From positions 1-64,000 of the forward strand of contig NZ_JACGXS010000005.1 in NCBI RefSeq assembly GCF_014117215.1: a stretch of 64,000 nt of DNA, read 5' to 3'. The translations under genes and the position numbers were made by a program. Under the pieces are notes generated by a model. That model searched no databases and had not been told where the DNA came from. It saw only the letters and a program-made list of their open reading frames with translations. Source of the DNA: Stenotrophomonas tumulicola. GTDB taxonomy: Bacteria > Pseudomonadota > Gammaproteobacteria > Xanthomonadales > Xanthomonadaceae. Shown piece by piece: positions 1-64,000 of the stretch (position 1 is the stretch's first letter; every line of letters starts with the position of its first letter).

Positions 1-6
1 TGGTAA

Positions 7-82
7 AAAAGGGGACGGAGGGGATTAAGTCGTTTTTGGCCACCAGCGGCCAAAAACGACTTAATCCCCTCCGTCCCCTTTT
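7..82. repeat. Perfect 35-bp inverted repeat (palindromic element)
   Basis: Positions 7-41 and 48-82 are exact reverse complements (35 bp each) around a 6-nt loop, ACCAGC. The arms run from an A4/T4 end through a G-rich block into TTAAGTCG and end in GGCC. It does not resemble the GTAG-headed SMAG repeats elsewhere in the window. The perfect arms suggest a recently spread palindromic repeat that may also act as a bidirectional terminator. The stop codon of the adjacent minus-strand transporter lies inside the right arm. Confidence 0.85.
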
Positions 83-972
83 CTGCGTTGCTGGAGCAGG
101 GGGTGCAGGAATACGGCACCGACGATCAGTGCAACGCCCAGATAGAACCATCCGGCCACTTCGTGCTGCTCGCGCAGCAGTACCACCGCCAGCACCACCG
201 CGTAAACCGGTTCCAGGTTGGTCACCAACTGTACGGTGTAGGCGCTGAGGTGGCGCAGCGCGACCAGTGCCAGGGCGAACGGCAGCAACGTGCACGCACC
301 GGCCAGGACCAGCAGCAGCACGCCGTCATGCAGGTCCGGGACGACCCACAACGGGCTGGCCAGGGCAGGCAGCACGTAGGGCATCACGGGCGCCAGCAGG
401 GTCAGGGTCATCGTGCCGGCACCGAGTTCCAGCGCGGTCACCGTCAGCGGGTCGGCGTGGCTGACCATGCGCTTGTTGAGCGAGCCGAACAGGGCCACCA
501 GCAAGGCCGACAACGCGCCGATCAGCACGCCCAGCCGCATGCCTTCGGGAACCCCGCCGACCACCAGCGCAACGCCGGGCAGCACGGCGATGCCGAACAG
601 CAGCTCGCGCAGCTGGAAGGGACGCTTGGCCACCCACGGTTCGATGATCGAAGTGAATACCGGTGCCAGCGCGATGCAGGTCGCCGCCACCGATGCGTTG
701 GCCAGCTTGACTGCCCCGTAGAATGTCAGCCAGTGCAGGGCTACCAGTGCGCCGATGCCGGAATAGCCGACGACGCGGCGCAGTGGCAAGGTGCGAAGGC
801 CGCGCCACACCCGTGGCAGCAGCGCCAGCATCACCACCACCAGCAGCATGCGCCACCACACCAGTGGCAGCGCAGGCAGGGTGATCAGTTTGCCGAGGAT
901 GGCGGTGATGCCCCATAGCAGCACGCAGAAGTGGATCTGGAAGAGTGCGGTGCGGGTTTCGGGGCGGCTCAT
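61..972 (-). CDS. EamA/DMT-family transporter
   Basis: A 303-residue, very hydrophobic protein with about ten predicted membrane segments in two EamA repeats (roughly residues 10-140 and 150-295), typical of drug/metabolite transporters of the inner membrane. The substrate cannot be read from sequence. The ATG at 972 gives MSRPETRT and then the first membrane helix; an upstream in-frame TTG at 990 is less likely. The gene lies 39 bp downstream of the DUF72 gene on the same strand, so the two may be co-transcribed. Its last residues (KGDGGD plus stop) are encoded by the right arm of the palindrome at 7-82, so the native C-terminus has been replaced or extended by the repeat. Confidence 0.85.
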   Translation of the reverse strand: MSRPETRTALFQIHFCVLLWGITAILGKLITLPALPLVWWRMLLVVVMLALLPRVWRGLRTLPLRRVVGYSGIGALVALHWLTFYGAVKLANASVAATCIALAPVFTSIIEPWVAKRPFQLRELLFGIAVLPGVALVVGGVPEGMRLGVLIGALSALLVALFGSLNKRMVSHADPLTVTALELGAGTMTLTLLAPVMPYVLPALASPLWVVPDLHDGVLLLVLAGACTLLPFALALVALRHLSAYTVQLVTNLEPVYAVVLAVVLLREQHEVAGWFYLGVALIVGAVFLHPLLQQRRKGDGGD

Positions 973-1011
973 CGACCTATTGTGAGGCAAGCGTGCACCG
1001 ACGGCGATGGG

Positions 1012-1824
1012 TCAGGCCGGGTCGCAGCGTTGCTGCAGGGCCATCGCCGCCTCGGGATTGCGCACCTTCGCTGCGCCAATGCACAGCAGGTACACCGCAC
1101 GTGGGCAGGCGGGTGCTGGCGGCGCAAGCAATGGCAGGTCGTCGACCGGTTTCCCTTGCGACCATGCCCGCGCGCGCGCCGCCCAGCGCTGTTGGAGGGG
1201 GACGGGCAGGCCAGCGGCCAGATGAGCCTGGCTGCGCTTGATCCGCGCGTAGACGAAATCAGCGGTGACATCGCCATGCAGCAGCGCCTCGCTGCTGTCT
1301 TCGATGACCAGCGCGACATTGTGCCTGCGCGCGACCTCGACCATTGCTTCGCTCCAGGCGGCAGGGTTGCGCACCTCCAGCGCGTGCTGCAATGGGATGC
1401 CCTCCAGCGTCGTCGGAAGCTCTTCGAGGAAGGCCGAGAACGCGATGGCATCGGCGGGGTGGCGGGGATCGAACTGCCACAACAGCGGGCCCAGCCGGTT
1501 GCCCAGCCCGAGTGCGGCCTGCAGGAACGTCCGTGCTTCCTTCGCCATGCCGGACAGGTCGCGGCGCTGCACCAGGTAGCGCGGCGCCTTCATCGAGAAG
1601 ACGAAGCCGTCCGGCGTCTGCGCCGCCCAACGTGCGCACTGGACGGCCGTGGGCGTGCGGTAGAAGGTTCCGTTGATCTCGATGCAGCGCAGCCTGCTGC
1701 TGGCATATGCCAGCTCTTCGCGCTGCGGCATTCCCTGGGGATAGAACGCGCCGCCACGCCACTGCGGGAACACCCAGCCGCCGATTCCACAGCGGATCGG
1801 CCCGGGCATGGTCTTGTTTCCCAT
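1012..1824 (-). CDS. DUF72 (YecE-like) protein
   Basis: 270 residues, the usual length of the DUF72 family, whose members form a TIM-barrel-like fold of unknown enzymatic role. Family hallmarks are GIGGWVFPQWRGGAFYP near the N-terminus, the NGTFYRTPT segment, and FSMKAPRYL. The start at 1824 is supported by AGGAGAG about ten bases upstream; an internal ATG six codons later (MPGPIRCG) is the alternative. No signal peptide is visible, so it is probably cytoplasmic. It reads into the EamA transporter downstream and is divergent from the serine hydrolase gene. Confidence 0.85.
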   Translation of the reverse strand: MGNKTMPGPIRCGIGGWVFPQWRGGAFYPQGMPQREELAYASSRLRCIEINGTFYRTPTAVQCARWAAQTPDGFVFSMKAPRYLVQRRDLSGMAKEARTFLQAALGLGNRLGPLLWQFDPRHPADAIAFSAFLEELPTTLEGIPLQHALEVRNPAAWSEAMVEVARRHNVALVIEDSSEALLHGDVTADFVYARIKRSQAHLAAGLPVPLQQRWAARARAWSQGKPVDDLPLLAPPAPACPRAVYLLCIGAAKVRNPEAAMALQQRCDPA

Positions 1825-1934
1825 CGCACCCTCTCCTATGGCACGGGTCAGGCTGCCGCCAGCGCCGTTACCATCATGAGAAATCCCGGCGGCCGTCTGC
1901 AGGGTTCCGCCACGTTAGCCCGGAGCATATATCG

Positions 1935-3494
1935 ATGAAGAACTGGATTGGGGGCGCCATGCTGTTGGCCAGCGCAACGATGGCGAGCGCGGCGTCGCCG
2001 CCGCCATTGCAGGATATGGATGCAACAGTGGAGCGGGTGCGTGAGCGCTTCGACGTGCCGGGCATTGCCGTGGCCATCGTCAAGGATGGCGAAGTCGTGC
2101 TGGAACGCGGCTGGGGCGTGCGCGAGCTGGGTCGGGCCGACCCTGTACAGGCTGACACGCTGTTTGCGATCGCGTCCAATACCAAGGCCTTCACCGCCAC
2201 GGCACTGAACCTGCTCGCCGAGGATGGCAAGCTGGACATGGACGACAAGGTGGTCAACCACCTGCCGTCGTTCCGCATGTCCGATCCGTTCGTAACCGGA
2301 CAGATGACCCTGCGCGACCTGCTGTCGCATCGCAGTGGCCTCAGCCTGGGAGCCGGCGACCTGCTGTTCTGGCCCACCACCAGCTACAGCAATGCCGAGG
2401 TCGTGCAGCGGCTGGGCAGGGTGCCATTGAAGGGGGGCTTCCGCGAACGTTATGCCTACGACAACATCCTGTATGCCGTCGCCCAGCAGGTGATCGAGAA
2501 CGTCTCCGGGCTCTCCTACCAGGAATTCCTGCAGCAGCGCATCTTCGACAAAGTGGGCATGGGCGGCACGCGCTACAACGCCGACCACCTTCGCGCTGGC
2601 GACCATGCGGCGGTCGGCCATGCGAAGTTCGATTTCAAGGACCTGCGCACGGTGGCACCATTGACCTGGTCGAACAATGCCGGTGCCGGCGGAATCTACT
2701 CCAGCGTGCATGACATGGCGCGCTGGATGCAGGTGCAGCTGGAGCAGGGCAAGCTGGCCGATGGCGGTACGTTGTTCAGCGCGAAGAGCCAGCAGCAGAT
2801 GTGGCAGATGCTCACGCCGCAGGTGGTGCCCGAACCCTCGGTGCCGGAACTGGCGCCGGCGCGTCCCAACTTTGCCGGCTATGGCGAAGGCTGGAGCCTG
2901 AGCGATTACCGTGGGCATCGGCTGGTCTGGCACACCGGCGGCTGGCCCGGCATGGTGTCCCGGGTGACGCTGGTGCCGGGCGAGAACCTGGGTGTGGTGG
3001 TGTTGACCAACCAGGAGGCAGGCGGAGCCTTCAATGCGATCACCATGAGCGTGCTGGATGCCTACCTGGGAGGCGACGCACATGATTGGGTGGACGCCTA
3101 TGGCAAGGCCATGGACAAGGGGCGCAGCAAGGCCGATGCCGCATGGGCGAAGCACCAGCAGGCGCGGGCCGCGCGTTCGACACCGTCGTTGCCGTTGCAG
3201 GGTTACGCTGGAAGCTATCGCGATCGCTGGTATGGCGACATGCGCATCACAGGTAGCGGCAAGGCCCTGCGCCTGCAGTTCGACAGGACCGCGCAACTGG
3301 TGGGCACGCTGGAGCATTGGCAGCACGACACCTTCATCGTGCGCTGGGATGATCGTTCGCTCAATGCGGATGCCTTCGTGAACTTCAGCCTGGATCCTGA
3401 TGGCAAGGTACGCGACGTACGCATGCAGCCGATTTCGGATCTCACCGACTTCAGCTTCGACTTCCAGGACCTGCTGTTCGTGCCGCAAGGCTGA
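1935..3494 (+). CDS. Serine beta-lactamase-family hydrolase (class C/PBP4*-like) with C-terminal DUF3471-like domain
   Basis: 519 residues with an N-terminal signal peptide ending around ASAA (residues 17-20), so exported. The penicillin-recognising fold is complete: SxxK is S81-N-T-K84, the YxN motif is Y175-D-N177, and the KTG equivalent is H333-T-G-G336. The last ~110 residues form a beta-rich tail like DUF3471. Members are peptidases, esterases or cell-wall amidases rather than true beta-lactamases, and HTG in place of KTG fits that. The frame is open further upstream, but the ATG at 1935 is the one that gives the signal peptide. It is monocistronic and ends 7 bp before a SMAG palindrome. 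Confidence 0.88.
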   Translation: MKNWIGGAMLLASATMASAASPPPLQDMDATVERVRERFDVPGIAVAIVKDGEVVLERGWGVRELGRADPVQADTLFAIASNTKAFTATALNLLAEDGKLDMDDKVVNHLPSFRMSDPFVTGQMTLRDLLSHRSGLSLGAGDLLFWPTTSYSNAEVVQRLGRVPLKGGFRERYAYDNILYAVAQQVIENVSGLSYQEFLQQRIFDKVGMGGTRYNADHLRAGDHAAVGHAKFDFKDLRTVAPLTWSNNAGAGGIYSSVHDMARWMQVQLEQGKLADGGTLFSAKSQQQMWQMLTPQVVPEPSVPELAPARPNFAGYGEGWSLSDYRGHRLVWHTGGWPGMVSRVTLVPGENLGVVVLTNQEAGGAFNAITMSVLDAYLGGDAHDWVDAYGKAMDKGRSKADAAWAKHQQARAARSTPSLPLQGYAGSYRDRWYGDMRITGSGKALRLQFDRTAQLVGTLEHWQHDTFIVRWDDRSLNADAFVNFSLDPDGKVRDVRMQPISDLTDFSFDFQDLLFVPQG

Positions 3495-3501
3495 TCGCTT
3501 C

Positions 3502-3524
3502 CGCCGAGCATGGCTCGGCGCTAC
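3502..3524 (-). repeat. SMAG (GTAG-headed) palindrome
   Basis: A 23-nt palindrome with the GTAGCGCCGAGCCATGCTCG core, here on the minus strand (ends ...GGCGCTAC). It lies just after the serine hydrolase stop and may stabilise or terminate its mRNA. It belongs to the SMAG repeats known from S. maltophilia. Confidence 0.8.
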
Positions 3525-3573
3525 CGGGGCCGGCACTTCGTGCTGTTGCTGCCGCAGGGCTGGGCCATGCCGG

Positions 3574-3609
3574 TGCACGCGAGGCGTGGACAGCATGTCC
3601 ACGCGTGCA
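3574..3609. repeat. Long imperfect inverted repeat before the ABC exporter
   Basis: TGCAC...GTGCA flanks an inner arm pair GCGTGGACA/TGTCCACGC separated by GCA. The whole can fold as one long hairpin. It precedes a -10-like GATAAT near 3622 and the ABC exporter ATG at 3658, so it may end readthrough from upstream. Confidence 0.55.
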
Positions 3610-3657
3610 CGCGCGCAGTGGGATAATCCCCCGGTTATCCCGCTGTGAGCGACTGCA

Positions 3658-5490
3658 ATGTTCCGCTGGTTCGAAGCCCTTATCCCGGTGTTCCCGCCGG
3701 TGGACAAGCGCACGCCGCCCCGCAGCGTGGCGGCGTTCTATCTGTTCTACCTGCGGCCGGTATGGCCGGTACTGCTGGCCACGCTGGTCGCCGGGTTGCT
3801 TCTGGCGCTGGTGGAAGTAGCGATGTTCGACTTCCTCGGCCGCATCGTGGACATGGTCGCCGAGCAGCCCGGCGCGGGCTTCTTCCAGCGCCATGCCCGT
3901 GACCTGGCATGGATGCTGGTCATCTGCGTGGTGGCAAGGCCGGTGCTGGTCGGCCTGCACAACCTGTTGGTCAACCAGGCCATCGTGCCGGGCCTGAGCA
4001 ACCGCTCGCGCTGGCTGATGCACAACTACGTGGTTCGGCAGAGCCTGACCTTCTTCCAGAACGATTTCGCTGGCAGCGTCGCCAACCGGGTCATGCAGAC
4101 CGGCACCTCGCTGCGTGAATCCGCGGTGCAGATGGTGGATTCGCTCTGGTACATCGTGGTCTACACCGGAACCGCGCTGTTCCTGTTCGCGCAGGCCGAT
4201 TGGCGGCTGATGGTGCCGCTGGTGCTGTGGCTGCTGGCCTATGCGGTGATCATGGTGTATTTCGTGCCGCGCGCGAAGCAGCGGGCGTGGATCGCTTCCG
4301 AAGCCCGGTCCAAGGCCATGGGGCGCATCGTCGACGGCTACACCAACATCCCGACGCTGAAGCTGTTCGCCCATGGCGGGCACGAACAGGCCTACGTGGC
4401 CGAGGCGATCGAGGAACTGGCGGTCAAGCATCGGCGGCAGACCCGGGTCACCAGCGGCATGGACCTGACCATCGCCATCGTCAACGGTTTCCTGATCGCC
4501 GGAACCTGCGGGCTGGCGCTGTGGCTGTGGAACGGTGGACATATCACCGTCGGCGCCATCACGTTGGCCACCGGCCTGGTGATCCGCATCCACAACATGT
4601 CCGGTTGGATCATGTGGACCATCAACGGCATCTTCGAGGACATCGGCACGGTGCAGGATGGCATGACGACCATCTCCCAGCCGTTGACCGTGCAGGATCG
4701 CGACGATGCCGTGCCGTTGCGCGTGACCGCCGGCGGCGTGCACTTCCAGGACATCCATTTCCACTACGGCAAGCGCGGTGGCGTGATTTCCGGGTTGGAC
4801 CTGCAGGTGCGGCCGGGCGAGAAGATCGGCCTGGTCGGGCCGTCCGGCGCGGGCAAGTCGACCTTGGTCAACGTGCTGCTGCGCCTGTACGACCTGGAAA
4901 GCGGGCGCATCCTCGTCGACGGGCAGGACATCGCAGCGGTCACCCAGGAGAGCCTGCGCGGCCAGATCGGCGTGGTGACCCAGGACACCTCGCTGCTGCA
5001 TCGTTCGATCCGCGACAACCTGCTGTACGGGCGCCCCGGGGCCAGCGAAGAAGAAGTACGCGCGGCAGTGGCCAAGGCGCGGGCCGATGGCTTCATCGGC
5101 AGCCTGGTGGACGCCCAGGGGCGGCAGGGCTACGACGCGCTGGTCGGCGAACGCGGGGTGAAGCTGTCAGGTGGACAACGCCAGCGCATCGCCATCGCGC
5201 GGGTGCTGTTGAAGGATGCGCCGATCCTGGTGCTGGACGAAGCGACCTCGGCGCTGGATTCCGAAGTGGAAGCTGCCATCCAGGACAACCTGGACGAACT
5301 GATGGGCGGCAAGACGGTGATTGCCATCGCGCACCGGTTGTCGACCATCGCGCGCATGGACAGGCTGGTGGTGATGGACCAGGGACGCATCGTGGAAACG
5401 GGTACGCACGCCGAGCTGGTCGCTGCCGGGGGCCTGTATGCGCGGCTGTGGGCGCGGCAGACAGGTGGGTTCGTCGCCGCGGAGGGGTGA
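3658..5490 (+). CDS. ABC exporter, fused permease/ATPase
   Basis: 610 residues: an N-terminal six-helix ABC transmembrane domain (about 30-320) and a C-terminal nucleotide-binding domain. The Walker A lysine is K400 in GPSGAGKST, the signature LSGGQ spans 503-507, and Walker B ends in D527-E528 (LVLDEATSALD). The fused half-transporter architecture implies a homodimer, or a heterodimer with an unlinked partner, exporting a lipid, peptide or drug. No substrate-defining accessory gene is adjacent. A GATAAT box about 30 bp upstream is a plausible -10. The gene stands alone and is closed by an inverted SMAG pair. Confidence 0.9.
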   Translation: MFRWFEALIPVFPPVDKRTPPRSVAAFYLFYLRPVWPVLLATLVAGLLLALVEVAMFDFLGRIVDMVAEQPGAGFFQRHARDLAWMLVICVVARPVLVGLHNLLVNQAIVPGLSNRSRWLMHNYVVRQSLTFFQNDFAGSVANRVMQTGTSLRESAVQMVDSLWYIVVYTGTALFLFAQADWRLMVPLVLWLLAYAVIMVYFVPRAKQRAWIASEARSKAMGRIVDGYTNIPTLKLFAHGGHEQAYVAEAIEELAVKHRRQTRVTSGMDLTIAIVNGFLIAGTCGLALWLWNGGHITVGAITLATGLVIRIHNMSGWIMWTINGIFEDIGTVQDGMTTISQPLTVQDRDDAVPLRVTAGGVHFQDIHFHYGKRGGVISGLDLQVRPGEKIGLVGPSGAGKSTLVNVLLRLYDLESGRILVDGQDIAAVTQESLRGQIGVVTQDTSLLHRSIRDNLLYGRPGASEEEVRAAVAKARADGFIGSLVDAQGRQGYDALVGERGVKLSGGQRQRIAIARVLLKDAPILVLDEATSALDSEVEAAIQDNLDELMGGKTVIAIAHRLSTIARMDRLVVMDQGRIVETGTHAELVAAGGLYARLWARQTGGFVAAEG

Positions 5491-5496
5491 GGTCCT

Positions 5497-5573
5497 GTAG
5501 CGCCGGGCCACGCCCGGCGTCCCGCATCCCGCGCGGGTCGGTGCAGTAGCCGCCGGGCGTGGCCCGGCGCTAC
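5497..5573. repeat. Inverted SMAG dimer
   Basis: A plus-oriented GTAG palindrome at 5497-5519 and a minus-oriented copy at 5551-5573 face each other over a 31-nt spacer. They lie between the convergent ABC exporter and DUF885 genes, where a bidirectional transcript end is needed. There is no T-tract, so any termination would not be of the simple intrinsic type. Confidence 0.8.
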
Positions 5574-5589
5574 AGCAGCCGGCGGCCCG

Positions 5590-7404
5590 TTATTCGATCG
5601 GCTGGTCCAGCATCAGCTGGCGTGCGAAGCGCACCGGTGGCGCGCCGTAGGACAGCATCTGGTCGTGGTAGGTCTTCAGGTTGAAGGTGTCGCCCAGCTT
5701 TTCCTCGGCCGCCTTGCGGGTGTCGAAGTGTTCCTGCGCCCCGACGAAGTAGGTGGGCAGCTGGGCGGACGTCAGCTGCGCACGCACCCACTTGCCCGAT
5801 GCTTCGCTTTCCTGCTGGAACGCATCGTGGGTCATCAGCTGCATGGCCTGCTCACGCGTCCAGTTGTCCACGTGCACGCCCTGGTCCAGGATCGCATTGG
5901 AAATGGTGCGCAGGTAGAACTTCAGCTGCACGAGGTGGAACAGTGGATCGTTGTCCAGGTAACCCTGCTCCTGCATCATCCGCTCGGTATAGACCGCCCA
6001 GCCTTCGGCGAACAGTCCCGAACGCAGCACGGCGCGCAGGGTGGAGGGGAACTTGCCCGAGTGCCAGCCTTCCAGGTAGTGGCCAGGAGTGCCTTCATGG
6101 ATGCTCAGCAGGTGGATCATGCGCGAGTTGTATTCGCGCAGGAACGAGTCGACCTGCTTGTCGCTCCAGTCTTCCGGGATCGGCGAGACGGCGTAGAAGG
6201 TCTTCAGGTTCTTGTCCAAGGGGCCGGGAGAGTCGCAGTAGGCCACGGCCACGCCGCGCTGGAACTCCGGCATCAGGATGATGTCCACCGGGGCGTCCGG
6301 CAGGGTCATCAGGTCGTGCTCGCGCACGAACGCGGTGGACTGGTCCAACGCTGCCTTGGCATCGTCCACCACTTTGTCGCGCGCCGGCTTCTCTGCATAG
6401 GCCAGTTCAAGTGCCGCCTCGATCGCCTTCTGCTGCTGTTCGTCGCTGGGGCTGGCCGGCATCGCGGGCGCGCCTGGCTTGTCCTTCAGCACGACCTGCG
6501 CGATGCCGTACATGTCCTGGCGCACGCGCTTGAGTTCAGCCCGGGCGCGCTCGCCGATCTCCTGCCGCGACAGCGAGGAGTTCAGCGCGAACTTCAGCTT
6601 CTGGTCGTACAGGTCCGCGCCGATGCGGAACTCGCCCTTGGCGTTCGGCACCAGGGTCTTGTCCAGCCACTGCTGCTGGTCGTCCACGGCCTTGCGCAGG
6701 CCGTCGATGGCAGCCTGCAGGCGTTGCTGGTCGGCCTGCGGAAGCTCGCCAACATGCGGGGTGATGAACGTATCGACGATGCTCAGGATGCCGCGGTTCT
6801 GCTTGGCCACCGTCTCTGCATGGATCTTCGGCACGCGTGCCGGGTCCAGGTTTTCGCGGGCCTGGGCGAAGATCGTGGGGATCTTCTCCATGCGCGCGGT
6901 AGCCGACTTCAGGCGGTCGGGCAGCGGGGCGAACTCGCGGGCCATCAGGCCATAGAGCGCACTGCCGGCCAGGCCGTTGTACAACTGCGGATCCCACTTC
7001 GCCGACTGCAGGACCTCGGCGTTCCAGATGTCCGACTGCAACTGGTTACGCAGGATCGCCGCATCCACCTGGTTCTCGCGGCCAAGGCTGGCGACCTCGA
7101 CCTTGTCCAGGTCGGCGAGCAGGCCCTTGTAGGCGGCCAACGTCTTCTGCTGTCCCGCTGCGCTGAGGTCGTCGATGTCGCTGTCGAAACGGTGGTCGCC
7201 GATCTGGGTGGCGCCGACCGGGGACAGTTGCATCCAGGTGTCCAGCGCGCGCCTGGAAAGATCGGCGAAGGCCGCATCTGCAGTTGCATCACCGGCCTGG
7301 GTGCTGGCTGGGGTCCCTGCGGTCCCATTGGCGGAGGGGGTGTCGGCCTGTTGGCAGCCACCCAGGGCGGCGATCAGGGCGAGGGCGAGAAGATGCTGGC
7401 GCAT
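5590..7404 (-). CDS. DUF885-family lipoprotein, putative zinc peptidase
   Basis: 604 residues. The ATG at 7404 gives a lipoprotein signal peptide with the lipobox LGGC (residues 13-16), so it is probably anchored in the envelope. A Ser/Thr/Ala-rich linker follows. The DUF885 core carries a HExxH-like motif, H436-EGTPG-H442, followed by LFAEGWAVYTE, which could supply the third zinc ligand. This pattern is shared with gluzincin peptidases; DUF885 itself is formally uncharacterised. The frame stays open upstream of 7404, but the earlier starts lack the signal peptide. Monocistronic, convergent with the ABC exporter. Confidence 0.87.
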   Translation of the reverse strand: MRQHLLALALIAALGGCQQADTPSANGTAGTPASTQAGDATADAAFADLSRRALDTWMQLSPVGATQIGDHRFDSDIDDLSAAGQQKTLAAYKGLLADLDKVEVASLGRENQVDAAILRNQLQSDIWNAEVLQSAKWDPQLYNGLAGSALYGLMAREFAPLPDRLKSATARMEKIPTIFAQARENLDPARVPKIHAETVAKQNRGILSIVDTFITPHVGELPQADQQRLQAAIDGLRKAVDDQQQWLDKTLVPNAKGEFRIGADLYDQKLKFALNSSLSRQEIGERARAELKRVRQDMYGIAQVVLKDKPGAPAMPASPSDEQQQKAIEAALELAYAEKPARDKVVDDAKAALDQSTAFVREHDLMTLPDAPVDIILMPEFQRGVAVAYCDSPGPLDKNLKTFYAVSPIPEDWSDKQVDSFLREYNSRMIHLLSIHEGTPGHYLEGWHSGKFPSTLRAVLRSGLFAEGWAVYTERMMQEQGYLDNDPLFHLVQLKFYLRTISNAILDQGVHVDNWTREQAMQLMTHDAFQQESEASGKWVRAQLTSAQLPTYFVGAQEHFDTRKAAEEKLGDTFNLKTYHDQMLSYGAPPVRFARQLMLDQPIE

Positions 7405-7558
7405 CGGCAATCCTGTCAGAGGAACGATCCCCAAGCATAGGGCGCAGCCGATACCCTGTCTGCGTGCCAAAGGATTACCCGGGAAGCGGGTGCTGCAGCC
7501 TGGCCCGTTCCGCCATCAAGGCAAGGCAGCGCGGCATGGCCGCGCTACCACGGCAGCA

Positions 7559-7852
7559 TCAGCCTTCGTCGGTCTCGAATTCGACGAATACGTCCAGCTC
7601 CAATGCGAGTTCCTGCACCGCGTCGCGGATCTTCTGCGCAGTGTTTTCATTGCCGACTTCCACTTCCAGCTCATGGATGCCCGGGCCGATGTCATCGGAC
7701 AGCCCCGCGGAACTGGAATCTTCATCGTCCATATGCGGCATCAGATCGTCTGTTTCCTCGATGTGCTCGATGCCTTCCACGCCTTGCAGCAGGTCGCTGA
7801 TCGCACGGGCGTCGTCCTCGGTTCCGGTGATTCGCAGTCGCAGCATGGGCAT
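7559..7852 (-). CDS. Conserved acidic small protein, function unknown
   Basis: 97 residues if started at the ATG at 7852 (MPMLRLRITG); the frame extends to 7921 without a good start. Not recognised as a named family. Two similar beta-alpha-beta-like halves flank a very acidic linker: residues 1-35 (LRLRITGTEDDARAISDLL...) and 60-97 (IHELEVEVGNENTAQKIRDAV...). The middle is rich in Asp, Glu and Met. It has no signal peptide or membrane segment. Base composition and codon use match the neighbours. It lies 81 bp downstream of a LysR gene on the same strand. Confidence 0.6.
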   Translation of the reverse strand: MPMLRLRITGTEDDARAISDLLQGVEGIEHIEETDDLMPHMDDEDSSSAGLSDDIGPGIHELEVEVGNENTAQKIRDAVQELALELDVFVEFETDEG

Positions 7853-7933
7853 GGCGGCATCCAGGTAGGGGCAGGACTGCAGCCTAGCCAGCGGCGGGCA
7901 AAGGGCGGGTGACGGCAGCACGGGGCGGTACGA

Positions 7934-8866
7934 TCAGCCGGTGCCCGGCGGATTGCCCGGCAGCGCCGGTATCGGCGTGGCTTCGTCCCGCGCCTCGTGC
8001 AGCAGCCAGTCCATGAACGCATGTGCGGCATGCCCGGGTGCCTGCGACTCGCTGTAGACCACGTAGTAGGCATAGCGTGCCTTCAACCGTGGCCCCGGCA
8101 GGCGCACGACTTCGTGACGCTGCAGGTATGGCTGGGCGATATGGGTGCGCGCAAGCACCGCTCCCATGCCATACACCGCCGCGCGCATGGCATCGGTACT
8201 GTCGGCGAAGGTATGCATGGGTGGCAGCGCGGCAGGCACGCGGACCCCTGCATGCCGGAACCAGTCGCGCCAGCCTTGTGGCGAAAGATCGCTGAGCAGT
8301 GGCAGATCGACGATGCCGGCCGCGTCGGCCAGTCCGTGCACGCCAGGCAACGCGGGCGATGCGACCGGGAACAGGTCGTCGTCCATCAGGTGCCGCGCGT
8401 GCAGGCCCGGCCACTGGCCCAGGCCATAACGGATGCCCAGCTCCGGACCGTTGTCATCGAAGCGGTCCAGGCCATGGCCTGTGTGCAGCTGGATATGCAC
8501 ATGCGGATGCGCACGGGTGAAGCGCGGCAGGCGTGGCACCAGCCAGCAGTACGACAGCGAACGCAGGGTGGTGACCCGCAACTGTACGCTGTCGGCGCGA
8601 GGCTGCAGGTGGGCGGCCACCGTTGCCACGTCCGCCAGTGCGGCGCTGGCCGCGTCGGCCAGTTGGCGGCCTTCGGCGGTGAGTCGCACGCCGCGGGCGT
8701 GGCGCAGGAACAACTGCGTCCCCAGTTGTTCTTCCAGGCGACGGACATGGTGGCTGACCGCGCTGGCGGTCACGTGAAGTTCCTGTGCGGCAGCGGTGAA
8801 ATTCTGGTGGCGTGCGGCCACCGCGAAGACACCCAGTGCCGGCAGCAGGGAAGGGCGGAGCAGCAT
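7934..8866 (-). CDS. LysR-family transcriptional regulator (GcvA-like)
   Basis: 310 residues. A winged helix-turn-helix occupies about residues 8-65 (ALGVFAVAARHQNFTAAAQELHV, then SAVSHHVRRLEEQLG), and the effector-binding domain runs from ~90 to the end. The short HTH-proximal sequence resembles the GcvA/AmpR branch. The ATG at 8866 places the HTH at the usual distance; the longer open frame upstream has no LysR sequence. It is divergent from an EamA exporter over a 138-bp gap, the classic LysR-target arrangement, so it likely controls that transporter. The ligand is unknown. Confidence 0.88.
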   Translation of the reverse strand: MLLRPSLLPALGVFAVAARHQNFTAAAQELHVTASAVSHHVRRLEEQLGTQLFLRHARGVRLTAEGRQLADAASAALADVATVAAHLQPRADSVQLRVTTLRSLSYCWLVPRLPRFTRAHPHVHIQLHTGHGLDRFDDNGPELGIRYGLGQWPGLHARHLMDDDLFPVASPALPGVHGLADAAGIVDLPLLSDLSPQGWRDWFRHAGVRVPAALPPMHTFADSTDAMRAAVYGMGAVLARTHIAQPYLQRHEVVRLPGPRLKARYAYYVVYSESQAPGHAAHAFMDWLLHEARDEATPIPALPGNPPGTG

Positions 8867-9004
8867 GGTAAGCCTCAAAGCAGATTTGTGGCTGGCAGCG
8901 ATACTACGCGCTTGTGCGTCCCGCGTGGCGGGAAGATGCTGGGTGCCCGGAAACAGCAGGAGCGTGGTGATGATGGTGGCCTGGCAGCAAGCAAGGACAG
9001 TGGC

Positions 9005-9877
9005 ATGAGCGCGGTACCACAGGCGGTCGCGCGTGATTGGCGCACGCCGCTGGAACTGACCCTGCTGGGGGCGATCTGGGGCTGTTCGTTCCTGTTCATG
9101 CGCGTGGCGGTGCCTTCGTTCGGCCCGTATGCGCTGGTGGAGGTGCGGCTGGTGCTGGGAGCGTTGGTGCTGCTGCCGTTCCTGTGGCAGTCGCGCAGTC
9201 AGTTCCCGGCGCGCCGGTGGCTGTGGCTGGCGCCGATCGGCCTGATCAACTCGGCGCTGCCGTTCGTATTGTTCGCTTGGGCGGCCGAGCGTGCCCCCGC
9301 GGCGATCGGGGCGATCTGCAATGCCATGACGGTACTGTTCGCCGCGCTCATCGCGTTCCTGTTCTTCGGCGAAAAGATCGGCGTACGGCGCGCGCTGGCC
9401 CTGCTGGTCGGATTCAGCGGCGTGGTGGTGCTGGCGACGGCCAAGGTGGCGGGACTGAGCATCGGCGCGGCGGTGGTTGCCGGCGCGCTGGCGTCGCTGT
9501 TGTATGGGCTTGGCGTGAACCTGGTCAAGCGCCACATGACCGGCCTGCCGCCAGCGGCGGCCGCCGCCGCGACGCTGGGCTGCGCATCATTGTGGATGTT
9601 GCCGATGGCGCTGACGCATTGGCCACAGGCATCGGTGCCTGGTGCCGCATGGGCCTGCGCGGTGGCACTGGGCGTGGTCTGTACCGGCCTGGCGTTCCTG
9701 ATGTTCTACCGGCTGATCGGACGCATCGGGCCATCGCGGGCATCCACGGTGACCTATCTGGTGCCCTTGTTCGGTGCGGCGTTCGCGTGGTTGTTCATCG
9801 GTGAGCCGGTGACGCTGCAGATGCTGCTGGCCGGGGCGCTGATCCTGGGCAGCGTGGCGGTCAGCCAGCGCAGTTGA
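9005..9877 (+). CDS. EamA/DMT-family transporter
   Basis: 290 residues with about ten membrane helices in two EamA repeats (about 15-145 and 155-288). The glycine-rich helix TLLGAIWGCSFLFMRVA is typical of the family's first helix. The ATG at 9005 is preceded by AAGGACA. Divergent from a LysR gene whose regulon it probably belongs to. The substrate could be an amino acid, purine or toxic metabolite. It is unrelated in close sequence to the EamA gene at 61-972. Confidence 0.87.
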   Translation: MSAVPQAVARDWRTPLELTLLGAIWGCSFLFMRVAVPSFGPYALVEVRLVLGALVLLPFLWQSRSQFPARRWLWLAPIGLINSALPFVLFAWAAERAPAAIGAICNAMTVLFAALIAFLFFGEKIGVRRALALLVGFSGVVVLATAKVAGLSIGAAVVAGALASLLYGLGVNLVKRHMTGLPPAAAAAATLGCASLWMLPMALTHWPQASVPGAAWACAVALGVVCTGLAFLMFYRLIGRIGPSRASTVTYLVPLFGAAFAWLFIGEPVTLQMLLAGALILGSVAVSQRS

Positions 9878-9922
9878 GCGGCAGGGTGCCAGCCACTGGC
9901 CGGCACCCCCGTCATGCCGGGC

Positions 9923-10819
9923 TCATCGCACCGGCACCGGGATGTTGCACAGGTCGATGTGCCCGGCTGGTCGCTTGTAGAAGTCATCGACGCGGTTGCG
10001 TCGCGCTTCCACCGTCGCCGCGAAGGTCTTCGAATCGGTGCGCAGCACCTGGATCGGCGTGCGTTCGGTTTCGGCCACGTCGCTGGCACGGCGGATGGCG
10101 GTGATCGGCGTACGCTGGCCCGGGTCTGCATAGAAGCCCATCGGTGCCGGGCCACGCGGCAGTGCACTGAGCAGTTCCATGCCCTTCAGCACGCGTCCCA
10201 CCAGGGTGATGTTGCGATCCAGCTGGCGTGGCGACTGCCCGGTCACCACGTACAGCTCGGCACCCACGCTGCTGTCTTCCTCGTTGTTGCGCCCCGCGCC
10301 CACGGCGCCGTAGCAATGTGCCAGCCAGGTCCGGCCTGCCTTGTCATCCTGGCCGACGGCGAAGCCATCGCTGAATCCGGTGCGCGCTGCCCAGCCATCC
10401 GGATCGGGCAGCAGGCTCACTGGCAGGCCGCTGCTGGCACGCTCGAATTCTGCCGGCAGCCTGCGATCGGCAGAACCCAGTGGCCTGGCCTTGGCGGCAT
10501 CATCGGCGTCCGCGTCGCCGAACTGCACCACGAAGTTGTCCTGCGCCCGGTAGATGCTGGTGCCATCCCAGAAATGTTCGTGCGCGAAGGTCTGGATGTT
10601 GGCGACATGGCGCGGCGCGAAGCGGGGGGCCAGTTCGATGATCACCCGGCCCGCCGGCAGGTCCATGTACAGCAGGTTGGCTGGATCCGGCGTGCGCCAG
10701 TCGTTGTCCGGCGCCGCGTCGAGGATCTGCTGGGGGCTGCGGTAAGGCGTGGCCGCCAGGGCAAGGCCGGGCAGCAGGCAGGCCAGGGCGAGGGCGGGCA
10801 GGGCGAGGCGACGGTCCAT
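9923..10819 (-). CDS. Exported cyclophilin-type peptidyl-prolyl isomerase
   Basis: 298 residues with a signal peptide ([20 protein letters not shown], cleavage near ALAA-TPY), so periplasmic. The cyclophilin domain begins about residue 45 ([21 protein letters not shown]) and contains NFVVQFGD and, further on, [16 protein letters not shown]. Compared with small PpiA proteins (~190 residues) it has an insertion and a C-terminal extension of ~70 residues. The active-site Arg region is divergent ([13 protein letters not shown]), so catalytic strength is uncertain. AAGG lies upstream of the ATG. Divergent from the PadR operon. Confidence 0.85.
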
Positions 10820-10901
10820 GGAAAGCCTTCGTATGAGTGGAATCCGATTCTGTGCGAACAGGCGCGAGGCCGCCAGCGGGCACAGTGACCAATGACACAT
10901 C

Positions 10902-10926
10902 CACTAGGGTGAGGTTCGTACTAGTG
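10902..10926. promoter_or_regulatory. Candidate operator upstream of the PadR gene
   Basis: CACTAG and CTAGTG form a perfect 6-bp inverted repeat with a 13-nt spacer, 29 bp upstream of the PadR ATG at 10955. Its position fits an autoregulatory PadR or housekeeping promoter operator, but the spacing differs from the common ATGT-N8-ACAT PadR site. Inference only. Confidence 0.4.
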
Positions 10927-10954
10927 TTCACTTCAACGTAGTGGAGATGCCGCC

Positions 10955-11320
10955 ATGGCCGACGAATCGATCCAGCTGAAGAAGTTCCAGAAGGAGCTCA
11001 GCGCCGGCACGGTTTCGCTGGCCCTGCTGGCGGTGCTGGCGCGGGCCGCCGACCCGCTGTATGGCTACCTGATCGCCAAGGAACTGGAGCGGGTAGGCGA
11101 GGGGGTGCTGAGTGGCAAGCAGAGCGCGCTGTATCCGGTGCTGCGCAACCTGGAAGCTGCCGGCCTGCTGGAAAGCCATGTGGAGCCTTCGACCAGCGGC
11201 CCACCACGACGCTATTACCGCATCAATGACCACGGGCGTGTCGTGCTGGGGCAATGGACCCAGGCCTGGCGCGCCACCCGCGATTCCGTCGATTCCGTCC
11301 TGGAAGGGGTACTGCAATGA
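10955..11320 (+). CDS. PadR-family transcriptional regulator
   Basis: 121 residues, the size of short PadR proteins. The winged-helix core includes VSLALLAVLARAADPLYGYLIAKEL, then SALYPVLRNLEAAGLLES and the wing RRYYRINDHGRVVL. GTGGAG lies eight bases before the ATG. Its stop overlaps the start of the next gene in ATGA, so the two are translationally coupled. PadR paired with a DUF1700/sensor-domain membrane protein is a recurring two-gene unit in bacteria, in which the regulator represses the pair in response to an envelope or drug signal. Confidence 0.9.
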   Translation: MADESIQLKKFQKELSAGTVSLALLAVLARAADPLYGYLIAKELERVGEGVLSGKQSALYPVLRNLEAAGLLESHVEPSTSGPPRRYYRINDHGRVVLGQWTQAWRATRDSVDSVLEGVLQ

Positions 11321-12333
11321 ATACCGAGCACACGGCAGGCGCCGGCCTGCCGACCACCATCGCGCAGTATCTGGCACAGCTGCGCAGCGCGTTGCACGAC
11401 GCTGATCCGGCCATGGTGCAGGATGCCCTGTATGACGCCGAGGAATACCTGCGTTCGGAGCTGGCCGCACAGCCGGGCCGCAGCGAAGCCGCGGTGATCG
11501 CCGACGTGGCCGGCAGCTACGGCGCGCCGGAAGAAGTGGCCGATATCTACCGCGAAACCGAGGTGACGGTCAGCCGCGCGCTGCGCACGCCGACCACATC
11601 GGTGGGACCACGGGCGCAGGTTCCTGCCGGCACCGTGGCGGCCGCTGCAGCCGTCGATCCGGCCAGCAGCAGCGCCACCGCGCCGCCACCGACCGTGCCG
11701 CCCGTCGCACCGCGTTCGTTGGCATCGCGCTTCTTCGGCGTGGCGGTGGATCCGCATACCTATGGTGCGTTGTTCTACATGCTGCTGTCGCTGGCCACCG
11801 GCACGTTCTTCTTTACCTGGGTGGTCACCGGCCTGTCGCTGTCGCTGAGCCTGATGATCCTGATCATCGGCATTCCGCTGGCGGTGCTGTTCTTCGGTTC
11901 GGTACGTGGGCTGTCGTTGCTGGAAGGGCGGCTGGTGGAAGCATTGCTGGGCGAACGCATGCCGCGCCGTCCCCGCTATGCCGATCGCAGCCGCAGTTGG
12001 CTGCAGCGCATCGGTGACATGTTCACCGATGGCCGTACCTGGCTGACCCTGCTGTATTTCGTGCTGATGCTGCCGCTGGGGATCGTGTATTTCACCATCG
12101 CCACGACACTGTTGATGTTGTCGCTGGGATTCATCTGGTCGCCGGTAGCCGCGCTGTTTTCCGGCATCAACCCGGGGTTGACCATCCAGTTCCCGGGGAT
12201 GGACCTGGGAGCCTGGGTCACCCCGCTGCTGGCGGTGCTGGGCGTGCTGCTGCTGTTCGGCACGTTGCACCTGGCGCGTGGCATCGGTCGCCTGCACGGC
12301 AGGATGGCCAAGCACCTGCTGGTGCGGCTGTAG
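11317..12333 (+). CDS. DUF1700 / putative-sensor-domain membrane protein
   Basis: 338 residues. The first ~85 residues are a soluble helical DUF1700-like segment (IAQYLAQLRSALHDADPAMV...DALYDAEEYLRSEL). An Ala/Pro/Thr-rich linker (95-130) follows, then a membrane domain with about four helices like the 'sensor' domain PF13796 (LSLSLSLMILIIGIPLAVLFF, then FVLMLPLGIVYFTIATTLL). The start overlaps the PadR stop by four bases. It probably acts with the PadR repressor at the inner membrane; no enzymatic motif is visible. Confidence 0.82.
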   Translation: MNTEHTAGAGLPTTIAQYLAQLRSALHDADPAMVQDALYDAEEYLRSELAAQPGRSEAAVIADVAGSYGAPEEVADIYRETEVTVSRALRTPTTSVGPRAQVPAGTVAAAAAVDPASSSATAPPPTVPPVAPRSLASRFFGVAVDPHTYGALFYMLLSLATGTFFFTWVVTGLSLSLSLMILIIGIPLAVLFFGSVRGLSLLEGRLVEALLGERMPRRPRYADRSRSWLQRIGDMFTDGRTWLTLLYFVLMLPLGIVYFTIATTLLMLSLGFIWSPVAALFSGINPGLTIQFPGMDLGAWVTPLLAVLGVLLLFGTLHLARGIGRLHGRMAKHLLVRL

Positions 12334-12358
12334 GCTCCACGGCAGTGCCGGTAGCGCG

Positions 12359-12525
12359 GTAGCGCCGAGCCATGCTCGGCGAGCGCGCAGCGCGGCCTGT
12401 GTCAGCCGCGATGACGCCGGATCGACAAGCCGCCGAGCATGGCTATGCCGGACCTCCTGAGCAGCATCCTTCGGGCCGCCGCAAGCGACGTTGGCAGCGG
12501 CTCCTGCCGCGGCCTTCGGCGCTAC
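12359..12525. repeat. SMAG palindrome plus an interrupted minus-strand SMAG
   Basis: A complete plus-strand GTAG palindrome at 12359-12381 is followed by a minus-strand copy split in two: CGCCGAGCATGGCT at 12431-12444 and TCGGCGCTAC at 12516-12525. The 71 nt between the halves start with ATGCCGG. The same interruption, with a related start, occurs at 15313-15362. The segment lies between the PadR operon and phaZ, which are convergent. Confidence 0.65.
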
Positions 12526-12537
12526 CGGGGCCGGTTG

Positions 12538-13842
12538 TCAGCCGGCCTTGCGCCGCAGCGGCGTGACGTTGCTCTTCTTCCTGGTCTTCGCCGCCGGTGC
12601 CTCGGCGTTGGCGGCGAAGAAATCGCGCACTTTCGGGTACACCACTTCGCGCCAGCGGCGACCACTGAAGATGCCGTAATGGCCGGCGCCTTCCACGATG
12701 AAGTGCTCGCGGCGCGCGGCCGGGATGCCACTGCACAGCGATTGCGCCGCTTCGGTCTGGCCGAGGCCGGCGATATCGTCCAGTTCGCCTTCGATGCTCA
12801 GCAGCGCGGTATCGCGGATGGCCGACGGATCGACCTTCTCGCCGTTGATCGACCACTCACCGCGGGGCAGCAGGAAATCCTGGAACACCACGCCGATGGT
12901 ATCCAGGTAGTACCTGGCGGGCATGTCCAGTACGGCGTTGTACTCGTCGTAGAAGCGACGATGCGCATCGGCGTCTTCCAGGTCGCCCTTGACCAGGTCG
13001 GCGTAGAAATCCCAGTGCGAACTGAAGTGCCGGCTGGGATTCATCGACAGGAAACCCGCGTGCTGCAGGAAGCCCGGATAGACCCGGCGCCCGGCGCCCG
13101 GGTAGCCCGGCGGCACCGTGTGGATGACATTGTTCTCGAACCATGACAACGGGTTCTGGGTGGCCAGGTTGTTCACTGCGGTCGGGCTGCAGCGGGCATC
13201 GATCGGTCCACCCATCATCACCAGCGAGCGCGGCGTCGGCTCGCCGCGGCTGGCCATCAGCGAGACGGCGGCCAGCACCGGCACCGTAGGCTGGCACACG
13301 CTCACCACGTGCAGCCGCTCTACGCCGAGGTGGCGGATGAACTCCTGGATGTACTGGACGTAATCATCCAGCCCGAAATCGCCTTCGCTGGCCGGGACCA
13401 TGCGCGCGTCCACCCAGTCGGTGACATACACCCGGTGGTCGCGCAGCAGCGTACGCACCGTGTCACGCAGCAGGGTGGCGTGGTGCCCGGACAACGGCGC
13501 CACCACCAGCACGAACGGCTGGTTGAGCATGGTATGCAACTGGTCCGCTTCATTGCTGTGGCGCTTGAAGCGCAGCAGCTTGCAGAATGGCTTGCTGACC
13601 TCTTCGTGCACCACGATCGGCACGCGCTCGCCGTCCACGTCGATTTCGTTGATGCCCCACTCGGGTTTCTCGTAGTCCTTGCCGAGGCGGTGGAACAGCT
13701 CGTTGACCGCTGCAAGGCGATCAGCGCCGGGCATCTGCGACCACCAGTGGCTGGAATTGGTGAAGAAGTGAGCGTTGGCCTGCGCCTGATGCACCCAGGG
13801 GGCGAGCAGGTTGCGGGTCAGTTCGTGCAGTTGATAGAGCAT
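12538..13842 (-). CDS. phaZ: Intracellular polyhydroxyalkanoate depolymerase
   Basis: 434 residues, close to the ~420 residues of Cupriavidus PhaZ1-type depolymerases that release 3-hydroxybutyrate from storage granules. The nucleophile is a cysteine in a lipase-box-like context, VVSVCQPTVPV, with Cys at residue 183. Downstream are an acidic segment (SIEGELDDIAG) and a C-terminal EGAGHYGIFSG carrying the putative catalytic His, followed by RRWREVVYPKVRDFF. No signal peptide, so cytoplasmic. A Lys/Arg-rich tail ends the protein. The ATG at 13842 begins MLYQLHELTR, typical for the family. No PHA synthase gene is in the window. Monocistronic. Confidence 0.88.
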   Translation of the reverse strand: MLYQLHELTRNLLAPWVHQAQANAHFFTNSSHWWSQMPGADRLAAVNELFHRLGKDYEKPEWGINEIDVDGERVPIVVHEEVSKPFCKLLRFKRHSNEADQLHTMLNQPFVLVVAPLSGHHATLLRDTVRTLLRDHRVYVTDWVDARMVPASEGDFGLDDYVQYIQEFIRHLGVERLHVVSVCQPTVPVLAAVSLMASRGEPTPRSLVMMGGPIDARCSPTAVNNLATQNPLSWFENNVIHTVPPGYPGAGRRVYPGFLQHAGFLSMNPSRHFSSHWDFYADLVKGDLEDADAHRRFYDEYNAVLDMPARYYLDTIGVVFQDFLLPRGEWSINGEKVDPSAIRDTALLSIEGELDDIAGLGQTEAAQSLCSGIPAARREHFIVEGAGHYGIFSGRRWREVVYPKVRDFFAANAEAPAAKTRKKSNVTPLRRKAG

Positions 13843-13957
13843 GACGAACCAATATGTATGGTCATATGTTGCCGCGCAGCATAACCCATTCGGAACCCGG
13901 CAGGTTCCAATTTGTCACAATTGCCCTGTTCAGCTTCGAGAAAGACTCGGGCCCGGT

Positions 13958-14548
13958 TCAGCTCTTCTCCAGTGCCGAAGCCTCGCCTGCCAACTCGCCG
14001 CCAAGCCAGCAGTGCGACCCTATCGGCAGCAGGCCGTGCTTGCCCAGCTCGCGCCGGTACCAGCGCGCCGGCCGTGCCTGGAAACCTTCGTGGTCGCCGT
14101 CGAAGGCATCTTCGGCGGTGAAGGTCTCCAGGAACGCCGTGCCGCCGGTGAGCTCGGCGACGCCGGCCAGTCCTGCGCGCAGCTCACGGTCCGGTACGTA
14201 ATGCATCACGTCCGAACACACCAGCAGGTCGACCGGCGCGCAGGGGCGCAGCCATGCGAAATCGCCGAAGGAGGCCGGATGCAGGTTGCGCGTGCGTCCG
14301 TAACGGCGCACAGCGTACTCGCTGCTGTCGAAGCCAAGGTATTGGACTTTCGGACGCAGCTTGAGCAGTGGTGCACGCCAGGCGCCCTCGCCGCAACCGA
14401 TGTCCAGCACGCTGCGGATCGGTCGTTCCAGATAATGCTCGGCGGTGGCCACGGCCAGGGCGACCTTCCGCGCCAGGCGTGCGCTGCCGCCGATATCGGC
14501 TCGGCGGTACCAGTGCTGGAAATAAGCGGCGTCGTAGGTCTTGTCCAT
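13958..14548 (-). CDS. Class I SAM-dependent methyltransferase
   Basis: 196 residues with the Rossmann-fold methyltransferase core. Motif I is VLDIGCGEG (about residues 47-55), the acidic end of beta-2 is YLGFDSS, and motif IV is DLLVCSDVMHYV. No substrate-specific domain is recognisable. The ATG at 14548 is used; another in-frame ATG at 14566 would add six residues, and neither has a convincing Shine-Dalgarno. It is divergent from the HemJ/CopD-like gene (63 bp apart) and not obviously linked to phaZ. Confidence 0.82.
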   Translation of the reverse strand: MDKTYDAAYFQHWYRRADIGGSARLARKVALAVATAEHYLERPIRSVLDIGCGEGAWRAPLLKLRPKVQYLGFDSSEYAVRRYGRTRNLHPASFGDFAWLRPCAPVDLLVCSDVMHYVPDRELRAGLAGVAELTGGTAFLETFTAEDAFDGDHEGFQARPARWYRRELGKHGLLPIGSHCWLGGELAGEASALEKS

Positions 14549-14611
14549 GTACGTGGCTCTGTGCATCGGTGAAAATGGTGCCCATCCTACGCCAGCCGCT
14601 GGAGCGAGCAC

Positions 14612-15067
14612 ATGCAGTCTTACTTCTGGGTCAAGACCTTCCACCTGGTGTTCGTGGTGGCCTGGATGGCGACGGTTTTCTACCTGCCGCGCATCCTGGT
14701 CAACATCGCCGAGACGGCGGGGCAGCCGGCGGTCAGTGAACGCCTGCAGCTGATGGGGCTGCGCCTGTACCGCTTCGGCCACTCGATGTTCGGCCTGGCG
14801 TTCGCGCTCGGGCTGGTGCTGTGGCTGGGTTACAAGGTGATCCCTGATTTCCCCACCATGGTCGCTCCGGGCGCGGCCGGGTGGCTGCACGCCAAGCTGG
14901 GCCTGGTTGTGGTGCTGCTGGCGTATTTCATCTGGATCGGACGGATGTTGAAGGGCGTGGCCAAGGGCCGCGCGCTGCCTTCTTCGCGTGCGCTGCGCTG
15001 GATCAACGAGATTCCGCTGCTGGCTTTCATCCCGATCGTCTGGCTGGTGCTGGCCAAGCCGTTCTGA
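14612..15067 (+). CDS. HemJ/CopD-like four-helix membrane protein
   Basis: 151 residues with four membrane helices. The N-terminus WVKTFHLVFVVAWMATVFYLPR and the motif GWLHAKLGLV match the UPF0093/HemJ family, where a conserved His in helix 1 and a conserved Lys in the HAKL motif bind haem. HemJ is the oxygen-independent-of-HemY protoporphyrinogen oxidase of many Proteobacteria. Annotation as 'CopD family' is equally common, and sequence alone does not settle it. GGAGCGAG lies just ahead of the ATG. The gene is followed directly by a SMAG cluster. Confidence 0.7.
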   Translation: MQSYFWVKTFHLVFVVAWMATVFYLPRILVNIAETAGQPAVSERLQLMGLRLYRFGHSMFGLAFALGLVLWLGYKVIPDFPTMVAPGAAGWLHAKLGLVVVLLAYFIWIGRMLKGVAKGRALPSSRALRWINEIPLLAFIPIVWLVLAKPF

Positions 15068-15069
15068 AG

Positions 15070-15362
15070 GTAGTGACGGGCCGTGCCCGTCAGCACGTCA
15101 AGGCAGCGGGTCATGGACCCGCTCTACCGGTAGTGACGGGCCATGCCCGTCAACACGGCAATCAGGGCAGGGATCCGTTCGACAGGTAGCGCCGGGCCAT
15201 GCCCGGCGAGCGCGCAGCGCGGCCTGCGTCGGGTGTAACGGCGCCGGATCGAAGTGCCGCCGAACATGGCTCGGCGCTACCAAGGCGCATCGCGGTGCCT
15301 GATGGAACAGCCGCCGAGCATGGCTATGCCGGTCGTCATGACCAGCACCCTTCGGCGCTACC
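15070..15362. repeat. Cluster of six SMAG-type palindromes
   Basis: This 306-bp gap between the HemJ-like gene and accA is almost wholly repeats. Plus-strand copies lie at 15070-15092, 15130-15152 and 15186-15208. Minus-strand copies lie at 15105-15127 and 15258-15280. A minus-strand copy at 15313-15362 is interrupted by 26 nt (15327-15352). Two stem sequences occur: GACGGGCC..GCCCGTC at the first sites and GCCGGGCC..GCCCGGC or GCCGAGC variants at the others. The flanking genes are convergent. No gene is seen here. Confidence 0.8.
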
Positions 15363-15373
15363 GGGGCCGCGCG

Positions 15374-16333
15374 TTACGCGGCCTCGTAGGTGCCGTAGCT
15401 GCGTAGGCGCGCGTAACGCCGGTCCAGCAGTTCGTTGCTGGGCAGCGCCTGCAGCGCATCCAGTTCATTCAGCAGCACCGCCTTCAGGCGCTTGGCCATC
15501 TGCGTGGGATTGCGGTGCGCGCCACCGGTCGGCTCGCGCACCACCTTGTCCACCAGTCCCAGGCCCTTCAGGCGTGGGGCGGTGAGGCCCAACTGCTCGG
15601 CGGCATCCTTTGCCTTGCCGGCATCCTTCCACAGGATGGAGGCGCAGCCTTCCGGGCTGATGGTCGAATACACGCTGTATTCCAGCATGATGGTGCGATC
15701 ACCCACGCCCAGCGCCAGCGCGCCGCCGGAGCCGCCTTCGCCGATCACCGTGCAGATCACCGGCACCTTCAGCTCGGCCATCTCCATCAGGTTGCGTGCG
15801 ATGGCCTCGGACTGGCCGCGTGATTCGGCATCGATGCCCGGCCATGCGCCGGCGGTATCGATCAGGGTCAGCACGGGCAGGCCGAAGCGCTCGGCCATCT
15901 TCATCAGGCGCAGCGCCTTGCGGTAGCCCTCGGGCTTGGGCATGCCGAAGTTGCGCTTGATCTTTTCCTTGGTATCCCGGCCCTTCTGATGGCCGATCAC
16001 CATCATCGGGCGACCGTCGATACGGGCCAGGCCGCCGATGATCGCCTTGTCGTCGGCGAACGCGCGGTCGCCGGCCAGTTCCTGGAATTCGTCGCAGATC
16101 AGCCGCAGGTAATCCTGGGTGTAGGGACGCGAGGGGTGGCGCGCCAGCTGCAGCACCTGCCACGACGTCAGGTTGCGGAAGATCTGCGCGGTGCGCAGGC
16201 GCAGCTTGTCCTGCAGGGCGTGAACTTCGGCTTCGACGTTGACCGCCGGTCCGGCACTGGCGCTGCGCAATTCCTGGATCTTGGCTTCCAGGTCGGCGAT
16301 GGGTTGCTCGAAGTCGAGGTAGTTCGGATTCAT
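15374..16333 (-). CDS. accA: Acetyl-CoA carboxylase carboxyltransferase subunit alpha
   Basis: 319 residues, the normal length. AccA with AccD transfers carboxyl from biotin to acetyl-CoA, the committed step of fatty-acid synthesis. Characteristic segments are [18 protein letters not shown] at the N-terminus, [38 protein letters not shown] and the oxyanion-forming [16 protein letters not shown], then [14 protein letters not shown]. The gene follows dnaE by 120 bp on the same strand, the order also seen in other Gammaproteobacteria. The gap holds a degenerate GTAG palindrome near 16416. A convergent SMAG cluster follows. Confidence 0.97.
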
Positions 16334-16453
16334 CGGAAACCGTCGTGTAAAGAAGAGGGGAAGTTTATCCCAAGGCGCATGGATGCCCCGTACGCCCGGG
16401 TCTGGTACTGGTTACGGTAGCGCCGGGCCCGTGGGCTGCCAACGCTTTTCGGC

Positions 16454-19400
16454 TCAGCTGGCCCAGGGGGGGCTGTAGCGCACCTTCAAGGTGCGGATGG
16501 CGGGGTCGGCGCGCAGGGCTTCAATCAGCTTGGAATCGATGCGCACCGCGCTCTCGCCAGCGACGTCGAGCATGCCGGCCACGGCACCGTCCTCGCCCTT
16601 CAGCAACAGGTCCAGGCGCAGCGGCGTGCGGCCGGGTCGGTGGCGATCGAGCAGGGCATTGACGCGCTCCCACACCGGACGGTCACGCCGCAGGTCCAGG
16701 CGCAGCGACAGCCGCGTAGCGTAGTTCGCGCAGACTTCGTCGAAGTCCCAGCATTGGCGGATGCGCAGCGCGAAGCCGCCGTTGAACTCGTCTTCGCGCA
16801 GCCCGCCCTTGACCACGAGGATGCGGTCCTTGGTCATCAGGTGGCCGAACTCGGCCATGGTGTCGGAGAACGCACTGCACTCGACGCGTCCACGCCCGTC
16901 TTCCAGCTGGATGAAGATCTGGCTCTCGCCCTTGCGGCGCACGCCGACCACCTGCCCGGCCAGCACGGCCTGTACCTCGGGACGCCAACGCTTCTCGCCG
17001 CCGCCGCCGTTGCTGTTGGCCGCCCAGATGCGCTCCACCGCGCCCAGGTCGTTGCCGACCAGGTCATGCACGTCTTCGCGATGCGGATCGAAGGGATGCC
17101 CGCTGAGGTAGAAGCCCAGCGTGTCACGCTCGCCGGTGAGCCGTTGCAGCAATGGCCACTCATCGGTTTCCTGCAGTTCCAGGTGGATGGCCGGTGCGTC
17201 CGGGTCCGGGCCGCCGAACAGCGAGTTCTGTCCGGATGCCCGTTCGCGCGCCATCTGCTCGGTGGCCTTGACCACTTCCGGCAGTTGCAGCATCAGCGAA
17301 GCACGGTTGCGTCCCAGTTCATCCAGTGCGCCGCAGTTGATCATCGCCTCCAGCGTGCGCCGGTTGAGCTTGGCCGAGCCGATGCGGGTGCAGAAATCCA
17401 GCAGGTCGGTGTAATGCCCCTTCTGCAGGCGCTCGTCGACCACCGCTTCGCATGCGCCTTGGCCAACGCCCTTGATCGCGCCAAGGCCATACTGGATGGT
17501 GTCCGGGCTGGCGGCTTCGAACATGTACGCCGACTGGTTCACCTTCGGCGGCAGCACGGTCAGGCCAAGGTTGCGTACTTCGTCGAGGAAGCCGACCACC
17601 TTTTCGGTGTTGTCCATGTCCGAGGACAGCGTGGCCGCCATGAACTCGGCCGGATAATGGCGCTTGAGCCAGGCGGTCTGGTAACTGACCAGCGCGTAGG
17701 CGGCGGCGTGCGATTTGTTGAAGCCGTAGCCGGCGAACTTCTCCATCAGGTCGAAGATCGCATCGGCCTTCGCTTCCCCGACGCCGTCCTTGGCGGCGCC
17801 TTCGCGGAATATTTCACGATGCTTGGCCATTTCGGCCGGCACTTTCTTGCCCATCGCACGGCGCAGCAGGTCGGCGCCGCCCAGCGAGTAACCGCCGACG
17901 ATCTGCGCCATCTGCATGACCTGCTCCTGGTACACCATGATGCCGTAGGTGTCGCGCAGGATGCGTTCGGTACGCGGATCGGGATACTCCACGTCCTCGC
18001 GCCCGTGCTTGCGGTCGACGAAGGAGGGGATCAGGTCCATCGGGCCGGGACGGTACAGCGATACCAGCGCGATGAGGTCTTCGAAGCGATCGGGCTTGGC
18101 GTCCTTCAGCAACCGGCGCATGCCGGAGGATTCGAACTGGAACACCGCGCCGGTGTTGCCCGAAGCGAAGATGTCCTTGTAGGTTGGCGCATCATCCAGC
18201 GGCAGCGCCGCGATATCCACCGGTGGGATGCCGGCACGCTCGTGGCGCTGGTTGATCGCCTTCACCGCCCAGTCGATGATGGTCAGCGTGCGCAGGCCGA
18301 GGAAGTCGAACTTCACCAGGCCGACTTCTTCCACGTCGTTCTTGTCGAACTGGGTGACCGGGTTGCGGCCGATGCCGTTTTCATCGTGTTCGGCGAACAG
18401 CGGGCAGAACTCCGCCAAAGGCTCGGGGGCGATGACCACGCCACCGGCGTGCTTGCCGGCGTTGCGGGTCAGGTCTTCCAGCTGCCGCGCCAGGTCGATC
18501 AGGTCGCGGACATCGTCCTCGCTCTGGTAGCGCTGGATCAGCTCGGGCGAGGCCATCTCGCTGTCCTTGCCTTCGCCCATCGCGTCCTTCAGCGAAATGC
18601 CGAGGATGTTCGGGATCAGCTTGGCCACGCCATCGACCAGTCCGTACGGGAAGCCGAGCACGCGGCCACAGTCGCGCACCACTGCCTTGGCCGCCATGGT
18701 GCCGTAGGTGATGATCTGGCTGACCCGCTCGCGGCCGTACTTGCGCGCCACGTAGTCGATGACTTCGTCGCGACGGTCCATGCAGAAGTCGATGTCGAAG
18801 TCGGGCATCGACACGCGTTCCGGGTTGAGGAAGCGCTCGAACAGCAGGTTGTACGGCAGGGGATCGAGGTCGGTGATCTGCAACGCCCAGGCCACCAGCG
18901 AACCGGCACCGGAACCGCGGCCGGGGCCGATCGGGATGCCCTGGTTCTTGCCCCACTGGATGAAGTCGGCCACGATCAGGAAGTAACCGGGGAAGCCCAT
19001 CTTGATGATGGTGTCCAGTTCGAATTCCAGCCGATCGCTGTAGTCCTGCGCGGTCATGCCCGCGGCCAGCGGGTTCTTTTCCAGGCGGGCAGCCAGGCCC
19101 TTGCGCGATTCGCTGCGGATCCAGCTGTCCAGCGTCTCGTCGTCGGGTACTGGATAGTTGGGCAGGAAATAGGTGCCCAGCCGCATCTCGATGTTGCAGC
19201 GTTCGGCCAGCGCCCGCGTGTTGTCGATGGCGTCGGGGATGTCGGCGAACAACGCGCACATCTCCTCGGCCGATTTCAGGTATTGCTGGTCGCTGTAATC
19301 GCGCGGACGCTTTGGGTCGTCCAGCACGCGGCCGGAGGCAATGCAGACGCGCGCCTCGTGCGCGCTGAAATCGGTCGGCGACAGGAACCGCACGTCGTTG

Positions 19401-20032
19401 CTGGCGATCACCGGCAGGCCGCGCTGGCCTGCAGCCATCAGGGCGAACTGGTTGAAGGCTTCCTCGCCGTCGCGCCCGGTACGGGTGAGCTCCAGGTGCA
19501 GGCCATCGCCAAACACGCGTTGCCAGTCCGCCAATTGCTGTTCGGCCAGGTCGTGCTTGCCTGCGGCGGCCAGCCGTCCGGCCAGGCTTTCCCGCCCACT
19601 CAGTGCGAACAGGTTGTGGCAACTGGCCTTCAGCCATTCCGGATGCACGGCCACGCCGCCTTCGGGCCGATGGCCTTCCATCCACGCCCGGGTCAGCAGT
19701 CGCGACAGGCTGAGGTAGCCTTCGCGGTCGCGGCACAACAGGGTCATCCGCCAGGGATCCTGGCCTTCCTCGGCGATCATCACGTCAGCGCCGGCGATCG
19801 GCTTGATCCCCACGCCTTCGGCGGCCTTGTAGAACTTGACCAGCGCGAACAGGTTGTTGAGGTCGGTCACGGCCAGCGCGGGCAGGCCCAGTTCCACCGA
19901 ACGCGAGAGCAGGTTGGCCTGTTTGGCTTTTTTCGGGTCGGCCTGGTCCGGCTTCGCCGGCACACGGATGGTGGAATCCGCCAGCGAGAATTCGGTGTGG
20001 ACGTGGAGATGGACGAAGCGGGAGTTGGACAT
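16454..20032 (-). CDS. dnaE: DNA polymerase III subunit alpha
   Basis: 1192 residues, slightly longer than E. coli DnaE (1160). This is the replicative polymerase subunit. The PHP domain starts at once (FVHLHVHTEFSLADSTIR). The palm holds the catalytic Asp pair in PDFDIDFCMDRR, after GPGRGSGAGSLVAWAL. KSHAAAYALVSYQTAW marks the fingers/helix-hairpin region. An internal clamp-binding motif of the QxxLF type is QNSLFGG. The OB-fold (AGQVVGVRRKGES...) and C-terminal domain complete it. The ATG at 20032 is the only one preserving the PHP start. It is separated from rnhB by a 647-bp repeat-rich gap, so probably has its own promoter. Confidence 0.98.
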   Translation of the reverse strand: MSNSRFVHLHVHTEFSLADSTIRVPAKPDQADPKKAKQANLLSRSVELGLPALAVTDLNNLFALVKFYKAAEGVGIKPIAGADVMIAEEGQDPWRMTLLCRDREGYLSLSRLLTRAWMEGHRPEGGVAVHPEWLKASCHNLFALSGRESLAGRLAAAGKHDLAEQQLADWQRVFGDGLHLELTRTGRDGEEAFNQFALMAAGQRGLPVIASNDVRFLSPTDFSAHEARVCIASGRVLDDPKRPRDYSDQQYLKSAEEMCALFADIPDAIDNTRALAERCNIEMRLGTYFLPNYPVPDDETLDSWIRSESRKGLAARLEKNPLAAGMTAQDYSDRLEFELDTIIKMGFPGYFLIVADFIQWGKNQGIPIGPGRGSGAGSLVAWALQITDLDPLPYNLLFERFLNPERVSMPDFDIDFCMDRRDEVIDYVARKYGRERVSQIITYGTMAAKAVVRDCGRVLGFPYGLVDGVAKLIPNILGISLKDAMGEGKDSEMASPELIQRYQSEDDVRDLIDLARQLEDLTRNAGKHAGGVVIAPEPLAEFCPLFAEHDENGIGRNPVTQFDKNDVEEVGLVKFDFLGLRTLTIIDWAVKAINQRHERAGIPPVDIAALPLDDAPTYKDIFASGNTGAVFQFESSGMRRLLKDAKPDRFEDLIALVSLYRPGPMDLIPSFVDRKHGREDVEYPDPRTERILRDTYGIMVYQEQVMQMAQIVGGYSLGGADLLRRAMGKKVPAEMAKHREIFREGAAKDGVGEAKADAIFDLMEKFAGYGFNKSHAAAYALVSYQTAWLKRHYPAEFMAATLSSDMDNTEKVVGFLDEVRNLGLTVLPPKVNQSAYMFEAASPDTIQYGLGAIKGVGQGACEAVVDERLQKGHYTDLLDFCTRIGSAKLNRRTLEAMINCGALDELGRNRASLMLQLPEVVKATEQMARERASGQNSLFGGPDPDAPAIHLELQETDEWPLLQRLTGERDTLGFYLSGHPFDPHREDVHDLVGNDLGAVERIWAANSNGGGGEKRWRPEVQAVLAGQVVGVRRKGESQIFIQLEDGRGRVECSAFSDTMAEFGHLMTKDRILVVKGGLREDEFNGGFALRIRQCWDFDEVCANYATRLSLRLDLRRDRPVWERVNALLDRHRPGRTPLRLDLLLKGEDGAVAGMLDVAGESAVRIDSKLIEALRADPAIRTLKVRYSPPWAS

Positions 20033-20220
20033 GCCGGACCAGGTTGGAGCGCGTCGGCCCCGGGCGCGGACGTAGGAACGGCCGCCGGGGTCACGGGTGC
20101 GCAGGAATGCCCGCTCAGGGTAGCGGCGGGGGGCGGTGCGGACAAGGCTTGACTGTCACGCTGCGCGTGGGCTTCGAAGCCGAAGCAACGTCAACGTCTA
20201 CAACTGCATTGCTGTGGGTT

Positions 20221-20326
20221 GGCGGGGCGGGGTGGGTTTGCGGGGGACGGCAAGGACTGCATCCTGCGTGCCTCGTCTCGCGCCATCCATGGCGCTCGAC
20301 GCCCCCGCCAACCCACCCCGCCCCAC
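20221..20326 (+). repeat. TCCA-loop hairpin element, copy 1
   Basis: Outer arms at 20224-20246 and 20302-20324 match in 22 of 23 positions. Inside are the core GGGGGACGGCAA, a small stem around GCATCCTGC, and an apical stem GCGCCA-TCCA-TGGCGC at 20280-20295. The order of outer stem and two inner hairpins would fold as a three-way junction. It is the same family as 20511-20621 (inverted) and 25028-25132. The function is unknown: a structured repeat, small RNA or terminator are all possible. Confidence 0.65.
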
Positions 20327-20427
20327 CTTCGACAGGTCCACGGCGGCCATGGACAGGGCATTGGGGTAATGGGAACTGAGGGAAATAGAGGATGGTCTGG
20401 GGTTGATCTGGTAGGTGATCTGGTGGG

Positions 20428-20454
20428 TGACGACCGTTGGTCGTCACGCTCTAC
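20428..20454 (-). repeat. SMAG palindrome (divergent stem)
   Basis: Read on the minus strand it starts GTAGAGC and then forms GTGACGACC-AAC-GGTCGTCAC. It has the GTAG head typical of SMAG, with a different stem sequence from most copies in the window. It lies between the two TCCA-loop elements. Confidence 0.6.
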
Positions 20455-20510
20455 CGCTTTTCAGCTCTTCTTTCTTTTTTCAACGCGGCTGGCGGACGGG
20501 AAACCGTCAG

Positions 20511-20621
20511 GGTGCCGGGCGGTGGGGCTGGACGGGGGCGTTGAGCGCCATGGATGGCGCGAAACGAGGCCCGCAGGATGCGGCTTTTGCCGTCCCCCGC
20601 CCAGCCCCACCGCCCGGCGCC
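20511..20621 (-). repeat. TCCA-loop hairpin element, copy 2 (inverted)
   Basis: Reverse-complement copy of the element at 20221-20326. The outer arms are 20511-20540 and 20591-20621, with only a few mismatches. The apical stem GCGCCA-TCCA-TGGCGC (read on the minus strand) is at 20545-20560 and is identical to copy 1. Its second inner hairpin is CCGCA-TCC-TGCGG. The outer stem sequence differs from copy 1 while pairing is kept, which suggests that structure is what is conserved. Confidence 0.65.
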
Positions 20622-20679
20622 AAACCCGTAACCTGCTGTAAGCAGCCAGCCGCGAGGGGGTTTCACCCGTTCGCCTGCC

Positions 20680-21357
20680 TTACAGCGCCAGCGCCATCTC
20701 CACCGGAGCAGAAACCGGCACCGTCAGACACTCCCGCACCGGGGCGAAACTGCGCCGATGCTCCACGCACGGGCCGTGCGCGCGCAACGCCGCCAGGTGC
20801 GCCGGCGTGCCATATCCCTTGTGCTGGTCGAAACCGAAGTGCGGGAACTGTTCATGCACCTGCTGCATGTACCGGTCGCGGCTGACCTTGGCCAGGATGG
20901 AAGCGGCCATGATCGCGCGGTCGATGGCATCGCCGCCGATCAGCGCTTCGCCCGGCAGCACCAGGCCCTTGGGCACCACGTTGCCGTCGATGCGTGCCAG
21001 GTCGGCGGCATGCGCCACCGCCGCCACGACCTCGCGCATGCCTTGCAGCGTGGCCTGGTAGATGTTCAACCGGTCCACGGTGGGGGCATCCACCAGCACG
21101 ACATGCCAGGCCAGCGCGCGTTCGACGATACGGTCATGCAGTTGCTCGCGCCGCGCGGCGGTGAGTTGCTTGGAATCATCCAGGCCATTGATGCGCGGTC
21201 GCGCCGGATCGAACACCACGGCAGCCACTGCCACCGGACCGGCCAGCGGCCCCCGCCCGGCTTCATCCACGCCGGCGATGCGCTGCGTCCTGGCTGCCGC
21301 CGGAGCGGTGGCCCCGAACAGTGCCAGGGTCGCTGCCGCAGCGGAGCGGCGGCCCAT
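20680..21357 (-). CDS. rnhB: Ribonuclease HII
   Basis: 225 residues; RNase HII cuts RNA of RNA-DNA hybrids and single ribonucleotides in DNA. The catalytic acids begin in [16 protein letters not shown] (Asp-Glu). Further conserved parts are [40 protein letters not shown] and [14 protein letters not shown]. The first ~27 residues ([15 protein letters not shown]...) are an Ala-rich, poorly conserved extension. The ATG at 21357 overlaps the lpxB stop by one base (TGATG), so translation is coupled to lpxB. It is the last gene of the lpx operon. Confidence 0.96.
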
Positions 21358-22604
21358 CAGGCCACCGCCTCGCGCACGATCAAGGCGGCCACGGCGTCGG
21401 CCGCGCGCGCCGAGGCATCGCGGCGCAGGATGCCATGCAACTGGTCGTAGCTGGCCTGCAGGTCGATGACCTTCTGCGGGTGGTCGAACCATTGCTGGAT
21501 CGCGGCGGCCAGCTTTTCCGGCGTGCAGTCATGCTGCATCAGCTCCGGTGCGAGGTCCTTGCCGGCAAGGATGTTCGGCAGCGCGTAACGGTCCACCTTC
21601 AGCAGGCCCAGTGCCTTGACCAGGCGATAGGTCAGTTCGGCCACGCGGTAGGCGACCACCATCGGCCGCTTCACCAGCATCGCCTCCAGCGTCGCGGTGC
21701 CCGAGGCGAGCACCACCACGTCGGCGGCGATCATCGCGGTGCGTGCCTGTCCGTCCAGCACGTGCGAATGCGCAACCGGCAGGGCCGAGCGTGAAAGCTG
21801 GGCGTCGATCAACTGGCGGCACGCGGCATTGGCCGCCGGCACCACCACATGCAGCCCGGGGATGCGCTCGGAGACCTGCCATGCGGCCTCGAAGAAGGGC
21901 TCGCCCAGCCGGCTGATCTCGCCCAGCCGGCTGCCCGGCAGGACGGCCAGCACCTTGGCGTTTGCCGGCAGGCCCAATGCCGCACGTGCCTGCGCACGGT
22001 CCACGCGCAGGGGGATGTCGTCGGCCATCGGGTGCCCGACGAACTGCGCCTCGATACCATGGCGCGCGTAGATCGGCGGTTCCATCGGGAACAGGCACAA
22101 CACCAGGTCCGCGCTGGCACCGATTTTCTCGGCGCGCTTCTCGCGCCACGCCCAGACCGAAGGACTGACGTAGTGGACAGTACGGATGCCACGCTGCTTC
22201 AGCCAGCGCTCCACGCCCAGGTTGAAATCGGGGGCATCGATTCCGATGAACACGTCCGGTTGCCATTCCAGCACGCGTTTACGGAAGGCCGCGCGCAGCT
22301 TGAGCAGGCGCGGCAGGTGGCGGAGTACTTCGGTCAGCCCCATGACCGCCAGTTCGCTGGCATCGAACCAGGTCTGGCAGCCTGCATTGCGCATGCCATC
22401 GCCGCCGATGCCGGCGAACTCGGCGTTCGGGAAGCGCGCCTTGAGCTGGGACACCAGGCCTGCCCCCAACTGATCGCCGGAGGCCTCGCCTGCCACCAGC
22501 GCGATGCGCACCGGGCGGCCATCCACCCTGGCCGGGACGCCGGCACCCAGCGCGCCGGGCAGTGGGATGACAGTGGCAACCGGCGGTCGCTGGGTCTGGT
22601 TCAT
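21357..22604 (-). CDS. lpxB: Lipid-A-disaccharide synthase
   Basis: 415 residues. LpxB joins UDP-2,3-diacylglucosamine and lipid X to make the lipid A disaccharide at the inner face of the inner membrane (GT19 family). Hallmarks are [79 protein letters not shown] and [21 protein letters not shown] ~30-residue non-conserved N-terminal leader precedes [12 protein letters not shown]. The start overlaps the lpxA stop by four bases (ATGA), and the stop overlaps the rnhB start. Confidence 0.97.
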
Positions 22605-23392
22605 CGCAGCAGCGGCCGCTCGGCCTGTTCGATGAACTCCAGCAGTTCCTTGACATCGGTGCTGGCGCGCGCCTGTTCGGCCAACTGCACCTTGGCCTCG
22701 GCCAACGGCAGGCCGGCAACGTACAGCGTGCGGTAGGCGCGCTTGATGCTGGCGATGCGTTCGGCGTCGAAGCCACGGCGCTTGAGCCCTTCGCTGTTGA
22801 TGCCGCGCGGACGTCCCAGCGAATCACTGCCGACCATGGTGAACGGCGGTACGTCGCCGTTGGTCAGCGCGCCCATGCCGAGGAAGGCATGGGCGCCGAT
22901 GCGGCAGAACTGGTGCGCACCGGCGAAGCCGCTGATGATCACGTGGTCGCCCACGGTCACGTGGCCAGCGAGGGTGGTGTTGTTGGAGAACACGCAATGG
23001 CTGCCGACATGGCAGTCATGCGCCACGTGGGTATAGGCCAGCATCCAGTTGTCGTCGCCGACGGTGGTGACGCCGCCGCCGCCTTGGGTGCCGCGGTTGA
23101 TGGTGACGAACTCGCGGATGACATTGCGGTCGCCGATCACCAGTTCGGTGCGTTCGCCCGCGTATTTCTTGTCCTGGGGCTCGCCACCGACGGCCACGTG
23201 GCCGATGAAGCGGTTGTCGCGGCCGATCCGGGTCGGACCGTGGATGCTGCAATGCGGCCCGATCTCGGTGCCTGGGCCGATCTGTACATCGGCGCCGATC
23301 AGGGTGAACGCGCCCACGCGGACGTCGTCGGCCAGGATGGCCGACGGATCGATCACTGCAGTGGGGTGGATCAACGGAGCGTGTGCGCTCAT
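22601..23392 (-). CDS. lpxA: UDP-N-acetylglucosamine acyltransferase
   Basis: 263 residues, the normal size. LpxA adds the 3-O acyl chain to UDP-GlcNAc, the first step of lipid A synthesis. The hexapeptide left-handed beta-helix runs through residues ~1-190 ([20 protein letters not shown]... [14 protein letters not shown]). [21 protein letters not shown] and [15 protein letters not shown] carry the catalytic region. The C-terminal helices include [22 protein letters not shown]. The ATG at 23392 ([10 protein letters not shown]) follows AAGAAGGA; the frame is open further upstream but without family sequence. It lies 19 bp after fabZ and overlaps lpxB. Confidence 0.97.
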
Positions 23393-23411
23393 CGGTGGTC
23401 CTTCTTCTGGG

Positions 23412-23867
23412 TTATTCGCGGGTGCCGGCGCACATGACTTCGGCGCAGGCAACCTGCTTGCCGTCGACGAAGGCCTTGCAGTCGTACACCGCCATGTTGC
23501 GGATCACGCGCCTGATCTCCACGTGCATCTCCAGCACGTCGCCGGGCACGACCTTGTCGCTGAAGCGGACGTTGTCCACCTTCACCATGTAGAACAGCTT
23601 GGACTGGGCATCGCGGCCGAGGGTCAGCTGGGTCAGCACGCCGCCGGCCTGCGCCATGGCTTCGATGATCAGCACGCCGGGCATGATCGGCTGGCCGGGG
23701 AAATGGCCCTGGAAGAATGGCTCGTTGATGCTGACGTTCTTGTTCGCCACGATCTTGCGGCATTCGAAGTCGATCGAAACCACCTTGTCCACAAGCAGGA
23801 AAGGGTAGCGGTGCGGAATCAACGCCCGGATCTGGGCGATGTCCGGCAGGGTCTGTTCGTGGCTCAT
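23412..23867 (-). CDS. fabZ: 3-hydroxyacyl-ACP dehydratase FabZ
   Basis: 151 residues, hot-dog fold dehydratase of fatty-acid elongation. The catalytic His and Glu are in [25 protein letters not shown], the family signature. The start [13 protein letters not shown] is also typical. The ATG at 23867 overlaps the lpxD stop in ATGA, giving coupled expression. Its place among lpx genes links acyl-chain supply to lipid A synthesis, as in E. coli. Confidence 0.97.
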
Positions 23868-24886
23868 TCCTTCTCCTTGCTCACAGACAGGATGCGACGG
23901 GCCAGCGCATCGAGCTGTTTGAAGCGCGCGGCATTCTTGCGCCACGTGCGGTTGTCGGTCAACGGGGTACCCGACGAATACTCGCCCGGCTCGGTAATGG
24001 AGTTGCGGACCACCGATTTGCCGGTAATCACCACCTTGTCGCAGATTTCCAGGTGGCCGACCACGCCGACGGCGCCGCCCAGCAGGCAGTATCGGCCGAT
24101 CTTCGCGCTGCCGGCGATACCGGTGCAACCGGCGATGGCCGAGTGTGCGCCGATCTGCACGTTGTGCGCGATCTGCACCAGGTTGTCCAGGCGGACGTCT
24201 TCGGCCAGCACGGTATCTTCCAGCGCGCCGCGGTCGACGCAGGTGTTGGCGCCGATCTCGCAGTCGTCGCCAATGCGTACCCCCCCCAACTGCGGGACCT
24301 TGATCCACTTGCCGGCGTCCATTGCCAGGCCGAAGCCATCGGCGCCGAGTACGGCGCCGGGATGGATGCGCACGCGCTTGCCCAGCTTCACCCGGGTAAC
24401 CAGGGTGACGCGGGCGATCAGTTCGCAGCCGGTATCCAGACTGCAGTCTTCGCCGATCACGCTGCCGGTGCCGATGATGCAGTTCTCGCCGATGACGCTG
24501 CGCTCGCCGATGCTGACGAACGGCCCGACGTGGGCGCTGGCGGCTACCTGTGCGCTGGGGTGGATGACCGCGCTGGGGTGGATGCCGGGCGCGCGCAGCG
24601 GCGCGATGTCGAACAGGGCCGCGATGCGCGCAAAGGTATTGTAGGGATCCTTGGCCACCAGCGCGGTGCCGGGGGCGGCGTCGGCATCGTCCCCGCGCAG
24701 CACCACGATGCCGGCCTGGCTGTCGGCCAGTTGCGTGCGGTAGCGTGGGTTTGCCAGGAAGGTGAGCTGGCCGGGCCCTGCATGGGCCAGCGTTGCCACG
24801 CCACCGATGGAGGTGCTGGCATCGCCGTGGACCTGCAGGCCGAACTGGTCGGCGAGTTGCTGGGCGGTATAGGTAGGAGTATTCAC
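23864..24886 (-). CDS. lpxD: UDP-3-O-acylglucosamine N-acyltransferase
   Basis: 340 residues. LpxD adds the second (N-linked) acyl chain in lipid A synthesis. It has an N-terminal uridine-binding domain (YTAQQLADQFGLQVHGDAS, residues 5-100), then the hexapeptide-repeat beta-helix (IHPSAVIHPSAQVAASAHVGPFVSIG... onward) with NVQIGAHSAIAGCTGIAGSAKIG holding the catalytic His, and a C-terminal helix. The gene is first of the tightly overlapping lpxD-fabZ-lpxA-lpxB-rnhB run. The 429-bp gap to bamA contains repeats and no skp/ompH gene. Confidence 0.97.
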   Translation of the reverse strand: MNTPTYTAQQLADQFGLQVHGDASTSIGGVATLAHAGPGQLTFLANPRYRTQLADSQAGIVVLRGDDADAAPGTALVAKDPYNTFARIAALFDIAPLRAPGIHPSAVIHPSAQVAASAHVGPFVSIGERSVIGENCIIGTGSVIGEDCSLDTGCELIARVTLVTRVKLGKRVRIHPGAVLGADGFGLAMDAGKWIKVPQLGGVRIGDDCEIGANTCVDRGALEDTVLAEDVRLDNLVQIAHNVQIGAHSAIAGCTGIAGSAKIGRYCLLGGAVGVVGHLEICDKVVITGKSVVRNSITEPGEYSSGTPLTDNRTWRKNAARFKQLDALARRILSVSKEKE

Positions 24887-25027
24887 GCGGGGAGTTTACC
24901 GTGTGCCGTGACTTCGGTCATGTTGCCCCCCAGGTCAATGCAATTTCCCCGGTTTCCGTGACGCCGGGCGTTGCCCGGCTGCTGTTGGATTCGTGCGAAC
25001 AGCCGGCGTTCACGCGTTCCGAGGCTT

Positions 25028-25132
25028 GGCGGGTCGGGATGGGCGTTCCGGGGGACGCTGCAAGTACGTCCATGTAAGCTCGGTCGCCGCATCCATGCGG
25101 CTCACGCCCCCTCCAGCCCACCCCGACCCGCC
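25028..25132 (+). repeat. TCCA-loop hairpin element, copy 3
   Basis: Outer arms 25028-25044 and 25116-25132 pair in 16 of 17 positions. GGGGGACG follows the left arm, as in the two copies near 20.2-20.6 kb. Two inner hairpins are TACG-TCCA-TGTA and GCCGCA-TCCA-TGCGGC (25086-25101). The stems differ in sequence from the other copies, while the TCCA loops and layout remain. It lies in the bamA-lpxD gap. Confidence 0.65.
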
Positions 25133-25170
25133 CCGACAGGCATCGGTGGCTACAGGAACGCAAAAGCAAA

Positions 25171-25300
25171 ACGCCAGGCAATGCCTGGCGTCTCGTAACA
25201 CGTCTGGTGGAACAGCCCCCTTTTGTTAAGGGGGCGCGCCGACAGGCGCGGGGATAGGCGGCAGTGTTGGGACCCAAAGTCTGCGAAGCAGACTTTGGGT
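25171..25300 (-). other. Three strong hairpins downstream of bamA
   Basis: Perfect inverted repeats lie at 25171-25191 (CGCCAGG arms), 25215-25235 (GCCCCCTT arms) and 25272-25300 (13-bp arms, ACCCAAAGTCTGC with a GAA loop). All are downstream of the bamA stop on the minus strand. They probably stop or protect the bamA transcript before lpxD. None has a clear U-tract on the minus strand, so classical intrinsic termination is not shown. The remaining bases of the 24887-25315 gap hold nothing else recognised. Confidence 0.5.
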
Positions 25301-25340
25301 ATTTACCTTCGCCGGTCAGAACTGACCGCCGAAGGTAAAT
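25301..25340. repeat. 40-nt near-perfect palindrome over the bamA stop codon
   Basis: Positions 25301-25319 and 25322-25340 are complementary in 18 of 19 positions, with two bases between. The bamA stop (25316-25318) is near the centre, and the last seven codons (FTFGGQF) lie in one arm. Together with the hairpin at 25272-25300 it makes two adjacent strong structures at the 3' end of bamA. Confidence 0.7.
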
Positions 25341-27682
25341 TGCAGCCGTTCCACTTCGTCGCCGTCTTCCTTCTTCAGCGGGAACGCATAGCTGATCGAG
25401 ATCGGACCGACCGGGGCACGCCACAACAGGGCCACGCCGGTGGACACGCGCAGTTCGTTGGCCTTGAAGTTGTCGACGCCGTTGTAGACGTTGCCGAAAT
25501 CGAGGAACGCCGAAACGCGTGCCGACGGGCTGTCGAAAAGGCGGGGGAAATAGGCTTCGACCGAACCGACGGTCTTCAGCGAACCGCCCAGCGGCTGGCC
25601 GCGGTTGTAGTAAGCGGTGGCTTCCGAACGTGGACCCAGGGTGTTGTCTTCGAAGCCGCGTACCGAGTTGGTGCCGCCGGCGTAGAAATTCTCGAAGAAC
25701 GGCAGGCCGGAGGCAGTCACCACGCGGGTGTTGCCTTCTGCATCGGTCAGCACGCGGCTCGTGTCGCTGCCGTAGCTGTCGCCGTAGCCGACTTCGGCAC
25801 GGGTGTTGATCACCAGCGACGGGATGATTGGCCAGTACTTGCTGATCTGGTAGTTCAGCTTGTAGTACTCGATGGTCGAGCCCGGCAACGTGGTTTCCAG
25901 GCCGACACGCTGGTAGGTACCGCGGGTAGGCATGAAGTAATCGTTGCGCGAGTCGCGTGCCCAGCCCAGTTCAGTGCGCCACGCGTGGAAGGTGCGGCGA
26001 CCGACGGCATGGATGTAGTCGATGATCGCTTCCGGCGTCGACCCCTGGTAGGTGGTGATCTGGTTGCTGTCGATGCCCAGCATCAGCGAGACGGTGTCGG
26101 TCTCGGTGATCGGCACGCCGAACACCATCTGCGCGGCACCGTTGGTGCTGTTGTACTGCGCGGTGTTGAAGTCGGAGTAATCCAGTTCGCGCCAGGACAG
26201 GTTGTAGCCCAGCGATACGCCGTCGTCGGTGAAGTACGGGTTGGTGTAGGAGAAGCCATAGCGCTGCAGGTAGCTGCTGCGCGAGGCCTCCACCGACACG
26301 CGGTTGCCGCCGCCGAGGAAGTTGTTCTGCGACAGCTGCACCGAGGTGGTCATGCCGTAGGACTGCGAGTAGCCCAGGCCGAACACGAAGCTGCCCGAAG
26401 TGGTTTCCTTGACGTTGTAGACAACGTCCACCTGGTCGTTGCTGCCGGTGACCGCCGGGGTCTCCACTTCCACCGCCTCGAAGTAACCCAGGCGCTGCAG
26501 GCGGATCTTGGAACGGTCGATCGCTGCCTGCGAGTACCAGCTGTTCTCGAACTGGCGCATTTCACGGCGCATGACTTCATCGGAAGTACGGGTATTGCCG
26601 CGGAACACGATCTGGCGCACCGATACGCGCGGGCCGGGGACGACCTGCATGTTGATCGCCACCGTGCGGTCGGCACGGTTGGTGGTCGGGATCGGGTTCA
26701 CCTTGGCGAACGCATAGCCGATGTTGGACAACGAGTTGGTGATGGAGTTGGAACTGAACTCCAGCAACGCGCGCGAGAAGGTATCCCCCGACTTCTGGAT
26801 GACCATGCGCTCGACATCTTCCTGCGGCAGCACGGTATCGCCGCTGACGCTGATATCGGAGATGGTGTACTGCTCGCCTTCGGTCACGCCGGCGCTGATG
26901 AACATGTCGCGCTTGTCGGGGCTGATCGACACCTGGGTGGAGTCGATGCTGAAGTCCACGTAGCCGCGATCCAGGTACCAGGAGTTGAGCTTCTCCAGGT
27001 CACCGGACATTTTCTCCTTGGAGTACTGGTCATCGCGGCGATACCACGAGGCCCAGTTGTGCTCCTTGGATTCCCAGGTATCCAGGATGTCCTCGGCCGG
27101 GAACTTCTCGGTGCCGATCAGGTTGACATGGCGGATCTTGGCTGCCTTGCCTTCCTTGATGGTGATCGCGATGTCAACGCGGTTGCGGTCCAGCGGACTC
27201 ACCGTCGGGGTGATCTCCACGGTGTACTTGCCGCGGTCGTTGTACTGGCGGCGCAGTTCCTGGGTCACGCGGTCCAGGCTGAGGCGATCAAACGTGCCGC
27301 CTTCGCTCAGGCCGATGTCGCTCAGGCCCTTTAGCAGCTGGTCGGACTTGATGTCCTTGTTGCCGGTGACGGTCAGCTTGTTGATCGCCGGGCGCTCCTT
27401 GACCGTGACCACCAGGATGTCGCCCTGGCGATCCAGCTGCACGTCCTCGAAGAAGCCGGTCTTGTACAGGGCGCGGATGGTTTCGCTGGCCTTTGCGTCG
27501 GTCAATGCCTGGCCGCGTTCCACCGGGAGGTAGGTGAACACGGTGCCGGAGCTGATGCGCTGCAGGCCGTCCACGCGGATGTCGCTGACCGTGAAGGGGG
27601 CGGCAGCCTGCGCCAGTGCGGGGGCGCCGATGCCAACAGCGAGGGCGAGGGCCAGCAGGCGGCGGTTCGGGAGTCGCGTCAT
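25316..27682 (-). CDS. bamA: Outer-membrane protein assembly factor BamA
   Basis: 788 residues. BamA is the Omp85 insertase that folds beta-barrel proteins into the outer membrane. The signal peptide is MTRLPNRRLLALALAVGIG... cleaved after AQA. Five POTRA domains follow (about 25-425; FTVSDIRVDGLQRISSGTVF is POTRA1), then the barrel, with VRGFEDNTLGPR in the loop-6 VRGF motif. The C-terminal Phe, needed for recognition, is present (FTFGGQF). The ATG at 27682 gives a proper signal peptide; an earlier in-frame ATG at 27760 would add 26 residues ahead of it. It follows rseP closely. Confidence 0.97.
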   Translation of the reverse strand: MTRLPNRRLLALALAVGIGAPALAQAAAPFTVSDIRVDGLQRISSGTVFTYLPVERGQALTDAKASETIRALYKTGFFEDVQLDRQGDILVVTVKERPAINKLTVTGNKDIKSDQLLKGLSDIGLSEGGTFDRLSLDRVTQELRRQYNDRGKYTVEITPTVSPLDRNRVDIAITIKEGKAAKIRHVNLIGTEKFPAEDILDTWESKEHNWASWYRRDDQYSKEKMSGDLEKLNSWYLDRGYVDFSIDSTQVSISPDKRDMFISAGVTEGEQYTISDISVSGDTVLPQEDVERMVIQKSGDTFSRALLEFSSNSITNSLSNIGYAFAKVNPIPTTNRADRTVAINMQVVPGPRVSVRQIVFRGNTRTSDEVMRREMRQFENSWYSQAAIDRSKIRLQRLGYFEAVEVETPAVTGSNDQVDVVYNVKETTSGSFVFGLGYSQSYGMTTSVQLSQNNFLGGGNRVSVEASRSSYLQRYGFSYTNPYFTDDGVSLGYNLSWRELDYSDFNTAQYNSTNGAAQMVFGVPITETDTVSLMLGIDSNQITTYQGSTPEAIIDYIHAVGRRTFHAWRTELGWARDSRNDYFMPTRGTYQRVGLETTLPGSTIEYYKLNYQISKYWPIIPSLVINTRAEVGYGDSYGSDTSRVLTDAEGNTRVVTASGLPFFENFYAGGTNSVRGFEDNTLGPRSEATAYYNRGQPLGGSLKTVGSVEAYFPRLFDSPSARVSAFLDFGNVYNGVDNFKANELRVSTGVALLWRAPVGPISISYAFPLKKEDGDEVERLQFTFGGQF

Positions 27683-27770
27683 GTCACGTCCGGTTGAGGT
27701 CGATTGCTTGTTGCGGAATGCCGACGTTGTAGACGGCGACAGCAGGAAAAAGTTCATCATGGGTCGAGGT

Positions 27771-29129
27771 TCACCGCGGGACCAGGCCGAGGATGTCGTT
27801 ATAGAACGCCAGCCCCATCAGCCCGGCCAACAGCGCCAGACCGATGAACTGGCCGGCAGCCATGGCACGCTCGCTCAGCGGACTGCCCTTGACCAACTCT
27901 ATAAGGTAATACAGCAGGTGCCCGCCGTCCAAGACAGGAATGGGTAACAGGTTGATGATGCACAGGCTCAGCGACAGCAGGGCCAGGAACTGCAGGAACC
28001 AGTCCAGCCCCCGCTGCGCGGAAATATTGGCGACCCGGGCAATGGTGACAGGCCCGGAGACATTCTGCAGCGAGGCGTTTCCGGTCACGATCCGACGCAT
28101 CATGCCCAGCGAATCGGTCGCCATGCGACCGGTTTCGCTGATCGCCACCGGCACCGCCGCCAGTGGACCATACTTGAGCACGGTATCGTAGGCAGGGCTG
28201 TGGGACTCGGAAAAGGCGATGCCCAGCTGCCATATCGGCTGGCCGGTTCCGTCAGTGCCCTGGCGCGGCGTGACTTCCAGGGCCAGGCGCTCGCCGCCGC
28301 GCAGCACGTCGACCATGCCACCACCGCCGCGCTTGCCCAGCGTCTGTATGGCCGGATAGACCTGCTCGGCGCTGTCGATGCGTTCACCGTCAACCGCCAC
28401 GATCAGGTCGCCCGGCTGCAGCACGCCGCGTACGGCTGAATCGTCCACCAGCCGGTCCACCAGTGCCGGCTGCAGCCAGAACTGCCAGTTGAGCCCGGCC
28501 AGCAGCGGCACGCGGCGTTCGTCGAAGCCGGCCGGCAACTGCGACAGCGGCAGCCTGCGTTCGCGCTTCTGGTCCTGTACGTCCAGCACCTGCAGGGTCA
28601 CGTCGTGACGGTCCATGGCGGCGGCGGTCAGCGCCATGCTGGCCTCGCCCACGGTGGCTACGGTGCGTCCATCCACTGCCAGGATACGTTCGCCGCCCTG
28701 CAGCCCGGCGGCCTGGGCCATGCCACTGGTGCGCCCGATGGTGGCCGAATAGTCCTGTTTGCCGATCACGAACATCGCCCACAGCAGCAGCATGCACAGC
28801 AGCAGGTTGGCCAACGGGCCGGCGGCCACTACGGCAATGCGCTGCCAGACGGTCTTGTGGTTGAAGGCCTGGCCGCGCTCGTGCGGGTGGACCTCGACCT
28901 CACGTTCGTCGAGCATCTTCACGTAACCGCCAAGGGGGATCGCGGCGATGGCGAACTCGGTGCCATGGCGGTCGCGGCGTGACCACAGCGGTTTGCCGAA
29001 GCCGACCGAGAAGCGCAGCACCTTCACCCCGCAGCGGCGCGCCACCCAGTAGTGCCCGTACTCGTGGATGGTCACGAGCAGGCCCAGGCTGACGATCATC
29101 CACCACACCGATCCGAGGAACTCAGTCAT
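27771..29129 (-). CDS. rseP: Site-2 zinc protease RseP
   Basis: 452 residues, as in E. coli RseP (450). This inner-membrane protease cuts anti-sigma factor RseA and leftover signal peptides. The zinc site is H22-EYG-H26, with the third ligand in the LDGGHL motif near the C-terminus. Two PDZ domains lie between (ERILAVDGRTVATVGEAS and LIVAVDGERIDSAEQVYPAI). Four membrane helices are visible. It lies 49 bp after dxr and just ahead of bamA, the standard Gammaproteobacterial order, linking envelope stress control to OMP assembly. Confidence 0.97.
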   Translation of the reverse strand: MTEFLGSVWWMIVSLGLLVTIHEYGHYWVARRCGVKVLRFSVGFGKPLWSRRDRHGTEFAIAAIPLGGYVKMLDEREVEVHPHERGQAFNHKTVWQRIAVVAAGPLANLLLCMLLLWAMFVIGKQDYSATIGRTSGMAQAAGLQGGERILAVDGRTVATVGEASMALTAAAMDRHDVTLQVLDVQDQKRERRLPLSQLPAGFDERRVPLLAGLNWQFWLQPALVDRLVDDSAVRGVLQPGDLIVAVDGERIDSAEQVYPAIQTLGKRGGGGMVDVLRGGERLALEVTPRQGTDGTGQPIWQLGIAFSESHSPAYDTVLKYGPLAAVPVAISETGRMATDSLGMMRRIVTGNASLQNVSGPVTIARVANISAQRGLDWFLQFLALLSLSLCIINLLPIPVLDGGHLLYYLIELVKGSPLSERAMAAGQFIGLALLAGLMGLAFYNDILGLVPR

Positions 29130-29178
29130 GGCAACTCACGGTGGCAGGGGAGGGGAAAGGCATGCAGGCAGGCAAGTC

Positions 29179-30369
29179 TCAGGCGGTCTCGATGGCGGTC
29201 CGGGTCAGCTGGCGGGCGTGCTTGTCGGCCGCCAGCAGGCCGTCCAGTGTATCGGCAGGCCCGGATGGCAGTGTTGACAGAGCGTTATCCACCAGTGCGG
29301 GAATGGCCAGAAAGCCTATCTTCCCCTGAAGAAACGCTGAAACGGCTTCTTCGTTGGCCGCATTGAGGATCGCCGGGGCGGTGCCGCCGGCGCGCATTGC
29401 CTGCCAGGCCAGCGCCAGGCAGGGGAAGGCATCGGTATCGGGGGCTTCGAAATCCAGCCGTCCCTGGCGGAGCAGGTCCAGCCCTTCGACCCCCGATTCG
29501 ATGCGCTCGGGCCAGCCCAGCCCGACCGCCAGGGTGGTGCGCATGTCCGGCAGCCCCATCTGCGCCAGCGTGGAACCGTCCATGAATTCGACCAATGAAT
29601 GCACCAGGCTCTGCGGGTGCACCAGCACCTCGATGTGGGCTGGTGGCAGGCCAAACAGGTGGTGGGCTTCGATGACTTCAAGGCCCTTGTTCATCAGCGT
29701 GGCCGAATCGACCGAAATCTTCGGTCCCATCGACCATTTCGGGTGGGCGACGGCTTGGGCGGGCGTCACCTGTTCCAGCTCGGCGCGCGAACGGCCGCGG
29801 AACGGGCCGCCGGAGGCGGTCAACAGGATCCGGCGCACACCGGCCCCTTCCCGGCTGGCATCGCGCGAACGCAGGCACTGGAAGATGGCGCTGTGCTCGC
29901 TGTCGATCGGAATGATCTCCGCACCGGCCAGGGTGGCGGTACGGGTCAGCAGTTCGCCGGCCAGCACCAGCGATTCCTTGTTGGCCAGCAGGATGCGCTT
30001 GCCGGCGGAGGCCGCGGCCAGGGTCGAGGAGAGTCCGGCGGCACCGACGATGGCGGCGACCACCGTATCGCAGGCCTCGCCAGCGGCGAGGGCGTCCAGC
30101 GCGATATCGCCGGCGTGGGCGGTGGTGGCCAGGCCGGCATCGCGCAGGCCATCGCGCAGGCGCGTATAGAGCGACGCGTCGGCGATCACCGCGTGCAGCG
30201 GCTGGTGCACGCGGCACAGTGCCAACAGCGCATCGACCTGTGAACCCGCGGCCAGCACCGTGGGCTGGAAGCGCTGCGGGTGGCGGGCGATGACATCCAG
30301 CGCCGATGCGCCGATGGAGCCGGTGGCGCCGAGAACGGCGACCCGGCGAAGGGCGGGGACGGCTTTCAT
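29179..30369 (-). CDS. dxr: 1-deoxy-D-xylulose-5-phosphate reductoisomerase
   Basis: 396 residues. Dxr makes 2-C-methylerythritol 4-phosphate, the committed step of the non-mevalonate isoprenoid pathway, with NADPH and a divalent metal. The NADPH site is [17 protein letters not shown] at the N-terminus. The metal/substrate motif is [14 protein letters not shown]. Further conserved parts are [15 protein letters not shown] and [21 protein letters not shown]. The ATG at 30369 lies two bases after the cdsA stop, so the genes are co-translated. The isoprenoid product feeds UppS encoded just upstream in the operon. Confidence 0.97.
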
Positions 30370-30371
30370 GG

Positions 30372-31214
30372 TCAGAGCCCGAAGATTTCCTTGCCGATGG
30401 CAAACACCGGCAGCGCGGCAAGGACGCCATCGACGCGGTCCAGCACGCCGCCGTGACCCGGAATGATGTGCCCGGAGTCCTTGGCGCCGGCGTGGCGCTT
30501 GAGCAGGCTTTCGAACAGATCGCCCAGTACCGAAGCAAACACCGCTACCACGGTGACCAGCAGCAGCCAGGGCAATTGGGCGGTGCTGACCAGTTGCCAC
30601 TCCGGCACGCCAAAACCCAGCCCGAAGGCAATGGCCACCAGCACCCCGGCGACAAGGCCACCGAACAGGCCTTCCCAGGTCTTGTTGGGGCTGACCCGCG
30701 GCGCCAGCTTGTGGCGGCCGAAGGCACGGCCGGCGAAATAGGCGCCCGAATCGGCGGCCCACACCACGGCCAGCGCGGTCAGCAGCCACAGGTGGCCCTG
30801 CTCGCTGGAGGCATGGATGAGAACCAGCGAGGCCCATGCCGGCAGCACCGCCAGCGTGCCTGCCAGCAGTTTGAAGGTACGTGCCGGGCTGTCCGGTCGT
30901 GCGCCGAAATCGAACCAGCGCAGCCATAGCAATGCCAGCAGCCACCAGCCGACGCCGACCAGCGCAGCCACGCGGAACAGGAATAGCGAGGCATCGCGGT
31001 CCCACACCACCAGCACCATCAGGACCAGGTTGAGCAGCAGCAGGGTGGTGCGGGCGAGGGTGTCTTCCACCCCGGCCAGCTTCAGCCATTCCCACAGGCC
31101 TATCAGCAGCACGGCGGCGGCGGCGGCGGCCAGCCATTGGCTGGGCAGCAGCAGGATGGCGGCAATGGCCGCCGGCGCCATGATCAGGGCGGCGAGGACT
31201 CGGATTCTGGTCAT
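30372..31214 (-). CDS. cdsA: Phosphatidate cytidylyltransferase
   Basis: 280 residues with about eight membrane helices. CdsA makes CDP-diacylglycerol, the precursor of all phospholipids, at the inner membrane. The family signature is at the C-terminus: [25 protein letters not shown], preceded by [19 protein letters not shown] and [12 protein letters not shown]. The gene is 49 bp after uppS and two bases before dxr. The uppS-cdsA gap contains three GGTCAT steps in a row (31255-31268), too short to interpret. Confidence 0.96.
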
Positions 31215-31263
31215 TGGAAGGTCCTGGGCGTCCCGGCTGCGAAAACCCGGATCATGGTCATGG

Positions 31264-32031
31264 TCATGGGCCGGACGTCTCGTTGGCCAGGGTGGCGATC
31301 TGGGCGCTGGTCAGGCCGAAGCGGCGTTCGCGCCCCGCATAGGTGTCCAGCGCGCGCTGCATCTGGTCGGCATCGAAATCCGGCCACAGCACGTCGGTGA
31401 ACCACAGCTCGGTGTAGGCCAGCTGCCAGAGCAGGAAATTGCTCACGCGCGTATCGCCGCCAGTACGGATGAACAGGTCCGGTGGCGGCATGTCGGCCAG
31501 CGCCATGTAGCTGCCGAGCAGGCTTTCGTCGATCTGTTCGGGCAGCAGCCTGCCGGCGGCTACTTCCTGGGCCAGCGTGCGTGCGGCGCGCACGATGTCC
31601 TGGCGGCCACCATAACTGGCGGCGATGGACAGGGTCATCGCGGTATTGTCGGCAGTGCGGTGTTCGGCCTGCTGCATGCGCCCGACCAGCGATGCGCCGA
31701 AGCGCTCGCGTTCGCCGATGAAGCGTATGCGCACGCCGCGGCGATGCAGTTCGTCGACTTCGCGGTCCAGCGCGTGCAGGAACAGCTTCATCAAGGCCTG
31801 CACTTCGTCTTCCGGCCGGCCCCAGTTCTCGCTGGAGAACGCGAACAGGGTCAGCGCCTGGATGCCCAGTTCAAGGCAGCGGTCGACAGTGCGGTTGACC
31901 GCACGTGCACCGGCACGGTGGCCGATCATGCGTGGGCGGCGGCGCTGCTGCGCCCAACGCCCGTTGCCATCCATGATGATGGCAACGTGGCGCGGCAGTG
32001 TGCTGGGCAATGGTGGAGGAGCTGAAGGCAT
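31264..32031 (-). CDS. uppS: Undecaprenyl diphosphate synthase
   Basis: 255 residues, normal size. It is a cis-prenyltransferase that makes the C55 lipid carrier for peptidoglycan and O-antigen. The catalytic Asp is in VAIIMDGNGRWAQQR. The substrate-binding stretches are LTLFAFSSENWGRP and the C-terminal LFIRTGGDTRVSNFLLWQLAYTE. Five bases separate it from frr upstream, so it belongs to the same transcript. With dxr and cdsA it forms an isoprenoid/lipid block. Confidence 0.97.
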   Translation of the reverse strand: MPSAPPPLPSTLPRHVAIIMDGNGRWAQQRRRPRMIGHRAGARAVNRTVDRCLELGIQALTLFAFSSENWGRPEDEVQALMKLFLHALDREVDELHRRGVRIRFIGERERFGASLVGRMQQAEHRTADNTAMTLSIAASYGGRQDIVRAARTLAQEVAAGRLLPEQIDESLLGSYMALADMPPPDLFIRTGGDTRVSNFLLWQLAYTELWFTDVLWPDFDADQMQRALDTYAGRERRFGLTSAQIATLANETSGP

Positions 32032-32036
32032 CGGCT

Positions 32037-32594
32037 TCAGAGTGCCATCAGTTCCTTTTCTTTCTCGGCCACGACACTGTCGACGTCCTTGATCGACTTG
32101 TCGGTCTGCTTCTGGATGTCGTCTTCGCCACGCTTTTTGTCGTCTTCGCTGATCGACTTGTCCTTGAGCAGGGCAGCGATGGCCTTGTTGGCATCCTGGC
32201 GGATGTTGCGGATGGCGATCTTGGCGCCTTCGCCTTCCTTCTGGACCTGCTTGGCCAGTTCCTTGCGACGTTCTTCGGTCGGCGGCGGCAGGTTCAGGCG
32301 GATGACGGTGCCGGCGACATTCGGCGTCAGGCCGAGGTCGGAGGCATAGATGGCCTTTTCCACGTCCTTGATCATGCCCTTGTCGAACAGGTTGATCACC
32401 AGCGAATGACCTTCGGAAACGCTGACCGAGGCCACCTGGTTCAAGGGAGTGTCGGCGCCGTAGGCCTTGACCGTGATGCGATCCAGCAGGGCCGGCGAGG
32501 CGCGGCCGGTGCGGATGGCGGTCAGCGACTGGCGCAGAGCGTCGATGCTCTTGTTCATGCGCGTCTGCGCGTTATCTTTGATTTCGTTGAGCAT
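32037..32594 (-). CDS. frr: Ribosome recycling factor
   Basis: 185 residues, exactly the family length. RRF with EF-G splits post-termination ribosomes. Conserved segments are the N-terminal helix ...RMNKSIDALRQSLTAIRTGRASPALLD, IRLNLPPPTEERRKELAKQV and the C-terminal helix DIQKQTDKSIKDVDSVVAEKEKEL. A perfect TATAAT (minus strand, 32627-32632) suggests its own promoter. The short leader has an 8-bp stem, CGCCCGAT/ATCGGGCG (32595-32626), ending right at the start codon. Confidence 0.97.
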   Translation of the reverse strand: MLNEIKDNAQTRMNKSIDALRQSLTAIRTGRASPALLDRITVKAYGADTPLNQVASVSVSEGHSLVINLFDKGMIKDVEKAIYASDLGLTPNVAGTVIRLNLPPPTEERRKELAKQVQKEGEGAKIAIRNIRQDANKAIAALLKDKSISEDDKKRGEDDIQKQTDKSIKDVDSVVAEKEKELMAL

Positions 32595-32626
32595 CGCCCG
32601 ATCCTGGGTAGTACTGGAATCGGGCG

Positions 32627-32632
32627 ATTATA
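32627..32632 (-). promoter_or_regulatory. -10 box of a probable frr promoter
   Basis: Reads TATAAT on the minus strand, 33 bp upstream of the frr ATG. No good -35 is seen at the expected distance. The predicted transcript would start near 32620, inside the stem formed by 32595-32602 and 32619-32626. Confidence 0.45.
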
Positions 32633-32684
32633 GGCGAATAGGGCCTCTGCCGGGACCGCAGGGCCCCGGTCGTGCATCCGGCGC

Positions 32685-33419
32685 TCAGGAGGCAGGGGTG
32701 TTGCGGCCACGCACCAGGGTGCCGATGTTCTCGCCATGCAGGATCTTCAGCAGTTCGCCCGGCTGGCCCATGTCGAACACGCGCAGTGGCAGGTCGCTGT
32801 CGCGCGCCAGCGCAAATGCCGCGGTATCCATCACTTCCAGCCCGCGGGTGATGACGTCGTCATAGGTCAGGCTGTCGAAACGTACCGCATCGCTGTGCTT
32901 GTTCGGATCCTTGTCGTACACGCCATCGACCTTGGTGGCCTTCAGCAGCAGGTCCGCGCCGATCTCGATCGCACGCAGCGCGGCGCCCGAATCGGTGGTG
33001 AAGAACGGGCTGCCGACACCGGCGGCGAAGATGACCAGGCGGCCTTTTTCAAGGTGGCGGATCGCACGGCGGCGGATGTAGTCCTCGCACACGTCATTGA
33101 TCTTGATCGCGCTCATCACCCGCGCCTTGGCGCCGACTTTTTCCAGCGCGTCCTGCATGGCCAGTGCGTTGATCACCGTGGCCAGCATGCCCATCTGGTC
33201 GCCGGTGACGCGGTCCATGCCGCCTGCGGCAAGGCCTGCGCCGCGGAAGATATTGCCGCCCCCGATCACCAGGGCGACTTCGGCGCCGGCTTGCTGCGCT
33301 TCGACGACTTCACGGGCAAGGCGGTTGATGATCTTGGGGTCGATGCCATAGTCCTCGTCTCCCATCAGCGCCTCCCCGGACAGTTTCAGCAGGATGCGGC
33401 GATAGGCGAGCTTGGACAT
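32685..33419 (-). CDS. pyrH: Uridylate (UMP) kinase
   Basis: 244 residues. Hexameric bacterial UMP kinase of the amino-acid kinase fold converts UMP to UDP and responds to GTP and UTP. Conserved parts are [63 protein letters not shown] and [13 protein letters not shown]. It is 90 bp before frr on the same strand. A 16-nt perfect palindrome (33439-33454) precedes the start. In E. coli pyrH lies directly after tsf; here a HDOD-GGDEF gene intervenes. Confidence 0.97.
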
Positions 33420-33438
33420 GTGGACCTCTGGGTGCGTG

Positions 33439-33454
33439 GAATCCCCGGGGATTC
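33439..33454. promoter_or_regulatory. 16-nt perfect palindrome upstream of pyrH
   Basis: GAATCCCCGGGGATTC, 20 bp upstream of the pyrH ATG. It could be an operator half-site pair or a small leader hairpin. No known regulator is matched. Confidence 0.35.
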
Positions 33455-33527
33455 TACTGCCAAAGCGGGGCGCGGCTGTAGTCTTTTTGTGCGTTGCGGC
33501 GAAACGTTTCCCGCCCGACGTGCACGT

Positions 33528-35063
33528 TCAGGCTGCGCTGCCGGTCACCAGGGGAGGTGCCGTGGCAGCGGTATCGGTGCGTGCGCGGGCAATGACCCGG
33601 TTACGGCCGAGGTTCTTGGAGCGGTACAGCACATCGTCGGCGGCGCGCAGCAGGTCCTGCACATCGGCAAAGCGCTCATTGCCCCCCTGGGTGGCCACTC
33701 CTGCCGAGAAGGTGACGAACAGCGGCCCTTCCTGCAGCATCACCATCGGCGTGGACACGACGTTTGCCAGTATCCGGCGGATCACCTCCAGTGCGGCCGT
33801 CTCGCTGGTGTTGGGCAGCAGGGCGACGAACTCTTCGCCACCGTAGCGGGCCACGGTGTCGCTGGCCCGCAACTGCTCCTGCAGCATGCTGGCAAACGCG
33901 CGCAGCACCTCGTCGCCGGTCAGGTGGCCGTGGGCATCGTTGATCTTCTTGAAGTCGTCCAGGTCGATGAAGACCACCGACAACGGCCGGCCATGGCGGG
34001 TGGCGCGCAGGAACTCCTGTTCCAGCACGGTGTCCAGCTGGCGCCGGTTGAGGACGCCGGTCAGGGCGTCCCGGTGTGCCTGCTCGGCGAGCCGCCTGGC
34101 ACGCGCTTCGAACTCGTCGGCACGGCGGTGCGCCTGTTCGACGTCCTGTGCCTGCCTCAGGCTGCGCAGCGTCGCCAACTCCTGTGCATGGTCGATCAGC
34201 AGCTGTACGCGGGCCGGCGTGGCAAGCGGGGCATCGAACAGGCTGGCGATGGTGGGCAGTGCCTTGCCGATCCTCGCCAGCATCCGGTCGAACTGCGCAC
34301 TGTCCAGGTGCAGGCGGTCGTGGACCTGTTCCAGGGCGCGTCCGCGCGCAGCGTCGGAATCAGCGTCCAGCCAGATGTCGGCCACGCTGCCGGACAGCTG
34401 CACGCAGGCCTGGAAATCGTCGTCGGACAGCGTGTCGTCTTCGCTGCGTGCGATGGCATCGACCAGGTAGCGCGGCAGGTCCCAACCGCTGGCGACCAGG
34501 GCGCCGACATCGGCGTGGCTGCACTGCAGGTGTTCACGTTCGCGTGCCAGCAGCATCGGGTTGTCGGCTGCTTCGCGCAGCAGCGGCAGGTAGGCATCGG
34601 GATGCGACTGGGCCAGGGCCAGGATGCCGATGTCCTGCATCAGGCCGGCCAGCATCAGTTCTTCCAGCCGGCGCAGCCCGCGTGCCTGGCCGAGCTGGCT
34701 GGCGGCGAGTGCGCTGAGGATGCTGCGTCGCCAGGCGCGTTCGCGCAGGTCGTGGCCGCTTTCGCCGCACGCCACCAGGCCCTGGGTGACGGTGAAGCCC
34801 AGGGCCAGGCAGAGGGTGGCGTTGAGGCCGAGCATGGTCAGTGCCTGGCCGAGGTTTTCGATCCGCCGGCGACTGGCGTACAGCGGCGAATTGGCGATCC
34901 GCAGCATGCGCGCGCTGAGCGCCATGTCGATCCCGATGATGTCCGCGACGGTGCTGAGTTCCGCCTCGGGGTCCTGGGCCAGCTCGATGATGCGCAGGGC
35001 GATGCCGGGGGGCGAGGGAAGGTGGCGGCAGAGTGCCAGGGCAGCAGTCAGCTCAGGAGGCAT
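33528..35063 (-). CDS. HDOD-GGDEF diguanylate cyclase
   Basis: 511 residues, soluble. Residues ~1-210 form a HDOD domain (LPSPPGIALRIIELAQDPEAEL; the HD pair is degenerate, AGLMQDIG). A coiled-coil-like linker follows (~300-345, QDVEQAHRRADEFEARARRL). The GGDEF domain is ~345-495: DALTGVLNRRQLD, VVFIDLDDFKKIND and an intact GGEEF active site (ARYGGEEFVALLP). An RxxD inhibitory site (RASD) lies five residues before it, so the enzyme is expected to make c-di-GMP and be product-inhibited. It lies between tsf and pyrH on the same strand. The gap from tsf holds a terminator, so it is likely transcribed separately. Confidence 0.92.
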   Translation of the reverse strand: MPPELTAALALCRHLPSPPGIALRIIELAQDPEAELSTVADIIGIDMALSARMLRIANSPLYASRRRIENLGQALTMLGLNATLCLALGFTVTQGLVACGESGHDLRERAWRRSILSALAASQLGQARGLRRLEELMLAGLMQDIGILALAQSHPDAYLPLLREAADNPMLLAREREHLQCSHADVGALVASGWDLPRYLVDAIARSEDDTLSDDDFQACVQLSGSVADIWLDADSDAARGRALEQVHDRLHLDSAQFDRMLARIGKALPTIASLFDAPLATPARVQLLIDHAQELATLRSLRQAQDVEQAHRRADEFEARARRLAEQAHRDALTGVLNRRQLDTVLEQEFLRATRHGRPLSVVFIDLDDFKKINDAHGHLTGDEVLRAFASMLQEQLRASDTVARYGGEEFVALLPNTSETAALEVIRRILANVVSTPMVMLQEGPLFVTFSAGVATQGGNERFADVQDLLRAADDVLYRSKNLGRNRVIARARTDTAATAPPLVTGSAA

Positions 35064-35205
35064 ATCGGGTCGTTCATTGGTTTTGGACGGGAAGACCGGG
35101 ACGCGTCACAGATCTGGGCACAGGCACTTGCATGAAGATCCCTCTCCGCAGGCGGGCAAGTATTGCCTTGAACACGGGATAACGCAAAGTGAGCCGCCGA
35201 CAACG

Positions 35206-35231
35206 AAAAAAGCCGCGCAGGGCGCGGCTTT
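35206..35231 (-). terminator. Intrinsic terminator after tsf
   Basis: Stem AAAGCCGCGC/GCGCGGCTTT (35209-35218 with 35222-35231) and a three-base loop, followed on the minus strand by a run of six U (35206-35211 complement). It ends the rpsB-tsf transcript 27 bp after the tsf stop. Confidence 0.85.
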
Positions 35232-35257
35232 CTTCGTGGACCAGGATGGCGTGGCGA

Positions 35258-36136
35258 TCAGGCCAGGCCGGCCTGCTTCATCACTTCGGCAGCGTAGTCT
35301 TCCACCACCTTCTCGATGCCTTCGCCAACGGCCAGGCGCTTGAAGCCGACCACGTCGGCACCAGCGGCCTTCAGTACCTGCTCGACCGTCTGGTTGGTGT
35401 CCAGCACGTAAGGCTGGCCGTACAGCGTGACTTCGTTGACGATCTTGGCGATCTTGCCGCTGATGATCTTTTCCAGGATGTCGGCCGGCTTGGACTTGTC
35501 CTTGTCGGTCATCTTGGCCAGCTCGATTTCCTTTTCCTTGGCAACGAACTCGGCCGGCACATCGGCGGCCTTGTTGTGCGGCGGGTTCATCGCCGCCACG
35601 TGCATGGCAAGGCCACGGGCCAGCTCGGCGTTACCGCCAGCCAGCTCCACCAGCACGCCGATGCGGCCGCCGTGGACGTAGGCGGCCACGTTGTTGGTGG
35701 TGTCCAGGCGCGCGATGCGGCGCACGTCGACCTTCTCGCCGACCTTGGCGATGACGGCGGCACGGGTTTCTTCGACGGTATCGCCCGAAGCCAGCTTGGC
35801 GGCCTTCAGGGCGTCGATGTCGGCGGCGCCGGACGACAGCGCAACGGCGGCGACGGACGAAGCGAAGTTGGTGAAATTCTCATCCTTGGCGACGAAGTCG
35901 GTTTCGGAGTTGATTTCGACCAGCACGGCCTTGCCGGCTTCCTGGGCGGCCACGATGACGCCTTCGGCGGCAACACGGTCGGCCTTCTTGTCGGCCTTGG
36001 CCAGGCCGGACTTGCGCAGGGCTTCGATGGATGCGTCGATGTCGCCGTTGTTTTCAACGAGCGCCTTCTTGCATTCCATCATGCCGGCGCCGGTGCGCTC
36101 GCGCAGTTCCTTGACCAGGGAAGCAGTGATTTCCAT
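35258..36136 (-). CDS. tsf: Elongation factor Ts
   Basis: 292 residues. EF-Ts exchanges GDP for GTP on EF-Tu. The N-terminal UBA-like domain ([21 protein letters not shown]) is followed by the TDFV-bearing core ([18 protein letters not shown]), which inserts into EF-Tu. A coiled-coil part contains [21 protein letters not shown]. It follows rpsB by 125 bp, in which a perfect palindrome sits (36227-36251), and is closed by an intrinsic terminator. Confidence 0.97.
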
Positions 36137-36226
36137 GGGATTACCTCACAAAAGAAAGGGGTTGGGCCGGCATGGTGGCCGGCCCGTATGACAGGGCACT
36201 GTCAGCTGCCGGTGGCGGCTGCAGGG

Positions 36227-36251
36227 CAGGTGGGTGCAGTGCACCCACCTG
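36227..36251. promoter_or_regulatory. Perfect palindrome between rpsB and tsf
   Basis: CAGGTGGGTGCA and its exact complement flank a single G: 12-bp arms over 25 nt, beginning 11 bp after the rpsB stop. As RNA it is a strong hairpin without a U-tract. It may partly attenuate tsf relative to rpsB or mark an mRNA processing site. Confidence 0.55.
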
Positions 36252-36261
36252 GGGGCCTGGA

Positions 36262-37077
36262 TCAGGCCTGGGCTTCGTCGGACTTCTTCGGCGCAGCGGC
36301 CTTCTTGGCCGGAGCGCGACGGGCCGGCTTGGCCTCTTCGCCTTCAGCCACGGCGTCGGCAAACTCTTCTTCACGCACGGTGGCGGCGTGCGGAGCGGCA
36401 GCCTTGCCTTCCAGCACGGAGTCGGCGGCGGCGCGGGCATACAGCTGCACGGCACGGATGGCGTCGTCGTTGCCCGGGATGGCGTAATCCACCAGCTCCG
36501 GGTTGTAGTTGGTGTCGACCACGGCGATCACCGGGATGCCGAGCTTCTTGGCTTCCTTGATGGCGATGTCTTCGTGGCCGATGTCGATGACGAAGATGGC
36601 GTCCGGCAGGCGGTTCATGTCCTTGATGCCGCCCAGCGAGGCTTCCAGCTTGTCGCGCTCACGACGCAGGCCCAGCACTTCGTGCTTCACCAGCTTCTCG
36701 AAGGTGCCGTCGGTTTCGCCGGCTTCCAGTTCCTTCAGGCGGGCAACCGACTGCTTCACGGTACGGAAGTTGGTCAGGGTGCCGCCCAGCCAGCGCTGGT
36801 TCATGAACGGCATGCCGCAACGCTCGGCTTCTTCGCGGATCGACTCGCGGGCGCTGCGCTTGGTGCCGAGGAACAGGATGGTGCCGCGCTTCTGGGCAAC
36901 CGAAGAGATGAAGTTCATCGCATCGTTGAACAGCGGGACGGTCTTTTCCAGGTTGATGATGTGGATCTTGCCGCGGGCGCCGAAGATGTACGGAGCCATC
37001 TTGGGGTTCCAATAGCGGGTCTGGTGTCCGAAATGGACGCCGGCTTCCAGCATCTGGCGCATGGTGATCTGGGGCAT
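36262..37077 (-). CDS. rpsB: 30S ribosomal protein S2
   Basis: 271 residues against 241 in E. coli. The S2 core is typical: [58 protein letters not shown] and [22 protein letters not shown]. The last ~35 residues form a charged tail ending in [16 protein letters not shown], an Ala/Lys-rich extension absent from E. coli S2. First gene of rpsB-tsf, with a ~230-nt leader that can fold extensively. Confidence 0.97.
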
Positions 37078-37188
37078 TGCACTACTCCTGTGGTGGAACC
37101 GGCGTGCACCGTTGTCCGTCAGGGACGCCCGCGGGAAAGTGTGCGGGACTGCGCGGGGCGCGCTTCAATGGTTCCGGGGTTGGGCTTC

Positions 37189-37248
37189 CCCATCGTCTCC
37201 GTGGCCGAACCCCTTGCGGGGCACCCCGGCACGGATCGGGACGATGGG
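37189..37248 (-). promoter_or_regulatory. Structured leader of rpsB, candidate S2 autoregulatory site
   Basis: Within the untranslated leader, CCCATCGTC (37189-37197) pairs with GACGATGGG (37240-37248). CCGTG (37199-37203) pairs with CACGG (37230-37234), and CCCC-TTGC-GGGG (37210-37221) forms an inner hairpin. Nested stems in an rpsB leader fit feedback control by ribosomal protein S2, known in other Gammaproteobacteria. Binding by S2 here is inference. The rest of the 37078-37477 gap is GC-rich inverted repeats plus two promoters. Confidence 0.5.
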
Positions 37249-37315
37249 TGTGGATTCACCGGTGACGCCCGGTGTGGGCGGTTCCCTGCGCAGGGTTGCG
37301 GCGGGGAATCCGGCG

Positions 37316-37345
37316 ATTATAGACCGCAGGGCGCCCCGGCTGCAA
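37316..37345 (-). promoter_or_regulatory. rpsB promoter
   Basis: On the minus strand a perfect -10 TATAAT (37316-37321) has TTGCAG as -35 (37340-37345) at 18-bp spacing. Transcription would start near 37309, giving a leader of about 230 nt before the rpsB ATG at 37077. Confidence 0.65.
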
Positions 37346-37441
37346 TTCGCCCCGGATCCCGGGCATGCCGGGCCCCGTCCTCGGCCGGGCCGGGGCGGGC
37401 CCCCCGGCCGAACCGGGGCTGTCGGCCGGGCACTGGACCCG

Positions 37442-37470
37442 TTCAGCTATGCCGCCGGATCGGCGATAAT
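37442..37470 (+). promoter_or_regulatory. map promoter, close to the start codon
   Basis: GATAAT at 37465-37470 with TTCAGC at 37442-37447 (17-bp spacer). The -10 ends only seven bases before the map ATG at 37478, so the transcript may begin at or next to the start codon. AGGTGG between them would then not be a usable Shine-Dalgarno. Confidence 0.5.
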
Positions 37471-37477
37471 AGGTGGC

Positions 37478-38254
37478 ATGAGCGTGAATCTGAAAACCCC
37501 CCAGGAAATCGAGATGATGCGTGAGGCCGGGCGACTGGCCAGCGAAGTGCTGGACATCGTCACCCCCTTCGTCAAGCCCGGTGTGACCACCGAAGAGCTG
37601 GACCGCATCTGCCATGACCATATCGTCAACGTGCAGAAGACGGTGCCGGCCAACGTGGGTTACCGCGGCTTCCCCAAGAGCGTGTGCACCTCGGTCAACA
37701 ACGTCATCTGCCATGGCATTCCCAGCGAAGCCAAGGTCCTCAAGGACGGCGACATCGTCAACATCGATGTCACCGTGATCAAGGATGGCTGGCACGGCGA
37801 TACCAGCCGCATGTATTACGTCGGCACGCCGTCGGTGATGGCCAAGCGCCTGGTCGAAGCGACCTATGAGGCGATGTGGCGCGGCATCCGTGCGGTGAAG
37901 CCGGGCGCGACGCTGGGCGACATCGGCCATGCCATCCAGAGCTTCGCCGAGAGCGAGCGCTTCAGCGTGGTGCGTGAGTACTGTGGTCACGGCATCGGCA
38001 AGGTCTACCACGACGAGCCGCAGGTGGTGCATTACGGGCGTCCTGGCCAGGGACTGGTGCTGCAGCCGGGCATGACCTTCACCATCGAACCGATGATCAA
38101 CGAGGGTACCCGTTACAACAAGGTGCTGCCTGATGGCTGGACCGTGGTCACCAAGGACCGCAAGCTGTCGGCACAGTGGGAGCACATGATCGCGGTCACC
38201 GAGACCGGCGTGGACGTGCTGACGCTGTCGCCGGGCGAATCGCAGGTCGCCTGA
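37478..38254 (+). CDS. map: Methionine aminopeptidase, type I
   Basis: 258 residues. It removes the initiator Met from nascent proteins. All five metal ligands are visible: the two Asp in VNIDVTVIKDGWHGDTSRMY, His in EYCGHGIGKVYHDEP, Glu in FTIEPMIN and Glu in QWEHMIAVTETG. The ATG at 37478 (MSVNLKTPQEIEMMREAG) is the conserved start; the upstream open frame is GC-rich non-coding sequence. Divergent from rpsB, the usual arrangement. Two bases separate it from glnD. Confidence 0.97.
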   Translation: MSVNLKTPQEIEMMREAGRLASEVLDIVTPFVKPGVTTEELDRICHDHIVNVQKTVPANVGYRGFPKSVCTSVNNVICHGIPSEAKVLKDGDIVNIDVTVIKDGWHGDTSRMYYVGTPSVMAKRLVEATYEAMWRGIRAVKPGATLGDIGHAIQSFAESERFSVVREYCGHGIGKVYHDEPQVVHYGRPGQGLVLQPGMTFTIEPMINEGTRYNKVLPDGWTVVTKDRKLSAQWEHMIAVTETGVDVLTLSPGESQVA

Positions 38255-38256
38255 GC

Positions 38257-40893
38257 ATGTTGCCGGCGGGTTCGTTGCTGGACACGCCGGCGTCGTCGGC
38301 CACCGATGTCGAATGGGCGGCCTCGGCACGCCAGGCGCTGCAGCAGGCCGATGCGCGGCTGCACCGGCGATTCGACCAGGGCGACAACATCGAGCGCCTG
38401 CTGGCGCTGCGTGCGCGTGCTGCCGACCACCTGATCCGCCTTGCCTGGCAGCGTTGCGTGCCGCCTGGCAGTGGCTTGTCGCTGTTCGCAGTCGGTGGCT
38501 ATGGGCGTGGCGAGCTGTTTCCCTGTTCGGATATCGACGTGCTGGTGCTGGGCGAGCCGGAAGCGCAGCACGCCGGCGAAGGTGTGCTGGCGCGTTTGTT
38601 CGCCTTGCTGTGGGACTGCGGGCTGCCAGTCAGCCATGCGGTGCGTTCAATGGAGCAGTGCCGCCAGGCGGCCGCTGACCAGACGGTGCTGACGGCATTG
38701 ATCGAGGCGCGCGCACTGGTGGCTGCCGACGACATCCGGCGCGGGCTCCGCCAGGCGATGGACGATGGCGCGCTGTGGCCGCCGCGTGCGTTCTTCCTGG
38801 CCAAGCTGGAGGAGCTGCGTGCGCGCCACGAGCGTTTCGGCGACACCGCCGACAACCTGGAGCCTGACCTGAAGGACGGCCCTGGCGGCCTGCGCGACCT
38901 CAATACGCTGGGTTGGATGGCGCTGCGCGCGTTCGGCGTACGCGACCTGGAGGCGCTGGTCGGGCTGGGCCACCTGGGTGCGGACGAAGCCGTCGCCCTG
39001 CAGCGCGAGCGTGCCGTGTTGGCCGGCCTGCGATACGGGCTGCACCTGGTGGCGGGACGCCCGGAAGAGCGCCTGCGTTTCGATTACCAGAAGACCCTGG
39101 CGGCCCGGCTGGGGTTCGAGGACGATGCAGAAAGCCTCGGCGTCGAGAAGATGATGCAGGGGTTCTACCGCGCGGCCTCGGTGGTGCGGCGGATCAGCGA
39201 CCGCCTGCTGCAGCGATTCGAAGAACAGTTCGACGGCGAGGCCGTGCCACAACCATTGACCGTGGGCTTCTCGCTGCGTCGCGGCTACCTGGCCGCCAAT
39301 GACACCCGCTGGCCCGGCGAAGACATCGGCGAAGTATTCGCCCTGTTCGCCAGCTGGGCCAACAACCCACAGGTGCGTGGCCTGCATTCGCTGACCGCGC
39401 GTGCGTTGGCCGAAGCGCTGCCGCAGCTGCCCGATTTCGAGCGTGCATCGCCGCACGCGCGGCAGCAGTTCCTTGCGTTGCTGCGCAGCCAGCGTCCGGT
39501 CGATACGTTGACGCGGATGGCCCGGCTTGGCGTGCTGGGGCAATGGATACCGGCATTCGCCCAGGTCAGCGGACGCATGCAGTTCGACCTGTTCCACGTC
39601 TATACCGTGGACCAGCATACGATGATGGTGTTGCGGAACATCGGTGAGTTTTCCAGCAGCCGGGCCGCCGAGCGCTTTTCGATCGCCCATGAGGTCTGGC
39701 CGCGCCTGCGCAAGCCCGAGTTGCTGCTGCTGGCGGGGTTGTTCCATGACATCGCCAAGGGCCGTGGTGGCGATCATTCCGAACTGGGGGCCGTGGATGC
39801 GCGGCAGTTCTGCCTGGCGCTGGAACTGAGCGCTGCCGACACCGAACTGGTGGCCTGGCTGGTCGAGCAGCACCTGCGCATGTCGGTGACCGCACAGAAG
39901 CAGGACATCTCCGATCCTGCGGTGATCCATCGCTTTGCCACGCTGGTCGGCAGCCGCGACCGGCTGGACTATCTGTACCTGCTCACCTGCGCCGATATCG
40001 CCGGTACCAGCCCAAAGCTGTGGAATGCCTGGAAGGACCGCCTGCTGGCGGATCTGTATTTTGCTACCCGCCGTGCGCTGCGCGAAGGCCTGGAGCCGCC
40101 GCTGCCAGCGGCCGAGCGGGTGGCCGAGGCGCGCGAGAACGTGCGCCAGCTGGTGCGCGAGATGGGCTATGACGATGCCACGATCGATCGCCAGTTCGCG
40201 GTGATGCCCGATGAAAGCTTCATCCGCCTGCGCCCGGAGCAGTTGGCGTGGCAGGCCGGGGCGCTGGTGCCGGTCAGGCAGGGGCATACCCTGGTGAAGG
40301 TACGGCCGATCAGCGCCGATGACCCGGCGCTGGAGGTGTTCGTGCATTCCCCGGACCGCGATGGCCTGTTCGCTGCCATCGTGATGACCCTCGACCGCAA
40401 GGGGTATGGCATCCACCGCGCGCGCGTGCTGGATGGGCCATCGGATACGATCTTCGATACGTTCGAGGTCAACCCGGCCGACAGCTTTGCCGATGGCGAC
40501 CCGTTGCGGTTGGAGGCAGCGCTGCGCGAGGCGCTGTCCGGCGACCTGGCGCGCCTGCGTCCGTCGCGTCGCGCCATCCCCCGGCAACTGCGCCATTTCC
40601 GCTTTGCTCCACGCATCGAGTTCCGCGACGAAGCGGGCGAGGGCGTCGGTACCCGATTCAGCCTGGTCGCGCCGGACCGCCCTGGCCTGCTGGCCGACGT
40701 GGCCTCGGTGCTGCGCAACCAGGGGCTGCGCGTGCACGATGCGCGTATCGCTACCTTTGGCGAGCGCGCGGAAGATACCTTCGTGATCAGCGACGAACAC
40801 GACCTCCCCCTTGATGAAACCGCCAGGCAGCAGCTTCGCGAAGCGATGCTGTGCTGCCTGGACCCAGACCGAAACGCCGGAGATACCCCCTGA
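38257..40893 (+). CDS. glnD: Bifunctional [protein-PII] uridylyltransferase/uridylyl-removing enzyme
   Basis: 878 residues (E. coli 890). GlnD adds or removes UMP on PII proteins according to glutamine level, the primary nitrogen sensor. The nucleotidyltransferase motif is [21 protein letters not shown] (~80-100). The HD hydrolase domain contains [15 protein letters not shown] and [16 protein letters not shown]. Two ACT domains form the C-terminus ([23 protein letters not shown] and [23 protein letters not shown]). It follows map by two bases, and its stop overlaps the dapD start (TGATG). Confidence 0.97.
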
Positions 40894-41951
40894 TGGCCAC
40901 CAAGCCGAGCAAGAAGACCACCGCCGCCAAGACCGTGGCCACCAAGGCGCCGACCGCGCGCAGGCCCGCTGCGAAGAAAACGCCTGCGGCGAAGGCGGCA
41001 CCTGCTGCAAAGAAGGTCGCGGCGGCGAAGAAGGCGCCGGTCGCGAAGAAGATTCCCGCCGACAAGGCGCGCGCGGAAAACATCGCGCGCAAGTCGCTGC
41101 GCAGGCCGGCCGGGCCGGGCGTGGAAGAGCTGAAGTTCGGCATCGAGAGTGCATTCGAGCGTCGCGCCACGCTGACCCTGCATGAGCTGGACGGTTCCAC
41201 CCGGCCGTTGGTGAACCGGGTCATCGATGGGCTGGAAAGCGGCGAGTTCCGCGTAGCCGAGCCGGACGGCCACGGTGGCTGGAAGGTCAACGAATGGTTG
41301 AAGAAGGCCGTGCTGCTGTATTTCCGCGTCAACGACATGGCCGTGGTCGATGCGCGTCCGGCGCCGTTCTGGGACAAGGTGGAATCGCGCTTCAGCGGCT
41401 ACGATGAGGCGAAGTTCCGTCGTGGTGGCGTACGCGTGGTGCCCGGTGCCATCGCCCGGCGTGGCACGTTCTTCGGCAAGGACGTGGTGCTGATGCCGAG
41501 CTTCACCAACATCGGCGCCTACGTCGGCGAAGGCACCATGGTCGATACCTGGGCCACGGTGGGTTCATGCGCGCAGATCGGCCAGCATTGCCACCTGTCC
41601 GGTGGTGCCGGCATCGGCGGCGTGCTGGAGCCGCTGCAGGCCAGCCCGACCATCATCGAAGACCATTGCTTCATCGGCGCGCGCTCGGAAGTGGTGGAAG
41701 GCGTGGTGGTGGGCCATCACAGCGTGATCGGCATGGGCGTGTTCCTCAGCCAGAGCACGCGCATCTACAACCGCGCCACTGGCGAGATCAGCTACGGCTA
41801 CATCCCGCCGTACAGCGTGGTGGTGTCCGGCTCGCTGCCGTCGGCAGATGGCACCCACTCGCTGTACTGCGCGGTCATCGTCAAGCAGGTGGACGCCCGG
41901 ACCCGCAGCAAGACCAGCGTCAACGACCTGTTGCGCGGCCTGGCCGACTGA
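40893..41951 (+). CDS. dapD: Tetrahydrodipicolinate N-succinyltransferase with a histone-H1-like N-terminal tail
   Basis: 352 residues; E. coli DapD has 274. The enzyme succinylates tetrahydrodipicolinate in lysine/meso-DAP synthesis. The catalytic part matches DapD strongly from about residue 77: [69 protein letters not shown] and [17 protein letters not shown], with the hexapeptide beta-helix in between. Residues 1-60 are extra: about 15 Lys and 21 Ala in PAAKK-type repeats, like histone H1 tails. The ATG at 40893 overlaps the glnD stop. No later ATG starts at the E. coli-like N-terminus, so the tail seems genuinely translated. Confidence 0.95.
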
Positions 41952-41956
41952 CCGCC

Positions 41957-42334
41957 ATGGCCACCACCCTTCATGGCTTGAAGAACTGCGATACCTGCCG
42001 GAAGGCGACCCGCTGGCTGGACCGCTTCGGGGTGCCGTACACCTTCGTCGATTACCGCGACAACACGCCGGGTCCGGAAACCCTGCTGGCATGGGCCGCG
42101 CAGCTGGGCGGCCTGGAGGCGATGGTCAACAAGTCGTCCACCACCTGGCGCCAGCTTCCGGAAAACCGCAAGGCGGCCGGTACCGATGCCGAGTGGAAAC
42201 TGCTGCTGCGCGAGCACCCGCAGTTGATCCGACGGCCATTGGTGGTCACGGACGACGGCAAGATCAGCCAGGGTTTCAGCGACAACGGCTTCAAGGCGCG
42301 TTTCGCGACGGTACTGGCCGGGGGCGCCGAGTGA
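41957..42334 (+). CDS. ArsC/Spx-family protein, YffB-like
   Basis: 125 residues, thioredoxin-like fold. The N-terminus [21 protein letters not shown] has a CxxC pair (C11, C14), and [15 protein letters not shown] matches the TTWR region of YffB. E. coli YffB binds glutathione and its gene sits next to dapE, as here, so the association is ancient; the exact role is not known. It starts 5 bp after dapD and overlaps the dapE GTG start by four bases, so the three genes are translationally linked. Confidence 0.88.
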
Positions 42335-43458
42335 GTGGTGTGCTTGACCTGGCCTGCGCGCTGATCGCGCGTCCTTCGGTAACGCCCGACGACGCCGGCT
42401 GCCAGCCACTGCTGGCGGCGCGGCTGCTGGCCGCCGGATTCGCCTGCGAGCACCTGCGGCTTGGCGAGGTCGACAACCTGTGGGCCACGCATGGCAGCGG
42501 GGAGCCGGTGCTGGTGCTGCTGGGACATACCGATGTAGTGCCGCCGGGGCCCCGCGAAGGATGGCAGAGCGATCCGTTCGTGCCCGAGGTGCGCGACGGC
42601 GTGCTGTATGGGCGTGGTGCGGCGGACATGAAAGGCAGCGTGGCCGCGTTCGTGCTGGCTGCCGAGCAGTTCGTTGCCGCACATCCCGATCATGCCGGTA
42701 CGCTGGCGGTGTTGCTGACCAGCGACGAGGAAGGCGATGCGATCGATGGTGTGCGGCATGTCGCCCGGTTGTTCGCCGAGCGTGGCCAGCGCATCGACTG
42801 GTGCATCACCGGTGAGCCTTCTTCCACCTCCACGCTGGGCGACCTGTTGCGCGTGGGCCGGCGCGGCAGCCTGTCCGCGCGGCTGGCCGTACAGGGCGTG
42901 CAGGGCCACGTGGCCTATCCGGACAAGGCGCGCAATCCGATCCACCAGGCGGCGCCGGCGCTTGCCGAACTGACCGCGCGCCATTGGGATGATGGTTTCG
43001 AGAGCTTCCCGCCGACCAGCCTGCAGGTGTCCAACATCCATGCAGGCACCGGGGCCAACAACGTGATTCCCGGCCAGCTGCAGGTGGATTTCAACCTGCG
43101 CTACAACCCGCACTGGAACGCGGAGCGCCTTGAGGCGGAGATCACGGCGTTGCTGGACCGCCATGGCCTGCAGTACACGTTGAAGTGGCACCGCAGCGGC
43201 GAGCCGTTCCATACCCCGGAAGGCGTGCTGCGCGCGGCGGCGCGCGACGTGCTGGCGGCACACATTGGCCGTGCCCCGGAGGAAAGTACCGGTGGCGGTA
43301 CCTCCGACGCACGTTTCATCGCCCCGCTGGGGGCGCAGTGCATCGAGATCGGGCCGGTCAACGCTTCCATCCACCAGGTGGACGAGAACGTGCGCGTAGA
43401 CGAACTGGAGGCGCTGCCCGGCCTGTACCAGCGCTTGATCGAACGACTGCTGGGGTAG
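42331..43458 (+). CDS. dapE: Succinyl-diaminopimelate desuccinylase
   Basis: 375 residues, M20 zinc peptidase family, normal length. It releases LL-diaminopimelate from its succinyl derivative. Metal ligands and catalytic residues are in [12 protein letters not shown] (His), [14 protein letters not shown] (Asp), [13 protein letters not shown] (Glu pair) and the late [12 protein letters not shown] (His). [14 protein letters not shown] is also conserved. The start is a GTG at 42331 that overlaps the yffB stop (GTGA); no ATG fits. The stop TAG is part of a GTAG that begins a hairpin (43466-43482), possibly a degenerate SMAG. It completes the dapD-yffB-dapE unit. Confidence 0.96.
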
Positions 43459-43480
43459 CGGCTTGGCAGGGCTGGGCCCT

Positions 43481-43915
43481 GCACCTTCGACAGGTGCATG
43501 CGGCGTAGCGCCGGGCCATGCCCGGCGGAATGGGGTGATGGGGATGGGTAGAGCGGGTCCATGACCCGCTGCCCTTGTTTTCGGCATCGCGCCAACGGCA
43601 GCGGGGCATGGCCCCGCTCTACCGATTCGTTCTTGCGCATACCCATCCGCCCCACCTTCGACAGGTCCATGCGGCATCAGGTAGCGCCGGGCCATGCCCG
43701 GTGGAACGGGATGATGGGGGTGGGTAGAGCGGGTCCATGACCCGCTGCCCTTGTTTCCGGCATCGCGCCAACGGCAGCGGGGCATGGCCCCGCTCTACCG
43801 ATTCGTTCTTGCGCATACCCATCCGCCCCACCTTCGACAGGTCCATGCGGCGTCGGGTAGCGCCGGGCCATGCCCGGCGGAACGGGGGCATGGCCCCGCT
43901 CTACCCATTTCGTCT
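43481..43915. repeat. 176-bp tandem repeat made of SMAG palindromes
   Basis: Two units of exactly 176 bp (43505-43680 and 43681-43856) differ at about seven positions. The tail of a unit precedes them (43481-43504), and the first part of a third follows (43857 to about 43912). Each unit carries a GTAGCGCC palindrome, a GTAGAGCGGG palindrome, an inverted ...CCCGCTCTAC palindrome, and the 20-mer CCCCACCTTCGACAGGTCCA. Open frames across it are not coding. The rest of the gap up to 43991 shows no gene; TTGACA (43915-43920) and TTGCCA (43941-43946) are possible -35 boxes without clear -10 partners. Confidence 0.85.
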
Positions 43916-43991
43916 TGACATGCCGCCCGCCGCCGATCCGTTGCCAACGCAACAGTTGCGCGCGCCGTGCTGGCGCGGTACGTTCAATCCC

Positions 43992-44093
43992 ATGCACCGC
44001 CACCTGGCCCCCGCCGTCAATAACACCAACCGCAATAACCTGCGCGCGAACAATCGTGCGCGGCCGATGCGGGACTGCGCCCAGGGTAGATAG
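43992..44093 (+). CDS. Asparagine-rich leader peptide of asnB
   Basis: A 33-residue frame directly before the asnB terminator. Residues 10-21 read NNTNRNNLRANN: seven Asn codons (44019-44024, 44028-44030, 44034-44039, 44049-44054) in twelve. Asn is a moderately rare residue in this GC-rich genome, and both AAT and AAC occur. The gene downstream makes asparagine, so the peptide is a natural sensor of charged tRNA-Asn. No Shine-Dalgarno precedes the ATG at 43992; translation could be leaderless, or start at an in-frame ATG at 43920. It is probably a regulatory peptide with no function after synthesis. Confidence 0.75.
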   Translation: MHRHLAPAVNNTNRNNLRANNRARPMRDCAQGR

Positions 44094-44147
44094 AGCAACA
44101 CGACACCCGGACACCAGAAACCCGCATCGGCCGATGCGGGTTTTTTT
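44003..44147 (+). promoter_or_regulatory. Ribosome-mediated attenuator of asnB (mutually exclusive stems)
   Basis: Segment 2, CGGCCGATGCGGG (44061-44073), is perfectly complementary over 13 nt to segment 3 (44121-44133), the 5' arm of the terminator. Segment 3 otherwise pairs with segment 4 (44131-44140). Segment 1 (44003-44014) can pair with segment 2 and beyond: CCTGG with CCAGG (44081-44085) and CCCGC (44010-44014) with GCGGG (44069-44073). A ribosome stalled on the first Asn codons (44019-44024) would cover segment 1, free segment 2 to pair with 3, and prevent termination. Low Asn would therefore switch asnB on. The structures are seen; the mechanism is inferred from trp/his-type attenuators. 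Confidence 0.75.
44121..44147 (+). terminator. Intrinsic terminator of the asnB attenuator
   Basis: CCCGCATCGG/CCGATGCGGG is a perfect 10-bp palindrome flanked by AAA and seven T (44141-44147). It stands 80 bp before the asnB ATG, inside the leader, so it must be bypassed for asnB expression. Confidence 0.88.
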
Positions 44148-44227
44148 GTGCCCGGAAAGCATCTCCGGGCCAGGTTGGCCGGTCGGACATCCCCCTATGC
44201 ATACCCCACCGACAGGAGCTCCACCCC

Positions 44228-45919
44228 ATGTGTTCGATCTTCGGAATCTTCGGCTTGCAGGCCGGTGACGACCTCCCCGCACTGCGACGCCATGCACTGG
44301 AATCATCGCAGCGCCAGCGCCATCGTGGCCCGGACTGGAGCGGCGTGTACCTCGACGACGGCGCGCTGCTGGTGCATGAGCGGCTGGCCATCGTGGATCC
44401 GGCTGGCGGCTCGCAGCCGCTGTTGTCCGAAGACGCGCAGCTGGCATTGGCAGTGAACGGCGAGATCTACAACCATCAGCAGCTGAAGGGCGAACTGACG
44501 CAGGGCTATGCCTTCCAGACCGGCTCGGATTGCGAGGTGATCAACGCGCTGTACCGCGAAGGCACGCCGGCGCAGTGGCTGGAACGACTCAATGGCATCT
44601 TCGCCTTCGCACTGTGGGACAAGGCGGTTGGGCGCGTGCTGCTGGCGCGCGATCCGATCGGCGTGGTGCCTCTGTACTGGGGCCATGATGCACAGGGGCG
44701 CCTGCGCGTGGCGTCGGAACTGAAGGCGCTGGTGGATACCTGTGCCGATGCCGCGCAGTTCCCGCCTGGCCACTACTACGACAGCGCCAGCGGCGAGCTG
44801 GTCCGCTACTACCAGCAGTCCTGGCGCCACTATGACGCCGTGCAGGGCAGGGACGTGGACCTGGCCGAACTGCGCCACGCGTTCGAGCGTGCCGTGGAAC
44901 GCCAGCTGATGAGCGACGTGCCCTACGGCGTACTGCTGTCCGGTGGGCTGGATTCCTCGTTGGTTGCTGCCGTTGCCGCGCGCTATGCACGTCGGCGCAT
45001 CGAAGACGGTGGCGAGAGCGAGGCATGGTGGCCGCGGCTGCACTCATTCGCCATCGGCCTGCAGGGCTCGCCGGACCTGGCGGCTGCAGCCGTTGCAGCC
45101 GAGGCACTGGGCACGGTGCACCATGGCTTTGAGTACACCTTCGAGGAAGGCCTGGACGTGCTGCCGGAGGTCATCCGCCACATCGAGACCTACGACGTCA
45201 CCACCATCCGTGCCTCCACGCCGATGTTCCTGCTGGCGCGGCGGATCAAGGCGATGGGGGTGAAGATGGTCCTGTCCGGCGAGGGCAGCGACGAGATCTT
45301 CGGTGGCTACCTTTACTTCCACAAGGCGCCGGATGCACGCGAGTTCCATGACGAGCTGGTACGCAAGCTGGATGCGTTGCACAACTACGATTGCCTGCGC
45401 GCCAACAAGTCGATGATGGCGTGGGGCGTGGAGCCGCGCGTGCCGTTCCTGGATCGCGAGTTCCTCGACGTGGCCATGCGCTTCGACGCCGCGCACAAGA
45501 TGGTCGGCAGCGCGGCCTCAGGCGGGAGGCGGGTGGAGAAGGGCGTGCTGCGGGCGGCCTTCGAGGGTTACCTGCCGGACAGCATCCTGTGGCGCCAGAA
45601 GGAGCAGTTCAGTGATGGCGTGGGCTACGGATGGATCGATGGGTTGAAGGCCCACGCTGAATCGCAGGTCAGCGACCGCGTGCTGGCGGCGGCGGACAAG
45701 CGCTTCCCGCACAACCCGCCGCAGACCAAGGAGGCGTACTACTATCGCCACGTATTCGAGCAGTTCTTCCCCAGCCATGCTGCAGCGGAGACGGTGCCCG
45801 GTGGCAAGTCGATCGCCTGCTCCTCGCCTGCGGCGATCGCATGGGATGCCAGCTTCGCCAACGCTGCCGATCCGTCCGGTCGCGCGATTGCCGGCGTGCA
45901 CGAAGCCGCGTTGGCGTGA
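44228..45919 (+). CDS. asnB: Asparagine synthetase B, glutamine-hydrolysing
   Basis: 563 residues (E. coli AsnB 554). It makes Asn from Asp, ATP and Gln. The nucleophile is Cys2 (MCSIFGIFG), exposed after Met removal, and the glutaminase domain includes RHRGPDWSG, LALAVNGEIYNH and DCEVINALYR. The synthetase domain has the PP-loop LLSGGLDSSLVAAVAARYA and LSGEGSDEIFGGYLYFHKAP, typical of the AsnB rather than AsnO branch. AGGAG lies nine bases before the ATG. It is monocistronic and is preceded by the Asn-rich leader and terminator. A SMAG inverted pair follows. Confidence 0.97.
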   Translation: MCSIFGIFGLQAGDDLPALRRHALESSQRQRHRGPDWSGVYLDDGALLVHERLAIVDPAGGSQPLLSEDAQLALAVNGEIYNHQQLKGELTQGYAFQTGSDCEVINALYREGTPAQWLERLNGIFAFALWDKAVGRVLLARDPIGVVPLYWGHDAQGRLRVASELKALVDTCADAAQFPPGHYYDSASGELVRYYQQSWRHYDAVQGRDVDLAELRHAFERAVERQLMSDVPYGVLLSGGLDSSLVAAVAARYARRRIEDGGESEAWWPRLHSFAIGLQGSPDLAAAAVAAEALGTVHHGFEYTFEEGLDVLPEVIRHIETYDVTTIRASTPMFLLARRIKAMGVKMVLSGEGSDEIFGGYLYFHKAPDAREFHDELVRKLDALHNYDCLRANKSMMAWGVEPRVPFLDREFLDVAMRFDAAHKMVGSAASGGRRVEKGVLRAAFEGYLPDSILWRQKEQFSDGVGYGWIDGLKAHAESQVSDRVLAAADKRFPHNPPQTKEAYYYRHVFEQFFPSHAAAETVPGGKSIACSSPAAIAWDASFANAADPSGRAIAGVHEAALA

Positions 45920-45925
45920 CACACG

Positions 45926-45996
45926 GTAGCGCCGAGCCACGCTCGGCGAGCGCAGCGGCAGGAAGGCAACAGCCGCCGGGGATGGCCCGGCGCTAC
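45926..45996. repeat. Inverted SMAG dimer
   Basis: A GTAG palindrome on the plus strand (45926-45948) faces one on the minus strand (45974-45996). They separate the convergent asnB and penicillin-acylase genes and may end both transcripts. Confidence 0.8.
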
Positions 45997-46013
45997 GGCG
46001 GCGGACACCGGCG

Positions 46014-48323
46014 TCACCGGGCAGGTCGCAGCACCAGGGTGTGCTGCGCCGGCCCGGGCAGGAACGGTGTCGGCTGGCCGTGTACGTAGTCCTCGTGCCC
46101 TGCTGCCCAGAATGGCGACATCGGATGGCCGCTCTGCCCACCCGGCATGTGGATGATGCCGTCGGCCTCATGCCCCGGCGACACCACCATCCGTTGCGAT
46201 GCCCCGAACGCCGGGCCCTGCACCCGCGGCATGTTGTTGTCGCCGGGCAGGGGATCGGCCGGCATGCACAACCAACGCCTGGCGACGGCAGGCAGCGCGC
46301 GGCTGAGTGGATGGCAGATCGCCGCTGTGTTGCGTTCGCCCCACGTCCGCCCGGACAGTGGACCCTGCGCTGAAAGGTCCGCTTCCAGGCGCCTGGCGGT
46401 ATCGGCCAGCAGCGCCTCCCAGCTGTCATGGCCGGGAGGCAGGAGGTGGGGTGGGCGCTGGCTGACCAGCGGCCATAAGACACCTTCGAACTGCGCAAGG
46501 CGGGGTTCCAGCCAGTCTTCGCCCAACACCTGCTTCGCCGGTGCCAGCATCGCGCCGGACACTTCGTCCAACAGCATGCCGCGGAACCCGCGCACCACCC
46601 GGTAGCTCACCGAATCCACCGATGCATGGCCATCCCAGGTGCGTGTCACCGCCTCCAGTCGCTGCAAGGCTGGATCCGTCGAGTCCTTCACCACCTCGCG
46701 CAGCAACTGCCACCAACGCTGCAGGAACAACGCACGGTCATCCAACTGGATCGCCAGCAGGTCTTTTTCGTCGAAGCGCTCCCGTGCCTGCAGCGCGTCG
46801 CGGATCTGGGCTCCGCGCGCGCCAAGGTCGTAGCCGCCATCACCGGCAACGGCAAGGGCCTGGCCATCCAGCACGCGGCCATTGGCGGTCCACAGGCGGT
46901 GGGTCGGTGGGGCGATCAATGAAGGCGCCACATCGCTGCGGATGGTCCATGCAGCGCAGTCCCTGCCCGCCGTGACGTGCATGTCCACGGGTGGGCAGTC
47001 GCTGGCGCGATCAGGACGTGCCCCCAGCAGCCGCCACGCGATGCGTCCGCTGCTGTCGGCCAGCAGCAGGTTCTGCGCAGGAATGCGCGTGCGGTCGGCG
47101 ACCTGCAATGCCTGTTCCAGGTTGCCTGCGCGGGCCAGGTCGGCCAGTGCCAGGCTGATCGCACCGGGCTGGTGTGCGACCCAGCGCAGCGCGTCGCCGC
47201 TGCCATCGGGCCGCTGGTGCAGGACCGGGCCCCATGCATTCTCGCGCACGATGAAATCCACCGGTTCGGCACCGGCCACCTCGATGCGCTCATGATGTTC
47301 GGCCAGGTTGGCGCCTGCCGCAACGGGCTGGAAATCGGCGGTGTCGATGTAGCTGTTGGTGAATCCCCAGGCCACGTGCCCGTTGCTGCCGACGATGATC
47401 GCCGGCAGCCCCGGCAGCGAGAAGCCACTTACATCGACCCTGCCGCCGGGGGCCTGCGGGTCCGGATAGCGCAGGCGCACGCGGAACCAGATGTTCGGTG
47501 CGCGCAGTCCCAGGTGCATGTCGTCGGCCAGGATGGCGCGCCCGTCGGCGGTCAACGCGCCGTCCACCGCGAAATTGTTGCTGCCCTTGACGTCGGCTTC
47601 TTCCTTGCCGGCCAAGGGAGCAGGGGGCATGCCGCGCAGGTCCAGTTCACTGGCGTCCGGCAGCACGGCATCGCCACGCGCGTCGCCGATCAAGGGCGCG
47701 TCCCAGCTGCTGCCGCCATGGCTGAGCAGTGCGTACAGGGCAGGTGGCATCACCTCCCGCAGGCGGCTGAAGGCCAGTTCGTTCTGGTTCGATGGATCCT
47801 GCAGGTCGGCATACATCGCATAGCCGGTCAGCAGGCTGTCGCTGGCCTGCCAGGGGAGCGGTCGCTGGCGCAGCAGCAGGTAAGGCCATGGCCGCACGCG
47901 CAGGCCGGAAATGCCTTCGTTCACGCCTTCAACGTAGGCGCGCAGCTCTGCGCTGACCGGTTCCAGCCCGGCACGATGGCGCAGGCGGTGCACGCGCATG
48001 CGCTTGTCCACGTCCAGCGCCGCGGGGCCGAACAGGGCAGACAGCTCGCCAGCCGCGCTGCGCCGCATCAGGTCCATCTCGAAGCCGCGTTCCTGCGCAT
48101 GCACCTGGCCCAGTACACGCATCACGTCGGCCTGGCTGGCGCCTTCGATGGTGACCACCCCCCGTGCATCACGGCTGACGGTCGCCGGCGCCTGCAGCCC
48201 GGCCAGCGCCTGTTCGCCGTCCAGCGGCGCCAGGCTGCCGCGCAGCAGCCACCATGCCACCACCACCAGCAGCAACGTTGAAAGCAACAGCAGCCAGAAC
48301 AGGCGCATCAACCATCGACGCAT
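46014..48323 (-). CDS. Penicillin-acylase-family N-terminal nucleophile hydrolase
   Basis: 769 residues. An N-terminal membrane anchor or signal (LMRLFWLLLLSTLLLVVVAWW) directs it to the periplasm. In this family a precursor is cut before a Ser that becomes the N-terminal nucleophile: here S248 in VKGSNNFAVDG. The preceding ~220 residues are the alpha chain (GVVTIEGASQADVMRVLGQVHAQERGFEMD), and the rest the beta chain with NIWFRVRLRYPD and GFTNSYIDTADFQ. Substrates range from beta-lactams to acyl-homoserine lactones and cannot be told apart here. Monocistronic, divergent from bfr. Confidence 0.88.
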   Translation of the reverse strand: MRRWLMRLFWLLLLSTLLLVVVAWWLLRGSLAPLDGEQALAGLQAPATVSRDARGVVTIEGASQADVMRVLGQVHAQERGFEMDLMRRSAAGELSALFGPAALDVDKRMRVHRLRHRAGLEPVSAELRAYVEGVNEGISGLRVRPWPYLLLRQRPLPWQASDSLLTGYAMYADLQDPSNQNELAFSRLREVMPPALYALLSHGGSSWDAPLIGDARGDAVLPDASELDLRGMPPAPLAGKEEADVKGSNNFAVDGALTADGRAILADDMHLGLRAPNIWFRVRLRYPDPQAPGGRVDVSGFSLPGLPAIIVGSNGHVAWGFTNSYIDTADFQPVAAGANLAEHHERIEVAGAEPVDFIVRENAWGPVLHQRPDGSGDALRWVAHQPGAISLALADLARAGNLEQALQVADRTRIPAQNLLLADSSGRIAWRLLGARPDRASDCPPVDMHVTAGRDCAAWTIRSDVAPSLIAPPTHRLWTANGRVLDGQALAVAGDGGYDLGARGAQIRDALQARERFDEKDLLAIQLDDRALFLQRWWQLLREVVKDSTDPALQRLEAVTRTWDGHASVDSVSYRVVRGFRGMLLDEVSGAMLAPAKQVLGEDWLEPRLAQFEGVLWPLVSQRPPHLLPPGHDSWEALLADTARRLEADLSAQGPLSGRTWGERNTAAICHPLSRALPAVARRWLCMPADPLPGDNNMPRVQGPAFGASQRMVVSPGHEADGIIHMPGGQSGHPMSPFWAAGHEDYVHGQPTPFLPGPAQHTLVLRPAR

Positions 48324-48474
48324 CGGGCGGTTCCTTGCAGGTCCAGGGTGGGGCCGATTGTAGCCAGCGCACGTTGCAGATCGCAGGCATGACGCGACTG
48401 CGATTGATTCCGATTAGATCACGACGTTTCCGGATAGGGCACGATGTGCGCCATCGTTCACAGGAGAGTCCCCC

Positions 48475-48963
48475 ATGAAAGGCAACCCGGACGTCATCGC
48501 CTGCCTGAAGGAACTGCTGCGCGGCGAGCTTGCTGCCCGCGACCAGTACTTCATCCATTCCCGCCGTTACGAGGACCAGGGCCTGTTCGCGCTGTACGAA
48601 CGCCTGAACCACGAGATGGAAGAAGAAACCCAGCACGCCGATGCACTGCTGCGTCGCATCCTGTTCCTGGGCGGCGACCCGGACATGCGCGCGCATGCGT
48701 TCGAACCGGGCAAGACCGTGGAAGAGATGCTGCGCAAGGACCTGGACACCGAGTATGCGGTGCGCGACAACCTGGCCGCCGGCATGAAGCTGTGCGAAGC
48801 CAACGGTGACTATGTCAGCCGCGACATGCTGCTGGTGCAGCTGAAGGACACCGAGGAAGACCACGCCTGGTGGCTGGAGCAGCAGTTGGGCATGATCCAG
48901 CGCATCGGCCTGGAGTTGTACCAGCTGAGCAAGATCGACGGCAGCGGCGCCCCGGCGCACTGA
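48475..48963 (+). CDS. bfr: Bacterioferritin-type iron-storage protein without the haem Met
   Basis: 162 residues, aligning without gaps to E. coli Bfr over the first ~65 residues. Di-iron ligands are kept: E18, E51, H54, the Glu of LDTEYAV (E93) and the ExxH of TEEDHAWW. Y25 is also present. The haem ligand Met52 of E. coli Bfr is Thr here (EEETQHAD). The subunit may therefore make a haem-free shell, or need a haem-binding partner. Such haem-less paralogues exist in other bacteria. CAGGAGAG precedes the ATG closely. No clear Fur box was found in the 151-bp upstream gap. A shared terminator follows. Confidence 0.92.
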
Positions 48964-48999
48964 CCGCGTAGCCAGCCAGCCTCGCGCCAGCCAGCAACG

Positions 49000-49027
49000 A
49001 AAAAGCCGGGGATTTCCCCGGCTTTTT
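49000..49027. terminator. Bidirectional terminator between bfr and parC
   Basis: A5-GCCGGGG-ATTT-CCCCGGC-T5: perfect stem with A and T tracts on both sides, serving the convergent bfr and parC transcripts. Confidence 0.88.
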
Positions 49028-49047
49028 CCTGTGTGCCATCTGCCGTT

Positions 49048-49070
49048 GCAGCGCCGGGCCGCGCCCGGCG
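49048..49070 (+). repeat. SMAG variant (GCAG head)
   Basis: GCAGCGCCGGGCC followed by GCGCCCGGCG: same stem as the other palindromes but with GCAG instead of GTAG. It lies nine bases from the parC stop codon. Confidence 0.6.
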
Positions 49071-49078
49071 GAACCCGA

Positions 49079-51322
49079 TCATTCCACCGACAGTCCTTCC
49101 ACCTTCTGCCAGCCCCGCGGCAACAGATGGCCGCGGGTCGCGCGCGCGCCCAGGTAGCTATCGAGTTCATTGAACTTCAGCCCCATCGTGCGCTGGCCAC
49201 TGCGCACCTGCAGGGTCTGGCCCGGGCCGACCGCCACCACGGCCACCACGCGTTCGGTGGAAAGCTTGGCCTTCGGGATCTCGATGATCTTGTTGCCCTT
49301 GCCCTTGTCCAGTTCCGGCAGGTCGCTGGCTGCGATCGCCAGCAGGTTGCCCGAGCTGGTCACCGCCACGATGCGGTCGGTGTCCAGGTTGGCCACCACC
49401 GCGGGCTGCAGCACCGACGAACCGGCTGACAGGTTGAGCATGGCCTTGCCGGCCTTGTTGCGGCCGATCAGGTTTTCGAAGCGGGTGACGAAGCCATAGC
49501 CATGCGTGGATGCCAGCACGAAGCGGCCGCTGGGCTCTGCACTGGCCAGGGTGACGAAGCTGGTACCCGCCGCCGGGGAAAAGCGGCCGGTCAACGGCTC
49601 GCCATTGCCACGTGCGGAGGGCAGCGTATGCACCAGCGTGGAATAGGCGCGTCCTTCGGTGTCCAGGAAGGCGACCTGCTGGGTGCTGCGCGCGCGCACC
49701 GAGGCCAGCAGGCTGTCGCCATCGCGATAGCTCAGCGTCGAAGCATCCACGTCATGGCCCTTGGCCGCGCGGATCCAGCCTTTCGCCGACAGCACCACGG
49801 TCATCGGCTCGCTCGGCACCAGTTCGGTCTCGTCGATGGCCTGCGCCGCCTGGCGCTGCACCAGCGGCGAACGGCGCGCATCGCCGAACTTCTTCGCATC
49901 AGCCTGCAGCTCGTCACGGATCAGCTTTTTCAGCTTGGCCTTGCTGTCGAGGATGCCGAGGATCTTGTCGCGTTCCTTGGCCAGCTCGTCCTGCTCGCCG
50001 CGGATCTTCATTTCCTCCAGGCGGGCCAGCTGCTTCAGCTTGGTTTCCAGGATGTATTCGGCCTGGTCGTCGGACAGGCCGAAGCGCGCGATCAGCGCCG
50101 CCTTCGGTTCGTCCTCGGTACGGATGATGTGGATCACCTCGTCCAGGTTGAGGAAGGCAACCAACAGGCCTTCCAACAGGTGCAGGCGGCGTTCGACCTT
50201 CTGCAGGCGATGCTGCAGGCGGCGCGTCACGGTGCTGCTGCGGAACGCCAGCCATTCGCTGAGCAGCGTCTTGAGGTTCTTCACCTGTGGCCGGCCATCC
50301 AGCCCGATCACATTGAGGTTCACCCGGTAGCTGCGTTCCATGTCGGTGGTGGCGAACAGGTGGCCCATCAACTGGTCGGCGTCGACACGGTTGGAACGCG
50401 GCACCAGCACTACCCGCACCGGGTTCGCATGGTCGGATTCATCGCGCACGTCCTCGATCCAGGGCAGCTTCTTGGCGCGCATCTGCGCGGCGATCTGCTC
50501 GATCACCTTCGACGGCGATACCTGGAAGGGCAGGGCGTTGACCACCACGTTGCCGTTCTCTTTCAGGAACGTGGCGCGCGCACGCACGCTGCCATGGCCC
50601 GTTTCGTACATGTGCAGCAGGTCGGCGGCCGGGGTGATGATTTCCGCGTTGGACGGATAATCCGGTCCCTTCACGTGCTCGCACAACTCGCGCACGCTGG
50701 CATCGGGATCTTCCAGCAGGTGCAGCAACGCGCCGACGATCTCGTTGAGGTTGTGCGGTGGCACGTCGGTGGCCATGCCCACGGCGATGCCGGTGGTGCC
50801 GTTCAACAGCAGGTGCGGCAGGCGCGCCGGCATCCAGGTCGGTTCCTGCAGGGTGCCGTCGAAGTTCGGGGTCCAGTCGGTGGTGCCCTGGGCCAGCTCG
50901 CCCAGCAGCACTTCAGCGATCGGGGTCAGCTTGGATTCGGTGTAACGCATCGCCGCGAACGACTTCGGGTCGTCGCTGGAGCCGAAGTTGCCCTGGCCCT
51001 CGATCAGCGGGTAGCGGTAGGAGAACGGCTGCGCCATCAGCACCAGCGCTTCGTAGCATGCGCTGTCGCCGTGCGGGTGGTACTTGCCGATGACGTCGCC
51101 GACGGTGCGCGCAGACTTCTTCGGCTTGGATGCCGCGTTCAGTCCCAGCTCGCTCATCGCATAGATGATGCGGCGCTGCACCGGCTTGAGACCGTCGCCG
51201 AGGAACGGCAGCGCACGGTCCAGGACCACGTACATCGAGTAGTCGAGGTAGGCGCGCTCGGCATACTCGCGCAGCGGCAATTGTTCGAAGCCGTGGAAGA
51301 CGGGGCGGGCAAGATCGGTCAT
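49079..51322 (-). CDS. parC: DNA topoisomerase IV subunit A
   Basis: 747 residues (E. coli ParC 752). Topo IV unlinks daughter chromosomes. The catalytic Tyr is Y127 in AAMRYTES. The quinolone-resistance region reads [15 protein letters not shown] with S87 and E91, the counterparts of E. coli S80 and E84, so this copy is not altered at the two main resistance positions. Conserved also are [19 protein letters not shown] and the C-terminal beta-pinwheel with less conserved GyrA-box-like repeats. It stands alone between the bfr terminator and the AraC gene; parE is not in the window. Confidence 0.97.
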
Positions 51323-51380
51323 GCGGGGTTGTTACCTGTGTTCGGAGGCGGCGACGGCCGTCGCCCTCGCAATCTGCTGA

Positions 51381-52310
51381 TTATCCGGATGCGGGCGGAG
51401 AAGCCAAGCCGCGTGGTGGATCCAGGCCTTGCCCGGACCGGGCAAGATAGCGTCCCGGTGGCACCCCGAAGTGGCGCCGGAACACCGTGACGAAGGCACT
51501 GGAACTGCTGAACCCCAACCCGTGGGCAATGTCGGCCACGGCGTGGCCCTCGCTGAGTTGCCGCAGGGCTTCGGCCAGCCGTGCCTGCTGTCGCCAGTGG
51601 GCGAAGCTGAGCGTGGTTTCCTCGCGGAAGTGCCGGGTCAGTGAACGGGTGGACAGGCCGGCGAACTGCGCCCACTGCGCCAGGCTGCGATCATCGGCCG
51701 GGTCGGCCAGCAACTGCGAGGCGATCTTCAGCAGCCGCCGGTCGCGCGGCATCGGCAGGTGCATGCGCTGGCGCGGTGCGGCGCGGATCTCGTCCAGCAG
51801 TACCTCTACCAGGTGCTGCTGGCGGTCGCTGGCAGTGTCGGTCGGCATCCAGTCGCAGATGCGCAACGTCACGGCCTGCAGCAGGGTTGAGATGCCCAAT
51901 ACGCACGGCTCGGTCGGCAGGCCGGCGCATGCGGACGGCACCAGCACCATGCCCCAGCCGCGCAGCGGACCATCGATGGTCACCGTATGGGGTTCGGCGG
52001 GCGGCATCCAGCCGGCCGAACCTGGTGCCAGCGACCACCTTCCGTGCCGTGTGCGGGTGGTCAGCAGGCCGCTTTCCACGCAGATCAGCTGGGCACGTCG
52101 ATGCATGTGCCAGTCGACTTCGTGCGCCAGCCCGATGGGACTGTCGATGCGGAAGCCTATCGCCGGCAGGCCATCCTCGCGTTCCAGCCATTCCAGCGCA
52201 CGCTGTTTGAGCAATGGGCGCGCTGCCTCCGGGTCCGCCCCCTGGCGGACGCTTTCCGGGGGCAGCAGCGCAGGGCGCAGGATCGGGCTTGGCTTGAAAA
52301 TGTCATCCAT
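51381..52310 (-). CDS. AraC-family transcriptional regulator
   Basis: 309 residues from the ATG at 52310 (MDDIFKPSPILRPALLPPE); a longer frame exists but lacks conserved sequence and enters the intergenic region. The N-terminal cupin-like sensory domain has the HEVDWHMHRRAQLICVESG start typical of NimR/YidF-like regulators. The double HTH is ~205-295: SLAQWAQFAGLSTRSLTRHFREETTLSFAHWRQ and DIAHGLGFSSSSAFVTVFRRHFGVPPGRYL. Divergent from emrR by 143 bp; whether it acts on emrRCAB or another target is unknown. Confidence 0.88.
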   Translation of the reverse strand: MDDIFKPSPILRPALLPPESVRQGADPEAARPLLKQRALEWLEREDGLPAIGFRIDSPIGLAHEVDWHMHRRAQLICVESGLLTTRTRHGRWSLAPGSAGWMPPAEPHTVTIDGPLRGWGMVLVPSACAGLPTEPCVLGISTLLQAVTLRICDWMPTDTASDRQQHLVEVLLDEIRAAPRQRMHLPMPRDRRLLKIASQLLADPADDRSLAQWAQFAGLSTRSLTRHFREETTLSFAHWRQQARLAEALRQLSEGHAVADIAHGLGFSSSSAFVTVFRRHFGVPPGRYLARSGQGLDPPRGLASPPASG

Positions 52311-52408
52311 TGGCTTGATTGTACTACCCGGCCATTCGTGAACGCTATTAAGGTGGGTTTCCTTCGATCCAGCCCGCTGTTGCAACACAGCATTCGATGC
52401 CAGATCAA

Positions 52409-52428
52409 ATATTTCCATTGAGAAATAT
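52409..52428. promoter_or_regulatory. Candidate EmrR operator
   Basis: ATATTTC and GAAATAT form a perfect 7-bp inverted repeat with a six-base spacer, 25 bp before the emrR ATG, in a short AT-rich island (52405-52437). MarR proteins usually bind such AT-rich palindromes over their own promoters, so it is a likely autorepression site. Confidence 0.6.
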
Positions 52429-52453
52429 ATTTTTTGGAAGAGAATGTACACCC

Positions 52454-52897
52454 ATGATCTGTTCCTCTACCGCCCCGCCCAGTTTTGGGCTGCTGCTGCG
52501 CCAGGTGCGCGATGGCCTGGTCCGGCAACTGGATGCTTCCATGGCTGAAGAGGGCCTCGGCCTCAACTTCACCCATTACATCGGGTTGAAAGTGCTCTCG
52601 CACCGGGCGCCGTGCACCGCCAACGAACTGGCCAAGGCCATTGACCAGGTCCCCAGTGCGGTGACCCGCCTGCTGGACCGGCTGGAAGCGCTGGGCTGCA
52701 TACGGCGCGAACAGCATGCGCAGGACCGCCGTGCACTGCAGATCGTGCTGACCGACCAGGGCCGTGTCCTGTGGGCGCGCCTGCAGAAGCGGGGCGAAGA
52801 CGTGATCGATTTCGCCTCGCGTGACCTGAGCGCCGACGAGCGCGCCCAACTGCTTTCCCTGTTGACCCGAATCCGCGATTCCCTGACGACCCCATGA
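52454..52897 (+). CDS. emrR: MarR-family repressor of the Emr efflux operon
   Basis: 147 residues. The winged helix has HYIGLKVLSHRAPCTANELAKAI, SAVTRLLDRLEALGCIRRE and the wing DRRALQIVLTDQGR. The ATG at 52454 is chosen because it gives a normal-length MarR protein; the open frame extends further up through the operator. The stop overlaps the next start (ATGA). Gene order MarR-OMF-MFP-MFS is that of the S. maltophilia emrRCAB system, where the repressor is relieved by hydrophobic toxicants such as uncouplers. Symbol given by that synteny. Confidence 0.85.
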   Translation: MICSSTAPPSFGLLLRQVRDGLVRQLDASMAEEGLGLNFTHYIGLKVLSHRAPCTANELAKAIDQVPSAVTRLLDRLEALGCIRREQHAQDRRALQIVLTDQGRVLWARLQKRGEDVIDFASRDLSADERAQLLSLLTRIRDSLTTP

Positions 52898-54387
52898 CTC
52901 CCAATATCTCTTCTTCTTCCTGGCGGCACGGCCGGCCCTTGCTGCTGGCAGCACTGGCGTTGGCCCTGGCTGCCTGTGCCAGCAGCCGTGGCCTGCATCC
53001 GCAGGGCCAACTGCTGGACGCCGACACGCTGCACAGCGAGCACACGCTGGCAGGGGCCGATCTCGGCGCGGCCGGTTTTCCTGCACGGGACTGGTGGACG
53101 GCGCTGGGCGATGCGCAGCTGGACGCGCTGATCGCCGAGGGTCTGGCTGGCCACCCCAGCCTGGCGGCGGCCGATGCACGCCTGCGCCAGGCACGTTCGC
53201 AGGTGGGGGGCGCGCGCGCTGATCGCCTGCCCAGCCTGTCGGTATCCGGCGGTTACACCGGCCTGCGGCTGCCCGAGTCGATGCTCGGCGATGAAAACGG
53301 CGGCCATTACGCGGGCAGCAGCCAGCTGGCCTTCAATTTCAGCTATGGCGTCGACCTGTGGGGTGGCAAGCGTGCCGCCTGGGAAGCGGCGGTGGACAGC
53401 ACGCATGCGGCGGCCGTCGATGCACAGGCCGCGCGGCTGGACCTCTCCGCCGGCATCGTCCAGGCCTACGCCGGGCTGGCTTACGCATGGCAGTTGCATG
53501 ATGTTGCAGACGAAGAGCTTGCGCGTTCGCAGAAAGCCCTGCAGCTGACCCGCCAGCGGCGTGCCGCAGGCATCGACAGTGACCTGCAGGTGCGCCAGGC
53601 CGAGGGCCGTGTACCGGCCGCGCAGCAGCAGCAACAGGCGGCACAGCAGCAGATCGACGAAGGCCGCACGGCGCTGGCGGCACTGGTCGGCCAGGGCCCT
53701 GACCGTGGCCTGCAGATCGAACGTCCGCGCGTGCTGGATCCGATGCAGCTGCAACTGCCGGGCGTGTTGCCCAGCGCACTGCTTGGCCGCCGCCCCGACA
53801 TCGTCGCCGCGCGCTGGCGCGTGGAGGCAGCCGGCAAGCAGATCGATGCGGCCAAGGCGAAGTTCTATCCCAGCCTCAACCTCACCGCGCTGGCTGGCGT
53901 GGTCGCTCCGGACGTGGGTGACCTGCTGCAGAAAAGCTCTACCTTTGCCTACATCGGCCCGGCACTGAGCCTGCCGATCTTCGATGGCGGCCGCCTGCGC
54001 GCTGGCCTGGACAGCAAGGACGCCGACTACGACCTCGCCGTGGCCAGCTACAACCAGGCGGTACTCGATGCCCTGCGCGAGGTCGCCGACCAGGTCAATG
54101 CAGTGCGTTCGTTGCAGCAGCAGTCGCAGTCGCAGCAGCTGGCGGTGGATATCGCGCGGGCGGCCTTCGACCTGGCCGAGCAGCGCTACCGCGCCGGCAT
54201 CGGCAGTTACCTGGACGTGCTGACCGCACAGTCCACCCTGCTGCAGTCCCAGCAGCAGCTGGCTGGCCTGCAGTCGCAACAGGTGCTGGCCTCGGTGCAT
54301 CTGAGCCAGGCACTGGGCGGAGGTTTCGAGCCCGCCGCCGACGAAAGTGCCCGCGCTGCCTCCCTTTCCGATTCCTCGCATTCCTGA
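52894..54387 (+). CDS. emrC: Outer-membrane efflux lipoprotein of the Emr pump (TolC-like)
   Basis: 497 residues. The lipoprotein signal ends in LAAC (residues 26-29 region, LALAACASS), as in the NodT subgroup. Two OEP repeats follow: LDALIAEGLAGHPSLAAADARLRQARSQVG and LGRRPDIVAARWRVEAAGKQIDAAKAKFYPSLNLTA. The second half ends with QRYRAGIGSYLDVLTAQSTLLQSQQQLAGLQ. It should form the trimeric outer-membrane duct for EmrA-EmrB. Coupled to emrR by a 4-bp overlap and 11 bp ahead of emrA. Confidence 0.9.
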   Translation: MTPNISSSSWRHGRPLLLAALALALAACASSRGLHPQGQLLDADTLHSEHTLAGADLGAAGFPARDWWTALGDAQLDALIAEGLAGHPSLAAADARLRQARSQVGGARADRLPSLSVSGGYTGLRLPESMLGDENGGHYAGSSQLAFNFSYGVDLWGGKRAAWEAAVDSTHAAAVDAQAARLDLSAGIVQAYAGLAYAWQLHDVADEELARSQKALQLTRQRRAAGIDSDLQVRQAEGRVPAAQQQQQAAQQQIDEGRTALAALVGQGPDRGLQIERPRVLDPMQLQLPGVLPSALLGRRPDIVAARWRVEAAGKQIDAAKAKFYPSLNLTALAGVVAPDVGDLLQKSSTFAYIGPALSLPIFDGGRLRAGLDSKDADYDLAVASYNQAVLDALREVADQVNAVRSLQQQSQSQQLAVDIARAAFDLAEQRYRAGIGSYLDVLTAQSTLLQSQQQLAGLQSQQVLASVHLSQALGGGFEPAADESARAASLSDSSHS

Positions 54388-54398
54388 AGAACCCTCAC

Positions 54399-55652
54399 AT
54401 GAGCCAGACCCCCAACACTGCGGCCCCGGCCGCCCCCAGCCGTCGCGGCAAGCTGCTGCGCGGACTGTTCGCCATCGTCGTGCTGCTGCTCGCGGCACTG
54501 GTCCTGTGGTACTTCATGTTCGGCCGTTGGTTCGAAGAAACCGACGATGCCTACGTGCAGGGCAACCAGGTGCAGATCACCCCGCTGGTCTCCGGCACCG
54601 TGGTGGCCATCGCCGCCGACGACGGCATGCGCGTGGAGCGCGGCCAACTGCTGGTGCAGCTGGATCCGGCCGATACCGAAGTGGCGCTGCAGCAGGCCGA
54701 AGCGAACCTGGCCGGAACCGTGCGCCAGGTACGCGGCCTGTACCGCAGCGTGGAAGGTGCGCAGGCCGACCTCAATGCGCGCCAGGTGACCTTGAAGCGC
54801 ATGCGCGCCGATTACGCCCGGCGCAAGGACCTGGCCGACACCGGCGCGATCTCCAGCGAAGAGCTGGCGCACGCCCGTGACGAGCTGGCCTCCGCCGAAG
54901 CGGCCGTGGCCGGTTCGCGCGAAACCGTCGAGCGCAGCCGCGCGCTGGTGGACGACACCGTGATCGCCACCCAGCCGGACGTGCAGGCCGCCGCCGCGCA
55001 ACTGCGCCAGGCCTGGCTCAACAACGCCCGGGCCGGCATCGTGTCGCCGGTCTCCGGCTACGTGGCGCGCCGCTCGGTGCAGGTTGGCCAGCGCGTGCAG
55101 CCGGGCAACGCCTTGATGGCGGTGGTGCCGGGCGAACAGATGTGGGTGGAAGCCAACTTCAAGGAAACACAGCTGCGCCACATGCGCCTGGGCCAGGAAG
55201 TGGAGCTGCGCGCCGACCTGTACGGTGGCGACGTTGGCTACAAGGGGCGCGTCACCAGCCTGGGCATGGGCACCGGTTCGGCGTTCTCGCTGCTGCCGGC
55301 GCAGAATGCCAGCGGCAACTGGATCAAGATCGTGCAGCGCGTTCCGGTGCGCATCGCCATCGATGCAAAGCAGCTGGCCGAGCATCCGCTGCGCATAGGC
55401 CTGTCGATGAAGGCTGAAGTAAGCCTGCGTGACCAGGAGGGGACGGTGCTGCCGGTCGAAGCCGCCAAGGGCAACGTGTTCGATACCGACGTCTATGCCA
55501 AGCAGCTGCACGACGCCGACGACATGATCCACACGATCATCCAGGGCAACCTGCCGCAGAGCGCCGCGGCATCGGCTGCAACGGGCCCGGTGGCTACTGC
55601 CGCGGCCCGCCAGCAGCCGACCACGCCGCCCCGCGCGTCCAACGCAGGCTGA
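54399..55652 (+). CDS. emrA: EmrA-type membrane fusion protein
   Basis: 417 residues. One N-terminal membrane helix (LLRGLFAIVVLLLAALVLWYF) anchors it in the inner membrane. The HlyD/EmrA signature follows: FEETDDAYVQGNQVQITPLVSG, a lipoyl half-motif, a coiled-coil hairpin (~95-200, EVALQQAEANLAGTVRQVRG), then GIVSPVSGYVARRSVQVGQRVQPG. It joins EmrB to the outer-membrane channel EmrC. The Pro/Ala/Thr-rich C-terminal tail (~395-417) is not conserved. Six bases separate it from emrB. Confidence 0.93.
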   Translation: MSQTPNTAAPAAPSRRGKLLRGLFAIVVLLLAALVLWYFMFGRWFEETDDAYVQGNQVQITPLVSGTVVAIAADDGMRVERGQLLVQLDPADTEVALQQAEANLAGTVRQVRGLYRSVEGAQADLNARQVTLKRMRADYARRKDLADTGAISSEELAHARDELASAEAAVAGSRETVERSRALVDDTVIATQPDVQAAAAQLRQAWLNNARAGIVSPVSGYVARRSVQVGQRVQPGNALMAVVPGEQMWVEANFKETQLRHMRLGQEVELRADLYGGDVGYKGRVTSLGMGTGSAFSLLPAQNASGNWIKIVQRVPVRIAIDAKQLAEHPLRIGLSMKAEVSLRDQEGTVLPVEAAKGNVFDTDVYAKQLHDADDMIHTIIQGNLPQSAAASAATGPVATAAARQQPTTPPRASNAG

Positions 55653-55658
55653 AGCCCC

Positions 55659-57242
55659 ATGTCTTCCCAAGCCCCTGCCGCACCCGGTATCCCGGGCGCA
55701 CCGGCGGCACCTGCCGCCGGTTTCCTGCCACCCAGCGTGGCCCTGTGCACCGCTGGCCTGGCGATGGCGTCGTTCATGCAGGTGCTCGACACCACCATTG
55801 CCAACGTGTCCCTGCCTACCATCGCCGGCAATCTCGGTGCCAGTTCGCAGCAGGCGACGTGGGTCATCACCTCGTTCGCGGTCAGCACCGCCATCGCCCT
55901 GCCATTGACCGGCTGGCTCAGCCGCCGCTTCGGCGAACGGAAGCTGTTCGTCTGGGCCACCCTGGCCTTCGTGATCACCTCGCTGTTGTGCGGCCTGGCC
56001 CAGAGCATGGGCATGCTGGTGCTGTCGCGTGCGCTGCAGGGATTCGTCGCCGGCCCGATGTATCCGATCACCCAGTCGCTGCTGGTGTCGATCTACCCGC
56101 GCGAGAAACGCGGGCAGGCGTTGGCGCTGCTGGCGATGATCACCGTGGTCGCGCCGATCTGCGGTCCCATTCTGGGTGGCTGGATCACCGACAACTACAG
56201 TTGGGAATGGATCTTCCTGATCAACGTCCCGTTGGGCATCTTCGCCGCCCTGGTGGTCGGCAACCAGTTGAAGGGCCGGCCGGAACACGTTGAAAAACCG
56301 AAGATGGACTACGTCGGCCTGGTCACCCTGGTGATCGGCGTGGGCGCGTTGCAGCTGGTGCTGGACCTGGGCAACGACGAGGACTGGTTCTCATCGATGA
56401 AGATCGTGGTGCTGGCCTGCGTTTCCGTGGTGGCGCTGACGGTGTTCCTGATATGGGAACTGACCGACAAGGATCCGATCGTGGACCTGCGGTTGTTCCG
56501 GCACCGCAACTTCCGTGCCGGTACGCTGGCGATGGTGGTGGCCTACGCGGCGTTCTTCAGCGTGGCCCTGCTGATCCCGCAGTGGCTGCAGCGTGACATG
56601 GGCTACACCGCGATATGGGCGGGCCTGGCGACCGCACCGATCGGCGTGCTGCCGGTGATCCTGACCCCCTTCGTGGGCAAGTACGCAGCGCGCTTCGACA
56701 TGCGCATGCTGGCTACCATCGCGTTCGTGTTCCTGTCCTTCACCAGCTTCCTGCGTTCCGGGTTCAACCTGCAGGTGGACTTCCAGCACGTGGCCGGGGT
56801 GCAGCTGATCATGGGCATCGGCGTGGCGTTGTTCTTCATGCCGGTGCTGCAGATCCTGTTGTCGGACCTGGATGGGCGTGAGATCGCGGCGGGCTCGGGC
56901 CTGGCGACTTTCCTGCGTACGCTCGGCGGCAGCTTCGCTGCATCGTTGACCACGTGGTTGTGGGCACGCCGCACGCAGGTGCACCATGCCGACCTGACCG
57001 AACATATCTCGGTCTACCAGCCGGGCATGCAGGAACAGGTGGCCGCGATGGGGCAGGGCAACCTGCAGCAGGGCGCGGCGTCGTTGAACACGATGATCAA
57101 CCACCAGGCATCGCAGATGGGCTTCAACGACATCTTCTTCCTGCTGGGCTGGATCTTCCTGGCCATCATCACCTTCCTGTGGCTGGCCAAGCCACCGTTC
57201 GGTGCCGGTGCGGGCAGCGCCGCTTCCGCTGGCGGACACTAG
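55659..57242 (+). CDS. emrB: EmrB-type MFS drug exporter (DHA2, 14 helices)
   Basis: 527 residues, 14-helix DHA2 family proton antiporter. The N-terminal signature MQVLDTTIANVSLPTIAGNLGAS is the motif D1 of EmrB/QacA proteins. GWLSRRFGERKLF is motif A, and ALQGFVAGPMYPITQSLL is motif C-like. It forms the tripartite pump with EmrA and EmrC, exporting hydrophobic compounds such as uncouplers and nalidixic acid in characterised relatives. Last gene of the operon; SMAG repeats and a terminator follow. Confidence 0.95.
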   Translation: MSSQAPAAPGIPGAPAAPAAGFLPPSVALCTAGLAMASFMQVLDTTIANVSLPTIAGNLGASSQQATWVITSFAVSTAIALPLTGWLSRRFGERKLFVWATLAFVITSLLCGLAQSMGMLVLSRALQGFVAGPMYPITQSLLVSIYPREKRGQALALLAMITVVAPICGPILGGWITDNYSWEWIFLINVPLGIFAALVVGNQLKGRPEHVEKPKMDYVGLVTLVIGVGALQLVLDLGNDEDWFSSMKIVVLACVSVVALTVFLIWELTDKDPIVDLRLFRHRNFRAGTLAMVVAYAAFFSVALLIPQWLQRDMGYTAIWAGLATAPIGVLPVILTPFVGKYAARFDMRMLATIAFVFLSFTSFLRSGFNLQVDFQHVAGVQLIMGIGVALFFMPVLQILLSDLDGREIAAGSGLATFLRTLGGSFAASLTTWLWARRTQVHHADLTEHISVYQPGMQEQVAAMGQGNLQQGAASLNTMINHQASQMGFNDIFFLLGWIFLAIITFLWLAKPPFGAGAGSAASAGGH

Positions 57243-57307
57243 TAAGGACGCGCCCCGACATCCGGGTAGCGCCGGGCCACGCGAGCGGGTAGCGCGGAGC
57301 CTTCGAT

Positions 57308-57330
57308 GTAGCGCCGAGCCATGCTCGGCG
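57308..57330 (+). repeat. SMAG palindrome after emrB
   Basis: GTAGCGCCGAGCC-AT-GCTCGGCG type copy. A damaged relative begins at 57266 (GTAGCGCCGGGCCACGCGAG), so one of the pair has lost its right arm. Both lie between emrB and the convergent tRNA-Leu. Confidence 0.75.
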
Positions 57331-57354
57331 AGACCGGCGCAGTTGCCGGAAATG

Positions 57355-57377
57355 AAAAAACCCGCTTTCGCGGGTTT
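57355..57377 (-). terminator. Terminator of tRNA-Leu 1
   Basis: AAACCCGC-TTTC-GCGGGTTT (57358-57377), followed on the minus strand by six U. It lies 17 bp beyond the tRNA 3' end. Confidence 0.85.
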
Positions 57378-57393
57378 GATCAGTTCTGAATCG

Positions 57394-57480
57394 TGGTGCC
57401 CAGGAGAGGACTCGAACCTCCACGAAGTTGCCCCCGCTAGCACCTGAAGCTAGTGCGTCTACCAATTCCGCCACCTGGGC
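57394..57480 (-). tRNA. tRNA-Leu(CAG), copy 1
   Basis: 87 nt including the encoded CCA. Acceptor arms GCCCAGG/CCTGGGC pair fully. The anticodon loop TTCAGGT gives CAG (57444-57446), reading CUG, the main Leu codon in this genome. The long variable arm of tRNA-Leu is present. It is identical over its whole length to the copy at 59325-59411. Confidence 0.95.
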
Positions 57481-57494
57481 GACTCAGGAGGAGA

Positions 57495-57523
57495 ATTGTG
57501 CGGGACGAGATGGATTGTGTCAA
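57495..57523 (-). promoter_or_regulatory. Promoter of tRNA-Leu 1
   Basis: Perfect -35 TTGACA (57518-57523) and -10 CACAAT (57495-57500) with a 17-bp spacer, giving a start about 7 nt before the mature 5' end. Confidence 0.7.
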
Positions 57524-57541
57524 CACTATTTCGCGGTGGGG

Positions 57542-58438
57542 TCAGTCGTCCGGCGCATGGCCGCCCAGATGCAGCAGCAGGCTCTGCATCGAGCGCGATA
57601 GATCGGGCCAGCGGGCAAAACACAGGCTCAGCCGGCGGCGCGCCCAGTCCTCGTCCAGCACGATGGCATGGAAGCCATGGCGACGACGCTGCTGGCGGGT
57701 GATCGAGCGCGGCACGATGCCGACGCCGATGCCATGTCCGACCATCTCGCAGACGCCTTCGAACGTCTTCATGCGGATGCGCGGGGTGAGTACGCGCCCC
57801 AGTGCACGCGCGTTGTCTTCTATATGTTCCTGCAGCGCATTGCCATCGGCGAGGGCGACGAAGGTATCGCCCAGTACATCGGTAAAGGAAGCCGATCCGC
57901 GTCCTGTCAGGTGGTGCGCGGGTGGCACGATCAACAGCAGTGGATCATCGGCGACCGGTTGCAGGTGCAGCGCGCCGGCATCCACCGCGTTGGACACGAT
58001 GCCGGCTTCGGCCTGTCCGCCGCGCACCGCACGTACGATCTCCACGCTGGTGCGTTCCTTCAGGTCCACGTGCAGGCGCGGGCGTGCGGCCATCCAGGGT
58101 GCCAGCCGGCCGGGCAGGAAGGTGGTCAGTGCGCCGGTGTTGGCATACAGGTGCAGGGTGCCGCGTGCGCCGCTGGCGAACTCCTGCAGTTCCTCGCGCA
58201 GCAGCGACTGCTGCCGGAGCATGAGTCGTGCATGGTGGGCCAGCGCTTCACCAGCCTCGGTGGTGGTGACGCCGCGCGGGTGTCGTGCCAGCAGGGCTAC
58301 CCCGGCGTCGGTTTCCATCGTGCGCAGGCGCTCGCTGGTCGAGGCCAGCGCCAGGTTGGCGCGCACGGCACCGGCGGTGATGCTGCCGGCTTCGACCACC
58401 GCGAGGAACAGGCGCAGGTCTGCAAGGTCCATCCGCAT
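57542..58438 (-). CDS. LysR-family transcriptional regulator
   Basis: 298 residues. The HTH is at the N-terminus (ADLRLFLAVVEAGSITAGAVRANLALASTSERLRTME). The effector domain follows from ~88, with GMVGHGIGVGIVPRSI-like ligand-pocket sequence near 225. The ATG at 58438 (MRMDLADLRLF) gives the standard spacing. It is divergent from a TSUP transporter (92 bp), which it probably controls. Both lie between two identical tRNA-Leu genes. Confidence 0.87.
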   Translation of the reverse strand: MRMDLADLRLFLAVVEAGSITAGAVRANLALASTSERLRTMETDAGVALLARHPRGVTTTEAGEALAHHARLMLRQQSLLREELQEFASGARGTLHLYANTGALTTFLPGRLAPWMAARPRLHVDLKERTSVEIVRAVRGGQAEAGIVSNAVDAGALHLQPVADDPLLLIVPPAHHLTGRGSASFTDVLGDTFVALADGNALQEHIEDNARALGRVLTPRIRMKTFEGVCEMVGHGIGVGIVPRSITRQQRRRHGFHAIVLDEDWARRRLSLCFARWPDLSRSMQSLLLHLGGHAPDD

Positions 58439-58530
58439 GCGGGCGTTCTCCTGGCTGCCTTCGGCCCAGCCGAAGGGGAGAGGGGGAATGCCGCATTGTG
58501 CTGCAGCGGCGCGCGGCATCCAATGGTGGG

Positions 58531-59280
58531 ATGAATGAATCCCTGTATTTCTATTTTCTGCTGGTGGCGGTGTTCATGCTGGCGGGCGTGGTCAAGGGCG
58601 TGACCGGCATGGGGCTGCCTACCGTGGCGATGGGCCTGCTGGGCAGTGCGCTGTCCCCGGTAGCCGCCGCCTCCATGTTGTTCGTGCCGACCCTGGTCAC
58701 CAATGTGTGGCAGATCTTCGCCGGGCCATCGGTAGGGCGCATCATCCGCCGGTTGTGGCCGATGATGCTGGGCGTGGTGGTCGCAACGATGGCCGGCGCA
58801 GCGCTGCTGGTGCGCGCCGATGCACGCTGGTCCGGCCTGGCGCTTGGCATGGCGTTGATCGTGTATGCCGTGTATTCGTTCGTCGCGCCGGCTTTTCGCG
58901 TGCCCGTCGACAAGGAGCGCTGGCTGTCGCCGCTGGTCGGGGCGATATCGGGAGTGGTCACCGGTGCGACCGGTGTATTCGTGATGCCGGCCGTGCCTTA
59001 CCTGCAATCGCTGGGGCTGGACCGGGATGAGCTGGTGCAGGCGCTGGGGCTGTCCTTCACCGTCTCCACGATCTCATTGACCACCGGCCTGCTGCTGCAT
59101 GGTGCCTTCGGCGTGCAGCAGTTGGGGCTCAGCGCCCTGGCCATCGTGCCTGCGTTGGCCGGCATGTGGCTGGGGCAGAAGATCCGTGGCCGCATCAGCG
59201 CGCGCACGTTCCGGTTGTGTTTCCTGGGATTCCTGCTGCTGTTGGGAATCGAACTGGTGGTGCGCCCGTTGGCCGCATGA
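58531..59280 (+). CDS. TSUP (TauE/SafE) family membrane transporter
   Basis: 249 residues with about seven or eight membrane helices. The family start GVVKGVTGMGLPTVAMGLLG and the repeat GAISGVVTGATGVFVMPAVPYLQSLG are TauE/SafE hallmarks; members move sulfite, sulfoacetate, taurine-derived or other organic anions. The ATG at 58531 begins MNESLYFYF. A strong bidirectional terminator starts 8 bp after the stop. Regulated probably by the divergent LysR gene. Confidence 0.88.
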   Translation: MNESLYFYFLLVAVFMLAGVVKGVTGMGLPTVAMGLLGSALSPVAAASMLFVPTLVTNVWQIFAGPSVGRIIRRLWPMMLGVVVATMAGAALLVRADARWSGLALGMALIVYAVYSFVAPAFRVPVDKERWLSPLVGAISGVVTGATGVFVMPAVPYLQSLGLDRDELVQALGLSFTVSTISLTTGLLLHGAFGVQQLGLSALAIVPALAGMWLGQKIRGRISARTFRLCFLGFLLLLGIELVVRPLAA

Positions 59281-59287
59281 AGCGGGC

Positions 59288-59319
59288 AAAAAAAAACCCG
59301 CATCAGCGGGTTTTTTTTT
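59288..59319. terminator. Bidirectional terminator between TSUP gene and tRNA-Leu 2
   Basis: Nine A, CCCGC-ATCA-GCGGG, nine T: a symmetrical intrinsic terminator usable by both convergent transcripts. Confidence 0.92.
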
Positions 59320-59324
59320 ATCGA

Positions 59325-59411
59325 TGGTGCCCAGGAGAGGACTCGAACCTCCACGAAGTTGCCCCCGCTAGCACCTGAAGCTAGTGCGTCTACCAATTCC
59401 GCCACCTGGGC
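59325..59411 (-). tRNA. tRNA-Leu(CAG), copy 2
   Basis: 87 nt including CCA, identical to copy 1. Anticodon CAG at 59375-59377. Its own promoter and terminator flank it, so the tRNAs are not processed from one transcript. Confidence 0.95.
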
Positions 59412-59424
59412 ATCGAGGGGCGGA

Positions 59425-59453
59425 ATTATGCGGTGGCGTGAAGGGGCTGTCAA
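59425..59453 (-). promoter_or_regulatory. Promoter of tRNA-Leu 2
   Basis: -35 TTGACA (59448-59453) and -10 CATAAT (59425-59430), 17-bp spacer. Confidence 0.75.
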
Positions 59454-59501
59454 CAGCAGCTTCGATCAGCCGGTAGAGCGCGTACCCGTATTCCGCCCAA
59501 C

Positions 59502-59528
59502 AAAAAACCCCCGCTTTCGCGAGGGTTT
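59502..59528 (-). terminator. Terminator of tRNA-Leu 3
   Basis: AAACCC and CGC arms around TTTC pair with GCG and GGGTTT (one internal mismatch), followed by U residues on the minus strand. Confidence 0.8.
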
Positions 59529-59534
59529 CTGTCT

Positions 59535-59619
<85 letters not shown>

Positions 59620-59633
59620 TTCCAGAGCCGGCA

Positions 59634-59662
59634 ATTCTGGGCATCCGGGGTGGGCTTGTCAA
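59634..59662 (-). promoter_or_regulatory. Promoter of tRNA-Leu 3
   Basis: -35 TTGACA (59657-59662) and -10 CAGAAT (59634-59639), 17-bp spacer, matching the spacing of the other two tRNA promoters. Confidence 0.65.
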
Positions 59663-59747
59663 CGATTTTCATGCGGATGGTCGCCGTGGCCGCTTCCGCA
59701 GCCCGCTGACCCGTTCTGCACGCCCGCAGCAGCTACCATGGACGCCG

Positions 59748-62219
59748 ATGAATACAAAAAAACCCAGCAAGCGCGGGAGCACCTCCCGCACGTCGCCGCC
59801 CAAGAGCGCCGCTTCCGGTCCGTCGAAGGGGCCGAAGAAGAAGAGCCTGCCGCCCTGGATGCCGGAAAGCCTGGCAACCGATGCAGGCAAGGCGCCGCGT
59901 GGCGGTAGCCGCCGTGGCCCCGCACCGTCCGCTCCTTCCGCACCGCGCGGGCGCCGCCCGCTGCCGCCGCCCGGCGGCCCGGTGGATGACCCGTTTGCGG
60001 CCCGCGAGGCTGAAAAGTACGAACAGCCCATCGCCAGTCGCGAGGCCATCCTGGCCCTGCTGGAACGTTGCGAGGGCCCGCAGACTGCCGAAGAGGTGGG
60101 CGCGCGCCTGGGCCTGACCGCACCGGATCGCGCCGAAGCGCTGTCGCGCCGGCTCGGCGCCATGGTCCGTGATGGCCAACTGGTGCAGAACCGCCGCGGT
60201 GGCTTCGCGCCGATCCAGGCCCTGAACCTGGTCACCGGCGTGGTCATCGCCAATCCGGAAGGCTTCGGTTTCCTGCGGCCGGTCGAGGGCGGCGACGACC
60301 TGTTCCTGCCGCCGTACGAAATGCGCAAGGTCATGCATGGCGACAAGGTGCTGGCCAACGTGACCGGCATCGACCATCGTGGCCGTCGCGAGGGCAGCAT
60401 CGCCCGCGTGCTCGAACGTGGGATGACCCGTTTGATCGGCCGCTTCAGCGTCGAGATGGGCATCAACTACGTAGTGCCGGATGACAAGCGCATCCAGCGC
60501 AACGTGCAGGTGCCGCCGGACCATACCGGTGGCGCGCGTGACGGCCAGCTGGTGGTATGCGAGCTGACCCAGGCGCCGGATAGCCGGCGTCCGCCGATCG
60601 GCCGCATCATCGCGGTGCTGGGCGACAAACTGACGGCGTCGCTGGTGGTGGAAACGGCCATCCATGGCCACGAGCTGCCGTTCGAGTTCCCGCAGGAAGT
60701 GCTGGACGAAGCTGCCGCGGTCCCCCTGGTGGTGGAGCCGCAGATGATCGGCAATCGCGTGGACCTGCGCAGCACGCCGCTGGTTACCATCGATGGCGAA
60801 GATGCGAAGGACTTCGACGATGCGGTGTACTGCGAGCCGAATGCCGGCGGATTCCGCCTGGTGGTGGCCATCGCCGATGTCTCCAACTACGTCCGTCCCG
60901 GCGCACCGCTGGACGACGAAGCGCAGAAACGCGCAACGTCGGTGTACTTCCCCGGCTTCGTGGTGCCGATGCTGCCGGAGACGCTGTCCAACGGCATCTG
61001 TTCGCTGATGCCGAAGGTCGACCGCATGTGCTTCGTCTGCGATATGCAGGTGGACCGCGAAGGCCTGGTCACTGCCTCGCGCTTCTACGAAGCGGTGATG
61101 AACTCGCATGCGCGGCTCACCTATACCCAGGTGTGGCAGGCGGTGGGCGAGGACGATGCCGCGGCGAAGGCCGCCATCGGGCCATTGCTGCCGCAGGTGC
61201 AACGCCTGCACCAGCTGTACCAGGTGCTGGGCAAGGCCCGGGCGAAGCGTGGTGCGATCGAGTTCGAATCCAGTGAAGTGCGCTTCGTGCTGGACAACAC
61301 CGGGGAGGTCACCCAGGCCGGCATGCTGGTGCGCAACGATGCACACAAGTTGATCGAGGAGTGCATGATCGCCGCCAACGTGGAGGCGGCACGCTACCTG
61401 CTGGCCAACCATGTGCCGGCGCCCTATCGCGTCCACGAGAAGCCACCGGAATCCAAGTACGCCGACCTGCTGGAGTTCCTCAAGGAATTCAAGCTGAGCC
61501 TGCCGCCGTGGTCCAAGGTGCAGCCGGGTGATTACACCAAGCTGTTGAAGAAGATCCGCGACCGTCCCGATGCAGCGTTGCTGGAATCGGTGCTGCTGCG
61601 CAGCCAGAGCATGGCCGTGTACAGCCCCGACAACGCAGGACACTTCGGCCTGGCGCTGGATGCCTACGCGCATTTCACCTCGCCGATCCGGCGTTATCCG
61701 GATCTGCTGGTGCATCGTGCGATAAAGCACGCACTGACCGGTGCAAAGGCGGACAAATTCACCTATACCCCACGTGAAATGGCCGCGTTGTCGCTGCAGT
61801 GCTCCGAACGGGAGCGGCGTGCCGATGAAGCCGAACGCGAGGTCGACGAGCGCTATCGTGCGGCATGGATGGAAAAGCACGTTGGCGGCCAGTTCGATGG
61901 CGTCATAAGTGGCGTCACCAGCTTCGGACTGTTCGTCGAGCTGACCGATTCGAAGGTGCAGGGGCTGGTGCACGTGACCCAGCTTCCGCATGACTATTAC
62001 AAGTTCGATGCGGTCCGCAAGACGCTCGGTGGCGAACGCCGTGGCACCAGCTACCGGCTGGGCGACAGCGTGCGCATCCTGGTGCTGAAGGCGAGCATGG
62101 AAGAGCGAAAGATCGATTTCCGCCTGGTCGAGCACAAGGGCGAGGAAGAAGAGGGCGCTGGCGCGGCACCGTTGCCCGAACGCGGCAAGCCGGCCAAGCG
62201 CACCAAGAAGAAATATTGA
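59748..62219 (+). CDS. rnr: Ribonuclease R
   Basis: 823 residues. RNase R is a 3'-5' exoribonuclease that degrades structured RNA and helps rRNA quality control. Order: a basic, Pro/Ser/Lys-rich N-terminus (~1-75), a winged helix (EAILALLERCEGPQTAEEVGARL), cold-shock domains (NPEGFGFLRPVEGGDDLFLPPYEMRKVMHGD), and the RNB domain with the metal-binding VTIDGEDAKDFDDAVYCE and FTSPIRRYPDLLVHRAIKH. An S1 domain (GVISGVTSFGLFVELTDSKVQG) and a Lys-rich tail ending KRTKKKY complete it. The ATG at 59748 was chosen as the first in frame after the tRNA promoter. Confidence 0.96.
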   Translation: MNTKKPSKRGSTSRTSPPKSAASGPSKGPKKKSLPPWMPESLATDAGKAPRGGSRRGPAPSAPSAPRGRRPLPPPGGPVDDPFAAREAEKYEQPIASREAILALLERCEGPQTAEEVGARLGLTAPDRAEALSRRLGAMVRDGQLVQNRRGGFAPIQALNLVTGVVIANPEGFGFLRPVEGGDDLFLPPYEMRKVMHGDKVLANVTGIDHRGRREGSIARVLERGMTRLIGRFSVEMGINYVVPDDKRIQRNVQVPPDHTGGARDGQLVVCELTQAPDSRRPPIGRIIAVLGDKLTASLVVETAIHGHELPFEFPQEVLDEAAAVPLVVEPQMIGNRVDLRSTPLVTIDGEDAKDFDDAVYCEPNAGGFRLVVAIADVSNYVRPGAPLDDEAQKRATSVYFPGFVVPMLPETLSNGICSLMPKVDRMCFVCDMQVDREGLVTASRFYEAVMNSHARLTYTQVWQAVGEDDAAAKAAIGPLLPQVQRLHQLYQVLGKARAKRGAIEFESSEVRFVLDNTGEVTQAGMLVRNDAHKLIEECMIAANVEAARYLLANHVPAPYRVHEKPPESKYADLLEFLKEFKLSLPPWSKVQPGDYTKLLKKIRDRPDAALLESVLLRSQSMAVYSPDNAGHFGLALDAYAHFTSPIRRYPDLLVHRAIKHALTGAKADKFTYTPREMAALSLQCSERERRADEAEREVDERYRAAWMEKHVGGQFDGVISGVTSFGLFVELTDSKVQGLVHVTQLPHDYYKFDAVRKTLGGERRGTSYRLGDSVRILVLKASMEERKIDFRLVEHKGEEEEGAGAAPLPERGKPAKRTKKKY

Positions 62220-62245
62220 CGGCGCGCCAGCGCGCCAACCGACCT

Positions 62246-62268
62246 GCAGCGCCGGGCCATGCCCGGCG
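62246..62268 (+). repeat. SMAG variant after rnr
   Basis: GCAG-headed palindrome with the GCCGGGCC-AT-GCCCGGC stem. A short GGCGCGC/GCGCGCC hairpin (62221-62236) lies between it and the rnr stop. It is 23 bp before the GFA gene start. Confidence 0.65.
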
Positions 62269-62290
62269 ACACCAGACACCGGAGGCCCCG

Positions 62291-62776
62291 ATGCAAGCCC
62301 AATCCGAGTACAGCGGTGGTTGCCAGTGCGGCGCCGTCCGCTTCCAGGTCCGCGGTGAGCTGCGGGACAGCTCCATCTGCCATTGCCGGATGTGCCAGAA
62401 GGCGTTCGGTGCGTACTACGCGCCGCTGGTTTCGGTGCGCGGCGTGCAGTTTGCCTGGACCCGCGGCCAGCCCAGCCACTTCCAGTCGTCCAACCTGGTT
62501 CGCCGCGGCTTCTGCGCGCAGTGCGGTACCCCGCTGACCTACGAGGCACCGGATGGCGTGGCGGTTGCCGCCGGTGCATTCGACCAGCCTGGCCGGCTGC
62601 CCCCGAGCCGCCAGTACGGCATGGAAGCCCGGTTGTCGTTCATGGGAGGGCTGGATTCGCTGCCTTCCACCCGGACCGACGAGGACGTGGAGTCGCTGGA
62701 ATTCCTCGCCCGCATCGTGTCCCACCAGCACCCGGACCATGACACGCCGCACTGGCCCCCGCGCACGCGCGGGTAG
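62291..62776 (+). CDS. GFA-family (glutathione-dependent formaldehyde-activating-like) zinc protein
   Basis: 161 residues. The Cys pattern of the GFA/CENP-V fold is complete: GGCQCGAVRFQV, CHCRMCQKAFGA and RRGFCAQCGTPLTYE, which bind two zinc ions. Family members include glutathione-hydroxymethyl adduct enzymes, but most have no proven activity, so a specific reaction is not claimed. GGAGG lies shortly before the ATG. The C-terminal ~20 residues (SHQHPDHDTPHWPPRTRG) are His/Pro-rich, and the stop codon TAG is the TAG of a GTAG-headed SMAG palindrome. Confidence 0.85.
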   Translation: MQAQSEYSGGCQCGAVRFQVRGELRDSSICHCRMCQKAFGAYYAPLVSVRGVQFAWTRGQPSHFQSSNLVRRGFCAQCGTPLTYEAPDGVAVAAGAFDQPGRLPPSRQYGMEARLSFMGGLDSLPSTRTDEDVESLEFLARIVSHQHPDHDTPHWPPRTRG

Positions 62777-62839
62777 CGCCGGGCCGTGCCCGGGGCGGGC
62801 TCGCGGGATCAACGGCTGCCGGGCATGGCCCGGCGCTGG
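62773..62839. repeat. Inverted SMAG pair overlapping the GFA stop codon
   Basis: GTAGCGCCGGGCCGTGCCCGG at 62773-62793 and a minus-strand relative ending GGCGCTGG at 62818-62839. The first supplies the GFA stop codon (62774-62776). Confidence 0.7.
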
Positions 62840-62896
62840 CAGCACCGGGTGCGCCGATGCTCTACCATAGCCACCCCCTTTCCGGTCACGCCGCGC

Positions 62897-63640
62897 ATGA
62901 GCAAGAACAGCCAGTGGATCGTCGGCGTCAACGCCGTCGCGTCCTCCATCGAGAATGACGCCGAGAACGTGCGCGAAGTCCTGGTGGAAGCCGGGGCGAA
63001 GAATCCGCGCCTGGTCGAGATCGAGGAGAATGCCCGCCGCAAGGGTATCGACGTGCGCAAGGTGAACAGCCAGGCGCTGGACGGCGTGGGCGGTTCGGTA
63101 CGCCACCAGGGCGTGGCCGCGCGTTATGCGGCGGCACGCACCTATGGCGAGAACGAGCTGGAGGCGCTGGTCGAAGCTGCCGACGGCAAGGCGCTGCTGC
63201 TGGTGCTGGACGAGGTGCAGGATCCACATAACCTCGGCGCCTGCCTGCGCAGCGCTGCTGCGGCCGGCGCCACGGCGGTGATCATCCCCAAGGACAAGTC
63301 CGCCACGGTGAACGCCACCGTACGCAAGACCTCGGCAGGCGCGGCCGACCGCATTCCGGTGGTGGCGGTGACCAACCTGTCGCGTTGCCTGAAGGACCTG
63401 CAGAAGCAGGGTGTATGGATCTACGGCCTGGCTGGCGAGGCCACCGCGTCGCTGTACCAGCTGGACCTGAAGGGCAACATCGCGCTGGTACTGGGCGGCG
63501 AGGCTGATGGCCTGCGCCGGCTCACCCGTGAGAACTGCGATGGCCTGGTCAAGATTCCGATGCCGGGTGAGATCGAGAGCCTGAACGTTTCCGTCGCCGC
63601 CGGCGTCAGCCTGTTCGAAGTGGTCCGGCAGCGCGGTTGA
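62897..63640 (+). CDS. rlmB: 23S rRNA (guanosine-2'-O-)-methyltransferase RlmB
   Basis: 247 residues (E. coli RlmB 243). It methylates the ribose of G2251 in the P-loop of 23S rRNA. An N-terminal substrate-binding domain (WIVGVNAVASSIENDAENVREV) leads to a SPOUT domain: LLLVLDEVQDPHNLGACLRSAAAAGA, IPKDKSATVNATVRKTSAGA, then the SAM-knot motifs LVLGGEADGLRRLTRENCD and IPMPGEIESLNVSVAAGVSLFE. The ATG at 62897 gives the family-length protein. rnr and rlmB are neighbours in E. coli too, here with the GFA gene inserted. Confidence 0.96.
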   Translation: MSKNSQWIVGVNAVASSIENDAENVREVLVEAGAKNPRLVEIEENARRKGIDVRKVNSQALDGVGGSVRHQGVAARYAAARTYGENELEALVEAADGKALLLVLDEVQDPHNLGACLRSAAAAGATAVIIPKDKSATVNATVRKTSAGAADRIPVVAVTNLSRCLKDLQKQGVWIYGLAGEATASLYQLDLKGNIALVLGGEADGLRRLTRENCDGLVKIPMPGEIESLNVSVAAGVSLFEVVRQRG

Positions 63641-63657
63641 TCCGCCGCCGCTCGACG

Positions 63658-63680
63658 GTAGCGCCGGACCATGTCCGGCG
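63658..63680 (+). repeat. SMAG palindrome
   Basis: GTAGCGCCGGACC-AT-GTCCGGCG, between convergent rlmB and the efflux gene. The stem bases differ from other copies with compensating changes (GGAC/GTCC), so pairing is preserved. Confidence 0.8.
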
Positions 63681-63703
63681 AGCGCAGCGGCGAAGCATGC
63701 CTG

Positions 63704-64000
63704 TCAGCCCGCACTGCCCCCCAGCGCCTTGAACAGGGTTACGTCATTGGCCAGCTGGCTCTGCCGCACGCGTGCCAGCGACAGCTCGGCCTGGCGCCGG
63801 GTCTGCTGCGCCAGCAGCCAGTCACGCAGATCGGTGGCGCCGACCCGATAACGCACCTCTTCGGCGTGCTCCACGGCCACTGCCTCGTCAAATGAGGCCT
63901 GCGACGCGGCCACCTGGATCGCCAGCTGGTCGCGCGCCGACAGCGCGTTGTCCACTTCCGACAACGCGGTGTAAAGCGTTTTGCGGAACTGGATGGCGGC
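63704..64000 (-). CDS. Outer-membrane efflux protein (TolC/NodT family), 5' end outside the window
   Basis: Only the last 98 codons and stop are present; the gene runs off the right edge in frame. The visible part, AIQFRKTLYTALSEVDNALSAR, EAVAVEHAEEVRYRVGATDLRDWLLAQ and QTRRQAELSLARVRQSQLANDVTLFKALGG, is the C-terminal alpha-hairpin repeat of outer-membrane factors (compare RYRAGxGSYLDVL of emrC). It is probably the third gene of a tripartite RND or MFS pump whose other genes lie outside. Not the same gene as emrC. Confidence 0.85.
   Translation of the reverse strand, partial: AAIQFRKTLYTALSEVDNALSARDQLAIQVAASQASFDEAVAVEHAEEVRYRVGATDLRDWLLAQQTRRQAELSLARVRQSQLANDVTLFKALGGSAG

Follow-up and report, generated by a model that had tools for sequence, protein, structure and literature searches.

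The facing pair of elements between dnaE and rnhB, E1 and E2, belongs to a new family whose elements are paired and fold into three-way junctions; the family is spread class-wide and lies outside Rfam. The comparisons below demonstrate the fold of these elements through covariation, a strand bias in their stem mismatches, near-invariant GGA loops, inward pairing and wide spread. We consider it about an even chance (roughly 0.5) that these two elements and their relatives act as RNA that is read from one strand, named R, and bound by RsmA/CsrA. Strand R carries GGA loops and is the complement of strand S, which carries TCC loops and on which the sequence-only reading had described the pair.

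The element pair and its fold

The window analysed is the whole stretch of 64,000 nt, and its features are collected in Table 1. An opposed pair of elements of about 105 nt had been described there from the sequence alone, and it was recovered as a 102-nt inverted repeat in which E1 and E2 are 82% complementary and 193 nt apart. The apical 16-mer with its TCCA loop has the same letters in both elements, which bears out the claim of a shared core with an identical apical stem. The outer stems, said to be unlike in sequence and still paired, were found to be near-perfect within each element (arms of 26 nt at 92% and 28 nt at 93% complementarity), and covariation was observed in further copies. 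Both dnaE and rnhB are on the minus strand; E1 is located about 190 nt upstream of the start of dnaE and E2 begins about 60 nt past the stop of rnhB. RNA folding of the E1/E2 region gave a z score of -12.0 relative to shuffled sequences, with none of 100 shuffles being equal. A simple scan of the centre between the two elements found no promoter-like or terminator-like sites.

Table 1. Positions of the elements, their parts and the adjacent genes in the window
Feature	Position	Strand	Basis or remark
E1 element	20221..20327	+ (S strand, TCC loops); R strand (GGA loops) = minus	inverted repeat, covariance-model match
E2 element, facing E1	20513..20620	- (S strand); R strand = plus	inverted repeat, covariance-model match
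E1 outer stem, 5' arm	20221..20246	+	inverted-repeat search
E1 outer stem, 3' arm	20302..20327	+	inverted-repeat search
E2 outer stem, arm 1	20511..20538	+	inverted-repeat search
E2 outer stem, arm 2	20594..20621	+	inverted-repeat search
E1 inner hairpin 1	20257..20272	-	loop AGGAT on minus strand
E1 inner hairpin 2	20280..20295	-	C-ATGGAT-G on minus strand
E2 inner hairpin 2	20545..20560	+	C-ATGGAT-G on plus strand
E2 inner hairpin 1	20569..20584	+	loop AGGAT on plus strand
Centre of the E1/E2 pair	20328..20512		GTAG-type hairpin at about 20427-20456 (by eye)
Third copy, single	25027..25132	+; R strand = minus	R loops ATGGAC and ATGGAT
rnhB	20680..21492	-	ORF, name from first sequence reading
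dnaE	16454..20032	-	ORF, name from first sequence reading

A covariance model made from the copies in the same genome recovers E1 and E2 in the window together with a weaker third copy (52.4 bits, E 3e-8), in agreement with the three copies counted earlier. The third copy precedes the start of an ORF (24886) by about 140 nt; this ORF is a putative lpxD that was named by reading. Taken by itself, the apical 16-mer pattern is no more frequent in the window than chance predicts (two occurrences against 1.7 expected), which is not the case for the whole element.

The fold was evaluated in an alignment (A6) of 46 diverse R-strand copies, which are those with a regular hairpin 2 among 67 eligible copies and include four Stenotrophomonas loci (L339, L358, L370 and L374). 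The drawn pairs form in 94.8% of the pair cells, compared with 61.1% for shuffled partners and 36-47% for slid ones. The covariation score is 0.859 (0.211 when shuffled, 0.12-0.20 when slid) and both sides have changed in 577 cells against 172 after shuffling. At least one two-sided change was observed in 32 of the 37 pairs, which is a weak measure alone since shuffles reach 30.4; the five invariant pairs are those fixed by the search pattern. In an alignment of 11 copies from the own genome, 14 of 41 predicted pairs were changed on both sides. The three-way junction that had been suggested by the two inner hairpins is therefore supported by covariation. Aligned arms in the class-wide set reach up to 49 pairs with a median of 28, and most of the class-wide loci that were folded resemble E1 and E2, a few being less clear (e.g. 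L290 and L301).

Two other candidates were considered. A double-stranded site for a dimeric regulator, for which the palindromic 16-mer was considered, was rejected because the hairpin stems vary and the loops are constant. A G-quadruplex in the G-rich 5' arms of Stenotrophomonas was set aside because stems that lack G-tracts occur in other genera.

Spread and comparison with known families

With E1 as the query, 39 pieces were found in its own genome (G000), about 12 of which are good copies and several of which lie at contig ends. The outer stems in this genome belong to at least three sequence types, one of which also occurs with a different core, and the copy at C22:70743 has arms from two stem types and poorer pairing. 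At L016-L023, L027 and L028 of the same genome, several of them again at contig ends, the E1 outer stem is joined to a different core (ACGCGCCGTGAACCCATCCATGGGGGCTCCTGTTCGGCTCC...). Judging from the sequences of these loci, stems and cores are apparently exchanged between elements.

The sequence-only reading had proposed a covariance-model search of Stenotrophomonas and Xanthomonas genomes; relatives were found in both genera, further copies are present genome-wide and the outer stems do covary. A match at E 1e-5 occurs in 71 of 91 Stenotrophomonas genomes, a count made under strict filters with 42 candidates scored per genome. Two complete Stenotrophomonas genomes hold elements at at least 67 and at least 70 distinct places, and the core pattern was observed in at least 119 stretches of named genomes. 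At the family level, 27 of 198 sampled genomes match and these are spread over 11 of 54 genera. The genera among the matches listed include Stenotrophomonas, Xanthomonas, Arenimonas, Marinobacter, Microbulbifer, Rheinheimera, Shewanella, Moritella, Alteromonas, Methylotuvimicrobium, Saccharospirillum, Erwinia, Sodalis and others, and the titles of the core matches listed are those of Gammaproteobacteria or unplaced Proteobacteria MAGs.

Two sets of copies underlie several of the counts that follow. Overlap removal reduced 172 model hits (85 + 87) to the 147 copies of the Stenotrophomonas set. The class-wide core matches numbered 135, of which 125 had room, 123 were distinct and 101 had arms of at least 16 for the strand test. 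One core copy with a Stenotrophomonas-like stem was found at 7823-7847 of a contig that is classed as viral (L376, IMGVR_UViG_2924561020_000002); it is counted once among the pooled 123 elements and in the strand count over all elements and is omitted from both strand counts made without particular taxa.

No Rfam family was found over an element at the gathering score in the window and 17 class loci. When matches with E up to 1 were taken in six loci, only a below-cut-off mir-15 match lay over an element (L325), and an rsmX match of 29.4 bits (cut-off 56, E 0.11) was located beside, not on, the Moritella element. The scanned loci gave no Rfam 15 match and no title or abstract on this paired three-way-junction family was found in the open-access literature searched, which would apply equally to a family of DNA elements.

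The SMAG/GTAG REP sequences of Stenotrophomonas are likewise abundant intergenic palindromes of the same genus that are often paired, according to the available parts of PMC2613905 and PMC3733652. GTAG hairpins were seen by eye both in the centre of the E1/E2 pair and in the C22 centre. However, SMAG is described in the text available as a short single stem-loop of about 23 nt with the consensus GTAGTGCCGGCCGCTGGCCGGCA, and with GTAG at one terminus (PMC2613905), whereas E1 and E2 are about 105 nt long, lack GTAG and form a three-way junction. The E1/E2 family also differs in its locus-specific outer stem, its conserved loops and its class-wide spread, and the earlier statement that the pair is unlike SMAG is thus supported. 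Elsewhere in the window, large GTAG-flanked hairpins (GGTAGAGCGGGTCCATGACCCGC...GCGGGGCATGGCCCCGCTCTACC) stand in tandem at 43546-43623 and 43722-43799, 176 nt apart and downstream of a putative dapE ORF; they give weak model matches and belong to a different family. The window also holds a tRNA gene cluster on the minus strand (57397-57480, 59328-59411 and 59538-59619).

CsrB, RsmY and RsmX have hairpins with GGA loops for RsmA/CsrA. RsmZ likewise has hairpins that show such loops to RsmA/CsrA, as set out in the part of PMC4005645 consulted here. In contrast to these sRNAs, the E1/E2 family occurs in tens of dispersed copies with two GGA loops per three-way junction, no own promoter was found, and a single weak microRNA-model match was all that Rfam gave over an element. 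Among 21 genomes, CsrB gave no match over the cut-off and two below it, with a positive E. coli control; RsmZ gave none over the cut-off and one below, which is little proof as the control genomes likewise gave none over the cut-off. RsmU of Xanthomonas is also GGA-bearing and comes from the same bacterial family, and it is an RsmA-binding RNA derived from a 3'-UTR; unlike the E1/E2 family it is a single locus and not a dispersed repeat. RsmA antagonism in Xanthomonadaceae seems to be little known, RsmU being reported only in Xanthomonas in the portion of PMC7694677 at hand. The same portion gives four predicted GGA motifs in RsmU and states that in vitro binding was not abolished when they were changed. 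At L294 of Xanthomonas dyei, matches to the sRNA sX9 were observed at 2408-2483, 4208-4283 and 6210-6285, within 4 kb and with none overlapping the element.

Strand polarity and loop sequence

For the strand test the arms were aligned with all mismatches scored equally, and a mismatch was counted only if two Watson-Crick pairs flank it on each side. In the 101 elements, the interior stem mismatches on S were observed to be A.C in 92 cases and G.T in 8, the others being pyrimidine-pyrimidine (46) and purine-purine (5). Counted per element, 56 are A.C-biased on S and 6 are biased in the opposite direction, with 39 ties. The A.C:G.T counts on S are 71:6 without Stenotrophomonas, 40:6 without named Lysobacterales and 21:2 for Stenotrophomonas. 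The outer stems of G020, G133 and G154 show the same direction (30:4), and in those of Stenotrophomonas G083 the bias is nearly gone (51 A.C, 39 G.T). In hairpin 1 the bias is reversed, with G.T 14 versus A.C 2 in G020, G133 and G154 and 35 versus 5 in G083, a reversal that is partly an artefact of the N/X loop position being drawn as a pair.

Since A.C on S corresponds to G-U on R, the folding of R seems to be what is protected. The asymmetry argues for one folded strand, either RNA or single-stranded DNA, and against a symmetric cruciform, which was rejected as the main reading because the mismatches are strand-biased. From the earlier proposal of RNA or cruciform structure, the single folded strand is therefore favoured and the symmetric cruciform disfavoured. 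The bias also argues for the folded strand being complementary to that on which the TCCA loop was first described. It would be equal for RNA and for single-stranded DNA and so cannot separate these two. DNA hairpins, too, tolerate G-T, which would allow the same mismatch bias if the family were a dispersed DNA element of REP type. In that reading a transposase or other nuclease would recognise one strand folded as single-stranded DNA, with the loops providing the specificity, and RNA would play no part. We regard this structure as the main rival to the RNA reading, and as rather unlikely.

Template-switch repair yields perfect arms of arbitrary sequence. The outer stem could have arisen in this way as a neutral palindrome with arms matched by quasi-palindrome correction and no selection, and the balanced mismatches of G083 would fit. 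Such an origin is nevertheless very improbable in our view because the near-invariant loops, the conserved junction and the polarity-tied mismatch bias are not accounted for.

The loops were observed to be nearly invariant on R. Hairpin 1 of G020 reads C-A-N-G-G-A-X-G in all 55 distinct cores, with variation at N and X only, and hairpin 2 reads C-ATGGAT-G in 54 of the 55. The cores of G083 (66) and G133 (12) are similar, some copies having shorter AGGA loops. Class-wide, hairpin 2, which the search pattern left free, has TCC on S (GGA on R) in 116 of 123 elements and reads C-ANGGAX-G in 99 of them. The exceptions comprise four ANGGAX loops with another closing pair, three AGGAX loops and ten GGA loops in which the A two positions earlier is missing (AGGA in two of the ten). 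TCC is lacking in 7 of the 123, and in at least one of these (L275) the finder chose another stem.

For RsmE, the high-affinity site proposed in the consulted part of Duss et al. (PMC4005645) is an ANGGAX hexaloop that sits immediately on a stem; N and X may vary, and the adenines stack on a C-G pair. The E. coli CsrA motif from CLIP-seq is AuGGAug in a short stem-loop, according to the available text of PMC5694010. Hairpin 2 of both E1 and E2 has, on the R strand, an ANGGAX hexaloop directly on the stem with a C-G closing pair, and hairpin 1 has the shorter AGGAT. In addition, CsrA-family matches were observed, one in the own genome and at least one in 20 of 21 genomes.

In the RNA reading, the functional RNA would be transcribed from the R strand, which is minus for E1 and plus for E2. 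Its long, locus-specific outer stem would lead to a three-way junction with two small hairpins, each of which would present RsmA/CsrA with A-N-G-G-A-X or A-G-G-A-X in a loop above a closing C-G pair. RsmA would bind this RNA, and the transcripts may titrate RsmA or be stabilised or regulated by it. A wider proposal, which we put forward as possible but doubtful, is that unlisted RsmA/CsrA-binding RNAs are dispersed class-wide, the Stenotrophomonas copies serving as a genome-spread sponge or as local landing pads in transcript ends or leaders that replace a CsrB/RsmZ-type RNA. If the elements bind RsmA, a junk-like repeat would be a regulatory layer widespread in Gammaproteobacteria; if they are DNA elements instead, they would still make up a palindrome family that is spread class-wide, has a strand polarity and is paired inward.

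Arrangement, transcription and turnover

Neighbouring elements separated by under 700 bp in the loci of G020, G083, G133 and G154 were observed to face inward in 44 cases, to be in tandem in 2 and to face outward in none. For class-wide cores less than 900 apart, the counts are 9 inward (three in Stenotrophomonas), 3 tandem and 1 outward. In home-made gene calls the nearest outer gene points toward the element in 94 cases and away in 47, with 4 unknown. For the less GC-rich genomes, 22 of 37 outer genes point toward the element, at a median distance of 40 nt, and 15 point away.

These orientations, the short gap and the C22 centre, which by eye resembles a two-way terminator, would be consistent with an ordinary 3'-UTR structure, a giant hairpin past the stop that protects mRNA ends or aids termination and whose loop sequence is irrelevant. 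Such a structure predicts G-U on S, and the stem mismatches show the opposite except in G083 and in hairpin 1. As it also leaves the near-invariant loops unexplained, and a third of the outer genes face away, we consider this explanation improbable.

An outer gene that points toward an element would transcribe S and not R. In inward pairs flanked by such genes R runs outward from the centre, and its transcription would need either a promoter between the two elements or read-through out of the far gene. Sigma-70-like scores in the centres showed no preference for outward promoters (48/93, p 0.43), and it is on the source of R-strand transcription that the RNA reading is weakest. As an example of read-through, a transcript continuing from rnhB would include the binding strand (R) of E1 and the opposite strand of E2. 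On the centre side, T-runs within 250 nt were counted for S in 29 and for R in 47 of the 147 copies of the Stenotrophomonas set, and in 28 and 31 of the 123 class-wide elements. On the outer side the counts are 14 for S and 1 for R in the Stenotrophomonas set and 29 and 16 class-wide. In the upstream flanks of many copies in G020, G083 and G000, (RGCAAC)n hexamer runs or a CGAACGG..CCCCTCG block separate the outer stem from the adjacent gene, and these look like conserved linkers.

Turnover was examined at two sites. Of 30 loci at the rnhB-dnaE site, one has the pair described here, one (L047) is cut by a contig end and one (G050) retains a remnant in which the start of E2 is joined to the end of E1. 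The other 27 have no full-scoring copy; many of them have other short palindromes, L060 has a run of N, and a 30.6-bit match in L053 resembles, by eye, a GTAG hairpin pair. For a second, orthologous site, 30 loci were fetched and six cut by contig ends were omitted. By the model, at least one element is kept in 23 of the remaining 24 relatives, two are kept in 18, and L402 has none. Two stem types were observed at the same place in this locus, where the gene segment is 92-100% identical. Pairs thus differ between species yet stay in place among close relatives.

The absence of full-scoring copies in the 27 relatives (L060 with its run of N among them) is the kind of turnover expected of a REP-like DNA element, as are the many copies, the stem families within one genome and the apparent recombination of pair members (L048; L393). 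The intergenic inward pairs also resemble REP dimers as these are described in the available part of PMC3733652. Against this, E1 and E2 lack GTAG, no associated enzyme was identified among neighbours that were listed as ORFs only, and pairs are retained in place at the second locus. Furthermore, the loop fits the RsmA/CsrA consensus, including which positions vary, and this fit favours the reading as R-strand RNA elements.

Six relatives (L383, L394, L396, L397, L402 and L406), located downstream of the L164 gene, have about 80 nt inserted into the loop of hairpin 2 in the left element. By eye the insertion adds two hairpins with TCC loops, and it looks like either growth of the element or a small mobile palindrome that targets the loop.
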